48,759 nucleotides of DNA from Candidatus Eisenbacteria bacterium (GTDB lineage Bacteria > Eisenbacteria > RBG-16-71-46 > JASEGR01): positions 1-48,759 of the forward strand of contig JASEGR010000010.1 of NCBI GenBank assembly GCA_030017955.1, in the 5' to 3' direction. This document shows positions 1 through 48,759 of this stretch, in pieces; the stretch's first letter is position 1; each line of letters begins with the position of its first letter. The notes under the pieces were generated by a model. That model did no database searches. It was not told the origin of the DNA and saw only the letters and a list, made by a program, of their open reading frames with translations. The translations under genes were made by a program, and so were the position numbers.

Positions 1-94
1 CTGAGGGGGTCGGCCACGACCCCCTCATACCCCCTGGCAGTGTGCCTTACGAAACACCCTGCATTTCGTAAAGCTATTCCTGGGACGGCACACT
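1..94 (+). repeat. Intergenic modular hairpin repeat, copy A (cut by window edge)
   Basis: This is the right-hand part of a repeat of about 218 bp that occurs complete at 12731-12948 (inverted) and 33741-33959 (same orientation). Two hairpins are visible. One is the perfect palindrome GAGGGGGTCG-GCCA-CGACCCCCTC near bases 3-26. The other is a composite end hairpin bounded by AGTGTGCC (39-46) and GGCACACT (87-94), with the inner perfect stem TTACGAAA/TTTCGTAA. The element ends in the stop codon of the polyprenyl synthase gene: the AG of that TAG belongs to the repeat. The left part lies outside the window. Confidence 0.85.
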
Positions 95-1073
95 AGCTTT
101 CTCTTTCAACCACGTAGTCAACCGCGTAGTTAAGCGCCTCTCTTATTGGTGAGGAGTGAAACTCTGAGAGAATGTTCCTGGCCCTGCCTCCAAATTCCTT
201 TGCCTTCTCTCTGCTGTATTGGAATCCGCCATAGTTATTCACAAACGTCGTGACTTCCTTCCAGTGACCATCACCGATCTCTTCTTCTCCCACGACTTCA
301 AGGATCTTTGACTTTTTGCCCTTAGGAGCATTCTTCAGAGCTATTATGAGGGGAAGCGTGACTTTTCCTTCCTTGAGATCATTGCCTGAACCTTTTCCAG
401 TGACCTCTTCATCGCCCAGGAAGTCGAGAAGATCATCGACTATTTGGAAAGCAAGTCCGACTTTTTCCCCGAAGCTTGAGAACCTCTCCCTGAAACCGTT
501 TTCACCCCATCCGAAATATGCACCAATCTCGCATGATGCCGAGATAAGCGACGCGGTCTTTTCACGGATGATCGACAGGTATTCTTCCTCGGTTATCTCA
601 AAGTCCTTCTTCCTTTCAAGCTGCATCATCTCTCCCACGCTCATCCTATTCGTGGTCTCGGCGAGAATATGCATTATCGGGTAGAACTTCTTCTCAACGA
701 GCAGCCAAAACGCTTTTGAATAAAGGTAGTCGCCCATGGCGATCGCCACGTCGTCGGACCAGAGCGAATTCACGGTGGGAAGTCCTCTTCTCAATGGGCT
801 CTTGTCTATGGAATCATCGTGCACAAGGGTTGCGGTATGAATGAGCTCAACTATGTTCGCAGCGGCTATGAGCTCAGGCGGCGATGCTCCATTCAGCTTG
901 GAAACAAGGCACATGAGAATAGGCCTGAACCGCTTGCCTGAGGTAGAAACGAGGTGAGACAAGACTTTTCGTGTGAAGACACTGTTGTCGGAAAGTGTCT
1001 TTCGGAGCTCAAGTTCAATCAGCTCAAGCTCTTCCTTTATCGGCTCTCTGAGCGCAGAAATGTCCATAATCAT
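93..1073 (-). CDS. ispB: Long-chain trans-polyprenyl diphosphate synthase (IspB/HepT-like)
   Basis: Prenyl transferase of 326 residues that condenses isopentenyl diphosphate onto an allylic primer to make the side chain of quinones or a related C30-C50 product, at the inner face of the membrane. The first Asp-rich motif is seen as HDDSID followed by KSPLRRG, and the second as QIVDDLLDFLGD. The KEGKVTLPL segment after the second motif is also typical. ELIHTATLVHDD upstream of the first motif fits long-chain enzymes rather than FPP synthase; product length is inferred. The start ATG at 1073 (or the second Met, 6 nt on) has no clear Shine-Dalgarno and lies about 12 nt from a predicted transcription start. 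The gene stands alone, its 3' end touching repeat copy A. Confidence 0.9.
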   Translation of the reverse strand: MIMDISALREPIKEELELIELELRKTLSDNSVFTRKVLSHLVSTSGKRFRPILMCLVSKLNGASPPELIAAANIVELIHTATLVHDDSIDKSPLRRGLPTVNSLWSDDVAIAMGDYLYSKAFWLLVEKKFYPIMHILAETTNRMSVGEMMQLERKKDFEITEEEYLSIIREKTASLISASCEIGAYFGWGENGFRERFSSFGEKVGLAFQIVDDLLDFLGDEEVTGKGSGNDLKEGKVTLPLIIALKNAPKGKKSKILEVVGEEEIGDGHWKEVTTFVNNYGGFQYSREKAKEFGGRARNILSEFHSSPIREALNYAVDYVVERES

Positions 1074-1091
1074 GGGCGATAGCCCACCGGT

Positions 1092-1121
1092 AATTTATCA
1101 TGGAAACTTTCGGGAAGTCAA
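1092..1121 (-). promoter_or_regulatory. Putative sigma70-type promoter of the polyprenyl synthase gene
   Basis: On the minus strand TTGACT (1116-1121) is followed by an 18-nt spacer and TAAATT (1092-1097). The start codon lies about 12 nt below the expected transcription start, preceded by the small hairpin GGGC-TATC-GCCC rather than by a ribosome binding site. The match is by eye only. Confidence 0.45.
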
Positions 1122-1238
1122 CCCAAAACCTAAAAGCCCACACTTTTGTATACATCAACTGCTAGCAAAGGGACATATTGACCTTGCCTAAACACCCAAA
1201 ACTAGGTGGATCCTCGCAGCACTGTGAACGCCCACGTT

Positions 1239-2696
1239 CTATTTCTTCCCCAGATCGCCAACGATGCTATTGAATTGCTCTAGGGCGGATTCAAGATTCT
1301 CCGCAATCTCTCTCGCAAGCACATCCGGATTCGGAAGATTCTCTGAATCTTCAAGGCTTTCGTCCTTGAGCCAGAAGATGTCAAGGCTCGTCTTATCCCG
1401 TTTCAAGAGTTCATCGCAGGTGAAGGCTCTGAAGCGTTCCGCTTCCTTTCTGTCAAAACGATTCTCTAGGTTGTAGCAACTGACGAACTCTTCAAGGTCT
1501 TCGTAGCGCAAGGGAGCTTCCTTCAGCGTAAAGTGCCTGTTTGTTCTCAAATCGTATATCCAGAGTTTCTCCGTCCAAGGCTTTTCACTTGCCGGCTTCC
1601 TGTCAAAAAAGAGAACATTGGCTTTTACACCCTGGGCGTAGAACACCCCTGTCGGGAGTCTAAGGAGCGTGTGCACATCACACTCGTGTAACAGCTTTTT
1701 TCTTACAGTCTCCCCAGCGCCGCCCTCAAAAAGAACGTTGTCTGGCACCACGACCGCTGCCTTTCCGTTAATTTTCAAAAGCGTTTTCACATGCTGGAGG
1801 AAGTTCAATTGTTTGTTTGAAGTTGTTGCCGAGAAGTCCTGCCGCTCGTAGATCAATGACTCCCTGTCGGCCTTCCCTTCGCCATTTACAATGGTTATGC
1901 TGCTCTTCTTGCCGAAAGGAGGATTGGTCAGCACCATGTCAAAGCGGTCTCCTGGGTCAGAGACAAGTGCGTCGCCAGTGACAATCGGACTTTCATCTCC
2001 TCCTATGCCGTGAAGGTAAAGATTCATAGCGCACAGTCTCACAACATTGTCAACGATATCCCATCCCTTGAACGTGTTGAACTTCAGAAACTTCTTCTCC
2101 TCTATGTCCAGTGAATAGTTCTTGGCAAGATACTCATGGGCTGCCAGAAGAAAACCGCCTGTGCCGCAGGCGGGGTCGCAGATGGTCATCCCGGGTTCTG
2201 GCCGCATGACTTCTACTATCGCTCTGATGAGTGCCCTCGGAGTGAAGTATTGCCCAGCGCCGCTCTTAATATCCTCTGCGTTCTTCTGCAGAAGCCCTTC
2301 GTAGATTTCACCCTTCACATCAATATCCATGCCCATCCAAGTCTCAGCGTTTATCAGCTCGATGAGACGTCTGAGCTTCGCGGGATCCTGGATCCTGTTT
2401 TGAGACTTCCTGAAGATGGCACCAAGCATGCCTTTCCCTTTACCCAGAGTTTCGAGGATGTGTCGGTAGTGAACTTCCAGAGCATCTCCGTCTTTTTCAA
2501 CGAGGCTCTGCCAGTCAAGGTCCTTCGGGATGCTCGAAGGTTTATTGAAAGGCGGCTTTGTCTGCTCATCTGCCATCTTGAGGAATAGAAGATAGGTCAG
2601 CTGTTCCACATAGTCGCCGTAGCTCACGCCGTCGTCACGAAGCACATTGCAGTAATTCCATAGGCGCTGGACTATCGTGGATGATTCGTTGGGCAT
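1239..2696 (-). CDS. hsdM: Type I restriction-modification system DNA methyltransferase subunit HsdM
   Basis: N6-adenine methyltransferase subunit of a type I restriction-modification complex; it uses S-adenosylmethionine and acts with HsdS, which supplies target recognition. The 485-residue protein has an N-terminal HsdM helical domain (about 1-130), the lead-in GAGQYFTPRALI (147-158), SAM-binding motif I DPACGTGG (174-181) and catalytic motif IV NPPF (258-261). Length is normal and no break is seen. The start at 2696 has an AGAGGT ribosome binding site. It is the last gene of the island, 33 nt after DUF2283, and separated from hsdS by five small genes, which is an unusual order. It should be functional if HsdS is expressed. 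Confidence 0.95.
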   Translation of the reverse strand: MPNESSTIVQRLWNYCNVLRDDGVSYGDYVEQLTYLLFLKMADEQTKPPFNKPSSIPKDLDWQSLVEKDGDALEVHYRHILETLGKGKGMLGAIFRKSQNRIQDPAKLRRLIELINAETWMGMDIDVKGEIYEGLLQKNAEDIKSGAGQYFTPRALIRAIVEVMRPEPGMTICDPACGTGGFLLAAHEYLAKNYSLDIEEKKFLKFNTFKGWDIVDNVVRLCAMNLYLHGIGGDESPIVTGDALVSDPGDRFDMVLTNPPFGKKSSITIVNGEGKADRESLIYERQDFSATTSNKQLNFLQHVKTLLKINGKAAVVVPDNVLFEGGAGETVRKKLLHECDVHTLLRLPTGVFYAQGVKANVLFFDRKPASEKPWTEKLWIYDLRTNRHFTLKEAPLRYEDLEEFVSCYNLENRFDRKEAERFRAFTCDELLKRDKTSLDIFWLKDESLEDSENLPNPDVLAREIAENLESALEQFNSIVGDLGKK

Positions 2697-2729
2697 GAAG
2701 ACCTCTTTTACCCAAACACTTCGGCAGTT

Positions 2730-2951
2730 CTACTTTCCAGAGATGCTCCGTAATGTACGAGCCCGAAAGCCGATGATCGTAATGCCAACTACCACTTTTT
2801 TCTTATCGTCATAGCGAACAATCACACCGTCACCGATATCGGTTCCGACCGCGGCACGTGGTTTCCCTACTGAGATATAGAGCACATCGGCTTCCTCATC
2901 ATATTCCCAGTTGAGCGCGGGCTTGCCTTCAAGAATTCTTAAGGCTTCCAT
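2730..2951 (-). CDS. DUF2283 family small protein, possible antitoxin
   Basis: Protein of 73 residues with the DUF2283 signature: EYDEEADVLYISVGKP near the N-terminus, then a GDGVIVRYDD segment and a V-V-G-I-T-I-I-G strand. The open frame extends further upstream, but the start at 2951 is chosen because it has a strong GAGGAGG ribosome binding site and gives the usual family length. It overlaps the 3' end of the PBECR-like gene by 13 nt, so the two are likely translationally coupled. Small DUF2283 proteins are often found beside toxin-like nucleases; an antitoxin role here is inferred from that position. Confidence 0.75.
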   Translation of the reverse strand: MEALRILEGKPALNWEYDEEADVLYISVGKPRAAVGTDIGDGVIVRYDDKKKVVVGITIIGFRARTLRSISGK

Positions 2952-3250
2952 AAAACCTTCCTCCTCTTTAAGGGTGCGTTTGTGAAGTAAGCCGTGAGAA
3001 GAAATCCGTCTTTGTTCGAGATTTCTTTGCAAGCCGCAACAAGATATTTTCTAGTCAACGGCGTTTTTGAGTAAAGACGCACTGCCAATAGTTCACCGAA
3101 ATCACCTGCCAAGATCAGGTCAGGATTTGAAATCGTCTCGATGACCTTTCTCTTCTGGTTCAGCATTTCAGGATGCCGCCGCGTGATATGCTCCCATCTC
3201 TCTTGGCTGATTCGTATGGGGACTGTACTCTTCGAATAGGTGACAATCAT
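2939..3250 (-). CDS. PBECR-like small nuclease domain protein, possible toxin
   Basis: Protein of 103 residues resembling the phage-Barnase-EndoU-ColicinE5/D-RelE-like (PBECR) group. Family-like features are RISQERWEHITRRHPEM (about 13-29), a SNPDLILAG segment, then KYLVAACKEI and a GFLLTAYFTN strand near the C-terminus. The conserved H, R, K and T residues could form an RNase site. It starts just after the stop of the orphan hsdS tail and overlaps the DUF2283 gene. The arrangement, a basic nuclease-like gene coupled to a short acidic partner, resembles a toxin-antitoxin module. The family assignment is from memory of the motif pattern and the activity is unproven. Confidence 0.6.
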   Translation of the reverse strand: MIVTYSKSTVPIRISQERWEHITRRHPEMLNQKRKVIETISNPDLILAGDFGELLAVRLYSKTPLTRKYLVAACKEISNKDGFLLTAYFTNAPLKRRKVLWKP

Positions 3251-3251
3251 A

Positions 3252-3488
3252 TCATGTCCATGCCTCCCTGGCGCTCTGCATTCCCCCTTTAAGCCGCCTT
3301 CTGGCTTTCTTCTTATCTTTGTCCTTTAATTCCTGTCTTGCCCTTTCAGCTTTGATCCGTTCGAGCAACTTCTCTGCCGGTTCATCAGTCGGATCCTGCG
3401 GCACGAGCTTCCCTTCGAAGGCCCTTTTCAGGATACTCTGACGCAACCTCTCTGCTTGCTTGAGGCTTGACTCCACCTCAGGCTCCAT
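3252..3488 (-). pseudogene. Orphan HsdS C-terminal tail (duplicated specificity-subunit remnant)
   Basis: This 78-residue frame has only the last conserved helix region of a type I specificity subunit. The stretch QAERLRQSI followed by FEGKLVPQDPTDEPA and LLERIK closely matches the end of the intact HsdS encoded at 4120-5643, and the DNA is also clearly similar (compare 3345-3480 with 4215-4345). No target recognition domain is present. The frame overlaps the end of the nucleotidyltransferase gene by 11 nt, so it may still be translated. It looks like the remains of a second hsdS, or of a recombination that exchanged the specificity gene and captured the small genes between the two tails. Confidence 0.75.
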
Positions 3489-3798
3489 AGACTACCTCGC
3501 CGCTTTTTGAGTATTCAACAATTGCTGATTCTTCTTTTTCCCACTCGACTGGCGTCAAAGCGATTGCCTCTATCGGTTCAAAGACCTCGTATATGGCATC
3601 TGAAAGAATGTCTATTCTTTCCCAATAGCCTTTCCCCGCAAAGTCTTGAGATATGACCACGACGTCTATGTCGCTCCCCTCCCTAAACGTGCCCGTTGCA
3701 TAAGAGCCGTATAATATCAACTTGGTTATCGTGATGCCTTTGGACTCCAGGGCTTTTATGAAACGGGATAGTATCTTTAGAACAGTGTCTTTATCCAT
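3478..3798 (-). CDS. MNT-type minimal nucleotidyltransferase (partner of HEPN protein)
   Basis: Protein of 106 residues with the pol-beta-fold minimal nucleotidyltransferase signature LILYGSYATGTFREGSDIDV (about 27-46): the GS pair and both metal-binding aspartates of the GSx10DxD motif are present. It follows the HEPN gene directly (22-nt overlap), with a good GGGAGG ribosome binding site. In characterised HEPN/MNT pairs (HepT/MntA) the nucleotidyltransferase AMPylates and neutralises the HEPN RNase. The same role here is inferred from gene order and intact motif. Confidence 0.85.
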   Translation of the reverse strand: MDKDTVLKILSRFIKALESKGITITKLILYGSYATGTFREGSDIDVVVISQDFAGKGYWERIDILSDAIYEVFEPIEAIALTPVEWEKEESAIVEYSKSGEVVYGA

Positions 3799-4157
3799 TT
3801 CAAGACCTCCCTGCTTCTTGCGAGTATGTCCCTTACCACCGGTTCTGTGAAATCGTCTTGGAGCTTATCCAATTCCTCAGGGTATCTTGTCGCAACGCTG
3901 GCTTCATTAAGTCTTACAAGGAATCTTCCGACGGATTCCTCAGGTTTCGCATGAGTCTTGTTCAGAAGATAAACAAGATTGTGCGTTCTCGGTGGTGCGT
4001 CTTTCAGCTTTTCCCGGTAAACCCCTTTTAGCGCCTTCTCGAGCGCCAAATGGCACATAAAAACCGCGTAGAAATGTCTTCCTGCCTTAAACATATGCTC
4101 TGCTGTCTCGATATCGTAGTCAGCTTGTCTTAGCCACTCCTGAGGATCTTTCGCCAT
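3777..4157 (-). CDS. HEPN domain protein (partner of MNT nucleotidyltransferase)
   Basis: Protein of 126 residues with the HEPN helical pattern: a WLRQADYDIETAE helix, FYAVFMCHLALEKALKGV, PPRTHNLVYLL and a VATRYPEE segment near the C-terminal third. The frame is open further upstream inside hsdS, but the start at 4157 fits the family N-terminus and has GGAGAACAGG upstream. It overlaps the hsdS 3' end by 38 nt. A clear R-x4-6-H RNase motif is not seen; the nearest candidate is R-T-H in the PPRTHN segment. It may therefore belong to the less well understood HEPN group usually linked to a nucleotidyltransferase rather than to proven HepT toxins. Confidence 0.8.
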   Translation of the reverse strand: MAKDPQEWLRQADYDIETAEHMFKAGRHFYAVFMCHLALEKALKGVYREKLKDAPPRTHNLVYLLNKTHAKPEESVGRFLVRLNEASVATRYPEELDKLQDDFTEPVVRDILARSREVLKWIKTLF

Positions 4158-5643
4158 AACCTGTTCTCCGTTTTGGTTTCTTTCCTTTTGCCTCAACCGC
4201 GCGTTTGGCTTTCTCAATTTTGATCCGTTCGAGGAGCTTCTGAGCCGGTTCATCAGTCGGATCCTGTGGCACAAGCTTGCCCTCGAACGCTTTTTTCATA
4301 ATGCTCTGCCGCAACCGTTCCGCCTGGATGAGGCTCTGCGCCACTGCCTTTTCCACCACGTCCGCCACAGAGAAGCGGTGCTCGATTTCTTCTACGATTT
4401 TGCACTGCTCAGCAGAGGGGGGAAGTGGAAGAAGGATTTGTGACAATGCATTTGCGTTGACATTCGGTTGTCCAATTCCCAGTTTCCCTTTTTGGATTTG
4501 TAGCCAATAAAGAGGGGATTGAAAAAAGTAGTACACAGTTTCCTTCGTGACGCTGCGGTGAAGTATTATTCTTATGAGGTACGACGCAAACACCGCCTCA
4601 GGGATGTCACCTCTAATAAGGAAACTCTTCCCGACAGTCGCTCCTGTTCTTGCGAAAACCAGGTCTCCATCTTTCAGGAGGTATTTTTCTTTCATAGACT
4701 CATCAATCTTACAGTAGGGAACCGAATCCCAATCAACCCCGCTATTCTGTATGTCGGTGATTCTGAGGAACCTTGGACCTATTGGCAAATCTGCGGCCTT
4801 TTCTGTATACCCGTAGTGTATTCCTCCCGCTAATTCTCCGACAGCAGTCCATTGCCACCCTCGAGGCAGCTTTGGCAAAGTCGATGTGTCTGCCTGCGGC
4901 AGTTCCTTGTATTTCTTCCCGAGCTTCGTCTTTTGTTCTTGTTTGATGCGTTCAAGAAGCATAGACGCAGGTTCAACTTCGCCTTTGTGAGCCTCCCTCC
5001 ATTCTTCGGTCAGTTTTCCTTCGAAAGCAGACTTCAAAACCGTCTGCCGATAACGCTTCAACTGTGTCCTTACCTTCTTCAATGCCTCTACGCCCGCATC
5101 CAACCTGGTGAACAACTCCTCAATCTTCGCCACAATCCTGCGTTGCTCGGCAAGAGGTGGAAGAGGGAGAGGACTCTGCTGAATATAGCTGGCTGGAACC
5201 CTCAATTGACCTGCGGAGCCAGTCATGTTTCCTTGAGCTTCCTTCCTGAATTCCTCTCTTATCAAAAAGAAAAAGAATAACCTCCTCGGAAGGCATTCAT
5301 GCAACCTGACTACATGGAATTCAGTTGAACCAAACCCAATACCGTTCTTTAGGCCATGAGCAATGGCTACCTTTCCGTTTTCCATACATGGAGTGATCTT
5401 TGCAAGAAGCAAATCACCATTCACGAAATGCGTATAGCCTTTTCTCACCTCTGATAGTTTCTTGCTAATGGACAAATCAATGCGACCTGTTAGTTCTTCG
5501 ACGCATTTCATCGGCAGGAACGTAACCTCCGTATCGTGGACAGTGGCTTCTGCGTAGAAGCCCGGATTGACTTCGCCTATCTCTTCTAGCCCCGCCCACA
5601 CCCAACCTTTGGGTAGTTCATCCTGAACCATAATCTCTTTCAT
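4120..5643 (-). CDS. hsdS: Type I restriction-modification specificity subunit HsdS
   Basis: DNA-recognition subunit of 507 residues that directs the HsdM/HsdR complex to a bipartite target. Two target recognition domains are visible, one starting at LPKGWVWAGLEEIGEV (about 10-25) and one at LPRGWQWTAVGEL. Each is followed by the conserved coiled region with PLPPLAEQRRIV or PLPPSAEQCKIV and a QTVLKSAFEGKL or QSIMKKAFEGKL helix. Length is normal. The start at 5643 has AGGAAA upstream and lies 16 nt below the AlbA_2 gene stop. The last 38 nt overlap the HEPN start. The C-terminal block is duplicated in the orphan tail at 3252-3488. Confidence 0.93.
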   Translation of the reverse strand: MKEIMVQDELPKGWVWAGLEEIGEVNPGFYAEATVHDTEVTFLPMKCVEELTGRIDLSISKKLSEVRKGYTHFVNGDLLLAKITPCMENGKVAIAHGLKNGIGFGSTEFHVVRLHECLPRRLFFFFLIREEFRKEAQGNMTGSAGQLRVPASYIQQSPLPLPPLAEQRRIVAKIEELFTRLDAGVEALKKVRTQLKRYRQTVLKSAFEGKLTEEWREAHKGEVEPASMLLERIKQEQKTKLGKKYKELPQADTSTLPKLPRGWQWTAVGELAGGIHYGYTEKAADLPIGPRFLRITDIQNSGVDWDSVPYCKIDESMKEKYLLKDGDLVFARTGATVGKSFLIRGDIPEAVFASYLIRIILHRSVTKETVYYFFQSPLYWLQIQKGKLGIGQPNVNANALSQILLPLPPSAEQCKIVEEIEHRFSVADVVEKAVAQSLIQAERLRQSIMKKAFEGKLVPQDPTDEPAQKLLERIKIEKAKRAVEAKGKKPKRRTGYGERSSGVAKTS

Positions 5644-5659
5644 TTTCCTAATCTAGGAC

Positions 5660-6850
5660 TCATTGCTGCATTGACCGGTTCTGAACCAGAATCTCTTGGA
5701 CTGTTTCATCAAGGTTCGCGGGAACTAACTGAAAAACCCATGCTATTTCTCGCAACATTTCTGGTAGCACACAACTTATGCTTCTAACCGGATCGTACGC
5801 CAGTGTAATCCTGGAAGAGCTCACTGTGTCATCCACACAGAGACCGCGTTCCATAAGCTCAAGTTCCGCAAAACCACCCACTTCGTACAACATAGCACAA
5901 GATCGAATGCCAGAGAGGATCACGCTAATCTCCACATTTCCTAGGTATTGGCAACTTTCGTAGAGATCTTCTGCAATCTTTAGGACCTTCCCTAGAATTC
6001 CGACCAGCTGAGGAAAACGAAGAGCTTTTGTCGGTCTCTTCTCCAATTCATAGGCCACTTGAACCAGCTCCTCAATAAACTCGAGCTTGGAGAAGAAATA
6101 GACCAGTCCGTATTCATTCATCTCCATATGTCTGTGGGATTTCGGACGACTATCAATGACCCCGCCAAGAACTCTGACGGGCTGTGAGATGTATCCATAA
6201 GTCCCCTCCTCTTGAGCAAACAAATAGAGTTTCTCCTGGGACACAATAGGCCTGTGAGGAAAGACTGGAATCACGGTGACTTTGAGGGTGGGTCCAAGAA
6301 TCGGATCTGGCACGTGGAGTCTTACCCGGTGATCGGCTGAACGCAAAAGGGCCGTTTTCTTTCTTGAAGGTGTCTCTCGCCGTTTCAATAAATACTCCAG
6401 TCTGTCTATCTCAGCAAGCTCGTGAGGCTGACTTATGGATCCAGTCCTGACATACACGCGCGTAGAATTCTGAATGGCATGAGGAGCACCAAGACTTTCA
6501 CTCACCCGGATGACCACGACAACATTCTCCTCCTTGTCCGGAACCTCTATTGTACGAACCTCAGGCAGAACCGACGGATAAATTCCGGTAATAGAACTTT
6601 GCGTGATCGTTTCTTCAATCCCCATCACTTTCTTCATTCCGGTGATCGGCATTTCCGGGACTCCATCTTTTGCCTTCACTCCAATAAGGCAGACCCCACC
6701 CATCGTATTGGCAAAAGCAGAAATAGTCTTGCGCGGATCTTTAGGAAGGGTCTGTTTGTATTCGACACGTACCCCTTCTGGCCACACCCTACAAAAGTCT
6801 TCAATATCGGCGAATCTAATCTCTGAGAGGGTCTTCGTAAATAAGGACAT
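5660..6850 (-). CDS. AlbA_2 (Schlafen-like) putative DNA-binding protein in restriction operon
   Basis: Protein of 396 residues with an N-terminal AlbA_2 domain (about 10-150): EFKQT-like VEYKQTLPKDPRKTISAFANT, then MGGVCLIGVKAKDG, and later TRVYVRTGSISQPH, the usual order of this nucleic-acid-binding fold. The C-terminal 240 residues are not recognised and show no ATPase motif. It lies between hsdR (32 nt) and hsdS (16 nt) with GGAGCAATTCTG before the ATG, so it is part of the operon. Such accessory proteins occur in some type I systems and have no fixed function; a modulating or second defence role is inference. Confidence 0.8.
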   Translation of the reverse strand: MSLFTKTLSEIRFADIEDFCRVWPEGVRVEYKQTLPKDPRKTISAFANTMGGVCLIGVKAKDGVPEMPITGMKKVMGIEETITQSSITGIYPSVLPEVRTIEVPDKEENVVVVIRVSESLGAPHAIQNSTRVYVRTGSISQPHELAEIDRLEYLLKRRETPSRKKTALLRSADHRVRLHVPDPILGPTLKVTVIPVFPHRPIVSQEKLYLFAQEEGTYGYISQPVRVLGGVIDSRPKSHRHMEMNEYGLVYFFSKLEFIEELVQVAYELEKRPTKALRFPQLVGILGKVLKIAEDLYESCQYLGNVEISVILSGIRSCAMLYEVGGFAELELMERGLCVDDTVSSSRITLAYDPVRSISCVLPEMLREIAWVFQLVPANLDETVQEILVQNRSMQQ

Positions 6851-6882
6851 CAGAATTGCTCCATATTAGCACCATTTGCGAA

Positions 6883-9657
6883 CTACGCTGCCAGCGCCTC
6901 ATTTAGTTCTTCCAGAACCTGATTCAATTTGTCTCCGAATAGTTGGTATGCCCTCACCGGTCCACCCTTCTCGTGGAATGGCGCGAGTTCAAAATCCTCC
7001 ATTGCAACACCCAAGCTCGTGGCAATGTGGTCTTTTATCATTTCGAGCCAGTCCATTTGCTGGGGTGCAAACTTGCGTCCGGCTTTCTCTTGGAGTCCAA
7101 TCCATTCACGGAACCTGCGCTCCACTGCATCAGAGTATGGTTCCAGCATGTAGGTCTGGCCGATAGCAAAGCGCACAAGCGAGATAATGTCCGTGAGGAG
7201 TTTCACAGGTCCAGCCCCTCTGACCTTTGCCGACTCAAGTTGCCTGTAAGCCTCCCAAAGAAGGTCTGGTGCAAAGCCATATGGCGGCTTTGCTATAGTT
7301 TCTGCAAGCTCCTTGATTTGCTCGTAGGTGAGGCGGCGCTTGCCATATGGTTTGCTGTAGATAATTTGAAGGGCTGTAAGTTCATCCTTATTTTTCTCAA
7401 TGAATTTTCTGAAGTTGTCAACGATCGACCGCGCTCTTTCCTTTGCCTGATCGTCAAAGCCAGCAAAGACTACCTTGTCTTTGCTCACAGTATCGATGGT
7501 CTGTTCGTATCTCTTCTTGATTTCAATGATTGTGTTTCTCAGCTTCGGATTATCAAAAGGTTCGCAAGCGGTCTTCACGAGTTCCTCGGAAGCTCTCTTG
7601 ACTTGGTCGTCGGTTGGCTTCTTTGTATCGAAAATCTCCTTGGCTTTTTCAACTTTTTTGTCCGGGTCAATTGCATCGAGCAAATCGTTGATGATATGTT
7701 TGAGTGGCCTGCCTCCCGCAGCGTTTTCGATCGTCTTACTGTCCTTTTCGTCAATCTCCCTGCTCAGTCTCGCGAGCCTCCCCGCCAGAGAAGTAAGTAC
7801 GTCCTCGTCTCTATTGCCCAACGCGACCCACGTGATGAGTTTCTCAAAGGGAATGTTCCTATTGCGCTCAAGAGGTCTTGAATCAGTCTTGTCGCTCTCG
7901 CACACCCCGACGGCATCCACAATCACAAAGTGCGTCTTGTGAGCTGAATCGGGAGTAACCGCATTGAAGTCAGTCTGAGGGATGACTCTCATGCCCCGCC
8001 CCTTCATTTGCTCAAAATAGACCCTTGACTTCACATCTCTCATGAACAGAAGGCACTCCAAAGGCTTGATATCAGTGCCGGTGGAAATCATGTCCACCGT
8101 CACCGCTATGCGCGGGTTGTAGGAATTGCGAAAGCTGGAGATCAGATCTTCCGTATTCTCGCCAGTCGTTTTGTAGGTTATCTTCTTGCAAAACTCATTT
8201 CCCTTGCCGAACTCTTCTCGCACGATATGAACGATGTCCTCTGCATGAGAGTCATCCTTGGCAAAGATAAGAGTTTTCGGAACCTCCTTCCTGCCAGGAA
8301 ATATCTCGGAAAAGAGCTTCTCCCTGAATGTTCTCACAACGGTTCTTATTTGGTCCGGGGCCACAACATCTCGGTCTAATTGAACCGGAACGTATTCCAA
8401 GTCCTCATCCAACTGCTCCCAACGTCTCTTCCTGGTGAGTTTATCTCGCTTGTCAACATAATAACCTGCTTCCACTTTGCTGCCTTTCTCGGTGATCTCA
8501 GTCTTGATTCTATAAACATCGTAACCAACGTTCACGCCATCTGCGACGGCACGCTCATGGTTATATTCAGTCACAAGATTCTGGTCAAAGAACCCAAGGG
8601 TTTGTTTTGAAGGTGTTGCGGTCAGTCCTATGATGAAGGCATCGAAGTATTCAAACACCTGACGCCAGAGGTGGTAGATGGAGCGGTGGCACTCATCCGT
8701 GATTATGAAATCAAACGTTTCTATCGGAATCTGGGGATTGTAGGACACTTCTCCGAGCTGGGAACCGCCGGGCGAAATATCGAAGAGCGATTGCTCTTCA
8801 AGTTCGGTATCAAAGTCTGGCTCACCCTTCAGCATTGAGTACAGCCTCTGAATAGTCGTAACACATACACGGCTCACAGGATCAAAGGTGTTGGAGGTGA
8901 GGTGTTGCACATTGTACAGTTCTGTGAATTTCCGGCCGTCGTCAGGGGTCACAAACTGCTCGAACTCTCTTTTGGCCTGTCGGCCAAGGGTTTTCCTGTC
9001 AACCAGGAAGAGTACACGTTTTGCGTTTGCAAACTTGACCAATCTGTAAACGAAGTTCACAGCGGCGTATGTCTTTCCGCCTCCCGAAGCCATTTGAATG
9101 AGCGACCTGGGTCTGGCGTCCCCAAATGATAGTTCCAGATTTCGAATTGCTTCTATCTGGCAATCTCTCAAACCTTCAATTGCCAGAGGTGGTAGTGCTC
9201 GCAACTTCGTTCTGAGGGTCTCTTCTTGCGAAAGCCATCCTCTAAGAGTTTCTGGCTTGTGAAATGCGAACATTCTTCGAGAGCGAGCCTCAGGGTCTCT
9301 CAGGTTCCTGAAGAAAGTCTCTATGCCTGTACTTTCATATGCGTATGGAGGGGGATTCCCGACGCGAGGAACATTCTCTGGGATACGCGTTAGATAGTTT
9401 GCAGTTTGTTCTGCCACGCCGCTTAGTGTGGTCCCTTCAGGCTTTGCTTCAACGACACCTGCTGCTTTTCGGTCCAAGAAAAGAAGATAGTCAGCAGTTC
9501 CAGACTCAAGAGGAAACTCGCGGACAGCCACGCCAAGAGACGCTCCAAGATTCATTTCCCTGCGATCTTGAACCTTCCAGCCCGCGGATTCAAACAACTC
9601 GTCAATCTTCTGTCTTGCCTTCTCTTCTGGTTTCATATAGGGCGCATCTACATGCAA
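6883..9657 (-). CDS. hsdR: Type I restriction endonuclease subunit HsdR
   Basis: ATP-dependent translocase and nuclease subunit of the type I complex, 924 residues. The nuclease domain is N-terminal, with GTADYLLFLDRKAAGVVEAK giving the PD-(D/E)xK residues D56, E70 and K72. The superfamily 2 motor follows: Walker A ASGGGKT (190-196), DECH (321-324), GLTATPS, a TVDMISTGTDI motif V and the QMKGRGMR motif VI. All catalytic residues are present. The start is uncertain between 9657 and the Met seven codons on; neither has a clear ribosome binding site. It heads the island operon. Confidence 0.95.
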   Translation of the reverse strand: MHVDAPYMKPEEKARQKIDELFESAGWKVQDRREMNLGASLGVAVREFPLESGTADYLLFLDRKAAGVVEAKPEGTTLSGVAEQTANYLTRIPENVPRVGNPPPYAYESTGIETFFRNLRDPEARSRRMFAFHKPETLRGWLSQEETLRTKLRALPPLAIEGLRDCQIEAIRNLELSFGDARPRSLIQMASGGGKTYAAVNFVYRLVKFANAKRVLFLVDRKTLGRQAKREFEQFVTPDDGRKFTELYNVQHLTSNTFDPVSRVCVTTIQRLYSMLKGEPDFDTELEEQSLFDISPGGSQLGEVSYNPQIPIETFDFIITDECHRSIYHLWRQVFEYFDAFIIGLTATPSKQTLGFFDQNLVTEYNHERAVADGVNVGYDVYRIKTEITEKGSKVEAGYYVDKRDKLTRKRRWEQLDEDLEYVPVQLDRDVVAPDQIRTVVRTFREKLFSEIFPGRKEVPKTLIFAKDDSHAEDIVHIVREEFGKGNEFCKKITYKTTGENTEDLISSFRNSYNPRIAVTVDMISTGTDIKPLECLLFMRDVKSRVYFEQMKGRGMRVIPQTDFNAVTPDSAHKTHFVIVDAVGVCESDKTDSRPLERNRNIPFEKLITWVALGNRDEDVLTSLAGRLARLSREIDEKDSKTIENAAGGRPLKHIINDLLDAIDPDKKVEKAKEIFDTKKPTDDQVKRASEELVKTACEPFDNPKLRNTIIEIKKRYEQTIDTVSKDKVVFAGFDDQAKERARSIVDNFRKFIEKNKDELTALQIIYSKPYGKRRLTYEQIKELAETIAKPPYGFAPDLLWEAYRQLESAKVRGAGPVKLLTDIISLVRFAIGQTYMLEPYSDAVERRFREWIGLQEKAGRKFAPQQMDWLEMIKDHIATSLGVAMEDFELAPFHEKGGPVRAYQLFGDKLNQVLEELNEALAA

Positions 9658-9944
9658 ACCACAACAAACGAAACGGACGAATCAATTGTCATATGAGAAT
9701 AAGCATTCTGGTGCGCCAAGGCAATCAAAACCTGGGGGAAGAAGCCGAAACATTCAGAGGTCAAGCGAGGTTGTCAATGAGGACGTTCCAGTCTCTTAAG
9801 ACCGATCACCCATCTATTCTGGCGCCTTGTTCCAATTGTCTGCCAAAGTCCGGCCTTGCAAAGCCGGACTTCTCCATGCGTCCAACGTAACCATCCCAAA
9901 CCAGATCCCGCCCTGACACAAGGCGGAACCGGACACTTCCGTCA
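9658..9944. other. Gap between nrdJ and hsdR: hairpin and probable hsdR promoter region
   Basis: No gene is supported here. It contains the GC-rich hairpin at 9846-9871, downstream of nrdJ on the minus strand. Nearer hsdR a weak promoter-like pair (TTGCCT, 17-nt spacer, TATTCT) reads toward hsdR on the minus strand around 9698-9726. Both are by-eye calls. Confidence 0.4.
9846..9871 (-). terminator. Hairpin downstream of nrdJ, possible terminator
   Basis: Perfect 9-bp stem AAGTCCGGC/GCCGGACTT with an 8-nt loop, about 75 nt beyond the nrdJ stop. On the minus strand it is followed only by TTTGG, a short U run, so termination would be weak or Rho-assisted. Confidence 0.45.
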
Positions 9945-12338
9945 TCACCCGCATCGCGAAAATCCGCAGCTTCTGCAGACAATGCAGCCTTCGACGAAGT
10001 CTATTGATCCACCGCATTCCGGACATCCGGTGAGAAGCCATTCCCTGCCTGGAGAAGCAGGCGGGCTCATGGATTTTGAAGCTTCACCTGGCTTGTCTTG
10101 AATGCCGCCGGCGGTTTTCTCTCTCAAGTGCCTTTCTAGCACTCTCCCTATGGCATCAGCACACGAGAGAACCATCGAGCCCTCGTACCACAGGGGAGAC
10201 GGACACCTTATTCCTTTGAGCTGTCTCACGATCGTAATGGGGTCAATTCCCGAACGAAGAGCAAGGGACACGAGCCGGCCTGTTGCCTCTATCTGTGATG
10301 CGGCGCAGCCGCCTGACTTTCCCATTTGTGCGAAAACCTCGCAGAGCCCCTCGCTATCCTCATTTATCGTCACATAGAGATTTCCGCAGCCGGTGCCCAT
10401 TCGCTCTGTCCTGCCTCTTGTAACAGCTGGCCGTTCTCTCGGGATTATGCCGGTCTTCCCTTCTGCCTTTTCCTTCTTCCCGAATTTGAGAACCTGGGTT
10501 TTCCTTGAACCGTCCCGGTAGATCGTTATTCCCTTCAGGCCTTCCTGATGGGCGAGGAGAAAAACCTTCCTAACATCATCAGCAGTTGCACTGTTCGAGA
10601 AATTCACTGTCTTCGATACGGCGTTGTCCGTGTACTTCTGGAACGCGGCCTGCATCTTCACGTGCCACTCGGGAGTAAGATCGTGCGCCGTGACAAAGGT
10701 CCTCTCCACCCATTTCGGCACCTGGCTGATGCCCCTCACCGTGCCTCTTTCTGCAATCTCTTCCATGAGCGGCCTGGAATAGAAACCTTCTTCTTTGGCA
10801 ATCTGTTCAAATTCCGGGTGAACTTCCACAAGTTTCTCATTGTCCATGATGTTTCTGACATACGTGATTGCATAAAGCGGCTCAATTCCGCTTGAGCATC
10901 CGGCAATTATTGAGAGGCTGCCTGTCGGTGCTATCGTGGTCAGGGTCGCATTTCGCAGATGCAGACCTTTGGATGCGTAGATACTTTGGTCAAAGTTCGG
11001 AAAGACTCCCCTATCGAGTGCGATCCCTTTTGAGGCCTCTCTCGCCTCATCACCTATGAACTTCATTACCGCGGCTGCTATCTCAAACGCCTCTTCAGAG
11101 TCATAAGGCACCCGAAGCTGAATCAGCATGTCGGCAAAACCCATGACCCCGAGGCCGATTTTCCTGGTCCCGCGCGTCATGCGTGCAATCTTTTCGAGCG
11201 GGTAGGAATTGACATCAATAACATTGTCAAGGAAATGGACTGCGCTTCTCACGGTCCGTCCGAGTTTCTCGTAGTCAATCTCGAAGCCGTCTCCCCCTCG
11301 CTTCAGCATAATCGAAAGGTTGACTGATCCGAGATTGCAGGCTTCGTATGGAAGAAGCGGTGCCTCACCACACGGATTTGTGCTTTCGATTTGTCCAAGT
11401 GAAGGAGTCGGGTTATCTCTGTTTATCCGGTCAAGGAAGATGAGACCCGGTTCGCCGTTTAACCATGCCTGGTGAACGAGAAGATCGAACACTGCCTTTG
11501 CGTTCAGCTTCTTGACCGGCTCACCGGTTGACGGATTCACCAGCTCATATTCCTTGTTCTCCTTGACCGCTTCCATGAATTCTCCGGTGACACCAACCGA
11601 TATGTTGAAGTTCGAAAGAGAATCGTTGTCGGTCTTGCATGTTATGAAATCAAGCACATCTGGGTGATCGATATTGAGGATTCCCATGTTGGCCCCGCGC
11701 CGCGTTCCCCCCTGCTTCACCACATCAGTAGCTGAATTGAAGACCCGCATGAACGAAATCGGACCACTCGCGGCGCCGCCAGTGGAGAGTACCCTGTCGT
11801 CTTTCGGTCTGATGCGATTGAACGAGAATCCGGTGCCTCCGCCGCTCTTATGAATGAGGGCAGTATCCTTTATTGCCTCGAAGATTGAGTCCATCGAATC
11901 ATCAACAGGAAGAACAAAGCAGGCTGAAAGCTGTTGAAGCTCTCTACCGGCATTCATGAGTGTGGGCGAATTCGGAAGGAAGGAAAGCGAAGCCATGAGA
12001 GAGTAGAACTCATGAACTCTCTCCGTCATGTCCGCATCCGGATGATAGATTAGATCTGCCCCTGCAACATTTCTCGCAACCCGGAGAAACATCTCTTCGG
12101 GTGTCTCAATCGACTTCCCGTCCCTGTCCTTCTTGAGATATCTCCTCTCCAAAACACGGAGAGCATTCGGTGTCAGCGGAGATTTCTCTTCAACAACAAT
12201 CGATGCGGGAATCTCTCCAGAAATTGTGGGTTTCTTCTGTTCGCTATCCACTGGGCCCTCTGGGCATCTTGCCGATTTGCGAGGTTTGTTCCTTATTCCG
12301 AGAGTTTGTCCAAGGTTCTCTGCAAGAAGGTCTGCCAT
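9945..12338 (-). CDS. nrdJ: Vitamin B12-dependent (class II) ribonucleoside-diphosphate reductase
   Basis: Adenosylcobalamin-dependent enzyme that reduces ribonucleotides to deoxyribonucleotides for DNA synthesis, in the cytosol, with or without oxygen. The 797-residue protein has the redox cysteine in QLSACFVLP (C140), the HKSGGGTGFSFNRIRP block (about 163-178), SNFNISV and the catalytic NPCGE loop (N321, C323, E325). The C-terminus ends in a four-Cys zinc-ribbon-like tail (CPECG, then CIVCRSCGFSRC) typical of NrdJ. The start at 12338 follows a short leader without Shine-Dalgarno. No cobalamin riboswitch is recognised upstream. The B12 requirement agrees with the MetH-like gene nearby only loosely, as that protein lacks a B12 domain. 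Confidence 0.95.
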   Translation of the reverse strand: MADLLAENLGQTLGIRNKPRKSARCPEGPVDSEQKKPTISGEIPASIVVEEKSPLTPNALRVLERRYLKKDRDGKSIETPEEMFLRVARNVAGADLIYHPDADMTERVHEFYSLMASLSFLPNSPTLMNAGRELQQLSACFVLPVDDSMDSIFEAIKDTALIHKSGGGTGFSFNRIRPKDDRVLSTGGAASGPISFMRVFNSATDVVKQGGTRRGANMGILNIDHPDVLDFITCKTDNDSLSNFNISVGVTGEFMEAVKENKEYELVNPSTGEPVKKLNAKAVFDLLVHQAWLNGEPGLIFLDRINRDNPTPSLGQIESTNPCGEAPLLPYEACNLGSVNLSIMLKRGGDGFEIDYEKLGRTVRSAVHFLDNVIDVNSYPLEKIARMTRGTRKIGLGVMGFADMLIQLRVPYDSEEAFEIAAAVMKFIGDEAREASKGIALDRGVFPNFDQSIYASKGLHLRNATLTTIAPTGSLSIIAGCSSGIEPLYAITYVRNIMDNEKLVEVHPEFEQIAKEEGFYSRPLMEEIAERGTVRGISQVPKWVERTFVTAHDLTPEWHVKMQAAFQKYTDNAVSKTVNFSNSATADDVRKVFLLAHQEGLKGITIYRDGSRKTQVLKFGKKEKAEGKTGIIPRERPAVTRGRTERMGTGCGNLYVTINEDSEGLCEVFAQMGKSGGCAASQIEATGRLVSLALRSGIDPITIVRQLKGIRCPSPLWYEGSMVLSCADAIGRVLERHLREKTAGGIQDKPGEASKSMSPPASPGREWLLTGCPECGGSIDFVEGCIVCRSCGFSRCG

Positions 12339-12357
12339 CTACATCTTGCGTACTTCA

Positions 12358-12387
12358 ATCATATAAGGCCCATATATTGGGTGTCAA
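12358..12387 (-). promoter_or_regulatory. nrdJ promoter with palindromic spacer
   Basis: Perfect -35 TTGACA (12382-12387) and -10 TATGAT (12358-12363) with an 18-nt spacer on the minus strand. The spacer contains the palindrome CCCA-ATATA-TGGG, whose AT-rich core recalls an NrdR box, placed where a repressor would block RNA polymerase. Only one box is seen, whereas NrdR normally binds two. The predicted leader is about 12 nt. Confidence 0.55.
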
Positions 12388-12730
12388 GACAATTGTTTTC
12401 GGCACTCTTCCACTCCCGCAATGAAGGGGAAACATGACCCGGGAAAGCTGAGCCCTAAATGGAGAATCGGCATTTCCGCCCGGGCAATTAGCGGCTCAAG
12501 CCGGCACCAGTTGCCCGGCACGGATGCGATGTTCGGAGGAGATCGTACCCGATTCCCCATCAATCAGAGGAAGGTTTCCCCGGTGAGCTGGACGTTGTCC
12601 TGAGGCGCGAGTCTTTCTCTTTCGTCCCGGCGCGACTCTTTGTCAATCAAGCTCAAATACATGCGGCTGCGGCCATGAAACCTCGGCAGCTCAGGCACAG
12701 AAGTTGCCATTGATGTCACACAGAATCTCG
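12388..12730. other. Non-coding stretch upstream of nrdJ, nothing recognised
   Basis: About 340 bp with no supported gene. The short open frames have no family features or ribosome binding sites. There is an 8-bp inverted repeat CCGGGCAA/TTGCCCGG around 12482-12517 and a near-direct repeat GGCGCGAGTCTTT / GGCGCGACTCTTT near 12605-12640. No B12-box-like sequence was found on either strand. Confidence 0.5.
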
Positions 12731-12948
12731 AGTGTGCCGTCCCAGAAATAGCTTTACGAAATGCAGGGTGTTTCATAAGGCACACTGCCAGGGGGTATGA
12801 GGGGGTCGTGGCCGACCCCCTCAGGGGTGACAGCGTAGGGATGCGACGAGTAGGAGCATCCTGAAGCGTCAGAGGGGCGACAAGCCCCTATGAAAGTGTC
12901 GTGTCCGGGGGCAAACGCATATACAAGGAATTCCCGGGACACGACACT
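12731..12948 (-). repeat. Intergenic modular hairpin repeat, copy B (complete, inverted relative to A and C)
   Basis: Complete 218-bp unit. The ends form imperfect terminal inverted repeats, AGTGTGCCGTCCC at the left and GGGACACGACACT at the right (10 of 13 match). From left to right it has an end hairpin bounded by AGTGTGCC/GGCACACT (12731-12786), the palindrome GAGGGGGTCG-TGGC-CGACCCCCTC, the hairpin GATGC...GCATC, the hairpin AGGGGC-GACAA-GCCCCT, and an end hairpin bounded by AGTGTCGTGTCC/GGGACACGACACT (12895-12948). No transposase is encoded. It lies between the divergent nrdJ and the Cys-rich secreted protein gene. Confidence 0.9.
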
Positions 12949-13054
12949 AGGAAAGGTGGTGGTTGTGATGAGTCTGTAGTTCGGATCGCAAGTGCCGCAT
13001 GACCGTTTTCGAGTTCACCAGCAACCAGAGCACACGCGAAGAAAGGAGTGGAGG

Positions 13055-13726
13055 ATGATGTGCAGGGGAATTCTGAGCTTTCTGGTTGCATTATTGTTGT
13101 TAGCGAGCGCCGGCCTGGCAAAGGAAACCAGACTACCGTCACAGACTCCGGAAGCTGTCGCTCCCGGCGGAGTGATAATCGATGATGTGAACCCTGGGAC
13201 TCTGTCCACGTTGAGACTCAGCGAGCCCAATCTCAGGGCGGGCTGGGACTACTTCGAGAGAACAAAGGGATTCCCGGTGAGTTTTGAGAATGTCGTGAAG
13301 ATGACCGGCACTGATGCCAGAACAGGCGAAGCATTCGAGGTCACTCTTATTCCATTCGTCAACCCTCGAAGGCAGACGGAAACTTACAACGTGCTCATCT
13401 ACTGCAAAAGGGGAGACAAGGTAAGTGTGGCCGGAGGTGTTCTTGATGTGAGTCAGAGTCCGCCTGTCGTGAGAGAAGATTACAGCTTTCAGGACGGCCA
13501 GGTTTTCTCCTTTGGGGACCGGCTCAGGGGGTGGGCAGGATGTACCGCCGATTTCTGCACCATTGTTGTTGTGGGGTGCAAGCTTGCCGGCGCGTACTAC
13601 GGACATTGTCTCGCAGGGGGGTGTGCCCTCGCAGCAGCCGGGTGTGGCGTTATGGAGGTTGTCGATTGGCTTGATGACAGAGAACGGAATCAGCAATTCC
13701 AAGGACCTCCGCCACCCAGGCGCTGA
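13055..13726 (+). CDS. Secreted protein with Cys-rich hydrophobic C-terminal domain, halocin C8-like bacteriocin precursor candidate
   Basis: Protein of 223 residues. The start at 13055 is chosen over an upstream Met because GGAGTGGAGG lies just before it and it gives a clean signal peptide (CRGILSFLVALLLLASAGLA). A middle domain of about 130 residues is not recognised. The last 60 residues switch to a Gly/Ala/Val-rich segment with six cysteines: WAGCTADFC, VVVGCKLAGAYYGHC, LAGGC and ALAAAGC. That layout, a signal peptide, a larger pro-domain and a compact hydrophobic multi-Cys tail, resembles halocin C8-type precursors, in which the tail is the bacteriocin and the pro-domain can confer immunity. 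This is an inference from pattern; a structural secreted protein is possible. The gene stands alone, with a palindrome 20 nt after the stop. Confidence 0.7.
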   Translation: MMCRGILSFLVALLLLASAGLAKETRLPSQTPEAVAPGGVIIDDVNPGTLSTLRLSEPNLRAGWDYFERTKGFPVSFENVVKMTGTDARTGEAFEVTLIPFVNPRRQTETYNVLIYCKRGDKVSVAGGVLDVSQSPPVVREDYSFQDGQVFSFGDRLRGWAGCTADFCTIVVVGCKLAGAYYGHCLAGGCALAAAGCGVMEVVDWLDDRERNQQFQGPPPPRR

Positions 13727-13745
13727 TCAACCGACTTGGTGGCAG

Positions 13746-13761
13746 CAGGAACTAGTTCCTG
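13746..13761 (+). terminator. Perfect 16-bp palindrome after the Cys-rich protein gene
   Basis: CAGGAACTAGTTCCTG is a perfect palindrome that can fold as a 6-bp stem with a CTAG loop, 20 nt after the stop codon and followed by TCTC. It may be a weak terminator; an operator is also possible. Confidence 0.4.
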
Positions 13762-13844
13762 TCTCACGCGAGAATAGCGGCACGTACGAGTACCACTAGC
13801 ATCAGAAAGTTGTGCTCGCCGTGGGAACGGAGGTTGGTCATTCG

Positions 13845-13870
13845 GGGCAGCCTGCTCTCGCCGGCTGCCC
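13845..13870. other. GC-rich hairpin in the 13727-14061 gap
   Basis: Perfect 8-bp stem GGGCAGCC/GGCTGCCC with a 10-nt loop. No U run follows on either strand, so it is not a classical terminator. No gene is supported between 13727 and 14061. Confidence 0.4.
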
Positions 13871-13925
13871 TCGGATGGCCACGGGGAACAATGTGGGCGT
13901 TAGTGAAAATTCAGAGAAATACTTC

Positions 13926-13954
13926 TTGACTAGAATTGAGTAAGAGTGCAAGAT
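13926..13954 (+). promoter_or_regulatory. Possible promoter of the small membrane protein gene
   Basis: TTGACT (13926-13931), a 17-nt spacer and a weak -10 CAAGAT (13949-13954). A transcript from here would begin almost exactly at the first stem of the folded leader described next, which supports the placement. Confidence 0.35.
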
Positions 13955-13959
13955 TGCGG

Positions 13960-14025
13960 CGATTGCCTCAAGTGCTTCCGTGTCGGATCGTGCAGCACAC
14001 ACGTCACCCCCCAAGAAGGCAATCG
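13960..14025 (+). promoter_or_regulatory. Structured 5' leader (nested stem) upstream of small membrane protein
   Basis: A perfect 9-bp outer stem CGATTGCCT (13960-13968) / AGGCAATCG (14017-14025) encloses GTGCT (13972-13976) / AGCAC (13994-13998), which in turn encloses CCG-TGT-CGG. The ribosome binding site begins about 20 nt after the outer stem. It does not match a riboswitch class I know. A cis-regulatory RNA is possible and unproven. Confidence 0.4.
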
Positions 14026-14061
14026 GCGGGAACGGTACAAACACTAAGGAGGTGAGTTGAT

Positions 14062-14466
14062 ATGACCAGTGACAAAATGACATCCTGGGGAATGAAGGTG
14101 ATCAGGTTCAGCCCGCTGGAGATGCTTCTTCTTGGAATACTTGTGTTCCTTGGTTACACATACGCAGGGTTTGGAAAGGAATTCACTCTGGCAGCGTTTG
14201 CGGTCGGCGTTGTGCTCTCCCCGATAGCTCTAGGGCTGTACAAAGGGGGCAAGGGTGCATTCACTCCATTCTTGTTGTCCTTTCTTGCGGTCATCCTGGT
14301 CTTCCTGGTGGTCACAAGATTGGCAAAACTGGAATCCGGGCAGGGGCCTGTCGTGGGCGGTTTGTACGCGGGGATCTGCCTGCTTTTTGGCACTTCGATT
14401 CTCTTCACTCTTCTGAGAGGACGACTGCTGCGTTATCTGCAGGGAAGCGATCAGAAGAGAAGCTGA
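14062..14466 (+). CDS. Small integral membrane protein, four predicted helices, unknown function
   Basis: Protein of 134 residues. Hydrophobic segments lie at about 18-36 (LEMLLLGILVFLGYTYAGF), 42-60, 68-86 and 97-117, so four membrane helices are likely. They are joined by short loops, with basic residues before the first and after the last (RGRLLRYLQGSDQKRS). No family is recognised. The start is firm: AAGGAGGTGA lies at the ideal distance. It overlaps the convergent metF gene by 16 nt at the 3' ends. It is the next plus-strand gene after the Cys-rich secreted protein and could be an immunity or transport partner, but a 335-bp gap and its own promoter-like site argue for separate transcription. 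Confidence 0.75.
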   Translation: MTSDKMTSWGMKVIRFSPLEMLLLGILVFLGYTYAGFGKEFTLAAFAVGVVLSPIALGLYKGGKGAFTPFLLSFLAVILVFLVVTRLAKLESGQGPVVGGLYAGICLLFGTSILFTLLRGRLLRYLQGSDQKRS

Positions 14467-15311
14467 GAGATAATTTCGTATCTGCCCATCGGAATGAGAT
14501 AGAGGCCTGCCGCTTCGTTCTTGATTGCTTTGAGTGTTTGCCTCGCGATCTCGATTCCTTCTCTCTGCATGTCCGAAGACTGGCAGGAAGAAAATCTGTC
14601 AATTACTGAGCTTGGAATCACCATGCCAGGGACTTCGTTTGCAAGGTAAAGAGCATTCTTGAGGCTCTTAATAGGGAGCATGCCGGCAAGCACGGGGATC
14701 TCAAGAAAAGCTATCTTCTTCATAAACGAAAGAAATCTCTCCGCATCGAACACGGGCTGAGTGACGGCAAAATCTGCACCGCTCGCCGCCTTCTCGGCGA
14801 GCCTCCGCACTTCGCCGTCTTCATCATCGCTGAAAGGATTGACTCCGATCCCAATGCAAAATGAAGTCCCTCTCTTGAGGCTATTCCCGGCAAGGTCAAG
14901 CCCCATGTTCATCCTCTTCATCATCCTCACAAGGCCCGTGGAAGTCACATCAAAGACTCCGGTGGCCTTAGGATAGTCTCCGGCGCTGGGCGGGTCACCG
15001 GTAATTGCCAGGATATTCTGTTCACCCAGAGCATGCGCGCCGAGAAGCTCCGCCTGAAGACCTATGAGATTCCTGTCGCGGCAGGTGAGATGTATGAGAG
15101 GTTCAATCCCAAGTCTCTCCATTATCAAATGGCCGAACGCAAAGGGACTCATCCGGACTCTTGCCATCGGGCTATCGGCAATGTTCACCACGTCAGCAAT
15201 GCCCTTCAGGCATTCGATCTTTGAAAGCGCGCTCTCGAAATCAACGTCCTTGGGCGCATCAACCTCAACTGAGACGACAAACTTCTTACCCAGTTTTTCT
15301 CTGAATGTCAT
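14451..15311 (-). CDS. metF: Methylenetetrahydrofolate reductase
   Basis: Flavoprotein TIM barrel of 286 residues that reduces 5,10-methylene-tetrahydrofolate to 5-methyl-tetrahydrofolate for methionine synthesis. Family features are SVEVDAP near the start (E16 region), HLTCRDRN, NILAITGDPP, and the AVTQPVFDAERF strand with the substrate-binding Q. Length fits the family. It overlaps the MetH-like gene by 4 nt (ATGA type), so the methyl donor and methyl acceptor enzymes are co-translated. The 3' end overlaps the convergent membrane protein gene by 16 nt. Confidence 0.93.
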   Translation of the reverse strand: MTFREKLGKKFVVSVEVDAPKDVDFESALSKIECLKGIADVVNIADSPMARVRMSPFAFGHLIMERLGIEPLIHLTCRDRNLIGLQAELLGAHALGEQNILAITGDPPSAGDYPKATGVFDVTSTGLVRMMKRMNMGLDLAGNSLKRGTSFCIGIGVNPFSDDEDGEVRRLAEKAASGADFAVTQPVFDAERFLSFMKKIAFLEIPVLAGMLPIKSLKNALYLANEVPGMVIPSSVIDRFSSCQSSDMQREGIEIARQTLKAIKNEAAGLYLIPMGRYEIISQLLF

Positions 15312-16921
15312 AGGACGGCTCTAAGCACACTTCTCTCCTGCTCAACCTCTGTGTTTGCAAAGACCGCAGTTGCCCCGCCTGCCTTGAGGATTTCACTTGT
15401 CCCTGCGGCGCCGCACAAATTGAGGAGTGCGCCGATCCCGACTGCGGCGTGTGCTCCGGCTTTTCTCGCTTCTCCGAGCTTATGCGTGAGCTTGGAGGAG
15501 GAATCCGCCTCGATGAGGAAGATGGAATCATTCTGCCTGAAGCCGGTCTCCCTCAATATTGTCATGATCCCGCCGGAGCGTCCTTCTTCCCACGGCAAAG
15601 CAACCGACAGGCCAAATCTCTTCGCCAGGGAAAGAATCTCTTTGAGATCAGAAGGATCACGAGTCTCGACAATGAGGAGGGCCTTGCCCTCGATTGACTC
15701 AAGCACGGTCTCGAGCCCCTTGGGACTCCTGGTCTTCAGCGCAAGCGGATTCGGCACGGCATTCTGTATGAGAGTAAGAATCTTCTTCACAAGTTCAGCG
15801 GATTCCGGGGCTTCTTGGGGTACGCCCACAAGGAGGACGTCCGCGCCGAATTCAACCTGCCGGGTGGCAAGCGATTGAACCGTAAGGAGTCTCCTCGCTT
15901 CAAGGTCGTACTTTGATCCTTCCCCGGAAAGAGCACCTATGGCAGTACCTATCACCATCGGCCTCTTCCCGCCCCCTCCCATGAAGGCCCTCGTCCTTCC
16001 TGAGAGCTTGAAGAGCTCACTCACTTTTCTCGTCACCGGTTTCATCGCCCTTACTTTTGCCGCGATTTCCCGTATATGAGAAGGATTCGTTCCGCAGCAG
16101 CCGCCGATGATCGACACTCCTTCATCAACGAAGTTTTTCACAAAGCTTGCCACGTATTCCGGGGTTGCAGGATAGAAAATCTTCCCTGCTTTTTTCGTCG
16201 GAAAGCCGGCATTCGGCTGAACAGAAAGGAAATTGCCTGTGATTTCAGCCATCTCATGCAGGACCCGGACAAGACTTGCCGGCCCAACAGAACAGTTTGC
16301 CCCTATCACATCAGCATCCATACCTTCGACTACGGTTGCGCACGAGAGCGAATCTGTCCCAAGTGAAGTCCTCCCATCTTCGTTGAAACTCATCTGGCAA
16401 ATCCTTGGAATCCCGGGAGCTGTGTCTTTCAAGGCAAGAAGCGCCGCCTTGAGCTCTCTCAGATCGTACATTGTCTCTATTATTATTCCGTCAACGCCGC
16501 CAATAACGAGACTCGATATCTGGGTTTTGAAGGCATTGTACGCATCCTTGAAATGCAGGTCCCCGATGGGAGTCATGAGTCTCCCGGTCGGACCGACCGA
16601 TCCGAGAACATATGCCCTGTTGCCGGCCGCCTCGACTGCAATCCATGCGGAAATCCGGTTCATCTCCTCCACTCTTCTCTGGAGTCCGTGCTTCGCCAGC
16701 ATGAATTCATTTGCTCTGTAGGTATTCGTTTCGATGAGGTCTGCACCGGCATCAATATATTCCGAATGGACCCGGCGAACCAAGTCAGGCCTCAAAATGC
16801 TTGTGTACTCAATAGACTCATCCTGAAGCACGCCTAACTCCTGAATCCGGGTTCCGGTAGCTCCGTCACACACGAGGACCCTGTAAGTAAGCTCGTCCAA
16901 GAGATTCTTACCTATTCTCAA
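15308..16921 (-). CDS. MetH-like homocysteine S-methyltransferase with degenerate pterin domain, no B12 domain
   Basis: Protein of 537 residues. The first 300 residues are a homocysteine S-methyltransferase domain: LVCDGATGTRIQ at the start, IETNTYRAN, then the zinc cysteines in GANCS and GGCCGT. Residues about 320-537 have the order of a MetH pterin-binding (methyl-tetrahydrofolate) barrel, including ARQQVEAGAD-like ATRQVEFGADVLLVGV, but the usual GERTN entry and DNAFN-type motifs are not recognisable. The cap and cobalamin-binding modules of full MetH are absent. It could work with a separate corrinoid protein, as in split methionine synthases, or use another methyl donor. It overlaps the CCA enzyme gene and metF by 4 nt each. 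Confidence 0.85.
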   Translation of the reverse strand: MRIGKNLLDELTYRVLVCDGATGTRIQELGVLQDESIEYTSILRPDLVRRVHSEYIDAGADLIETNTYRANEFMLAKHGLQRRVEEMNRISAWIAVEAAGNRAYVLGSVGPTGRLMTPIGDLHFKDAYNAFKTQISSLVIGGVDGIIIETMYDLRELKAALLALKDTAPGIPRICQMSFNEDGRTSLGTDSLSCATVVEGMDADVIGANCSVGPASLVRVLHEMAEITGNFLSVQPNAGFPTKKAGKIFYPATPEYVASFVKNFVDEGVSIIGGCCGTNPSHIREIAAKVRAMKPVTRKVSELFKLSGRTRAFMGGGGKRPMVIGTAIGALSGEGSKYDLEARRLLTVQSLATRQVEFGADVLLVGVPQEAPESAELVKKILTLIQNAVPNPLALKTRSPKGLETVLESIEGKALLIVETRDPSDLKEILSLAKRFGLSVALPWEEGRSGGIMTILRETGFRQNDSIFLIEADSSSKLTHKLGEARKAGAHAAVGIGALLNLCGAAGTSEILKAGGATAVFANTEVEQERSVLRAVL

Positions 16922-18333
16922 GGCTCGTCCCTCCTTGCATCGTTTCCTTTTTCAAGACTGAGTTTTAGCTGCCCTGCAATTCTCAGAAGTTCCTCTTTCG
17001 TGTTTTTCCAGGGTGAATCAAGTACGACCTCAAGGAGTTCGTCCAATATCCTGCCAACGAGCGGACCAGGGCCAACTCCGAGTTTTCTCATGATATCCTC
17101 ACCATTTATCGCAAGATGAGAAATCTTGAGCGCCGAGTCCTGGCCCAGAATCCTCTCTATCCTCTCTCTCATGTCATCAAGATAGGATGGAAACCCTTGC
17201 CTCAATCCGTTTCCAAGGAAATCTGCAATTCTTAGGTCAAAGAGGTCCGCTATGTTTTCAATTCCGGCCCTCCTGATGAACCTTCTGACTGCGCCGTCAG
17301 TCCATTCGCCCTTGTAGTCAAACATGTGGCATTTCACCAGGTGAACGACCGCCTCCCGTTCATCGTTGCTGAATTTCATCATCCGCATCCAATCATCGCA
17401 GATTCTGGCTCCCACTACTTCGTGATTGTAGAATGTGGACTGGCCGTTTCGCTCTTCTCTGGTCTGAGGCTTTCCCACATCGTGGAGAAGAGAAGCCAGT
17501 CTGACAAGCGGTTTTTCGACCGGCGCGCTATCTGCCGTGTAGATAGAATGATGAAAAACGTCATAGGCGTGAAACTCGTTCTGGGTCACTCCTATCCCCC
17601 GCGCGAGCGGCTCAATGACCAGAGAAAGGATAGAGGTCTGCTCCATTATCTCGAAACCTATCGAAGGCCTTGAAGCGCCGAGCATCTTCATTATTTCATC
17701 TCTTATTCTCTCCTTCGAAACCAGCCCTATCCTGTCTTTCTCGGAAGCCATGGCGGAAAGGGTCTCTTCATCTATTTCGAATTCGAGCGTGGCGGCAAAC
17801 CTCGCTGCCCTGAGCGGCCGAAGCGCATCCTCATGGAACCTCTCCTTCGGATCCCCGACAGTTGTGATTATCCTGTACTCAATATCTATTCTTCCTGAGA
17901 AAGGATCGACAAGAACGCCGTCGATGGGATCGTATGCGATGGCGTTGATCGTGAAGTCTCTTCTGGCGAGATCATCCTCCAGTTTTCTTGTGAAATAGAC
18001 TCTGTCCGGTCTTCTCGCGTCCGAATAGTCGCCGTCGCATCTGAATGTCGTCACCTCGTAGTAAGCCTCCTCGCCTCCGCCCACTCTGACGCAGCCGTGA
18101 GGAATCCCGATATCCACAAAATGCTCAAACAGTCCTGCTACTTCTTCGGGAATGGCGCTGGTTGCGATGTCCCAGTCGGACACTTCCCTTCTCAGGATAA
18201 TGTCCCTCACGCTGCCTCCGACAATATATGCCTTGTGGCCGTTTGCTCTCAGGGTTCTCAGAATGGCAAAGACCCCTTTGGGCACGGGGTCGGAGAATCT
18301 TCGTCTTTCCTTTTCGTTGAGCTTTTCTTCCAT
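16918..18333 (-). CDS. cca: CCA tRNA nucleotidyltransferase / poly(A) polymerase family with HD domain
   Basis: Class II nucleotidyltransferase of 471 residues that adds or repairs the 3' CCA end of tRNA. The head domain shows AYIVGGSVRDIIL followed by DWDIATSA (metal-binding DxD-type residues) and ARRDFTINAIAYDP. An HD domain is seen at LASLLHDVGKPQTREE. A poly(A) or A-adding role cannot be excluded by sequence alone. No Shine-Dalgarno is seen before 18333. The 3' end overlaps the MetH-like gene by 4 nt; linking tRNA maturation to methionine genes looks like operon convenience. Confidence 0.88.
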   Translation of the reverse strand: MEEKLNEKERRRFSDPVPKGVFAILRTLRANGHKAYIVGGSVRDIILRREVSDWDIATSAIPEEVAGLFEHFVDIGIPHGCVRVGGGEEAYYEVTTFRCDGDYSDARRPDRVYFTRKLEDDLARRDFTINAIAYDPIDGVLVDPFSGRIDIEYRIITTVGDPKERFHEDALRPLRAARFAATLEFEIDEETLSAMASEKDRIGLVSKERIRDEIMKMLGASRPSIGFEIMEQTSILSLVIEPLARGIGVTQNEFHAYDVFHHSIYTADSAPVEKPLVRLASLLHDVGKPQTREERNGQSTFYNHEVVGARICDDWMRMMKFSNDEREAVVHLVKCHMFDYKGEWTDGAVRRFIRRAGIENIADLFDLRIADFLGNGLRQGFPSYLDDMRERIERILGQDSALKISHLAINGEDIMRKLGVGPGPLVGRILDELLEVVLDSPWKNTKEELLRIAGQLKLSLEKGNDARRDEP

Positions 18334-18364
18334 CTTGGATTTTTATCGGACCAGCGCTTCAGCC

Positions 18365-18772
18365 CTACATAAGCCTCCCATGCTCAATAGCCATACATCT
18401 GTCCATGACCACCTTCAGTCCGGCTTTTTCTGCGATTCTTCGAGCTTCGTCGTTCTTGATCCCGAGCTGGAGCCAAAGCACCTTTGCCTTTGTTTTCGCG
18501 GCGCTCATGGCCACAGGCACGGTATCCTCGCTCCGCCGGAAAACCACAACAGCATCAATCTTCTCTGGAATCTCCTCCAGTGAGGCAAAGCACTTCCGGT
18601 CAAGAATCTCTTCTTTCGCGGGATTCACGGGAATCACCACATACCCCTTACTCTTGAGGAACGATGCGACGTGGTAGCTTGGCCTGTCGGGTTTGTCCGA
18701 GAGTCCGACTACGGCAATTGATTTTATCCCGGCCAGGATATCCCGGATTTCGGCATCTTCGGCTTTGCCCAT
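18365..18772 (-). CDS. CoA-binding domain protein (YccU family)
   Basis: Single-domain Rossmann-like protein of 135 residues. The order SIAVVGLSDKPDRPSYHVA, GYVVIPVNP, then DAVVVFRRSED and VLWLQLGIKNDEA is that of the YccU/CoA-binding family; the ending VVMDRCMAIEH is also typical. It corresponds to the CoA-binding part of succinyl-CoA synthetase but lacks a catalytic partner. Function is not established for the family. It lies 10 nt after the DUF401 stop with AGAGGG before the ATG, so it is probably co-transcribed. Confidence 0.85.
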   Translation of the reverse strand: MGKAEDAEIRDILAGIKSIAVVGLSDKPDRPSYHVASFLKSKGYVVIPVNPAKEEILDRKCFASLEEIPEKIDAVVVFRRSEDTVPVAMSAAKTKAKVLWLQLGIKNDEARRIAEKAGLKVVMDRCMAIEHGRLM

Positions 18773-18782
18773 TTCTGCCCTC

Positions 18783-19907
18783 TTAGAAAATTGTGAGTAT
18801 GACTATCACTGCGAACACAAAGAGCATGGGGAGAAAGAGCAGTTTGTAAAACTTCAGCGTATCTGCTCCAAAATACTCCCTCGTCAATGCAAGGCAAAGA
18901 TGAACCGGTGACAGGAGAACCCCCAGAAAGCCACCCGCAAAGGCGAGCATGGGAAGGCTGAGATCGCCCCTCTCTCCAAAGAAAGGCATAAGGATCGGAA
19001 AGGTAACGCCAACGTACGCCTGCGTCACTCCGGTAAGCGCCCCAACTCCCATGGGCACGAAGAAGCACACGACGTAGCGGGAGATTTCACTCTGGCCGAC
19101 GAATGAAGACACGACGTTGATCGCCTGAGAAGCGCCGATCACTCCCTTGAAGGCCATTACGCCGAAGACAAGACTCAGGGTCGAAGCTGTTGCACTGTCC
19201 ACTACGGCGGTGCGCATCTTCACGAAACCAGTCTTCCCTATCAGGGCAACAACAAGGAAAGTGAGAACCAGGGAGATGAAAAGGTTGAGCTTGAGGATTA
19301 CATACAGACCAATGACCAGCAGAAACGGCCAGATATTCAGGAAAAGGAGTTTCAGTTCTGCAAGGATGTGCCCCTTTTCTTCGTCTTTGACTTTCTCTCT
19401 CTTAATCTTCGCCAGTCCGAAGATTACTCCTGCGACTATCGTTGCCAGGGTGATAGGTATCTGTTTCAGAGACATTCTCTTTACCTCAACCCCCAGAATG
19501 GCGGAGGCAACTATAAGCCCGGGGTAAAGCGGAAGCACCCACTCCCAGATATGCCGGAACCAGTAATTCAGGAAAGCCTTGTCTTCATTCGAAAGATCGA
19601 GGCCTGATGCTGCTCTGTTCACCAGGGGCGCAGACAGCATTGCCCCACCCGGCATTGGAAAGAGCCCGATGAATGCCGGTATCAGCGCAATAACAGCTCT
19701 CACGTCGCCGATGAGCCCTTTCAGGCTTTTCACAAACCTGTCGAGGTATCCGAGGGCACGGCATAGCTCTGCGAGCGCACTTATGAGAATAATCGTTCCA
19801 AGGAGTTGAAGGGAATCCCTGCCGAAGACCGAAGAGAGGATTGTCGTGGAAAGCAGGTAGGGATGCACTCCTGCCATAATCCCGAGGAGAATCGAACCGC
19901 CGAGCAA
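18783..19907 (-). CDS. DUF401 family integral membrane protein, probable permease
   Basis: Multi-helix membrane protein of at least 374 residues of the DUF401 family, recognised by IGLFPMPGGAMLSAPLV, LNYWFRHIWEWVLPLYPGL and the C-terminal AGGFLGVLLSPVHLCL. Transport of an organic anion or metabolite is presumed and unproven. The first usual start codon is TTG at 19907, but the same frame is open 26 codons further, encoding a hydrophobic helix (GLVAIVISFILVLVLLKL) that the family would be expected to have. That extension starts in an ATA codon overlapping the upstream stop (ATAG) and preceded by AGGGGAG. The true start may therefore be 19985 with a rare AUA codon. Confidence 0.85.
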   Translation of the reverse strand: MLGGSILLGIMAGVHPYLLSTTILSSVFGRDSLQLLGTIILISALAELCRALGYLDRFVKSLKGLIGDVRAVIALIPAFIGLFPMPGGAMLSAPLVNRAASGLDLSNEDKAFLNYWFRHIWEWVLPLYPGLIVASAILGVEVKRMSLKQIPITLATIVAGVIFGLAKIKREKVKDEEKGHILAELKLLFLNIWPFLLVIGLYVILKLNLFISLVLTFLVVALIGKTGFVKMRTAVVDSATASTLSLVFGVMAFKGVIGASQAINVVSSFVGQSEISRYVVCFFVPMGVGALTGVTQAYVGVTFPILMPFFGERGDLSLPMLAFAGGFLGVLLSPVHLCLALTREYFGADTLKFYKLLFLPMLFVFAVIVILTIF

Positions 19908-19981
19908 TGAAACGCCGAGATCGGCCCTCAGCTTGAGGAGAACAAGGACCAGGATGAAACTTATGACTATCGCAACGAGTC

Positions 19982-21037
19982 CTATTTGCCGCTCCCCTGT
20001 TGGCTAAGAAAAGAATTCAGCAGCACCCTGGCTGAAGCTGCCACCGGAAGAGCGAGCACTGCGCCGACAAATCCGGCAAGCTGAATCCCGCACATGATCG
20101 AAAGCAGCACCAGGAAAGGATGAAGCTTCATGTGCCTTCCCATGACCCTCGGCGTAAGAACCAGGCCGAGAACCTGATTCGCAACAATGTAGAGAATCCC
20201 TCCCGTGATTGCGAGACCGACACTGTGAGAAAGTCCGGCCAGGCAGGTAAGGATGAGAGTCGTGATGAATCCAACGATCGGCACTGCCTCCATCAATCCT
20301 GCCGTCACGCCAAGAAGGAGTGAGTACGGCAGTCCCAGGATCGAGAAGACAATTCCACATGCCACTCCCATTGACAGGCAGACAATCGTCTGGCCTCTGA
20401 TGTACGACGAAAGTGCTACGTTGAGACTATCCACTATTCCCTCTAACCTGTCCCGTTTCCCGCCCGAAAACCGGCTGATGAGAATCTGCTTCAAGTCCTT
20501 TCCGTCAATCAGGAGATAGACGGCCATTGCCGGTATGATAAGAAGGCTTAGAATATGAATGATCGTACTAACAACCGAATAGAGACTCCGTGCGACAAGG
20601 CCTCCAACTGAGGCAATTGCTCCACTTATTTCATTCTCAATCGAAGACACAAGCGACGGAGGCAGGTTCCTCTCCAGAAGGCGGGGCATCACCTGGAGAA
20701 GAAGCTCTCTCGCCTTAAACGCATACTCCGGGAAGCTCATCGCAAAAGAGGCGACTTCTTCCGCAAGTCTCGGGATTGCGATGAGGAGGGCCGTTCCAAT
20801 TATGGCGACCGAGATGAGAACCACTAGGAAAACGGCAATTTTTCTTGATAGTCTTTTTCCGCGCGTGAGCTTCACTCTTTCCAGAAGACTGACGGCAGGG
20901 TCAAGCACGTAGGCAAAGAGCACGGAGAGAATAACGAGCACCAGGATGCCCTTCAACTTCACAAGAAGCCAGATTAGAAGAAACGCACCAAGAGCCCAGA
21001 GAACCAGGTTTCTCGCACTGCTTTTCTCAATTGACAT
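19982..21037 (-). CDS. AI-2E family (PerM/YdiK-type) transporter
   Basis: Integral membrane protein of 351 residues. It starts with two helices (LVLWALGAFLLIWLLVKL and LVILSVLFAYVLDPAV) and contains the long amphipathic stretch and IRGQTIVCLSMGVACGIVFSILGLPYSLLLG segment common to the family, then EAVPIVGFITTLI and a PRVMGRHMKLHPF loop. Members include AI-2 exporter TqsA and sodium/proton antiporters, so the substrate is not predictable. AGGGGGC precedes the ATG. It sits directly upstream of, and overlaps, the extended DUF401 frame. Confidence 0.9.
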   Translation of the reverse strand: MSIEKSSARNLVLWALGAFLLIWLLVKLKGILVLVILSVLFAYVLDPAVSLLERVKLTRGKRLSRKIAVFLVVLISVAIIGTALLIAIPRLAEEVASFAMSFPEYAFKARELLLQVMPRLLERNLPPSLVSSIENEISGAIASVGGLVARSLYSVVSTIIHILSLLIIPAMAVYLLIDGKDLKQILISRFSGGKRDRLEGIVDSLNVALSSYIRGQTIVCLSMGVACGIVFSILGLPYSLLLGVTAGLMEAVPIVGFITTLILTCLAGLSHSVGLAITGGILYIVANQVLGLVLTPRVMGRHMKLHPFLVLLSIMCGIQLAGFVGAVLALPVAASARVLLNSFLSQQGSGK

Positions 21038-21166
21038 GAGACAGCCCCCTGCTATGTGCGTCGTGCGTCTTCACATCAGACGCCTTGGCACCGTGGACCA
21101 TGTCGATCGTCTGCGCCCGCCCCAATTGCCTAGCTTGGCATCATAAGCCTTTTGGATTCACGCTGT

Positions 21167-21186
21167 CCAGACAAGAACCCGTCTGG
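21167..21186 (-). terminator. Small hairpin after the M6 protease gene
   Basis: Six-bp stem CCAGAC/GTCTGG with an 8-nt loop starts 4 nt beyond the M6 protease stop codon. No U run follows, so it is at best a weak terminator. Confidence 0.3.
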
Positions 21187-21189
21187 TTG

Positions 21190-24084
21190 TCATCTGAGAA
21201 GAACTGCTTTCTTGGCGGCTACTGCCTCGCCTGCGGTTGATTTGAAGAGATAAACTCCCGAGGGGAGGTCGAGACCATGCGCGTCCCTCCCGTCCCAGCG
21301 CCAGACTCCCGGCGATTCCTCACCGAGTCGTCGAACGCATCTTCCCATAACGTCAAAAACCTCGATCTTGAGCTCTGACATTCCGGATCCGGTGAAGCCG
21401 GTCAGAAAAATCTTGAGTTTCCCCGGGAATGGATTTCTGTCAAAAGCAATCTCTCTTATTCCGCGGCTTCCACATTCAAGACTCCACGGGCCGAAGAGGT
21501 CGGCTTTTCCATCTCTGCCTGCGCCCCTGACAAAATACCACGGCTCACGCGCGTCTGCCTCTTTGTCAAGGAAGTTGATGGGAGTGTTCTCTTCACCGGA
21601 TATTCGCCCCGCATTCACCTGATGAGCCTGATCTATTGAAGGCGACCCGGCTCTCAGAATGTCAAAGTACAAGTAGCGCTCCGAACTTCTCCAGATCAAG
21701 AGAGCTCCTTCTTTGGTGCACAGGATATCGGAGAGCTCAAGCCCTGTTGGCGTAGGGGTCTCGACTCTGACATCGTCAATGTACCATCCCTCAAGGTCCC
21801 CTGATCCATCGGTGAAGAATCTGAACCGGAATCTCACCGAACCCGAAAGCTCTCCCAGATTGAAGCCCGCATCAAGCCAACCCGTGGGGCTTTGATCTGT
21901 GCTCGCTCCCGAGAAGACTCCCCGTCCGGCAAGCTTCCCGTCAGGAGAGCTCGAGAAAACCCTGTAGGGATAACCCCCTTCAGGTTCGACCGGCACAAAC
22001 GGCCCCCCTCCCTCCGACACTTCCACCATGCCGCCATCGAGTGCAAGCGCAGGGGTCAGAACCTCAGCCTCAACCCAGTACTTGAAGCTCAAAGTTGAGC
22101 CCGGATTGAGATTGAGGAGAGGAGTCACAAGGACTGCGTCCTGGTCGGATGAGTACGGGTTGCCGACCAGAGTGGCGCCGCACTTCCAGCTATGGCTTGG
22201 GGAACTGCTCCTCATGTCCGAGACGTGCCACTCATCAGTGGTTCCCTCGCAAGGCAAATGCACCCAGCCCCCCGCTCCGGATTCAACGTCTTCTAAGAAG
22301 TTGCTCGGCCCTCCTGCCGCGACAAGAATGCTGTCTTGATCCAGGAATGTACTCCCCTCATAGAATCTCACCTTGAACCATATGCCGTATGTCCCGGTGG
22401 GTGCATCACTGCCAAATGAGAAAACTATGTCCTGTCCTGTCACGATGCTGTCGCGGGCCACAAGCGGTCCCAGCAAGAGTGAATCCACGTCCATAGTCAC
22501 TTTTGCGTCATCTTCTAACACCCTTAAGGACATATCAGTTAGGTCGCTACCTTCATTTATAATCTTAAGACGAAGCTTTCCTTTCTCGCCGGGTTCAAGA
22601 TAGCCGTTTGGGGTTCCGGAAACTGTTGAATCCGTCAGGTAGTAGCGGGTGACGTTCGGAAAGGGAATTACCTCCACTGAAAAGTCCGCCATCACCGTAT
22701 CGCCAAGTTCATATATGTTCTTTATCTCTGTCTGTGTGTCAAAGCCCGAGTAGTTCCTGCTTGAAGGAGTTGTGTCAGCTCCAAACCTTGTTTTTCCGGC
22801 ATTCCCAGGGAAAGGGTCTCCAGTATCACCCGTGTTGCAGGCCGGGCCGGAATAGCATTCCAGGTTGGACTCGCCGTCTGCCTGTTCGAGCGCGACCCTG
22901 TAATGCGATGAATCATCGTTGGAGAACACTGATTCATCGACGTGATAGACCAGGAGTCCCTCTCCGGGAATGAACTGATCTACTCCCTGCATGCGTCTGT
23001 TCTCGGCCAGGAAGTATTGGCTTCCCTCATTGCCATAAGTCCACAATTTCAGGATCGACGCGCTTGTCTCCACCGGAGGCACGCTGACCCCGCTGATGTT
23101 CGCCTTTGGCACGGTCGGATTCACGAATCCAAGCTTGGCCTTGCAATAAGCATCAAACCCGACGGGACGGGCCCCTCTCGGATTCCCTGTCCAGGATCCC
23201 CACGCCATCAGAGACCAATAGCCGAGTCCAAAAGACCTGTAGGTGGTGTCGTACAGATCGGGCAATCCAAGAAGATGACCGAGCTCGTGAGCCAGTGTTC
23301 CTATTTTTCCGTCATGTGGTCCCGTGGCGTAGTACCTGACTTTCACGAAATCAACGCTGAGGTCATCTCTAAGCATCCACTGATGGGAGACTATGTCCCG
23401 GTCGTCGAAACTCTCTTCGTAGCCCCTGCCGGCATGAATCACAAACACGGCATCAACAAAACCGTCATCATCCCCTGAATCAGCGACTCCGTCCGGACCG
23501 TCACTATCAAAAAGCGAGTAGTTCACGAGCGGGTCTGCGGCCTTGATGGCATCACTCGCCATGAGCTGCGCATTTGCCGGATACGGGCCGAGCCCGTGAT
23601 TGGGCGGCAAGGAGTAGTAAGAATACTGATGCGGCATCCTGAACCATCCCACGATTTTCCCTCCAAGATCCAGCCTGCCGTAGGAGCTTTTGAGATAGTA
23701 GTCTCTGAGGCTTCCGGTCGGATATGTGTCCTTGGAGAAAAGGAGAGAGTCAAAATGGGCGCGTGGGAATTTGACCGAGTCCGCCGGAACATCCCAGAAA
23801 TCGACAAGAATGACGGCTATGTTCAGTTTTACGGTTGAGGATGCAGGATACTTGTTCATGTTGAATGAGAACCTGTCATCGATCCTGTCAACACCCAGTA
23901 ATGCTTTCCTCTTTTCGATCGCGGCCAGCTCCGAAACTCTGCCTTCTCTTCTCAATCTCATTATCTCATCCGGCGGGAAGCTTACAGCAAGCCCGTCTCT
24001 GGAGAGAAACACGAGGAGCCCACACAGGATAAGAATGCTTCTAGTCAATGAGGACGAATTTCTTGGCAACTCTTTTGTCTCCAT
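21190..24084 (-). CDS. Secreted M6 family metalloprotease with FlgD-like C-terminal sorting domain
   Basis: Immune-inhibitor-A-like zinc protease of 964 residues, exported and probably surface-attached. A signal helix lies at about 14-34. The peptidase domain has an AVILVDFWDVPAD segment, DSLLFSKDTYPTGSLRDYY, then the zinc motif HELGHLLGLPD (HELGH 266-270) and GLGYWSLMAWGSW. A calcium-type DSDGPDG loop precedes it. The middle has immunoglobulin-like and jelly-roll-like segments (SGAGGWVHL, DGWYIDDVRV-like). The last 85 residues resemble FlgD/T9SS type A domains: LKIEVFDVMGRCVRRL, then SGVYLFKSTAG and KKAVLL. It overlaps the propeller gene by 44 nt; a later start (TTG at 24069) is possible. 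Confidence 0.9.
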   Translation of the reverse strand: METKELPRNSSSLTRSILILCGLLVFLSRDGLAVSFPPDEIMRLRREGRVSELAAIEKRKALLGVDRIDDRFSFNMNKYPASSTVKLNIAVILVDFWDVPADSVKFPRAHFDSLLFSKDTYPTGSLRDYYLKSSYGRLDLGGKIVGWFRMPHQYSYYSLPPNHGLGPYPANAQLMASDAIKAADPLVNYSLFDSDGPDGVADSGDDDGFVDAVFVIHAGRGYEESFDDRDIVSHQWMLRDDLSVDFVKVRYYATGPHDGKIGTLAHELGHLLGLPDLYDTTYRSFGLGYWSLMAWGSWTGNPRGARPVGFDAYCKAKLGFVNPTVPKANISGVSVPPVETSASILKLWTYGNEGSQYFLAENRRMQGVDQFIPGEGLLVYHVDESVFSNDDSSHYRVALEQADGESNLECYSGPACNTGDTGDPFPGNAGKTRFGADTTPSSRNYSGFDTQTEIKNIYELGDTVMADFSVEVIPFPNVTRYYLTDSTVSGTPNGYLEPGEKGKLRLKIINEGSDLTDMSLRVLEDDAKVTMDVDSLLLGPLVARDSIVTGQDIVFSFGSDAPTGTYGIWFKVRFYEGSTFLDQDSILVAAGGPSNFLEDVESGAGGWVHLPCEGTTDEWHVSDMRSSSPSHSWKCGATLVGNPYSSDQDAVLVTPLLNLNPGSTLSFKYWVEAEVLTPALALDGGMVEVSEGGGPFVPVEPEGGYPYRVFSSSPDGKLAGRGVFSGASTDQSPTGWLDAGFNLGELSGSVRFRFRFFTDGSGDLEGWYIDDVRVETPTPTGLELSDILCTKEGALLIWRSSERYLYFDILRAGSPSIDQAHQVNAGRISGEENTPINFLDKEADAREPWYFVRGAGRDGKADLFGPWSLECGSRGIREIAFDRNPFPGKLKIFLTGFTGSGMSELKIEVFDVMGRCVRRLGEESPGVWRWDGRDAHGLDLPSGVYLFKSTAGEAVAAKKAVLLR

Positions 24085-25798
24085 TCACAAGTACTGCGAC
24101 ATAGATTCCGGAAGCACGGTTTTCTCGCGGGAAAACCCAATCGAACCTTGACCTCTCACCGGGTCCCGAATCGGGCTCGAACGAGCTTACCATCCTGCCT
24201 CGGACATCAAACACGATGAGCCTAATGGACCCTCTCCTGCTTGCCGTGAATTCGAACGTAAGCCTTCCGGTGGATGGGTTGGGGAAAATGATAAAGTCAT
24301 CCCACAAGGGGATCGAGAGCCGGAGCGAGCGCGATGCCAAAAATGTGCCGTCACTACCGGTGAGGACGGCTCTGTACTCATACACATGACCGGGGAGAAT
24401 CCCCTCATCGATGCAATCTCCCTTTCCCGAACCGTGGATTTCCCGATCCAGGATGAGTTCCTGGTTTCCATCCTCATCTTTTCTTATGATCGAGAGCCCT
24501 CTCAGGAAAGGAGACCATCCAACCTTCCATTTCAGAATCACACAGTTGCCGGACGGAACAGCACTCAACTCCACATCCTGGGCGTCCACGGCCGCCATTC
24601 CTGTTCCCTTTGCATAGTAGATCTCGAGATTTCCTTCGGAGTTGTCCGCCCAGACAAGGTGAAGGCTGCCCGAACCGTCCAAAGAGAGTGAGGGACTCCA
24701 GGAGGTGCCGTAGTTGACCGTTATGCGAGTGTCATCCGGGTCCAGGCCTCCATCTGCTGTGAAGGCACGAAAGTAAATCTCGGTCCCGATCCCAAGATTT
24801 CGGCTGTCCTCCCACGCCACAAAGACACCACCATTTTCGTCCGCAGCCACCGTCGGATTGCCGGCATCGCCGGTTCCCTTTGAGAAAACTCTGTCTCTTC
24901 CCCACTGGGGCGCCCCCAAGGATTTCTTCTTGTAGTAGATGGCAAACGGACCGCCCCTGTTGTCAGACCAGACTACATGAACATTTCCGATCCCGTCACA
25001 CGCGACTGAAGGATTTGTCGATATTCCGTTGGCGGTGGTGATTCTTCTCGGCTGAGCTTCCCATCCGACATCTTTCATGTAGGCGCGGCAGTATATTTCC
25101 CAGTTTCCTGCTCTGTCATCAGCCCAGACGACATACACGTTGCCAAGCTTGTCGGAAGCTGCTGAGGGCGCTGCCGAAGTGCTCCCCCCCGGATTCTCGC
25201 TCACACAAATGTCCCCGGCCTCCCACCCGGTCGATGAAAATCTTCTCTTGCAGTAGATCCTTTGCCAGACCTCTCCTGAATCAGTCCAGAGAAGGAAAAT
25301 GTTTCCGTCTGAGTCTGAGGTTGCAGTCAAGGCGGAGGAAACCGAAGAGAGTCTTACCAGCATTGTGTCTGAATTGTCCCACACGCCCGCCACAGAAAGA
25401 GACCTGTGATAGATGTCGGAGTATGAGCCGCTTCTTCTGTCCCGCCAGAAGATAAACAGTGATTCATTCGGCGAGAGAGCCGTAACAGGGTCAACGGCCA
25501 ACCCGGTACCGCGGGAGACCCTGACAGTATCCCCCCAGACCGCACCCGCCTTGGAGAATTTCCTCCAGTAAACCTGCGGGGTCTGCGGAGCTGCGCCGCC
25601 TCCGTAGTCATGCCAGACTATATGAACATTTCCAGAGAGGGTCGCCTGGACAGGATGTCCGTGGCCCCCAGTGATCCCGGATTCCCAGGTCGTGGATGTC
25701 AGTCTCTTGTAATTCACCCAGGCAGCGGAGCAAAGCGCGGGCACAAAGATGAGCGTCAACAAAGCGAAATAGAATGGCCTAAGAGCTTTCGCTTTCAT
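24041..25798 (-). CDS. Secreted beta-propeller protein with FlgD-like C-terminal sorting domain
   Basis: Exported protein of 585 residues. The start at 25798 is chosen because GGAGAAG lies just before this ATG; a signal peptide ends near ALCSAAW. Four or more propeller blades repeat a G-N-V-x-V-V-W-x-D-x-R pattern: NVHIVWHDYGGG, NVYVVWADDRAGNWEIY, NVHVVWSDNRGGPFAIYY and GVFVAWEDSRNL, about 50 residues apart, as in BNR/sialidase-like folds. No sialidase catalytic residues can be assigned. The C-terminal 90 residues match the FlgD-like sorting domain (LIVFDVRGRMVSSF, ASGIYVAVLVNGDKRVAKKFVL). It is probably cell-surface bound, and co-transcribed with the M6 protease. Confidence 0.85.
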   Translation of the reverse strand: MKAKALRPFYFALLTLIFVPALCSAAWVNYKRLTSTTWESGITGGHGHPVQATLSGNVHIVWHDYGGGAAPQTPQVYWRKFSKAGAVWGDTVRVSRGTGLAVDPVTALSPNESLFIFWRDRRSGSYSDIYHRSLSVAGVWDNSDTMLVRLSSVSSALTATSDSDGNIFLLWTDSGEVWQRIYCKRRFSSTGWEAGDICVSENPGGSTSAAPSAASDKLGNVYVVWADDRAGNWEIYCRAYMKDVGWEAQPRRITTANGISTNPSVACDGIGNVHVVWSDNRGGPFAIYYKKKSLGAPQWGRDRVFSKGTGDAGNPTVAADENGGVFVAWEDSRNLGIGTEIYFRAFTADGGLDPDDTRITVNYGTSWSPSLSLDGSGSLHLVWADNSEGNLEIYYAKGTGMAAVDAQDVELSAVPSGNCVILKWKVGWSPFLRGLSIIRKDEDGNQELILDREIHGSGKGDCIDEGILPGHVYEYRAVLTGSDGTFLASRSLRLSIPLWDDFIIFPNPSTGRLTFEFTASRRGSIRLIVFDVRGRMVSSFEPDSGPGERSRFDWVFPRENRASGIYVAVLVNGDKRVAKKFVLID

Positions 25799-25848
25799 CT
25801 TCTCCAAGTCTCAGGATCGCTCAGGCGACTGGGCCGGCAACCTGCCCC

Positions 25849-26865
25849 TCAGGGCTGCCTTCTTTCCACTCCAAGACCGGCCGAGGAGGGAAGAACAATT
25901 CTTCCTTTCTCAAAAAGAACACCTTTGAAGGGATCTGTCTTCAACAGAATCGGGCCATCGAGGTCGGCATAGTCTACAAGGGGGGACAAATGAGCCGCAG
26001 CAGTTACCGAGAGAGAACTTTCTATCATACATCCAATCATAACCGACAGTCCAAATGACCTTGCCGTATGAATCATCTTGAGAGCTTCCGTGATCCCTCC
26101 GCACTTCTGGAGCTTTATGTTTATGCCATCGACTGCCCCAACAAGCTTTGGGATATCCTCCGGTGTTCCAGCGCTCTCGTCGGCAATGATCGGGACATCA
26201 ACTCTTTCTCTTACGAACCTGAGACCTTCAATATCATTGGGCGGGACCGGTTGTTCTACAAACTCTATCCCGAAAGACTCAAGCGCCTTTATCTTCCTGA
26301 CGGCCTCCTTCGCACTCCAGGCACAGTTTGCATCAACCCTTATCACGGCATCAGTCTCTTCTCTCATGGCTCTAAGAATCTCAACGTCTTTGTCTGTGCC
26401 AAGCTTCACCTTCAGGATTGGATAAGAAGATGCCTCTTTGACCTTCTTCCTCATTGCGTCAATCTCATCCAGTCCGATGGTGACCGATGTGGTTGGCGCC
26501 GTCTCCCTTGAGATACCAAGAGAAAACCAAACCGGAACACCGGCTTTCCTTCCCTTTATATCGTGCACGGCCATGTCAAGGGCCGCCTTCGCAGCAAAGT
26601 TCTTCCCTATCGCCTTCTTCGCTTCCTCGCATACCGGATCGGAAAACGGATTCATCCCGCTCACTCTCTCACAAATTGTCTCGAGAGCAGCAAGCACCGT
26701 TCTCTGGTTCTCGCCGTGAAACGAAGACGGACCTGCTTCGCCCAGTCCGACGAGACCATCGCTTTCGATTCTGAGAAGGACGTTCTTGAAAACTTTCGAA
26801 CCTCCGCGAGATATGGCAAAGAGGTGCTTTGTTTCCAGATTCAAGGGTTCAAACGTGAGCTTCAT
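25849..26865 (-). CDS. dgcA: Enolase-superfamily epimerase, DgcA/AEE-like (N-acetyl-D-glutamate racemase or L-Ala-D/L-Glu epimerase)
   Basis: Protein of 338 residues of the muconate-lactonizing group. The start at 26865 has GGAGGAAAA upstream and matches the family N-terminus. Acid/base lysine KVKLGTD, metal ligands in VDANCAWS, EQPVPPND and IIADESAG, and the second lysine in NIKLQKCGGI are all present, so it should be active. Classical members epimerise L-Ala-D/L-Glu from murein. The neighbour upstream is a DgcN-like DUF1611 protein, overlapping by 17 nt, which points instead to DgcA-type racemisation of N-acetyl-D-glutamate. Either substrate fits the sequence; context favours DgcA. Confidence 0.85.
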   Translation of the reverse strand: MKLTFEPLNLETKHLFAISRGGSKVFKNVLLRIESDGLVGLGEAGPSSFHGENQRTVLAALETICERVSGMNPFSDPVCEEAKKAIGKNFAAKAALDMAVHDIKGRKAGVPVWFSLGISRETAPTTSVTIGLDEIDAMRKKVKEASSYPILKVKLGTDKDVEILRAMREETDAVIRVDANCAWSAKEAVRKIKALESFGIEFVEQPVPPNDIEGLRFVRERVDVPIIADESAGTPEDIPKLVGAVDGINIKLQKCGGITEALKMIHTARSFGLSVMIGCMIESSLSVTAAAHLSPLVDYADLDGPILLKTDPFKGVLFEKGRIVLPSSAGLGVERRQP

Positions 26866-27949
26866 TTTTCCTCCGGCGGCAGTCTTCAACGAGCCTCGCG
26901 AGCGAGGCCATGACTCTTCCGCTGCCCTCCTTGATCGCATCAAATGCAGGAAGGCCGGTTTCTCTCTCAGCTTCTTCCACCGCCTTTTTTGTCTGCGACG
27001 GGTCCAGGTCGAAGCAATTGAGAGCTATGCCCAGGACTTTCGATTCCCGGAGATAAGACGCCACATCCTCATGCATTTGAATCTGCCTCTTCAAAGGAGG
27101 TATCGGAACACTGTACGCCCGAATCTCTTTTCGAGTCGGCTGATGACATAAGATCATTCCGTCCGGCATCGTACCGTGCAAAAGCCCAACTGCGACCCCC
27201 GAGAAGGCGGGATGAAACAGAGAGCCCTGCCCTTCCACGATTATCAGCTCAGCATCATCAGGGACAGAGAGAAGCAATCGTTCACATGCCCCGGCGAGAA
27301 AATCGCAAATCACTCTGTCAACCGCAATCCCGCTGCCCGAGAGAAGAATCCCCGTCTGCCCCGTAGCCGCAAAGTAGCTTCTTAAGCCCGCTCTTCTCGC
27401 TTCTCTGTTGAGCTCGTATGCTACGGTCATCTTGCCGGTGTTGCTGTCGCTGCCGACGGTCAAGACCACGGCGGCGCCGATTTCCTTTCTTCTCCCGGTC
27501 GGGACTGAAAGGTCATCGGGGACTTTCCTGATGTCGAAGAGCCGGACCCCGGTCTTGCCGGCAATCTCAACCAGCTCATCATCCTCCGCCAGAAAAGTAT
27601 GAAGCCCGCTTACTATCGAGAGCCCGGCGAGCATCGCCTTCCTGACTATCACGCGAAAGACGTCCGGGAGCCTCCCTCCCTTTGGGGCAATTCCAATAAG
27701 AAGCGACCTCGGACCGAACTTGATGGCATCTTCAATCGATGAGACGACCGGGATTCCCTTTCCGAATCCCAGCACGTCCCCTGCGTCCTGTCCGGCTCTC
27801 GAACTGTCTATCACACAGGCAACGTCTTTTTCTCTATATCTTATGACGCAGGCGGCCGTCTTCGATTCCAGGAGGCCAAACTGCCCTTCAGCCAGGACTG
27901 CAAAAGGAATCGGAAAGTCTTTACGTGCAGAATCTCTTGGCTGTCTCAT
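26849..27949 (-). CDS. dgcN: DUF1611 family P-loop protein, DgcN-like (D-glutamate N-acetyltransferase candidate)
   Basis: Protein of about 366 residues. The frame is open to 27997, but the Met at 27949 agrees better with the family start and reduces overlap with the M20 gene to 29 nt. The N-terminal domain has the pattern ESKTAACVIRYRE, then LLIGIAPKGGRLP. The C-terminal domain carries a P-loop-like VGSDSNTGKMT, followed by ATGQTGILLSGSG and IVEGQGSLFHPAF. These are DUF1611 hallmarks. DgcN of marine bacteria acetylates D-glutamate, and DgcA then racemises the product. The adjacency of both genes here supports that role, though nucleotide or acetyl-donor use cannot be read from sequence. Confidence 0.8.
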   Translation of the reverse strand: MRQPRDSARKDFPIPFAVLAEGQFGLLESKTAACVIRYREKDVACVIDSSRAGQDAGDVLGFGKGIPVVSSIEDAIKFGPRSLLIGIAPKGGRLPDVFRVIVRKAMLAGLSIVSGLHTFLAEDDELVEIAGKTGVRLFDIRKVPDDLSVPTGRRKEIGAAVVLTVGSDSNTGKMTVAYELNREARRAGLRSYFAATGQTGILLSGSGIAVDRVICDFLAGACERLLLSVPDDAELIIVEGQGSLFHPAFSGVAVGLLHGTMPDGMILCHQPTRKEIRAYSVPIPPLKRQIQMHEDVASYLRESKVLGIALNCFDLDPSQTKKAVEEAERETGLPAFDAIKEGSGRVMASLARLVEDCRRRKNEAHV

Positions 27950-29225
27950 ACAGAAATTCGGCTCCCCACACGAGGCTCTCTTGAGAGATTCTCTCATCTA
28001 TGCCGTGAACAGTGTCGATCTCCTCTTCCGTCGTAACGGTAGGATCGAACCCGTAGCATACGATCCCGAAAGGTCTGAAAGAGCCGGAGTCAGTTCCTCC
28101 CGGAGAAAGATATGGAAGAAAGATTGCATCTCCCCTTTTCTCTTTAACGAGCCCCTCGAGCAGCGTCCAGAGTTCAGTCTGCATGGGAGATTCGGTACCC
28201 GCGTGCTCCCGGACTATTTCGACCTCAAATCCCTTCCCGAGGATTCTCCGGAGACCTGATGCAAACTCCTTCGGATCTGTGTCAGGGAATACTCTGCAGT
28301 CGAGTGAAAACTCGGCTTCAGAAGGGATCACATTCGTTCTCTCGCCGCCCTTCACGACAGTAGGCGTGGCAGTGTTCCTCAGAATAGCATTCAGCAGCTT
28401 GTCCTTCGACAAAACTCTAAGCGCCGCTCTCCACAGCAGAGGAGTGAAGGCGAATCTCATGGCTATTCTCTTATGCAGCGGTTCAACTCCCGAGAGCCCC
28501 GACATGATCGCAACCGCGATTTTGTTTCTCACAGGCGGGAACTTGCCGCGGTCGATTCTATCTATTCCCTGGGAAAGCCGGAGGATCGGATTTTCAGGAT
28601 GAGGTATTGACGCATGCCCTCCCTTTCCTTTCACTTTCACTCTTGCCCAGATGATGGTTTTCTCGGCGCACTGGCAATAAAACACCGTCTTTCCCCTGTA
28701 GAGCAGGGTAAACCCGCCTTCATTTATCGCATACTCAGCATTGAGAGCATCCAGATGGTTCCTGACGAGCCAGTCTGCTCCCATTTTCCCGCCCGTCTCC
28801 TCATCTGCCGCACCAACATAAATCACGTCCCTGGCGAGCGGCACGCCTTCCCTCTTGAGCCTCAGAAGAGTGAGGATTTCCATCGCCCCCATCCCTTTTA
28901 TATCGAGAGCGCCCCTTCCCCAAACGCAGCCGCCCTTGACCGTTCCGGAAAACGGGTCAACCTGCCACTTGTCCTTCTCCGCAGGGACGACATCAAGATG
29001 ATTGAGAAGAAGAAGAGGTTTCTTCGATCCATTCCCCTTTACCCGGGCGACGACGTTTCCCCGGCCAGGCGCGGACTCAAACACCTGGGCACTGATTCCT
29101 TCTGAGACAAAAAGGTCACGTATGAATTCTGCAAGGGGAAGTTCGTTTCCGGGCGGGTTTGTGGTATCGAACCTTATCATGGAGCTGAGAAGCTCAGTTA
29201 TTTCATCGAGAAGCGGTTTTTTCAT
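27921..29225 (-). CDS. M20 family zinc hydrolase (ArgE/DapE/CPG2-like)
   Basis: Cytosolic metallohydrolase of 434 residues. Metal ligands are seen in LLLNHLDVVPAEKD (H and D), then GRGALDIKGMGA, the catalytic AADEETGG (E-E pair) and, near the end, a PGGTDSGSF loop. An internal GHASIPHPENP segment belongs to the dimerisation domain. The family removes N-acyl groups or cleaves dipeptides. Placed directly before the DgcN- and DgcA-like genes it is a good candidate for the N-acetyl-L-glutamate deacetylase needed to complete that pathway; a dipeptidase role is the alternative. The start overlaps the PpiC stop in an ATGA of 4 nt. Confidence 0.9.
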   Translation of the reverse strand: MKKPLLDEITELLSSMIRFDTTNPPGNELPLAEFIRDLFVSEGISAQVFESAPGRGNVVARVKGNGSKKPLLLLNHLDVVPAEKDKWQVDPFSGTVKGGCVWGRGALDIKGMGAMEILTLLRLKREGVPLARDVIYVGAADEETGGKMGADWLVRNHLDALNAEYAINEGGFTLLYRGKTVFYCQCAEKTIIWARVKVKGKGGHASIPHPENPILRLSQGIDRIDRGKFPPVRNKIAVAIMSGLSGVEPLHKRIAMRFAFTPLLWRAALRVLSKDKLLNAILRNTATPTVVKGGERTNVIPSEAEFSLDCRVFPDTDPKEFASGLRRILGKGFEVEIVREHAGTESPMQTELWTLLEGLVKEKRGDAIFLPYLSPGGTDSGSFRPFGIVCYGFDPTVTTEEEIDTVHGIDERISQESLVWGAEFLYETAKRFCT

Positions 29226-32131
29226 CTCAACCTTTGATCCAGGATTTCTATCTTGGCTTTTTCTCTCAGCCCTTCAGTCCAATCCTCAACCCTCTGCGAC
29301 AACATATCTCTCTCAATCTTGTCCCTCTCTGCGAGAAAGTCCTTGTCCGGGGGAAGCTTCTCCTTGACCCTGAAAAGTGCAATACCGGCTGGTGAAACAA
29401 AAGGCCCGCCAGTCCCTCTGATTTCCGTCTCCCGCGCCGAATCAATCAGCCCCGGAAAGGCATCGAGACCAGAGCATTTTCCTTGGGCTTCGCTCGCGAA
29501 TGGAACGAAAGGAATTGTTTCTTTCACTCCGCCAAGTATCGCCCCCATCTCGTTGAAGCTTTCTCCCTCAGCTACCCTTGCCTGCAGCTCTTCAAACATC
29601 TGTTGCACGGCCAGAGAATCTTTCTCTCTCTGATAGTCCTGCTGAACCCGGTTCTTTGCTTGTTCGAATGGAATCGGCTTCCCTTCCAGCTTGTCTTTCA
29701 ATCCAAAGACCAGAAATCCTGACTGAAGCCTGATGATCCCCGGAAATATCTTTCCTTTTTGGGCATTTGAGATTACCTGTGCGAGAATTGCGCCAGAGCC
29801 GGGTCCCACAATGTCATCACCTTTCACGAAAAAGGCCGATTCGTTGAGATTCCACTTCCCCTTCATGCTCTGTTCAAACTCAGCCACACTACGAGGCTCC
29901 CTGACCAGTTTCTCAGCCTCTCCTGCCGGGATAGATTCTCTCCTCACGTCCTTCAGCCTGGCCACTATGAACGGCCTCACCTCGTCCAGACTCCGCTTGC
30001 CCGCAGGTCTTTTGGCTTCCATCTTGAAAATGTGGTAGCCAACTTCGCTCTCAAGCGGCCCCCTTATCTCACCGGTTTTCATGGAAAACACAACATCTTC
30101 CAGCGCGGCCGGCAGCATCCTTCTTTCCACAAAACCCAGATCGCCTCCCTTTCTCTTTCCCTCCTCGTCCGCAGAGAATTCCGAAGCAAGTGAGGCAAAG
30201 TCCCTTCCGGAAGAACATCGTTTGGCAACCGCCTCAGCCTTCGCCCTTGCTTCATCCTTGTTGACCCCGGCCAGATAAGAGGGAAAGAATATCTCTCTCA
30301 CCCGGACAGCTTCGGGCGTAACGAACTCCCCAGCGTTCTCCCTATAGTATTCGGAAATCTCTTTCTCGCTCACCTTGACACTGTCCGGTGACAGTATTGG
30401 AAAGAACGCGTAGGAGAGTTTGTATTTCTCGCCTGTCAGGTAATTTGACTGATTCTTCAGGAAGAACTGATATGTTTCTTCGGCTTCTTTCCTGGCCTCC
30501 TCCTGCTGCAGCTCATAAAGGAGCTCGTCTTTCAAGATGTCAAACGGAGGAACGACATCGTCCTTTCTCTCGTTAACTCTGAAAATCGAATATCCTCCCG
30601 GTGTGCGAATCACCTGGCCCCAATCACCCTCGTTAACTGTCCTCGCCTGCTCAAGAATGTCCTTGGGCGCGCCTTTCATGCTTCCGATGAGCCCGAGGTA
30701 GAAAGGGCCAGCTTTCCCAAGCTGATGGCCGGATGATGCGAGTCTCTTCATCTTCCCCGCGGCAAGATCATTCCTTAGTGACAACGCCTTCTGCCTTGCG
30801 AGGGTGTCTATCTTGTCCCCAACGAGCTTTGCAGCTATCTCATCCTTCACGTCCTTGAATGTCAGATATTCAGCAGTTCCGCTCTCGGAGTCATACTTCA
30901 GGAATTCAGTCCTGTGTTTCTCGTAGTATTCTTTGAGCTCCTTCCCGCTCATTGACGGATTTCCTATCTCACCAAGGGAGATCGTAAGCGTGTCAACAGT
31001 AAGGAGAGTGGTGCGATACTCCTCCTTCTTCCGGTCGTAGAGTTTGACCAGCTCATCCCTTGACTGGAGAAACCTTCTTTCCCGATCTGAAGCAGCAGCC
31101 GCCTGAACTGTCACATCTTCGAACGATTTAACATAAGAAGGAACCTTTTCGGCCATCCGGAAGATCCCCAGACCGTTCTCGACTCTTATCGGTTCGTAGA
31201 GCACCTCGCCCGCTCTGAGGGATGACAGCTTGTCGCCCAAACCCGGTATCTTCCCTGCAAATGGCACCGGATCAGACAGGGAAAAGAGTGCCGACACTTT
31301 TGCACCGCCCCATTTCTCTCCGAGTGCCCGGAAGCTTCTCCCGCTTTTCAGGGCGGACAGCAGATTCCCTGCTTCCCGGAGAGTCGCCTTCTCATCGAGA
31401 ACAGCCGTCCCGCCGGCAAGAACTTTCCCTGGAACCTTGACAAGAATCATCTCGACTCGCATGAGGTCGCCGCTCGTGAACTCCTCGGGATGCCTTTTGT
31501 AGTATTCGAGAGCCTCGGCTGACGTCGCATGAGCAAATTTGAAAATCCCCTCAGCCGGAAGAACGATGTATGAGAGAATGACTCTCTGATTCTTTCTCCC
31601 GAACTCCCGCAAGATCTCTTCCTCCGTCGGCGTGAGCTTCTCTTTCATACTGTCGTACATCTTCGCTGTCAGAAGATAGTTCCGCACAATCTCAGTTGCT
31701 TCTTTATATCCCGAGCCTTTCGTGGTCTTGAATTTCTTGAAAACCACCGAATCGGAAAGACCTTGAGTAATGAACTGCGAGGTATTCTTCAGGAAATAGT
31801 CGATGTCGCTTTCCGACACCGTAAGCTTCAACTTCGTGGCTTCGTTCAAGACGAGTCTGGCCGCTATCAAGTCATTCAAGACCGCCTTCATGACGTCTGT
31901 CCTGGTCTCTTCAGAAACATCTCCTCCGACTTGTTCAGCAACACTCGCCAAGAGCGGGTCCGCCGCCTGGTTGAGCTCATTTCGCGTGACTTTGAGACCG
32001 TCCACTGTTGCAACCGTTTCAGGCCCCCGGGCAAGTGGGAAAACCACCTGCACAAGCACAAAGAGCAATCCAAGAAAAATGACTGCCGGCAGCGCTGGGG
32101 AGTTCGGAACCAGTCTTCTTGTCTCCATCAT
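29222..32131 (-). CDS. Large SurA/PpiD-like peptidyl-prolyl isomerase, membrane-anchored
   Basis: Periplasmic foldase candidate of 969 residues, far larger than SurA (about 430) or PpiD (about 620). A single N-terminal helix (AVIFLGLLFVLVQVVFPLA, about 17-35) would anchor it. A SurA-N-like chaperone segment follows (TVDGLKVTRNELNQAADP). The best parvulin domain is at about 600-720, with VRVREIFFPS, GRDFASLASEFSADEE, KGGDLGFVERRMLP and EVGYHIFKMEAKRP. At least two more diverged parvulin-like repeats lie before and after it, each ending in a G-x-x-I-F-R strand. It probably folds outer-membrane or secreted proteins such as those encoded downstream. The start has GAGAGGG upstream. Confidence 0.85.
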   Translation of the reverse strand: MMETRRLVPNSPALPAVIFLGLLFVLVQVVFPLARGPETVATVDGLKVTRNELNQAADPLLASVAEQVGGDVSEETRTDVMKAVLNDLIAARLVLNEATKLKLTVSESDIDYFLKNTSQFITQGLSDSVVFKKFKTTKGSGYKEATEIVRNYLLTAKMYDSMKEKLTPTEEEILREFGRKNQRVILSYIVLPAEGIFKFAHATSAEALEYYKRHPEEFTSGDLMRVEMILVKVPGKVLAGGTAVLDEKATLREAGNLLSALKSGRSFRALGEKWGGAKVSALFSLSDPVPFAGKIPGLGDKLSSLRAGEVLYEPIRVENGLGIFRMAEKVPSYVKSFEDVTVQAAAASDRERRFLQSRDELVKLYDRKKEEYRTTLLTVDTLTISLGEIGNPSMSGKELKEYYEKHRTEFLKYDSESGTAEYLTFKDVKDEIAAKLVGDKIDTLARQKALSLRNDLAAGKMKRLASSGHQLGKAGPFYLGLIGSMKGAPKDILEQARTVNEGDWGQVIRTPGGYSIFRVNERKDDVVPPFDILKDELLYELQQEEARKEAEETYQFFLKNQSNYLTGEKYKLSYAFFPILSPDSVKVSEKEISEYYRENAGEFVTPEAVRVREIFFPSYLAGVNKDEARAKAEAVAKRCSSGRDFASLASEFSADEEGKRKGGDLGFVERRMLPAALEDVVFSMKTGEIRGPLESEVGYHIFKMEAKRPAGKRSLDEVRPFIVARLKDVRRESIPAGEAEKLVREPRSVAEFEQSMKGKWNLNESAFFVKGDDIVGPGSGAILAQVISNAQKGKIFPGIIRLQSGFLVFGLKDKLEGKPIPFEQAKNRVQQDYQREKDSLAVQQMFEELQARVAEGESFNEMGAILGGVKETIPFVPFASEAQGKCSGLDAFPGLIDSARETEIRGTGGPFVSPAGIALFRVKEKLPPDKDFLAERDKIERDMLSQRVEDWTEGLREKAKIEILDQRLR

Positions 32132-32202
32132 CAGGAATCCCTCTCTTTTCTGGAAACTTCCGGTATGCGGGGGAATTCGGCTCTACAGCCCTTGAGTATT
32201 AA

Positions 32203-32231
32203 ATGATAGTCTTCCGATACTCACTTTGCAA
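32203..32231 (-). promoter_or_regulatory. Putative promoter of the PpiC-to-M6 protease gene run
   Basis: On the minus strand TTGCAA (32226-32231), a 17-nt spacer and TATCAT (32203-32208). It lies 72 nt above the foldase start and would drive the long minus-strand run of overlapping genes down toward 21190. Confidence 0.5.
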
Positions 32232-32281
32232 GTGGTTACTCCGACAGCCCACAGTCCCGGCGGGGCCCAGGCCGGCGCGGC

Positions 32282-32295
32282 CCAGACAGGTCTGG
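32282..32295. other. Perfect short palindrome beside the nested element
   Basis: CCAGAC-AG-GTCTGG is a perfect inverted repeat immediately left of the nested element, overlapping its outermost arm. It may be part of that element or an operator for the divergent genes. Confidence 0.35.
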
Positions 32296-32467
32296 AGATG
32301 TCCTTGAACCGACTTTCCGAAAATCTCTGGACTCCCTTTTTGGACGAGAGAACGACCCCGAAGGGGGCGAATTTGTGCTGTCCGAGGGCGAAGCCCGAGT
32401 TCACAAATTCGAGTGAGCGAGTCTAAGAAGGATCGACATTTTCGGCAGGAGGGAAAGGACATCTCCA
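32293..32467. repeat. Nested long-range palindromic element of 175 bp (MITE-like or structured RNA)
   Basis: Five inverted-repeat pairs occur in strictly nested order. TGGAGATGTCCTT (32293-32305) pairs with AAGGACATCTCCA (32455-32467). CCGAAAAT (32317-32324) pairs with ATTTTCGG (32438-32445), GACTC (32330-32334) with GAGTC (32419-32423), CGAATTTGTG (32368-32377) with CACAAATTCG (32402-32411), and the tip is GGGC-GAA-GCCC. A side hairpin CCCC-GAA-GGGG lies at 32356-32366. No protein is supported here. The right end recurs alone at 43322-43349, so this is probably a small mobile or dispersed element between the foldase and the laccase-domain gene. Confidence 0.7.
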
Positions 32468-32471
32468 AGCC
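32444..32471 (+). repeat. Right end of nested element, shared with 43322-43349
   Basis: GGCAGGAGGGAAAGGACA followed by TCTCCAAGCC is repeated at 43322-43349 with two differences over 28 bases. It contains a GGAG/CTCC hairpin. Confidence 0.65.
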
Positions 32472-32543
32472 TCTCTGACCCGAGCGTCCCGAATGCGTGC
32501 GAAACGCTTGACTGAAGAAACGACGCAACCTAGATTCCCGCCT

Positions 32544-33251
32544 ATGAACCAGATTCCCCCGGACTGTATGAGCGTCCCATCCCTCGGCGATGGCGTTCTT
32601 GCGTTCTTCTCGACCTCGCTTTCTCTGAAGAACTCATCATCGAGACCGCCGGTGACACATCCCGCAATGCTTTCATCACTCGGACTCGATCCCGGAACAG
32701 CCGCATATGGAAAACAAGTCCACGGATCGACTGTGAAGGTCGTGTCATCTCCGGGTAATCAGGGCGCCTGCGACTCACTTGTTACCCCAAGGAAAGGTAT
32801 TCTCCTTGCGACGTTTGTGGCGGACTGCGCAGCGGTTCTTCTCTTTGACAAACGGAACAAGGCAATCGCAAACGTCCATGCCGGTTGGAGAGGAGCTCTC
32901 GCGGGCATCACGCGAAAAACGGTCGAGTCAATGGAGAACAAATTCAAGACCCGGCCCGAAGACCTGAGCGCCTACATATCCCCATCCATCGGGTCGTGTT
33001 GCTATACGGTCGGCAGCGAGGTTGCTGACCTTTTTGATGGGACTTTCGTGCATACGAGAGATGGAAAACTCTTCCTTGACCTCTGGTCGCTCAACAAATC
33101 ACAGCTCGAGGCGAGCGGAGTCACACCTGACAGAATACATGTTTCGGGTATCTGCACATGCTGCAATCCTGATCTTTTCCATTCATACAGAAGGGACGGA
33201 CCGCACTCGGGGAGAATGGTTTCGGTTATTGGATTGGTGTCTTCAGCCTGA
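32544..33251 (+). CDS. pgeF: Laccase-domain / polyphenol oxidase family protein (YfiH, PgeF-like)
   Basis: Protein of about 235 residues with the conserved blocks of the YfiH family: AAYGKQVHGSTV, FVADCAAVLLFD, AIANVHAGWRGALAGI and ICTCCNPDLFHSYRRDG. The metal-binding His and Cys residues (QVHG, ADC, HAGW) are present. Members act on purine nucleosides (phosphorylase/deaminase activity) or on mis-incorporated peptidoglycan precursors (PgeF). The start is uncertain: 32544 is taken as fitting the family better than the ATG at 32493, but neither has a clear ribosome binding site. It overlaps the convergent Mut7-C gene by 9 nt at the 3' ends. Confidence 0.85.
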   Translation: MNQIPPDCMSVPSLGDGVLAFFSTSLSLKNSSSRPPVTHPAMLSSLGLDPGTAAYGKQVHGSTVKVVSSPGNQGACDSLVTPRKGILLATFVADCAAVLLFDKRNKAIANVHAGWRGALAGITRKTVESMENKFKTRPEDLSAYISPSIGSCCYTVGSEVADLFDGTFVHTRDGKLFLDLWSLNKSQLEASGVTPDRIHVSGICTCCNPDLFHSYRRDGPHSGRMVSVIGLVSSA

Positions 33252-33698
33252 TGCGGACAGAGCGTCTTCGATGAAGGCTTTCATCTTTTCAGGGTGAGTG
33301 CCCCGCCAGTAGAACTTCTTGCAGTTCGGACACGAATAGAACTCGTTGCACTTTTTGTAGGGGTATTCGGGCACAAGTCCCTCGATCTCTATCTTCTCTC
33401 TCTTAACGAGAGCGGTGTTGCAGAGCGAGCACCTTGAAAGAGGTGAATCCGGCTTCCCGAACCTGTCGAGCACCTGCTTCAGTTGTTGTCTGATATTTCC
33501 GCTCTCAATGAAGACTGCTTCTCGTGCATTCTTCACTCGCGACTGCTTTCTCGTTAGTGCAATCCTTCCCTTGTTGCATGCGTCCACAAGGAATGCTACA
33601 TCGTCGGCAGCTCTTGAAAGCTCGGCATCAAAACCGAGGAGCCTCAGCCACCGGCAGAGTCTGTCAACGGTTCCGTCCAGAAGAAATTTCGCTTCCAC
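33243..33698 (-). CDS. Mut7-C (PIN-like) RNase domain protein with zinc ribbon
   Basis: Protein of 151 residues of the Mut7-C family. The N-terminal PIN-like part reads FLLDGTVDRLCRWLRLLGFDAE and ALTRKQSRV; the C-terminal zinc ribbon has CSLC and CPNC with KKFYWRGTH. The frame is open to an ATG at 33788, but the extra 30 codons are translated from repeat copy C (33741-33959) and have no family match. The GTG at 33698 gives the usual beginning (short lead then KFLLDG) and is chosen. No strong ribosome binding site precedes it. Function is inferred as RNA processing or decay; experimental data for the family are few. Confidence 0.85.
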   Translation of the reverse strand: MEAKFLLDGTVDRLCRWLRLLGFDAELSRAADDVAFLVDACNKGRIALTRKQSRVKNAREAVFIESGNIRQQLKQVLDRFGKPDSPLSRCSLCNTALVKREKIEIEGLVPEYPYKKCNEFYSCPNCKKFYWRGTHPEKMKAFIEDALSASG

Positions 33699-33740
33699 AT
33701 TACGATCATATGCGAACTTGCCGTCACGTGGCAACCATCC

Positions 33741-33959
33741 AGTGTCGTGTCCCGCAAGTTTCTTGTCTATGTCTTTACCCCGGGACACTACACTTTCATA
33801 GGGGCTTCTCGCCCCTCTGACGCTTCAGGATGCTCCTACTCGTCGCATCCCTCCGCTGTCACCCCTTAAGGGGGTCGGCCACGACCCCCCTATACCCCCT
33901 GGCAGTGTGCCTTATGAAACGCCCTGCATTTCGTAAAGTTATTTCTGCGACGGCACACC
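33741..33959 (+). repeat. Intergenic modular hairpin repeat, copy C (complete)
   Basis: Complete 219-bp unit in the orientation of copy A and opposite to copy B. It starts AGTGTCGTGTCCCG (33741) and ends in GGCACACC (33959). The end hairpin AGTGTCGTGTCC...GGGACACTACACT, the AGGGGC/GCCCCT hairpin, the GATGC/GCATC hairpin, the GGGGGTCG/CGACCCCC palindrome and the TTATGAAA/TTTCGTAA hairpin are all present with scattered differences from copy B. It lies between the divergent Mut7-C and M20 genes and may supply part of their upstream regions. Confidence 0.9.
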
Positions 33960-33968
33960 AGAATCATC

Positions 33969-33997
33969 TTGAAGATGGAACGATTTCCTGATAGATT
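33969..33997 (+). promoter_or_regulatory. Possible promoter of the M20 peptidase / DedA pair
   Basis: TTGAAG (33969-33974), a 17-nt spacer and TAGATT (33992-33997), just outside repeat copy C, 24 nt above the ATG. A moderate match made by eye. Confidence 0.35.
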
Positions 33998-34021
33998 GCT
34001 GGGACTATTAAGGGAGGGGTC

Positions 34022-35077
34022 ATGGAAAAAGTTGAAAAGATTGCAAAGAGGCTTGTTCAGATCCAATCGGATTCCGACAAGTCAAAGGTGATTCTCTATT
34101 CTGCAAAGTTTTTGAAAAAGCTCGGGGGCAAAGTCACTGTTACCCGGAAGGAACCACGGTTTCTCCTTGCCAGATTTGGAAAGCCGGGAGGCGTTCTTTT
34201 CGCGGGACACCTGGACACAGTCTCATCGCCTCGTCCTCCAAAGAAGAAGCCCGGCATCGTCTCAGGCGGGAAGCTCTGGGGACTTGGGGCGTCTGACATG
34301 AAGGGCGGTTGTGCCGCGGTGCTCGCAGCTGCACAGAGGCTTCGGGGCAAGGTTCCGTTTGCCGTAGCATTCACGACCGACGAGGAAACGAGGATGGGAG
34401 GCGCCGCTCTTCTTGCAAAGAATCCTTTGTTCAAGAAAGCCGCGGCAATAGTCATCCCCGAGCCCACCAATATGCTGGTTGCGACAAGCGAAAAAGGGAC
34501 GCTCCAACTGGAGGTCCGGATCTGGGGAAAAACTGCACACGGAAGCATGCCCTGGTTCGGAAAGAACGCTGCTCAAAGGATGGTTCAGTTTCTCTCTCAC
34601 CTTGAGTTTCTGCAGAATCCGGAAATGCACCTTCCGGATGGCATAACCGTGAATCTCGGCATCCTTAGAGCAGGCACCGCGGCGAATATCGTGCCGGATT
34701 TCGCATCGGCGACTCTTGATGTCAGATATCCTCCATCCTTGAATCCGATGGTGGTTGTCAGAAGAATAAAGGAAACACTCGGCGGCTCGGGTGTGAAGTG
34801 GGAAGTAACGAAGCTTCACGAAGTTGCCGCGTTTGAATTCGATGTGAACTGCCCTGAGGCACAAACCTTCTTGCGAGTGGCCGACACAAGAGTTGCACCG
34901 GTCATGTACGCAACCGAGGCAACCCGCTACGCAAGCACCGGGAAGCCTATTCTCGTCTGCGGGCCGGGCAGACCGGAACTTGCCCATCAGCAGGATGAGT
35001 TTGTGGATGTGTTTCAGCTCAAAAAGGCAGAGCATGCGTACACATCATTCTGCCTGGCTCTGATGAAAGGGAGGTAA
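34022..35077 (+). CDS. M20 family metallopeptidase (ArgE/DapE-like)
   Basis: Zinc hydrolase of 351 residues with GVLFAGHLDTVSSP (ligands H, D), LGASDMKGGCA, the catalytic TTDEETRMGG, VIPEPTN and a GKTAHGSMPW dimerisation-domain segment. The last His ligand is probably in the RPELAHQQDEFV segment. All catalytic positions appear intact. It differs clearly from the M20 protein at 27921. Substrate may be an N-acyl amino acid or succinyl-diaminopimelate; aspartate kinase lies 3 kb away but on the other strand, so a lysine link is speculative. The start has AGGGAGGGG upstream. The DedA gene follows after 7 nt. Confidence 0.9.
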   Translation: MEKVEKIAKRLVQIQSDSDKSKVILYSAKFLKKLGGKVTVTRKEPRFLLARFGKPGGVLFAGHLDTVSSPRPPKKKPGIVSGGKLWGLGASDMKGGCAAVLAAAQRLRGKVPFAVAFTTDEETRMGGAALLAKNPLFKKAAAIVIPEPTNMLVATSEKGTLQLEVRIWGKTAHGSMPWFGKNAAQRMVQFLSHLEFLQNPEMHLPDGITVNLGILRAGTAANIVPDFASATLDVRYPPSLNPMVVVRRIKETLGGSGVKWEVTKLHEVAAFEFDVNCPEAQTFLRVADTRVAPVMYATEATRYASTGKPILVCGPGRPELAHQQDEFVDVFQLKKAEHAYTSFCLALMKGR

Positions 35078-35084
35078 GGTAACC

Positions 35085-35717
35085 TTGGAAAGCATACTGA
35101 GTGCCGTTGCCGGCTGGATAATCAATGTAGTCTCCAAAGGCGGGTACGCCGGGATCGGCCTTTGCATGACAATAGAAAGTGCCTGCATCCCGCTCCCCAG
35201 CGAGATTATCATGCCTTTCTCGGGATACCTTGTTCACCTCGGAAGATTCACGCTTCTCGGAGTCTCACTGGCAGGTGCCATTGGCTGCACAGTTGGCTCG
35301 ATCATCGCCTATCTGGCAGGAAAGCTGCTCGGAAGACCGTTCCTCGAGAAATATGGAAGATACGTGCTCATCTCGAAGAAAGATATCTCGATTGCCGACA
35401 GGTGGTTTACAAAGCACGGCGATGCCACAGTCTTTTTCAGCAGGCTCCTTCCGGTCATAAGGACATTCATTTCGTTTCCGGCCGGCGTCGCAAAGATGAA
35501 TGTTCCGCGGTTTCTAATCTACACTTTCGTTGGTTCTTTTCCCTGGTGCCTGGCGCTGGCCTATGCGGGGATGCTCCTTGGACAAAACTGGGAGACATTA
35601 AGAACTTACTTTAGAGGAGCAGACTATATAATTGCAATTGTTGTCATTGTAGCATTTGTCTGGTGGCTCACAAGGCACCTAAAGGCGCTGAAGGAAGAGA
35701 GAAGAGCAACCCCCTAA
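35085..35717 (+). CDS. DedA family membrane protein
   Basis: Integral membrane protein of 210 residues starting at TTG, with GGGAGGTAAGG upstream. DedA hallmarks are CIPLPSEIIMPFSGYLV, GSIIAYLAGKLLGRPFLEKYGRY, and FFSRLLPVIRTFISFPAGVAKM, then two to three C-terminal helices. DedA proteins are flippases or transporters needed for membrane homeostasis; some recycle undecaprenyl phosphate or phosphatidylethanolamine. It follows the M20 gene by 7 nt and is probably co-transcribed. It is followed by a short gap and the convergent remains of an acyl-CoA synthetase. Confidence 0.93.
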   Translation: MESILSAVAGWIINVVSKGGYAGIGLCMTIESACIPLPSEIIMPFSGYLVHLGRFTLLGVSLAGAIGCTVGSIIAYLAGKLLGRPFLEKYGRYVLISKKDISIADRWFTKHGDATVFFSRLLPVIRTFISFPAGVAKMNVPRFLIYTFVGSFPWCLALAYAGMLLGQNWETLRTYFRGADYIIAIVVIVAFVWWLTRHLKALKEERRATP

Positions 35718-35742
35718 TTCGGGGACACACCACTCAATTCTG

Positions 35743-36265
35743 TTACCCGGAAACTATGTGGAGATGCCCATCCGAATCAATCCAGCCGAGGTCACCTGTC
35801 CTGAGCCAGCCATCGACCAGCACCTTCTTCGTTTCCTCCTCCTTCCCGAAATAGCCGGCCATTATGTTCTCGCCGCTCGCAAGGATCTCTCCCACTCCGT
35901 TCTCGCCGCTGCCATCAATCCTGATTGTTACTCCTGGAATTGCGGGCCCGACAGAACCTATCTTGGGCCGTTCGGCCCGATTCACAGTCAAGATCGGCGA
36001 AGCCTCGCTCAGCCCGTATCCTTCAAGAATCGTGATGCCAAATTTCTCGAAACCAACGGCCACTTCCGGGTCTATTCTCCGAAACCAATGCGACCCTGTC
36101 TCCGCATTTAAGACCACGGCTCAAGAGTGAAAGGGAGAACTCATCCGCAGACCGGAACAGCTCATCATAGGTAGAACAGACCAGATTCCCGTCTTTTCTC
36201 AAGGAAATGGCGACCTTCTCCAGCGTCTTCTTTCTTGTTTCGTTGAATAGTTCCGGAATCGTCAT
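35743..36265 (-). pseudogene. Decayed AMP-forming acyl-CoA synthetase
   Basis: Two frames carry pieces of one long-chain acyl-CoA synthetase. The first (36265 down to about 36070) has the N-terminus MTIPELFNETRKK, then YDELFRSADEFSLSLLSRGL and GDRVALVSENRP. The second (about 36090 down to 35743) resumes near residue 310 of a normal enzyme with IDPEVAVGFEKFGITILEGY, GLSEASP and WLRTGDLGWIDSDGH. About 250 residues in the middle, including the main P-loop-like STGTTG region, and the last 100 or so are missing, and the parts are out of frame. The gene is dead. Confidence 0.85.
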
Positions 36266-36302
36266 AGTGGGAAGTCCCTAAGACCTACACGGGCCGAAAG
36301 AG

Positions 36303-36848
36303 CTAAAGACCAAGGTCGGATGCTATGTTCTGCATGGAAGAAAGAGACAGCGCAAAAAACTCCTCAAGCGATATCCCGAGGAGCTCACATGCTCTCATCT
36401 GGTCTCTGTTCGCGCCGCGGGCAAATCCTTTCTCAGAAAACCTGTTCAAGAGAAACTTCGCATCAATTGCGGAGAGTTTCTTCTGTGGATGAATGAGGGC
36501 TGCTGCCACGATGAAGCCCGTGACCGGGTCAGAAGTCCAGAGCGCCCTATCCATCTTTGTTTCCATCTGAGCTTTGTCATTGTGACACTTTATCGCGTGT
36601 ATGATATCCGATGGGACCGCGTTCTTCGCGAGAACTTCCTCTGCCACCAGTGTGTGCCGTTCCGGGTCCTTGGATGTAAGATCAAAATCGATGTCATGGA
36701 GAAGACCCGTGAGTTTCCATCGGTGCACGTCCTCTCCAAGCTTCTCCGCAAGAGCCCCCATCACTGCCTCTGCGGCAAGCATGTGCTTTTTCAGGTTCAC
36801 TGTCTTGACGTATTCAGATATGAGAAGAAGCGCATCTTCTCTAGTCAT
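36303..36848 (-). CDS. HD domain (HDIG-type) protein, putative metal-dependent phosphohydrolase
   Basis: Protein of 181 residues with the HD pattern: KKHMLAAEAVMGAL (first His), TGLLHDIDFD (HD pair), then ERHTLVAEEVL and IIHAIKCHND. It resembles stand-alone HDIG proteins often annotated as hydrolases acting on nucleotides; the substrate is unknown. No Shine-Dalgarno is visible, but the start lies 3 nt beyond the zinc-ribbon gene stop, so it may be translated by coupling. The dead acyl-CoA synthetase lies downstream. Confidence 0.85.
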   Translation of the reverse strand: MTREDALLLISEYVKTVNLKKHMLAAEAVMGALAEKLGEDVHRWKLTGLLHDIDFDLTSKDPERHTLVAEEVLAKNAVPSDIIHAIKCHNDKAQMETKMDRALWTSDPVTGFIVAAALIHPQKKLSAIDAKFLLNRFSEKGFARGANRDQMRACELLGISLEEFFALSLSSMQNIASDLGL

Positions 36849-36851
36849 AGG

Positions 36852-37199
36852 CTACACCCAGTAAAGAATCCTTCCACAGTTTTCACACAAGACAATTTCG
36901 GTGATTTCCTTTGCCCTGGGAGCTCTTGCCGTCGGAAGACTCATGAAACAACCGAGGCAAACCCCTTCTTCAACTGGAACAACGCCCCTGCCGTATCTTT
37001 TCGAAACTCTCTCGTACAGCTTGAGCAGCTCTGGGTCAACCTGGGAAGCCAGCTTCTCCCGCGCGACCATGAGTTTGTCCAGGCCTTTCACTTCGAAACC
37101 AAGTTTTTTCTCCTCCTTCACACTGTCAGGATCTGCTGTCTCCCTGATCATTATGTCGAGGTCCTGAAGGGCAACAAGAAGCTGAAGTTTTCTTTTCAC
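36852..37199 (-). CDS. Short C4-type zinc ribbon coiled-coil protein
   Basis: Protein of 115 residues beginning with GTG, overlapping the PTS EIIA stop by 4 nt (GTGA). The N-terminal half is helical, with charged heptad-like stretches, and the C-terminus has two CxxC pairs (CLGC and CENC) with the ending CGRILYWV typical of the C4-type zinc ribbon (CdsZ/CT398-like) family. Family members are usually about 240 residues with a long coiled coil; this one keeps less than half of it. Their role is poorly defined, probably protein or nucleic-acid binding. Confidence 0.8.
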   Translation of the reverse strand: MKRKLQLLVALQDLDIMIRETADPDSVKEEKKLGFEVKGLDKLMVAREKLASQVDPELLKLYERVSKRYGRGVVPVEEGVCLGCFMSLPTARAPRAKEITEIVLCENCGRILYWV

Positions 37200-37708
37200 C
37201 CTTTTTCCCTTTCTGAGAAGAGACTCTTTACTTCCTTGAAGCCTTCGGCCTCAAGGAGTTTCTTGCGGGTCCGTGCGTCCTTTACCACTTCCACGATTTT
37301 GCCCAGGAGAGGAAGATACCTTGCTCCGGCATCCTGCGGAGGCGCAACTATGAGAAAGAACAAATGGACCGGCTTTGTATCAATGGCATTGAAATTTACT
37401 CCGTGATCTGATCTGGCAAAGACAACAGTCACGTCGGAGACGGAAAGAGATCTTCCGTGGGGAATAGCAACTCCCTTTCCTATGCCCGTGCTGCCAAGAC
37501 TCTCCCTTCTCTTCAGCATCTCCACAAGAATGTCTCTATCGCTCGCCTTTCTCGTCGTTGTCAGACATTCAACCATTTCGAGAAGCACGCCTTCCCAGTC
37601 TTTTGACTTGAGCTCAGATATGAACAGGGACTCAACAAGATAGTCGGTTACTCTTGTTTCCTTTGGCCGTACGGGCTTCCTGACCGCTTCGCGTGCTCCG
37701 TCTGTCAT
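37196..37708 (-). CDS. PTS EIIA component, fructose/PtsN-type
   Basis: Protein of 170 residues with an EIIA domain from about residue 25. The phosphorylated His lies in the conserved GKGVAIPHGRSL, and LLEMVECLTTTRKA upstream and HLFFLIVAPPQDAGARYLPLL downstream follow the family order. No EIIB or EIIC gene, and no HPr or EI, is present in the window, so a regulatory role of the PtsN type is more likely than sugar uptake. It begins a three-gene set with the zinc ribbon and HD proteins, each touching or overlapping the next. Confidence 0.88.
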   Translation of the reverse strand: MTDGAREAVRKPVRPKETRVTDYLVESLFISELKSKDWEGVLLEMVECLTTTRKASDRDILVEMLKRRESLGSTGIGKGVAIPHGRSLSVSDVTVVFARSDHGVNFNAIDTKPVHLFFLIVAPPQDAGARYLPLLGKIVEVVKDARTRKKLLEAEGFKEVKSLFSEREKG

Positions 37709-37776
37709 ATCTTCACAAGTCCATCAAAAAGGTGTCCCGTGTATCTGAAACGCTTCACCGTGCCGCGCTCCGCTCA

Positions 37777-39018
37777 TCAGAATGCAGATTTCTGCCCGGC
37801 AGGGCGAGAACCCGAAAGTCCGAATGTCTCGTGCAGGGCTCTCACTCCTTCATCCACTTTGTTCTTGGGTACAACACAGCTGATAGTGATTGTAGAGCTG
37901 GAGATGCACTGCACTGGAACATTGCGCTTGTTCAGCGACTCCAGGACGGCGGCAGCCACCCCCGGTGAGCTAGCCATCCCTTCGCCGACGACGGATATGG
38001 AGCCGACTTCTTCGTCACACTTCCAATCGAAGCCGGCCTTTGTCTCAGACATTTTCTTCAGAGCCGAGGCAGCAAGTTTGCCGTCTTCCCTGGAGAATGT
38101 AAGAATAATCTCCCTATTTCCTTCGTGAGCCATCCCCTGCACCAGAAGCTCGATGTTCACCCCGGCGTCGCTCAGGGCGTTCAAAATCCGCACCACGATC
38201 TCGTCGTTTGTCAGCCCTGATAAGACGATCTCGGCAATGTTCTTGTCACAGGCTATCGCCCTTATGACGGGCTCCTCCATCTTGCCTCCTTCCCCGACAA
38301 GTGTTCCCGGGGTCTGGTTAAAGCTCGAACGGACGCAGATCGGCATGCTGAATTTGAGTGCCATTTCTACCGAGCGTGAATGCAAAACTTGGGCCCCAAG
38401 AGAGGAAAGCTCAAGCATTTCATCATAGCTCACAAACTCAAGCTTTCTCGCAGATGGGACAATTCGCGGATCAGCCGTATAGATGCCATCAACATCCGTG
38501 AGAATCTCGCACATGTCAGCTCCGAGATTCACGGCGAGCGCAACTGCAGTCGTGTCGGAGCCTCCTCTTCCCAGCGTTGTTATCTCTTTTCCCTTTGCAC
38601 TGACTCCCTGGAAACCGGCAACTATCACAACCTTTCCGTCGCGGAGCTCGCTTCGTATTCTCTCCGTTCTCATATCAACAATTCTTGCCCTCGTATGCCT
38701 CTCGTCCGTGAGAATGCCGCTCTGCGAGCCAGTGAATGAAACTGCATCCTGGCCGAGTGAGTTCACGGCCATGGAAAGGAGCGCGATGGAAATTCTTTCG
38801 CCGGCGGTAAGGAGCATGTCGAGCTCCCTTTCCCTGGGATTATCAGTAACGGACAGGGCAAGTTTGAGGAGGTCGTCTGTGGTGTCGCCCATTGCAGAGA
38901 CTACAACAACAAGATTTGTTCCCGACCTTTTCAGGTCAACAATCCTTCGGGCGACTACTTTTATCCTTTCAGGCGAGGATACGGAGCTTCCCCCGTATTT
39001 CTGGATAAAGAGGGGCAA
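37777..39018 (-). CDS. lysC: Aspartate kinase
   Basis: Aspartokinase of 413 residues, first enzyme of the lysine/threonine/methionine branch, phosphorylating L-aspartate. The kinase domain starts QKYGGSSVSSPERI, with LLTAGERIS, TTLGRGGSDTTAVAL and EILTDVDGIYTADPRIV. Two C-terminal ACT domains follow (NDEIVVRILNALSDAGVNIE and GSISVVGEGMASSPGVAAA), implying feedback control by an amino acid. The start codon is TTG at 39018, with AAAGGAAAG upstream. The gene is monocistronic by spacing. No lysine riboswitch was found in its leader. Confidence 0.95.
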   Translation of the reverse strand: MPLFIQKYGGSSVSSPERIKVVARRIVDLKRSGTNLVVVVSAMGDTTDDLLKLALSVTDNPRERELDMLLTAGERISIALLSMAVNSLGQDAVSFTGSQSGILTDERHTRARIVDMRTERIRSELRDGKVVIVAGFQGVSAKGKEITTLGRGGSDTTAVALAVNLGADMCEILTDVDGIYTADPRIVPSARKLEFVSYDEMLELSSLGAQVLHSRSVEMALKFSMPICVRSSFNQTPGTLVGEGGKMEEPVIRAIACDKNIAEIVLSGLTNDEIVVRILNALSDAGVNIELLVQGMAHEGNREIILTFSREDGKLAASALKKMSETKAGFDWKCDEEVGSISVVGEGMASSPGVAAAVLESLNKRNVPVQCISSSTITISCVVPKNKVDEGVRALHETFGLSGSRPAGQKSAF

Positions 39019-39040
39019 TCGCTTTCCTTTCTTTCGAAAG

Positions 39041-39070
39041 AGAATACACTGCCCCGGGCCAGAAGTTCAA
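39041..39070 (-). promoter_or_regulatory. Possible lysC promoter
   Basis: TTGAAC (39065-39070), an 18-nt spacer and TATTCT (39041-39046) on the minus strand, leaving a leader of about 17 nt. A four-of-six match at each box, by eye. Confidence 0.35.
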
Positions 39071-39239
39071 GGGGAAAATTGGGATGCGGAGTTTTGTTGA
39101 TCTATACAGAGGTATGGGCCTTGGTGGATTTGAGTCCCGCGTTTCGTCGGTGCGAAGGGTGAAATGGCGTGATCTCCGGCGGCAAAAACCTAGCCGGTGC
39201 GCAGCCTCTTGCCGCGCTTGCCTGAAGGCCTCCTCGCCC

Positions 39240-39255
39240 CAACAGATTTCTGTTG
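39240..39255 (-). terminator. Hairpin after the transketolase-family gene
   Basis: Stem CAACAG/CTGTTG with a 4-nt loop, 22 nt beyond the stop codon. No U run follows; the 180 bp beyond, up to lysC, contains further GC-rich inverted repeats but no recognised RNA. Confidence 0.35.
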
Positions 39256-39276
39256 CAGCTAGCTTCTCAACGGATC

Positions 39277-41652
39277 TTACCGTCTCTTCTCGATGGCTTT
39301 GGCGTAATCGGCAATTCCTTCGAACTGGCCGTCACCGTGGAGTCCTGCTTCCTCCATGACTTTGATGCCCGGTCCGCTTCCCTTGAAACCTCCCTTTCTA
39401 AATGCATGAAGGGTTCTCCTGCGTCCTTCTTCAGAAGTCACCCATTTGTACATTGTCGGAAGAGTGAAACCGGTGATGCCCATTGCTTCTCTTCTATGCT
39501 CTTCAGGACAGAGTTTATCCTGCTCCGCATCCGGAAGAAGCGAGAACAGTTCCGAACTCGAAACATAGTAAATGTTCATGTTGTATCCGGCCTTGTCGAG
39601 TTTCGGCAGAACTTCTGTCACGAACTCATTGGCTACTCCGCTGTCCTGAATAAACACAGTCCCGTTGTACTGCTTACTCTTCTTGTCCGCCAGGCGGAAT
39701 GGGTAAACGCCCTTCACCGAAGCCGCGGCTTCCGGCAGCTTGAACTGCTTGCGGTCAAGGATCGGGACATTCGGACGAGTGACAAAAGGCGCCAGTATTG
39801 CCGGGCGGTGCTTCAGGCCAGCAACCACGAGTGGCCAGAGCTCCGCGGGATCCCACGGTGTAAGCGTGATCATAATTCCCTTCGGGAAGTTCTCCTCAAG
39901 GACCTGAAGGGCCTGAGGGTCTGCATGCGTCGGTCCGTCTTCGCCGGTCATTAAACCAGCGTGCGCGCAGATCAGAATGAACGGTCTGTAGGGTTGATGC
40001 AGAACCTCTGCCATCGCCTGCTGGCCGATTCCGTGAAGTCTCGAAGCAATGTGCTGAAGCGGAGCGATGAAGGCGCCGTATGACGAGCCGGTCCCCATGT
40101 GTCTTCCGTAGGCCGACAGACCCGCCATAAACGCTCCCATGCAATCCTCGCAGATTCCGCCGCATGCAATAAGCCTTGCTCCCGGATTTGAAACAGCATT
40201 GTAGAAACTCTGCGGAAATCCCTTTGCCAGATTTGAGATACTCGTAGAACCGAGGAGGTCCGCGGCCCCGCCGAAGATTGCTCCTTTCGATTTCTTATTG
40301 AGGTAATTGAGAGTATCGCCCAGCGCAGCTCTCAGCGTACTCTCGCTTCCGGGCTTGAGAACGAGCTCATCAGGCGTCACTTCCGGTTTGACGTCTGCAG
40401 CATAGATCGCCGAGATGTCAGGCAGGTCAGGACGCAGCTTTCTCTTTTTCTTGTCCAACCTTTCCTTTGATTCGGCAAGCATCGCCCCGAGTGTTTGAGT
40501 AAGCTGCTTGTTTTGCTCAAACACTTTCCTTACGACCATTAAGGTGTCAAAGAAATTCTGCTCAAGATTGTCAGGACTCGCCTCACCCTGAAGACGCGGA
40601 AATGTGACGCCAAACGTGTCTTCGAACTCCTGTACGGAAGTATAATATTCTGGCGAACAGCACTTGTGACCAGCCCCATGAGATGCTTTGCCTTCGATTC
40701 CGTACTTCCACCCCTTGACAGTCCTGTACACTATTGCCGTAGGCTGCCCATTGTCCAGGGACGCGGCATACTTCTGAGCTGCAAAAACCTGCTTCAGATC
40801 TTTTCCATCCGGGACATGAACAACGTTCCAGTCATGGACGTAGAAGAATTCCATCGGATTCCACTGCACATACTCGCCGGGCTTGTCCCCATCCCTGCAA
40901 ACCTGATTTGAATCTATCGAGGCCTGATTCCAGTCAAGATGAACGACTGTGTTCCAGAGCTGTGCCGTCGCCGCGGTTGCGAGAGCTTCGGAGACTCTAC
41001 CGGGAGTCATTCCGCCTTCGCCTTCTATCACATGCACAAATGGCACGGCGTCTCTATAGGTTTCAATACATCCCAGAGCCAATCCAAACGAAGCAGGTAT
41101 GCCTACGCCTGACGCACCGGTTGCGATTTTGATGAACGGCGTGGCTGGAGTCGGATGCCCGTCCAACGGCTTTGCGTGATACTTCTTGAAGAGCGGCGTC
41201 TTCGTTGTAGGATTTCGCCTGAAGCCGAGCAGATCCTCAAGTCTGAGCTGTCTCTTTTCATCAGCCAGAAGCTCCGGCCTGGCAATTCTTGCGATTTCGT
41301 TTCTGAGCGCCCACATCGCATAGAGCCCCATGGCTTTGTGCCCGGCGGCATAAGAAATGATGTCGGCATCTTCCCTTTCGGGATTCGAGAAATCGTAGTC
41401 CATGGTGGAGAAAAGAAGCATCTCGACCATCCTGCCCGAAGAAATGCTCCCGCCTGGATGGCCCGACGTTGGGACGAAGTTGTAAAGAATGCCGCACACT
41501 GTGCGGTAAATGAGATCATACTTCTCAAGGCAGTCAATCAGCTCTTTCTTGGGCTCGTACTGAGAGTCTTGCAGCAGGTCTTCGACCTCCACGTACCGGC
41601 TTCTTTTCTCAGTATAAGGAACCCTCGCGGTCAGACCACTTAGTTGAGCCAT
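39277..41652 (-). CDS. Transketolase-family thiamine diphosphate enzyme, large form
   Basis: Protein of 791 residues. The start at 41652 is chosen for its GGAGGGGG ribosome binding site. The N-terminal thiamine diphosphate domain has NFVPTSGHPGGSIS, YAAGHKAMGLYAMW, then GEGGMTPGRVSEA and HLDWNQASID (cofactor GDG...N motif in variant form). The pyrimidine-binding domain carries FGGAADLLGST, GGICEDCMGAFMAG and TGEDGPTHADPQAL. The C-terminus has FVTEVLPKLDKAGYNMNIYY followed by an unusual TGFTLPTMYKWV segment. It is longer than standard transketolase (about 660) and differs in the GDG motif, so it may be a separate clade with other substrates. A hairpin lies in the leader. Confidence 0.85.
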   Translation of the reverse strand: MAQLSGLTARVPYTEKRSRYVEVEDLLQDSQYEPKKELIDCLEKYDLIYRTVCGILYNFVPTSGHPGGSISSGRMVEMLLFSTMDYDFSNPEREDADIISYAAGHKAMGLYAMWALRNEIARIARPELLADEKRQLRLEDLLGFRRNPTTKTPLFKKYHAKPLDGHPTPATPFIKIATGASGVGIPASFGLALGCIETYRDAVPFVHVIEGEGGMTPGRVSEALATAATAQLWNTVVHLDWNQASIDSNQVCRDGDKPGEYVQWNPMEFFYVHDWNVVHVPDGKDLKQVFAAQKYAASLDNGQPTAIVYRTVKGWKYGIEGKASHGAGHKCCSPEYYTSVQEFEDTFGVTFPRLQGEASPDNLEQNFFDTLMVVRKVFEQNKQLTQTLGAMLAESKERLDKKKRKLRPDLPDISAIYAADVKPEVTPDELVLKPGSESTLRAALGDTLNYLNKKSKGAIFGGAADLLGSTSISNLAKGFPQSFYNAVSNPGARLIACGGICEDCMGAFMAGLSAYGRHMGTGSSYGAFIAPLQHIASRLHGIGQQAMAEVLHQPYRPFILICAHAGLMTGEDGPTHADPQALQVLEENFPKGIMITLTPWDPAELWPLVVAGLKHRPAILAPFVTRPNVPILDRKQFKLPEAAASVKGVYPFRLADKKSKQYNGTVFIQDSGVANEFVTEVLPKLDKAGYNMNIYYVSSSELFSLLPDAEQDKLCPEEHRREAMGITGFTLPTMYKWVTSEEGRRRTLHAFRKGGFKGSGPGIKVMEEAGLHGDGQFEGIADYAKAIEKRR

Positions 41653-41672
41653 GAAACCCCCCTCCACTTGTT

Positions 41673-41690
41673 TGGGACGCACCTGTCCCA
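41673..41690 (-). promoter_or_regulatory. Hairpin in the leader of the transketolase-family gene
   Basis: Perfect 6-bp stem TGGGAC/GTCCCA with a 6-nt loop, about 20 nt above the ATG and just upstream of the ribosome binding site. A second small stem ATTGC-CCCT-GCAAT (41705-41718) lies between it and the PAP2 stop. Either may be terminator or leader structure. Confidence 0.35.
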
Positions 41691-41723
41691 GCCGTGACGA
41701 ATCTATTGCCCCTGCAATTGGTA

Positions 41724-42281
41724 TTAGAAAGTAAGAGCAAGAATAGGTTTTCTTTTTGCGTACACTAACTTCCCTATTCCGTATCCGACTGCAGATCCCA
41801 CAATGACATCGCTGGGGTAGTGCCTTCCGAGATAGACTCTTGAGAATGCTACTGCCCCTGCCACCACGTAAGCAGGAATTTTCAGCCGGGGATACTCCGA
41901 TGCTATCACCGATGAGACAGCAAATACTGCAGCAGCATGACCCGATGGAAAAGAGGAATTGGCTCTCGATGTCTTCTCGTAAGGCCTTTCTCTCCCCACG
42001 GCGTACTTGAGCCCGCTCACAACGGGGCCTGTCAAAGCCAGCGAAGTGAAGCCAAGCTTTCCTGTTTCTTTTTCCTTTTCGCTACCATATGTGCTCAATA
42101 TGAGGCACAGTCCCAGGCCCACTTCAGCCTGTCCAAGGACAGTCGTCTTCTCCATGATCTGTGTTAGATGCCGGCTCTCCCATCCCGTGTGTATCCTTTC
42201 GAGAAGGCGTGTGTCGAGACTTTCGCCGCTTGCCAGAACGGGTAGGAAGATGAGGAGAGCAACTGCCTTCATCAAAGCCAT
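41724..42281 (-). CDS. PAP2 family phosphatase
   Basis: Membrane-associated acid-phosphatase-type protein of 185 residues. A short hydrophobic N-terminus (LMKAVALLIFLPVLASG) could be a signal peptide. The three phosphatase motifs are complete: KYAVGRERP, SSFPSGHAAAV and SRVYLGRHYPSDV. The family dephosphorylates phosphatidic acid, undecaprenyl diphosphate or similar lipid phosphates, at the outer face of the inner membrane. It overlaps the corA stop by 10 nt with AGAAGGAAGAG before the ATG, so it is translated from the corA transcript. Confidence 0.92.
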   Translation of the reverse strand: MALMKAVALLIFLPVLASGESLDTRLLERIHTGWESRHLTQIMEKTTVLGQAEVGLGLCLILSTYGSEKEKETGKLGFTSLALTGPVVSGLKYAVGRERPYEKTSRANSSFPSGHAAAVFAVSSVIASEYPRLKIPAYVVAGAVAFSRVYLGRHYPSDVIVGSAVGYGIGKLVYAKRKPILALTF

Positions 42282-43240
42282 CTCTTCCTTCTGAAGAGAC
42301 CGAGCATGAATGCACTGAGAACAACCATCGCGCCGACAAGTATGAAGAAACCCACTCGAACCTTAAGCCCCGGAATGTATTCGAAGTTCATCCCGTAGAT
42401 TCCGGTAATAAGAGTGAGCGGCATCATTATTGTCGCGATGACGGTCAGGACTTTCATGACTTCATTCAATTTGTTTGACGCTATCGACAGGTAGGCCTCG
42501 AGCATCCCGGTTACTGCGTCCCTGTAAGAATCGGTCAATTGATAAATCATGAAGAGGTGGTCCTGAATATCTCTGAAGAGAAGAATGCATTCGCTGCAGA
42601 TCAGCGGGAATTCTCCTCCGGCGACTTTCCTCAAGACTTCCCTCTGCGGCTCGACGATTCGTTTCAGAAACATAATATCCTTTTTCAGAATGAATATCTT
42701 GCTGAGAATGTCCTGAGTTGGATTCTCAAAAAGCCCTTTCTCGATGGCATCAATCTTGTCATCCAATGCCTCAAGCGTGGGCATATAATCATCTGCCAGC
42801 GTATCAAGTATCCGGTAGAGAATGAATTCGCAATCTTTCTGCATGAAAAAGGCATTCTCGCAGCACTTGTCAAAGTTTGATGATACGCTTCTCGAAAACT
42901 TGTAATGAAACGTGACGAGGTAGTTCTTTCCAAGAAAAATGTCCAGCTCCTGCGTGTCGAACCTGTCCTTCGGCGCATAGAAATCAACACCGTGTATTAC
43001 GAGATAAAGATACTCACCGTAGTCATCAATTTTGGGATGATTGAGATTACCAATGCAGTCTTCAACAGCAAGGTGGTGAAACTTGAAGACAGTTGAAAGG
43101 ATTTGCGCTTCTTCTTCAGATGGTTTCTCAAGGTCAACCCAGATTCTGACATCATCTCTGGAAAGAAGTGAAGGGAGTTCCTCGAGCGCTCCCTGTCTGA
43201 CAGATCGCTTCTCCAATTCGTAGACCAGGACTCTTGTCAT
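42272..43240 (-). CDS. corA: CorA family magnesium/cobalt transporter
   Basis: Protein of 322 residues with a large cytosolic N-terminal domain and two C-terminal membrane helices. The signature GMN motif is in LITGIYGMNFEYIPG, followed by the last helix (VGFFILVGAMVVLSAFMLGLF) and a basic RRKRWL end. Features before it (LTDSYRDAVTGMLEAYLSIASNKLNEVMKVL) match the stalk helix. It forms pentameric divalent-cation channels. The start has AAAGGAGCAC upstream and a convincing promoter. PAP2 overlaps its 3' end. Confidence 0.95.
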   Translation of the reverse strand: MTRVLVYELEKRSVRQGALEELPSLLSRDDVRIWVDLEKPSEEEAQILSTVFKFHHLAVEDCIGNLNHPKIDDYGEYLYLVIHGVDFYAPKDRFDTQELDIFLGKNYLVTFHYKFSRSVSSNFDKCCENAFFMQKDCEFILYRILDTLADDYMPTLEALDDKIDAIEKGLFENPTQDILSKIFILKKDIMFLKRIVEPQREVLRKVAGGEFPLICSECILLFRDIQDHLFMIYQLTDSYRDAVTGMLEAYLSIASNKLNEVMKVLTVIATIMMPLTLITGIYGMNFEYIPGLKVRVGFFILVGAMVVLSAFMLGLFRRKRWL

Positions 43241-43261
43241 AAAAGTGCTCCTTTGAGGCCG

Positions 43262-43290
43262 ATATTAAGAGGAAAGCGGGGTGTTGTAAA
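43262..43290 (-). promoter_or_regulatory. corA promoter
   Basis: TTTACA (43285-43290), 17-nt spacer and TAATAT (43262-43267) on the minus strand, 22 nt above the corA ATG with its strong ribosome binding site between. Confidence 0.5.
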
Positions 43291-43321
43291 GTATTTCCTT
43301 ATGCGACCAGGCGTTGGCGAA

Positions 43322-43349
43322 GGCAGGAGGGAAAGGACACCTCCAATCC
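43322..43349 (+). repeat. Solo copy of the nested-element end
   Basis: GGCAGGAGGGAAAGGACA followed by CCTCCAATCC matches 32444-32471 with two differences. Here GGAGG-GAAAGGACA-CCTCC forms a perfect 5-bp hairpin. It lies between the ABC permease stop and the corA promoter, and could also act as a terminator for the ABC unit. Confidence 0.6.
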
Positions 43350-43374
43350 ACCGCAGAATGCTGATTCGGAGACG

Positions 43375-44223
43375 TCAGTAGTTCGTCGTTCTGTCGATCA
43401 GTCCGTACCTTCTGGCGATGCGCTCGCAAACCGCATAGAACCAGAGGGCGAAGAAGAACAGACAAACAGTTGTGACGAGAAGAATGAGGAGGATTCTTCC
43501 ATCCGGGATGCTGCCCAACTCTTTGCTCACCCCTCCCCATCCAAGTGATCTCCTGATTCCTTCAAGCCAGTACGTAAACGGAAGCGACTTGGAGAATCCC
43601 CTCACCCAGCCAGGGAGGACATCGATCGGGAAGACTGCTCCGCTCAGCAGATAGAAAAGCCCGGCAACGCCCTCATTCAAACTCATGCTGTGCCGCGCGA
43701 CGAGAAGCCCGATCGCGGCCAGAATGATGCCAAGCGCGGCTATCCCTATGATGCCAAGAACAAAGGAAGCAGCAAAGTGGAACGGCATTATGCGTTCCGT
43801 GTGCACAGGAACACGAAGAGCTATGATTCCAAAAGCAAGAGTTATCGCGACCGCGAGTGTTGCAGTAAGAAACTTGATTGTCCCGCGCCCAAAGAGATAG
43901 AGAACTATCTTCTGGGGAGACACATAGACATACTTCAGAGTCTCATAGTGCTCCCTGTCCTCAAAAATAACCCAGCCTATTCCGATAAGGAGCTGACCTA
44001 CGTAGATGAAAAACGCGTTTCCCGAGAACATGTAGGCGAAAAAGGGGGTCGAAGTGTCTCCGCCCAGAACGATGAGATACATGAAGACGAGTATCAGGGA
44101 AGAGGCAACCGGCTTCGCAACCGAGTAGACAATAAACAGAAATGGGTCTGCCCAGTTCGATTCTATTTGCCATCCAAGCCAGGCGGCAGACCTGATATTT
44201 CTCAGCACTCGCACTACTGCCAC
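43375..44223 (-). CDS. ABC-2 type transporter permease (second of pair)
   Basis: Integral membrane protein of 282 residues with six hydrophobic segments in the ABC-2 layout: SVAKPVASSLILVFMYLIVLG, FIYVGQLLIGIGWVIF, a coupling region with YETLKYVYVSPQKIVLYLFGR, then FGIIALRVPV, VLGIIGIAALGIILAAIGLLVA and a C-terminal helix. The YETLKYVYVSP stretch resembles the cytosolic interface helix of this family. It overlaps the first permease gene by 10 nt and ends the four-gene unit that starts with the M1 peptidase. Substrate is unknown. Confidence 0.88.
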   Translation of the reverse strand: MAVVRVLRNIRSAAWLGWQIESNWADPFLFIVYSVAKPVASSLILVFMYLIVLGGDTSTPFFAYMFSGNAFFIYVGQLLIGIGWVIFEDREHYETLKYVYVSPQKIVLYLFGRGTIKFLTATLAVAITLAFGIIALRVPVHTERIMPFHFAASFVLGIIGIAALGIILAAIGLLVARHSMSLNEGVAGLFYLLSGAVFPIDVLPGWVRGFSKSLPFTYWLEGIRRSLGWGGVSKELGSIPDGRILLILLVTTVCLFFFALWFYAVCERIARRYGLIDRTTNY

Positions 44224-45035
44224 CTGAGTGTGAGCCTCCCTTCTTCCTTCCCCTTTCGTTCCATGAATGACAGGGACTTTTGAGCTCCAATCAGGAAGAT
44301 TACTCCGAGAACAAGGAGAATCAATGCCTCAAGCCGTACATCTAGAAATCCCCTTGCCTTCTCCGGGCCGAAGAGAAGCTGCCGCATCCCGTCAAGTCCG
44401 AGCGTGAGAGGTATGATGGAACCTGCCAGCGCAAACCAGAAGCCGAGCGCCCTCACGGGAAAGTAGAACCCGGACACCAGGTAAACCGGCTCTTGAAGCA
44501 AATTGACAGTGTGCCAGGCCTCCCTTCCGAAGAAAAGAAAGAGAGAGCTTAACATCATTCCAAGGCCATAGAGAGACAGCATGGTAAGGAAGAAGATCAC
44601 AATCAAAAGAGGGATTGAAGTGATTTGATAATGAACCTTGAAGATCAGGCTGCCCAGAATGATCGCTGAGGCGGCCCGCGTGGTCGTCATGATTATTGCG
44701 CCGACTGCCATCCCCAGAAGAATGGCCATCCTCGAGCAAGGTGCGACAAGATACAGTTGAAGCAGCCCGGTCTCTCTTTCCCAATAGAACTGACTTGCCA
44801 TGCTCCAGAGCACATTCATCCAGTAAGCCGTCATCGCGCCGCCCAGGACCACGAATCCAACGAATTCCTCCGGCGCCTTCATTGCCCTGTAGATATAGAC
44901 AAAAGCAAATATGGAAAGCAACGGCAGCACCGTCTCAGTTATTATCCAGGAAGGCTCCCTGTTCGCTGCAACGACTCTTACGTACGCTCTTCCAACAGCA
45001 GCGCGCAGGTTAAGCTCAATCTTCGAGAATTTCAT
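44214..45035 (-). CDS. ABC-2 type transporter permease (first of pair)
   Basis: Integral membrane protein of 273 residues. Helices are visible at ETVLPLLSIFAFVYIYRAM, FVVLGGAMTAYWMNVLW, AVGAIIMTTTRAASAIILGSLI, IPLLIVIFFLTMLSLYGLGMMLSSL, and near the end LEALILLVLGVIFLIGA. The ETGLLQLYLVAPCSRMAIL segment before the third helix is the usual coupling loop of ABC-2 permeases. It overlaps the ATPase gene by 20 nt and the second permease by 10 nt, so the two permeases probably form a heterodimer with the ATPase below. Confidence 0.88.
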   Translation of the reverse strand: MKFSKIELNLRAAVGRAYVRVVAANREPSWIITETVLPLLSIFAFVYIYRAMKAPEEFVGFVVLGGAMTAYWMNVLWSMASQFYWERETGLLQLYLVAPCSRMAILLGMAVGAIIMTTTRAASAIILGSLIFKVHYQITSIPLLIVIFFLTMLSLYGLGMMLSSLFLFFGREAWHTVNLLQEPVYLVSGFYFPVRALGFWFALAGSIIPLTLGLDGMRQLLFGPEKARGFLDVRLEALILLVLGVIFLIGAQKSLSFMERKGKEEGRLTLRWQ

Positions 45036-46017
45036 CTTCGAGGCTTCTCCCTACATGTTTGACGAACACGTCTTCAAGAGTCGGCTCAACCTTGCTCAGT
45101 GTCATTACATTGAGTCCGGATGCTCTCACAAAGGAAACAACGTCCGAAATCACTGAGTCGCTTTCCAGGACAAGTTTGACTTCTGTCTTTCCGACATTCT
45201 CTCTGTGACTCGTTGCAAAGCTTCTCACACCGCGGACTTCTTTCAAGCCGCCCAGTCCGTCGGGGCAGAGATCAACTTCAAGATGGAAGACCGACTCACT
45301 GACGAGCTCCGCCTTGAGTACCTTCGGTGACTCACATGCAAGACATCTCCCTCTGTCGATAATGGCAACTCTCTCGCAGAGCTCGTCCGCTTCAGCCATG
45401 TAGTGCGTGGTAAGAAGGACAGTCCTCCCGGGTTTCTCCTTTACCCAGCGCTTCACGAATGCTCTTATCTCGCGCGCTGATGTAACGTCCAGTCCAAGAG
45501 TAGGCTCATCCAGAAAGATCACCTTTGGGTCACTCACAAATCCTCTCGCAAAGTTCAGTCTCTGTCTGAAGCCGGTGGAGAGTTTGTTCATCTTAGTGTT
45601 TGCTTTATCAGCAAGGCTGCACGCCGACAGCAAAAAATCTATCCTTTTCTTTGCCTCTCGTCCCGGGACGCCATAGAACTGAGAGAACATCCAGAGTGTT
45701 TCTCTCACGGTAAGGATTCCGTAGCCGCTCTGCTCACCGCCCGAAACGACGTTTATGGATTCTCTGACCTTGCCGGCTTCCTTGAGAACATCGAATCCAA
45801 GAACATGGGCTTTTCCTGACGTGGGAAGGAGAAGAGTAGTGAGTATCTTGATCAGCGTAGTCTTGCCGGCGCCGTTTGGCCCCAGAATTCCGAAAAGCTC
45901 GCCCTCCCTGACACTGAGGTTGACGTCGTCAAGTGCGGTTATCGCCTTCTTATGATATTCCTTCTTCGACGCCTTGAAGATTCTGGTGAGTCCTTCTGTT
46001 TCGACAGAGAAGTTCAT
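45016..46017 (-). CDS. ABC transporter ATP-binding protein (DrrA/CcmA-type)
   Basis: Nucleotide-binding subunit of 333 residues for the two adjacent ABC-2 permeases. Walker A LGPNGAGKTTLIKI (about 43-56), signature LSTGFRQRLNFARG, Walker B KVIFLDEPTLGLD and the switch His in LLTTHYMAEADEL are all intact. The C-terminal 90 residues form the extra domain common to DrrA-like exporters. Such systems export drugs, lipids or polysaccharides, or act on cell-surface proteins. It overlaps the M1 peptidase stop by 4 nt, an unusual partner for an exporter. Confidence 0.93.
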   Translation of the reverse strand: MNFSVETEGLTRIFKASKKEYHKKAITALDDVNLSVREGELFGILGPNGAGKTTLIKILTTLLLPTSGKAHVLGFDVLKEAGKVRESINVVSGGEQSGYGILTVRETLWMFSQFYGVPGREAKKRIDFLLSACSLADKANTKMNKLSTGFRQRLNFARGFVSDPKVIFLDEPTLGLDVTSAREIRAFVKRWVKEKPGRTVLLTTHYMAEADELCERVAIIDRGRCLACESPKVLKAELVSESVFHLEVDLCPDGLGGLKEVRGVRSFATSHRENVGKTEVKLVLESDSVISDVVSFVRASGLNVMTLSKVEPTLEDVFVKHVGRSLEDEILED

Positions 46018-48759
46018 ATTCCCTCAACTGAAAAAAGCCACCGCCATTTCCACCTGTCATCCCATGGAGCCGGATCGGAGAGAAAGACCGGAAAGTCAAA
46101 CCGCAGACGAAGCCCTCCCACCAGCTTCTTTGTTCTTATCCCAAATCCTCCGTCCCAGAGGAGGCCCGACGTGGAGAATGCTTCCCCCTTCTCCCACACC
46201 TTTCCAACATCAACGAAAAGCGCCGACCTGAGAAGAGAGAAAGGCATGGATGAGTTTCCAAATATCCCATCCGGAAGAATCGGGACGAGATTGTCGAATG
46301 ATATCTCGACATTGGCAGACGCAATTCTTGCGCCTGTGAAAAGAGCGGGATCCCTGTCAAAATAGCCCCTTAGATTTCCCGCTCCTCCAAGCCGCCCGTG
46401 CCAATTCGGCCTTATCAATCCTTTCGATCTGAAAAATCCATTCTCAAACTCCTGATAAGGGTCGGCGCCGGAGAGATATAACTTTCTTTGAACCGGAGGC
46501 CTGCCGTCAGTCGCTCCCAAATATGTTCTACCCTCAAGATGAAACAGGCCCATCGGACTTGAGCTCACCGTGGCCTCTCCGGTGAGTCTATCGTAAGAGT
46601 AGGCGCTGCCCGGAACACTGGTCTCAAGATGCATTCCGCCTGAGAGGTTGAACCGTCTGTAACTGCCCTCAAGCGAGTAGCCGGCATCGAGAGTCCGAAC
46701 CGCCCCTTTCTCCCACTCCAAGGGATTTCTGAGATAGCTTTCCCTCAGAAGTCTCTTCTCGTTAATGCTAAGCGTGACAGTGTGATAAGGACCAATGTTC
46801 ATGTAGGAGCTCAGCCGTCTCCTAAAGAAAAAAGAATACCCCTCTCTTCCGTCAATCGTGTAACTTCTAACCCCGACTCTCGCGTCATACCCCGCTAGAC
46901 CAAGAGGCGTGCTGTAGGAGCAATCATACTGCCACCCGGCGTTCCTCGTTCCGTACCAGATGCTGAGCGCCGTAAGGTTTTGGTCTTCAAGAAAACTGAG
47001 ACCAAGCCGGGGTCCAACCTTCACGCCATCAATGTCATTGAACCAAGCCGCCGGCCTCCAGGTGACCCTGTAAGCATCGATCGGAATCGAAGCGTGTACG
47101 GGATTATCAAACTGAAACTTCAACTTCGGATAGGGGTAAACATTGTTTCTCCTGTCAACGTCCGCTATCCGTTTGTCCGGATTCATCTCAACCCCGACCG
47201 GCTTGAAGGGAAGCTCTCCCTTGAGCGTGTATGATCTCCTTCCATCGTCCCAGACCGTATGTGGTAGTGACAGTACACGAGTCTCGCCAGAGCTCGATCT
47301 GAAGGCAAAATCGAGAGGCATTATTGCACGGCCTTTCTTCTCGATCCTGACATCAACTGAGTAGTCTCTTCCATCGGCGAGTCGCCTGAATTTCATTCCC
47401 TTGACGGCATAGTCGCAGCGGTACGTTCGCCTCAGCCATTCGTCAAAAAACCAGCCGAGCTTTCTCCCGCTCATCCTCTCTGCCACCGCAATAAAATCTT
47501 CCGTATAGGGATGTTTGAACTGCCATAATGCAAAGTACTCCTTCATCACCCGGTCAAATGTTTCATCACCGAGTACATACTGGAGCATAAAGAGAATCGC
47601 CGCTGACTTCTGATAAACCGCGGTCCTGTATGCAATACGCTCTCCGAACTTGTCTGACGGCGTAATCACCTGCTCCTCATATCCAGTTTCTGCAAAGCTT
47701 ATGTAGTCAAACTGGCTTGATTCCCTCTTGTCCTCAGGGGGAAAGAAATACCTCTCCCATGGCCTCTTGTACTTGCGGACATCATTGTTTCTTCCGTAGT
47801 AGTTCTCCATGAAGAGAATCGTGGCGAAGCTTGTGAAGCCTTCATCAAGCCACGCTTCATCGTTTTCGTTGCTCCCAATGATTCCATAGAACCAATTGTG
47901 AGCAATTTCGTGAGCTATCACAGCGGAAAGAAAACGGGAGCGTTCGTCACCTATTTCACTTCCAATGAAGGCAAGATTGGGATACTCCATTCCTCCGTGT
48001 ACACTTGTGGCAACCACACTCACCTGATCGTATGGATATCCTCCGAAGGTTTCGCTGTAGAATCTCACGCACTCTCTTGAAACTCCGGCCATTTCACGCC
48101 AGTGCACGGCTTTGTTTTTGAAGTAGAAAGTGTGAACGTAGACATTCCCCAACTTCGTGGCATCCCAGATGTATTTCTCGTTCGCCGCAAAAGCGAAATC
48201 ATGAACATTATCCGCGCGAAATCGCCAAGTCTTGGGCTTCTCAAGCTCTTTTCGCAACGTAGGATCACTGGGGCGAAGCCAGTTCGAGTTATCTGCAATA
48301 TTGAGTGTTGTGTCGCCTACTGTGGCGAGCTTCTTTATGACTGAATCGGGCAAGACTTCGCCGGGATTCGTAAGTGTTCCGGTATGAGCAACAAGAAATG
48401 TCCCCGGCAGTGTCAGGGAAACATCAAAAGTGCCAAAATCACCGTAGAACTCGCCCTGGCCTATGTACTGGTCCTTGTGCCATCCTCGCAAATCATAGAC
48501 GCAGATCTTCGGATACCACTGCGCGATATTGAAATCTCTCCCACGCCGTCCCATTCTAATCAGGTGCTCTGGAATTCTGCCTTTGAACGTGATTTCGAAA
48601 AGTACGGTTTCTCCCGGGAGAATAGCTCTCGGGAGAGCCACTCTTCCGATCGTGTCATCAACTTCAACAGGGAGCTCCGCGCCATCGAAGATAAACTTCT
48701 CAATCTTCTCTTCTCCCCACATCTCCTCCGGGAATCTGCTGAAATCCTTGAAAAACCTT
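46014..48759 (-). CDS. M1 family metallopeptidase with C-terminal beta-barrel-like domain (5' end cut by window)
   Basis: At least 902 residues; the frame is open to the window edge and the true N-terminus is outside. Counting from the Met at 48722, the exopeptidase motif GGMEYPNL is near 243-250, the zinc site HEIAHNW at 271-277, and the third ligand in AWLDEGFTSF (E294), so the aminopeptidase is intact. After about residue 480 comes a shorter beta-domain. From about 540 to the end there are repeated alternating aromatic/polar strands (for example VTLSINEKRLLRES, FHLEGRTYLGA, GRLGGAGNLRGYF) resembling an outer-membrane barrel of the surface-antigen type. No HEAT-like ERAP C-terminal domain is seen. 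A surface or periplasmic peptidase fused to a barrel is inferred. Confidence 0.85.
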   Translation of the reverse strand, partial: RFFKDFSRFPEEMWGEEKIEKFIFDGAELPVEVDDTIGRVALPRAILPGETVLFEITFKGRIPEHLIRMGRRGRDFNIAQWYPKICVYDLRGWHKDQYIGQGEFYGDFGTFDVSLTLPGTFLVAHTGTLTNPGEVLPDSVIKKLATVGDTTLNIADNSNWLRPSDPTLRKELEKPKTWRFRADNVHDFAFAANEKYIWDATKLGNVYVHTFYFKNKAVHWREMAGVSRECVRFYSETFGGYPYDQVSVVATSVHGGMEYPNLAFIGSEIGDERSRFLSAVIAHEIAHNWFYGIIGSNENDEAWLDEGFTSFATILFMENYYGRNNDVRKYKRPWERYFFPPEDKRESSQFDYISFAETGYEEQVITPSDKFGERIAYRTAVYQKSAAILFMLQYVLGDETFDRVMKEYFALWQFKHPYTEDFIAVAERMSGRKLGWFFDEWLRRTYRCDYAVKGMKFRRLADGRDYSVDVRIEKKGRAIMPLDFAFRSSSGETRVLSLPHTVWDDGRRSYTLKGELPFKPVGVEMNPDKRIADVDRRNNVYPYPKLKFQFDNPVHASIPIDAYRVTWRPAAWFNDIDGVKVGPRLGLSFLEDQNLTALSIWYGTRNAGWQYDCSYSTPLGLAGYDARVGVRSYTIDGREGYSFFFRRRLSSYMNIGPYHTVTLSINEKRLLRESYLRNPLEWEKGAVRTLDAGYSLEGSYRRFNLSGGMHLETSVPGSAYSYDRLTGEATVSSSPMGLFHLEGRTYLGATDGRPPVQRKLYLSGADPYQEFENGFFRSKGLIRPNWHGRLGGAGNLRGYFDRDPALFTGARIASANVEISFDNLVPILPDGIFGNSSMPFSLLRSALFVDVGKVWEKGEAFSTSGLLWDGGFGIRTKKLVGGLRLRFDFPVFLSDPAPWDDRWKWRWLFSVEGI

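Follow-up and report, generated by a model that had tools for sequence, protein, structure and literature searches.

A repeat of approximately 220 bp, present in two complete copies (B and C) and one partial copy (A) in the window analysed here (48,759 nucleotides, the entire contig C10; the draft genome to which it belongs has 248 contigs and totals 3.1 Mb), is in all probability a MITE of the IS630/Tc1-mariner group. This assignment links a high-copy repeat to a terminal sequence that recurs, in several phyla, both on short elements and on complete insertion sequences of the IS630 type, and the element accounts for many of the contig breaks of the draft genome.

The element encodes no protein and is bounded by imperfect terminal inverted repeats (AGTGTGCCGTCCC / AGTGTCGTGTCCC, 10 of 13 identical), as in a MITE. 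Copy A is incomplete because the window begins where contig C10 begins (Table 1). The sequence-only reading that first described the repeat had placed the copies correctly to within 2 bp, and the order of the hairpins, the ends and the folding of each end into a hairpin of about 55 bp were as it described them. Copies B and C differ at 22 alignment columns, and neither an intrinsic terminator nor a sigma-70 promoter was found within copy C. Elsewhere in the window, a 167-bp direct repeat (74% identical; positions 3310-3476 and 4178-4344, 868 bp apart) lies in and beside an hsdS-like gene that belongs to a type I restriction-modification cluster (1239-9657), and it may be the remnant of a second specificity gene.

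Table 1. Copies of the element in the window and their parts. Full-unit coordinates of copies B and C take in the terminal CTAG or its variants.
Feature	Positions	Strand	Description
Copy A	1..96	+	Right-hand portion alone (hairpin H2 and the last stretch of core A)
Copy B	12729..12950	-	Complete H1-coreA-H2 element
Copy B, hairpin H1	12895..12948	-	Left end; outer arm is the IS630-type terminal sequence
Copy B, core A	12787..12894	-	Contains three further hairpins
Copy B, hairpin H2	12731..12786	-	Right end
Copy C	33739..33961	+	Complete H1-coreA-H2 element
Copy C, hairpin H1	33741..33794	+	Left end
Copy C, core hairpin 1	33800..33816	+	AGGGGC..GCCCCT
Copy C, core hairpin 2	33828..33851	+	GGATGC..GCATCC
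Copy C, core hairpin 3	33868..33891	+	GGGGGTCGGCCACGACCCCC
Copy C, hairpin H2	33904..33959	+	Right end

Searches of the element's own genome with three queries returned at least 40-41 matches each, and the end motif AGTGTSSYGTCCC (at most one mismatch) occurred 186 times, against 20 occurrences of a reversed control. Once duplicates were removed, 83 distinct copies or fragments were counted; both ends are present in about 30 of these, and most of the others are interrupted by contig ends. Since the two halves of one copy may be counted twice, our estimate is no fewer than about 60 copies in the genome, the high and dispersed copy number in a single genome that is expected of a MITE. The earlier expectation that many copies would exist, formed from those in the window, was thus borne out, and the repeat is far from being limited to three. 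A nucleotide search of 46 other genomes of the phylum, all from one class, did not recover the element (0/46), and neither end motif matched the viral contigs.

The identity of the element is indicated by its ends. The end CTAGTGTCGTGTCCCGGAAATTC agrees at 22 of 23 bases with one terminus of a complete insertion sequence of the IS630 type that occurs in a different phylum. A scan of approximately 85,000 species genomes for CTAGTGNNGTGTCMCRKAAATTC yielded 27 stretches where about one would be expected by chance (by our own arithmetic), distributed among Deltaproteobacteria, Acidobacteria, Gemmatimonadetes, Verrucomicrobia, Rokubacteria and others, with more than one stretch in several genomes and five in Syntrophaceae UBA4054. 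Many of the 27 are short elements carrying a matching second end; one of these loci (L242) terminates in GGGACGGCACACTAG, exactly like H2, and another (L234), read by eye, likewise has two successive hairpins. The five loci of UBA4054 (L241, L243, L244, L246 and L255) are copies of a MITE of ~150 bp with the same left end, which is another, independent expansion of the group.

Two of the 27 stretches (L252 and L254) are complete insertion sequences of ~1.2 kb. L252, from a Terriglobia MAG, encodes a 362-aa transposase with DDE_3 (4e-21) and helix-turn-helix domains and is bounded by CTAGTGTTGTGTCCCGGAAATTC, 22/23 identical to H1, and by GGGACACAACACCTAG. L254, from Rokubacteria, has a DDE_3 match at 1.2e-24 and is bounded by CTAGTGCCGTGTCCC and GGGACACGGCACTAG. 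Judged by their DDE_3 and helix-turn-helix content and by the C-terminal motif YSSWLNQVE of L252, both are IS630-type in the established nomenclature. The ends of the element are homologous to those of these autonomous insertion sequences, though its copies are not the degenerate ends of one known insertion sequence, the outcome that would have refuted the sequence-only reading. Among the alternatives offered in that reading, a MITE, presumably moved in trans, has good support, and IS630 can be given as its family.

Within the host genome a single IS630-type transposase was found, in two pieces at the ends of contigs C19 and C3, with 49% and 37% identity to L252; the pieces would be parts of one element. 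The perfect 15-bp ends of this host IS630 (CTAGTGTAGTGCGTC/GACGCACTACACTAG) match H1 at 11 of 15 positions; this host element is a relative, and perhaps not the cognate. An autonomous partner with the same ends as the repeat was not found in the host draft genome, where this 11/15 match belongs to the sole IS630-type transposase, and no module was present in the 36 small contigs (C213-C248) searched for such a partner. Because the genome is a draft, a missing partner is no proof of absence; moreover, a co-resident partner favours IS630 membership but does not define it, because partners can be lost. We propose that the element ends CTAGTGTCGTGTCCC / CTAGTGTGCCGTCCC would act as the terminal recognition sequence of an IS630-type transposase, which in trans would excise the element and insert it into CTAG sites with duplication of the TA, and that the cognate transposase has probably been lost from, or is unassembled in, the host genome. 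A point against this explanation is that Tc1/mariner chemistry is not known to require a hairpin at each end.

The IS630 family targets TA, which is duplicated upon insertion, and the Tenzen papers, as cited in PMC2170065, report that TA within CTAG is preferred. Insertion at TA within CTAG was likewise found for the element: CTAG is present at the majority of 111 ends, the remainder being mostly CCAG or TTAG. Only 10 of the 18 full copies have TA on either side, which counts against a TA duplication, and alignment of the flanks revealed no target duplication longer than TA. Among the 36 ends of 18 aligned full copies, the base adjoining the element (A on the left, T on the right) is conserved at 35, and the base beyond it, the outer one of the presumed duplicated TA, varies at 11. 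Five copies (L015, L017, L023, L026 and L029) have outer flanks CC..GG at both ends and retain the inner A and T. The conserved A and T with variable outer bases, together with the CC..GG copies, are poorly explained by decay of a TA duplication, and the two flanking bases could belong to the element itself.

In 704 kb of host sequence (the window plus L264-L303), CTAG is depleted 6-fold, with 436 sites against 2735 expected from base composition. Outside elements, 184 sites lie in genes, 136 are intergenic and 53 are stop codons, so that if in-gene insertions are lost, stop codons constitute 28% of the remaining sites (53/189). A stop codon lies in the terminal CTAG of 8 of the 31 two-ended copies (26%), the share expected from CTAG targeting alone. 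With TA in CTAG as the target, G as the first base of the element and C as its last, a CTAG arises anew on both sides; the first G of the element completes TAG, and a C-TAG stop codon therefore survives insertion. Re-formation of CTAG at the tip of the element provides a simple account of its frequent exact position at stop codons.

Each end of the element is a hairpin of its own; in the outward direction the left ends conform to CTAGTGYYGTGTCMCRKAAATTC and the right ends to CTAGTGYRCCGTMMCAKAAATAA. Subfamily I (H1-coreA-H2) comprises 21 aligned full copies with pairwise identities of 80-97% (mean 90%), and subfamily II (H3-coreB-H4) comprises four, with a different stem in core B at the position of core hairpin 2. 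Four additional copies are hybrids, with the arrangements H3-coreA-H2 (one), H3-coreB-H2 (two) and H3-short core-H1' (one); the two subfamilies and these hybrids show module exchange. One copy (L014, C23:27971-28281) has a duplicated core, H1-coreA-coreA-H2, spanning a short N run, and could be either a real tandem or a scaffold join; a solitary H2 hairpin is found in C45 (L155:2264-2321). A further repeat, CCCTCTCCCC..GGGGAGAGGG, adjoins copies of the element (L162:1600-1700 and L155 at ~2180-2200).

The orientation of the element among genes, called with our own codon-usage script rather than a standard gene finder, is strongly one-sided. Of the 23 copies lying between co-directional genes, 21 are oriented against those genes (p = 7e-5), or 19 of 21 when two gapped copies on C9 are omitted. 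Of 50 H2/H4 ends, 37 point toward the 3' end of the adjacent gene, and of 60 H1/H3 ends, 45 point toward the 5' end (11 and 4 toward a 3' end, one with no called gene). Such a bias might arise from a preference of insertion for one replication strand and owe nothing to transcription, and because genes are mainly co-oriented over 10-20 kb, the direction of the genes is difficult to distinguish from that of replication. We nevertheless consider this origin of the bias rather unlikely, since the eight copies not located between co-directional genes are split 4:4 with respect to the local majority strand, the ratio for those between such genes being 21:2, and the one copy whose tandem genes run against the local majority follows its genes. 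In these small numbers, the bias tracks local transcription rather than the broad strand.

The C-rich strand of the element contains 77 C and 47 G, and it is this strand that is transcribed in the rare orientation between operon genes. Its transcription there may be harmful, possibly through Rho, and the one-sided orientation between co-directional genes would then reflect selection on transcripts; the effect between operon genes is strong and testable. A wider reading, which we advance tentatively and with more doubt than confidence, is that the copies constitute a recombining MITE system in which independent hairpin ends are exchangeable between subfamilies, and insertions preserve C-TAG stops and are kept almost only one way round in operons, so providing a standard transcript-compatible operon spacer.

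The same orientation would also suit a structured regulatory RNA family that spread by duplication and acts in operon mRNA as a stabiliser, processing site or attenuator, its mobility being secondary or over. The whole element folds far better than shuffled sequences (z about -6) on both strands, and stem columns vary threefold less than other columns (2.7% against 8.7%). In addition, the end hairpins of the subfamilies differ by compensated changes, as H1 and H3, and likewise H2 and H4, carry two-sided substitutions at their feet with pairing kept (alignment A2, columns 7-8/53-54 and 172-173/219-220). However, these compensatory changes concern 8 of 36 pairs and represent few evolutionary events, and within the 21 aligned copies of subfamily I most changes destroy pairs: 33 altered stem cells are broken versus 17 still paired, 13 of the latter being one-sided and only 4 changed on both sides. 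The compensated stem changes reported earlier between copies B and C did not hold up, the GGGGGTCG/CGACCCCC stem being identical in the two; what covariation there is lies between subfamilies and is weak within subfamily I. An Rfam search of the window gave no match, which, with the mostly broken stem changes within the subfamily, leaves the suggestion of a family of structured RNAs without positive support, and IS630-type ends with CTAG targeting account for the placement of copies, stop-codon sites included. We regard an RNA family as improbable.

A REP/BIME- or REPIN-like family, in which a RAYT (Y1) tyrosine transposase recognises the hairpins and their copying proceeds through single-stranded DNA, would share with the element two inverted hairpins separated by a spacer, the lack of a long target duplication, and a high, mainly extragenic copy number, and the genome does contain one Y1_Tnp gene. 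This RAYT-like gene (L143, G000:C43:21396-21725) lies between the repeats AAATAGTGACAGTCACCTATTT and AAATAGTGACAGGCACCTATTT, which are a separate palindromic repeat family of the host genome, and not beside the element. For REPs, the tag described is GTAG or CGTC and stands at a single end (PMC3733652), in contrast to the CTAG at both ends of the element, and the ends of the element match those of complete IS630-type DDE elements. A RAYT/REP origin was accordingly rejected, the single Y1 gene having unrelated flanking repeats, and the label REP/BIME-like, offered in the sequence-only reading, falls with it; we consider such an origin very improbable. That a draft metagenome assembly of 248 contigs, many of them ending inside the element, has inflated the copy count can be dismissed as next to impossible, since at least 30 copies are internal to contigs with unique flanks on both sides, and breaks of this type arise from repeats, not repeats from breaks.

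In comparison with known systems, the swapped hairpin modules and one-sided orientation of this IS630-group MITE are unusual details and not a new class. REP/BIME/REPIN sequences with their RAYT resemble the element in having paired inverted hairpins at high, extragenic copy number, but differ in transposase class, tag and target (PMC3733652, PMC2817692). BOX of Streptococcus pneumoniae is likewise a modular hairpin array (boxA-boxB-boxC) with about 125 copies, some of them shown to be transcribed; however, its TIR resembles ISSpn2 rather than IS630, and its modules vary in number while its ends are not exchanged (PMC3049150). The Chunjie MITE of Geobacter uraniireducens, described in a review (PMC10969869), is a further system close in kind. 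RUP of pneumococcus, a proposed MITE of IS630-Spn1 with about 110 copies in one genome, also encodes no protein, has IS630-family-like ends and a TA target, and is mostly intergenic (PMC2229807, PMC3049150). RUP is nonetheless 107 bp long with a 9-bp TIR and no modules, whereas the element has 220 bp, five hairpins and exchanged end modules; the terminal sequences of the two differ, and the proposed partner insertion sequence of RUP is common in the host of RUP. Taken together, the element is a genuine high-copy IS630-group MITE, closest in kind to RUP of pneumococcus and Chunjie of Geobacter.
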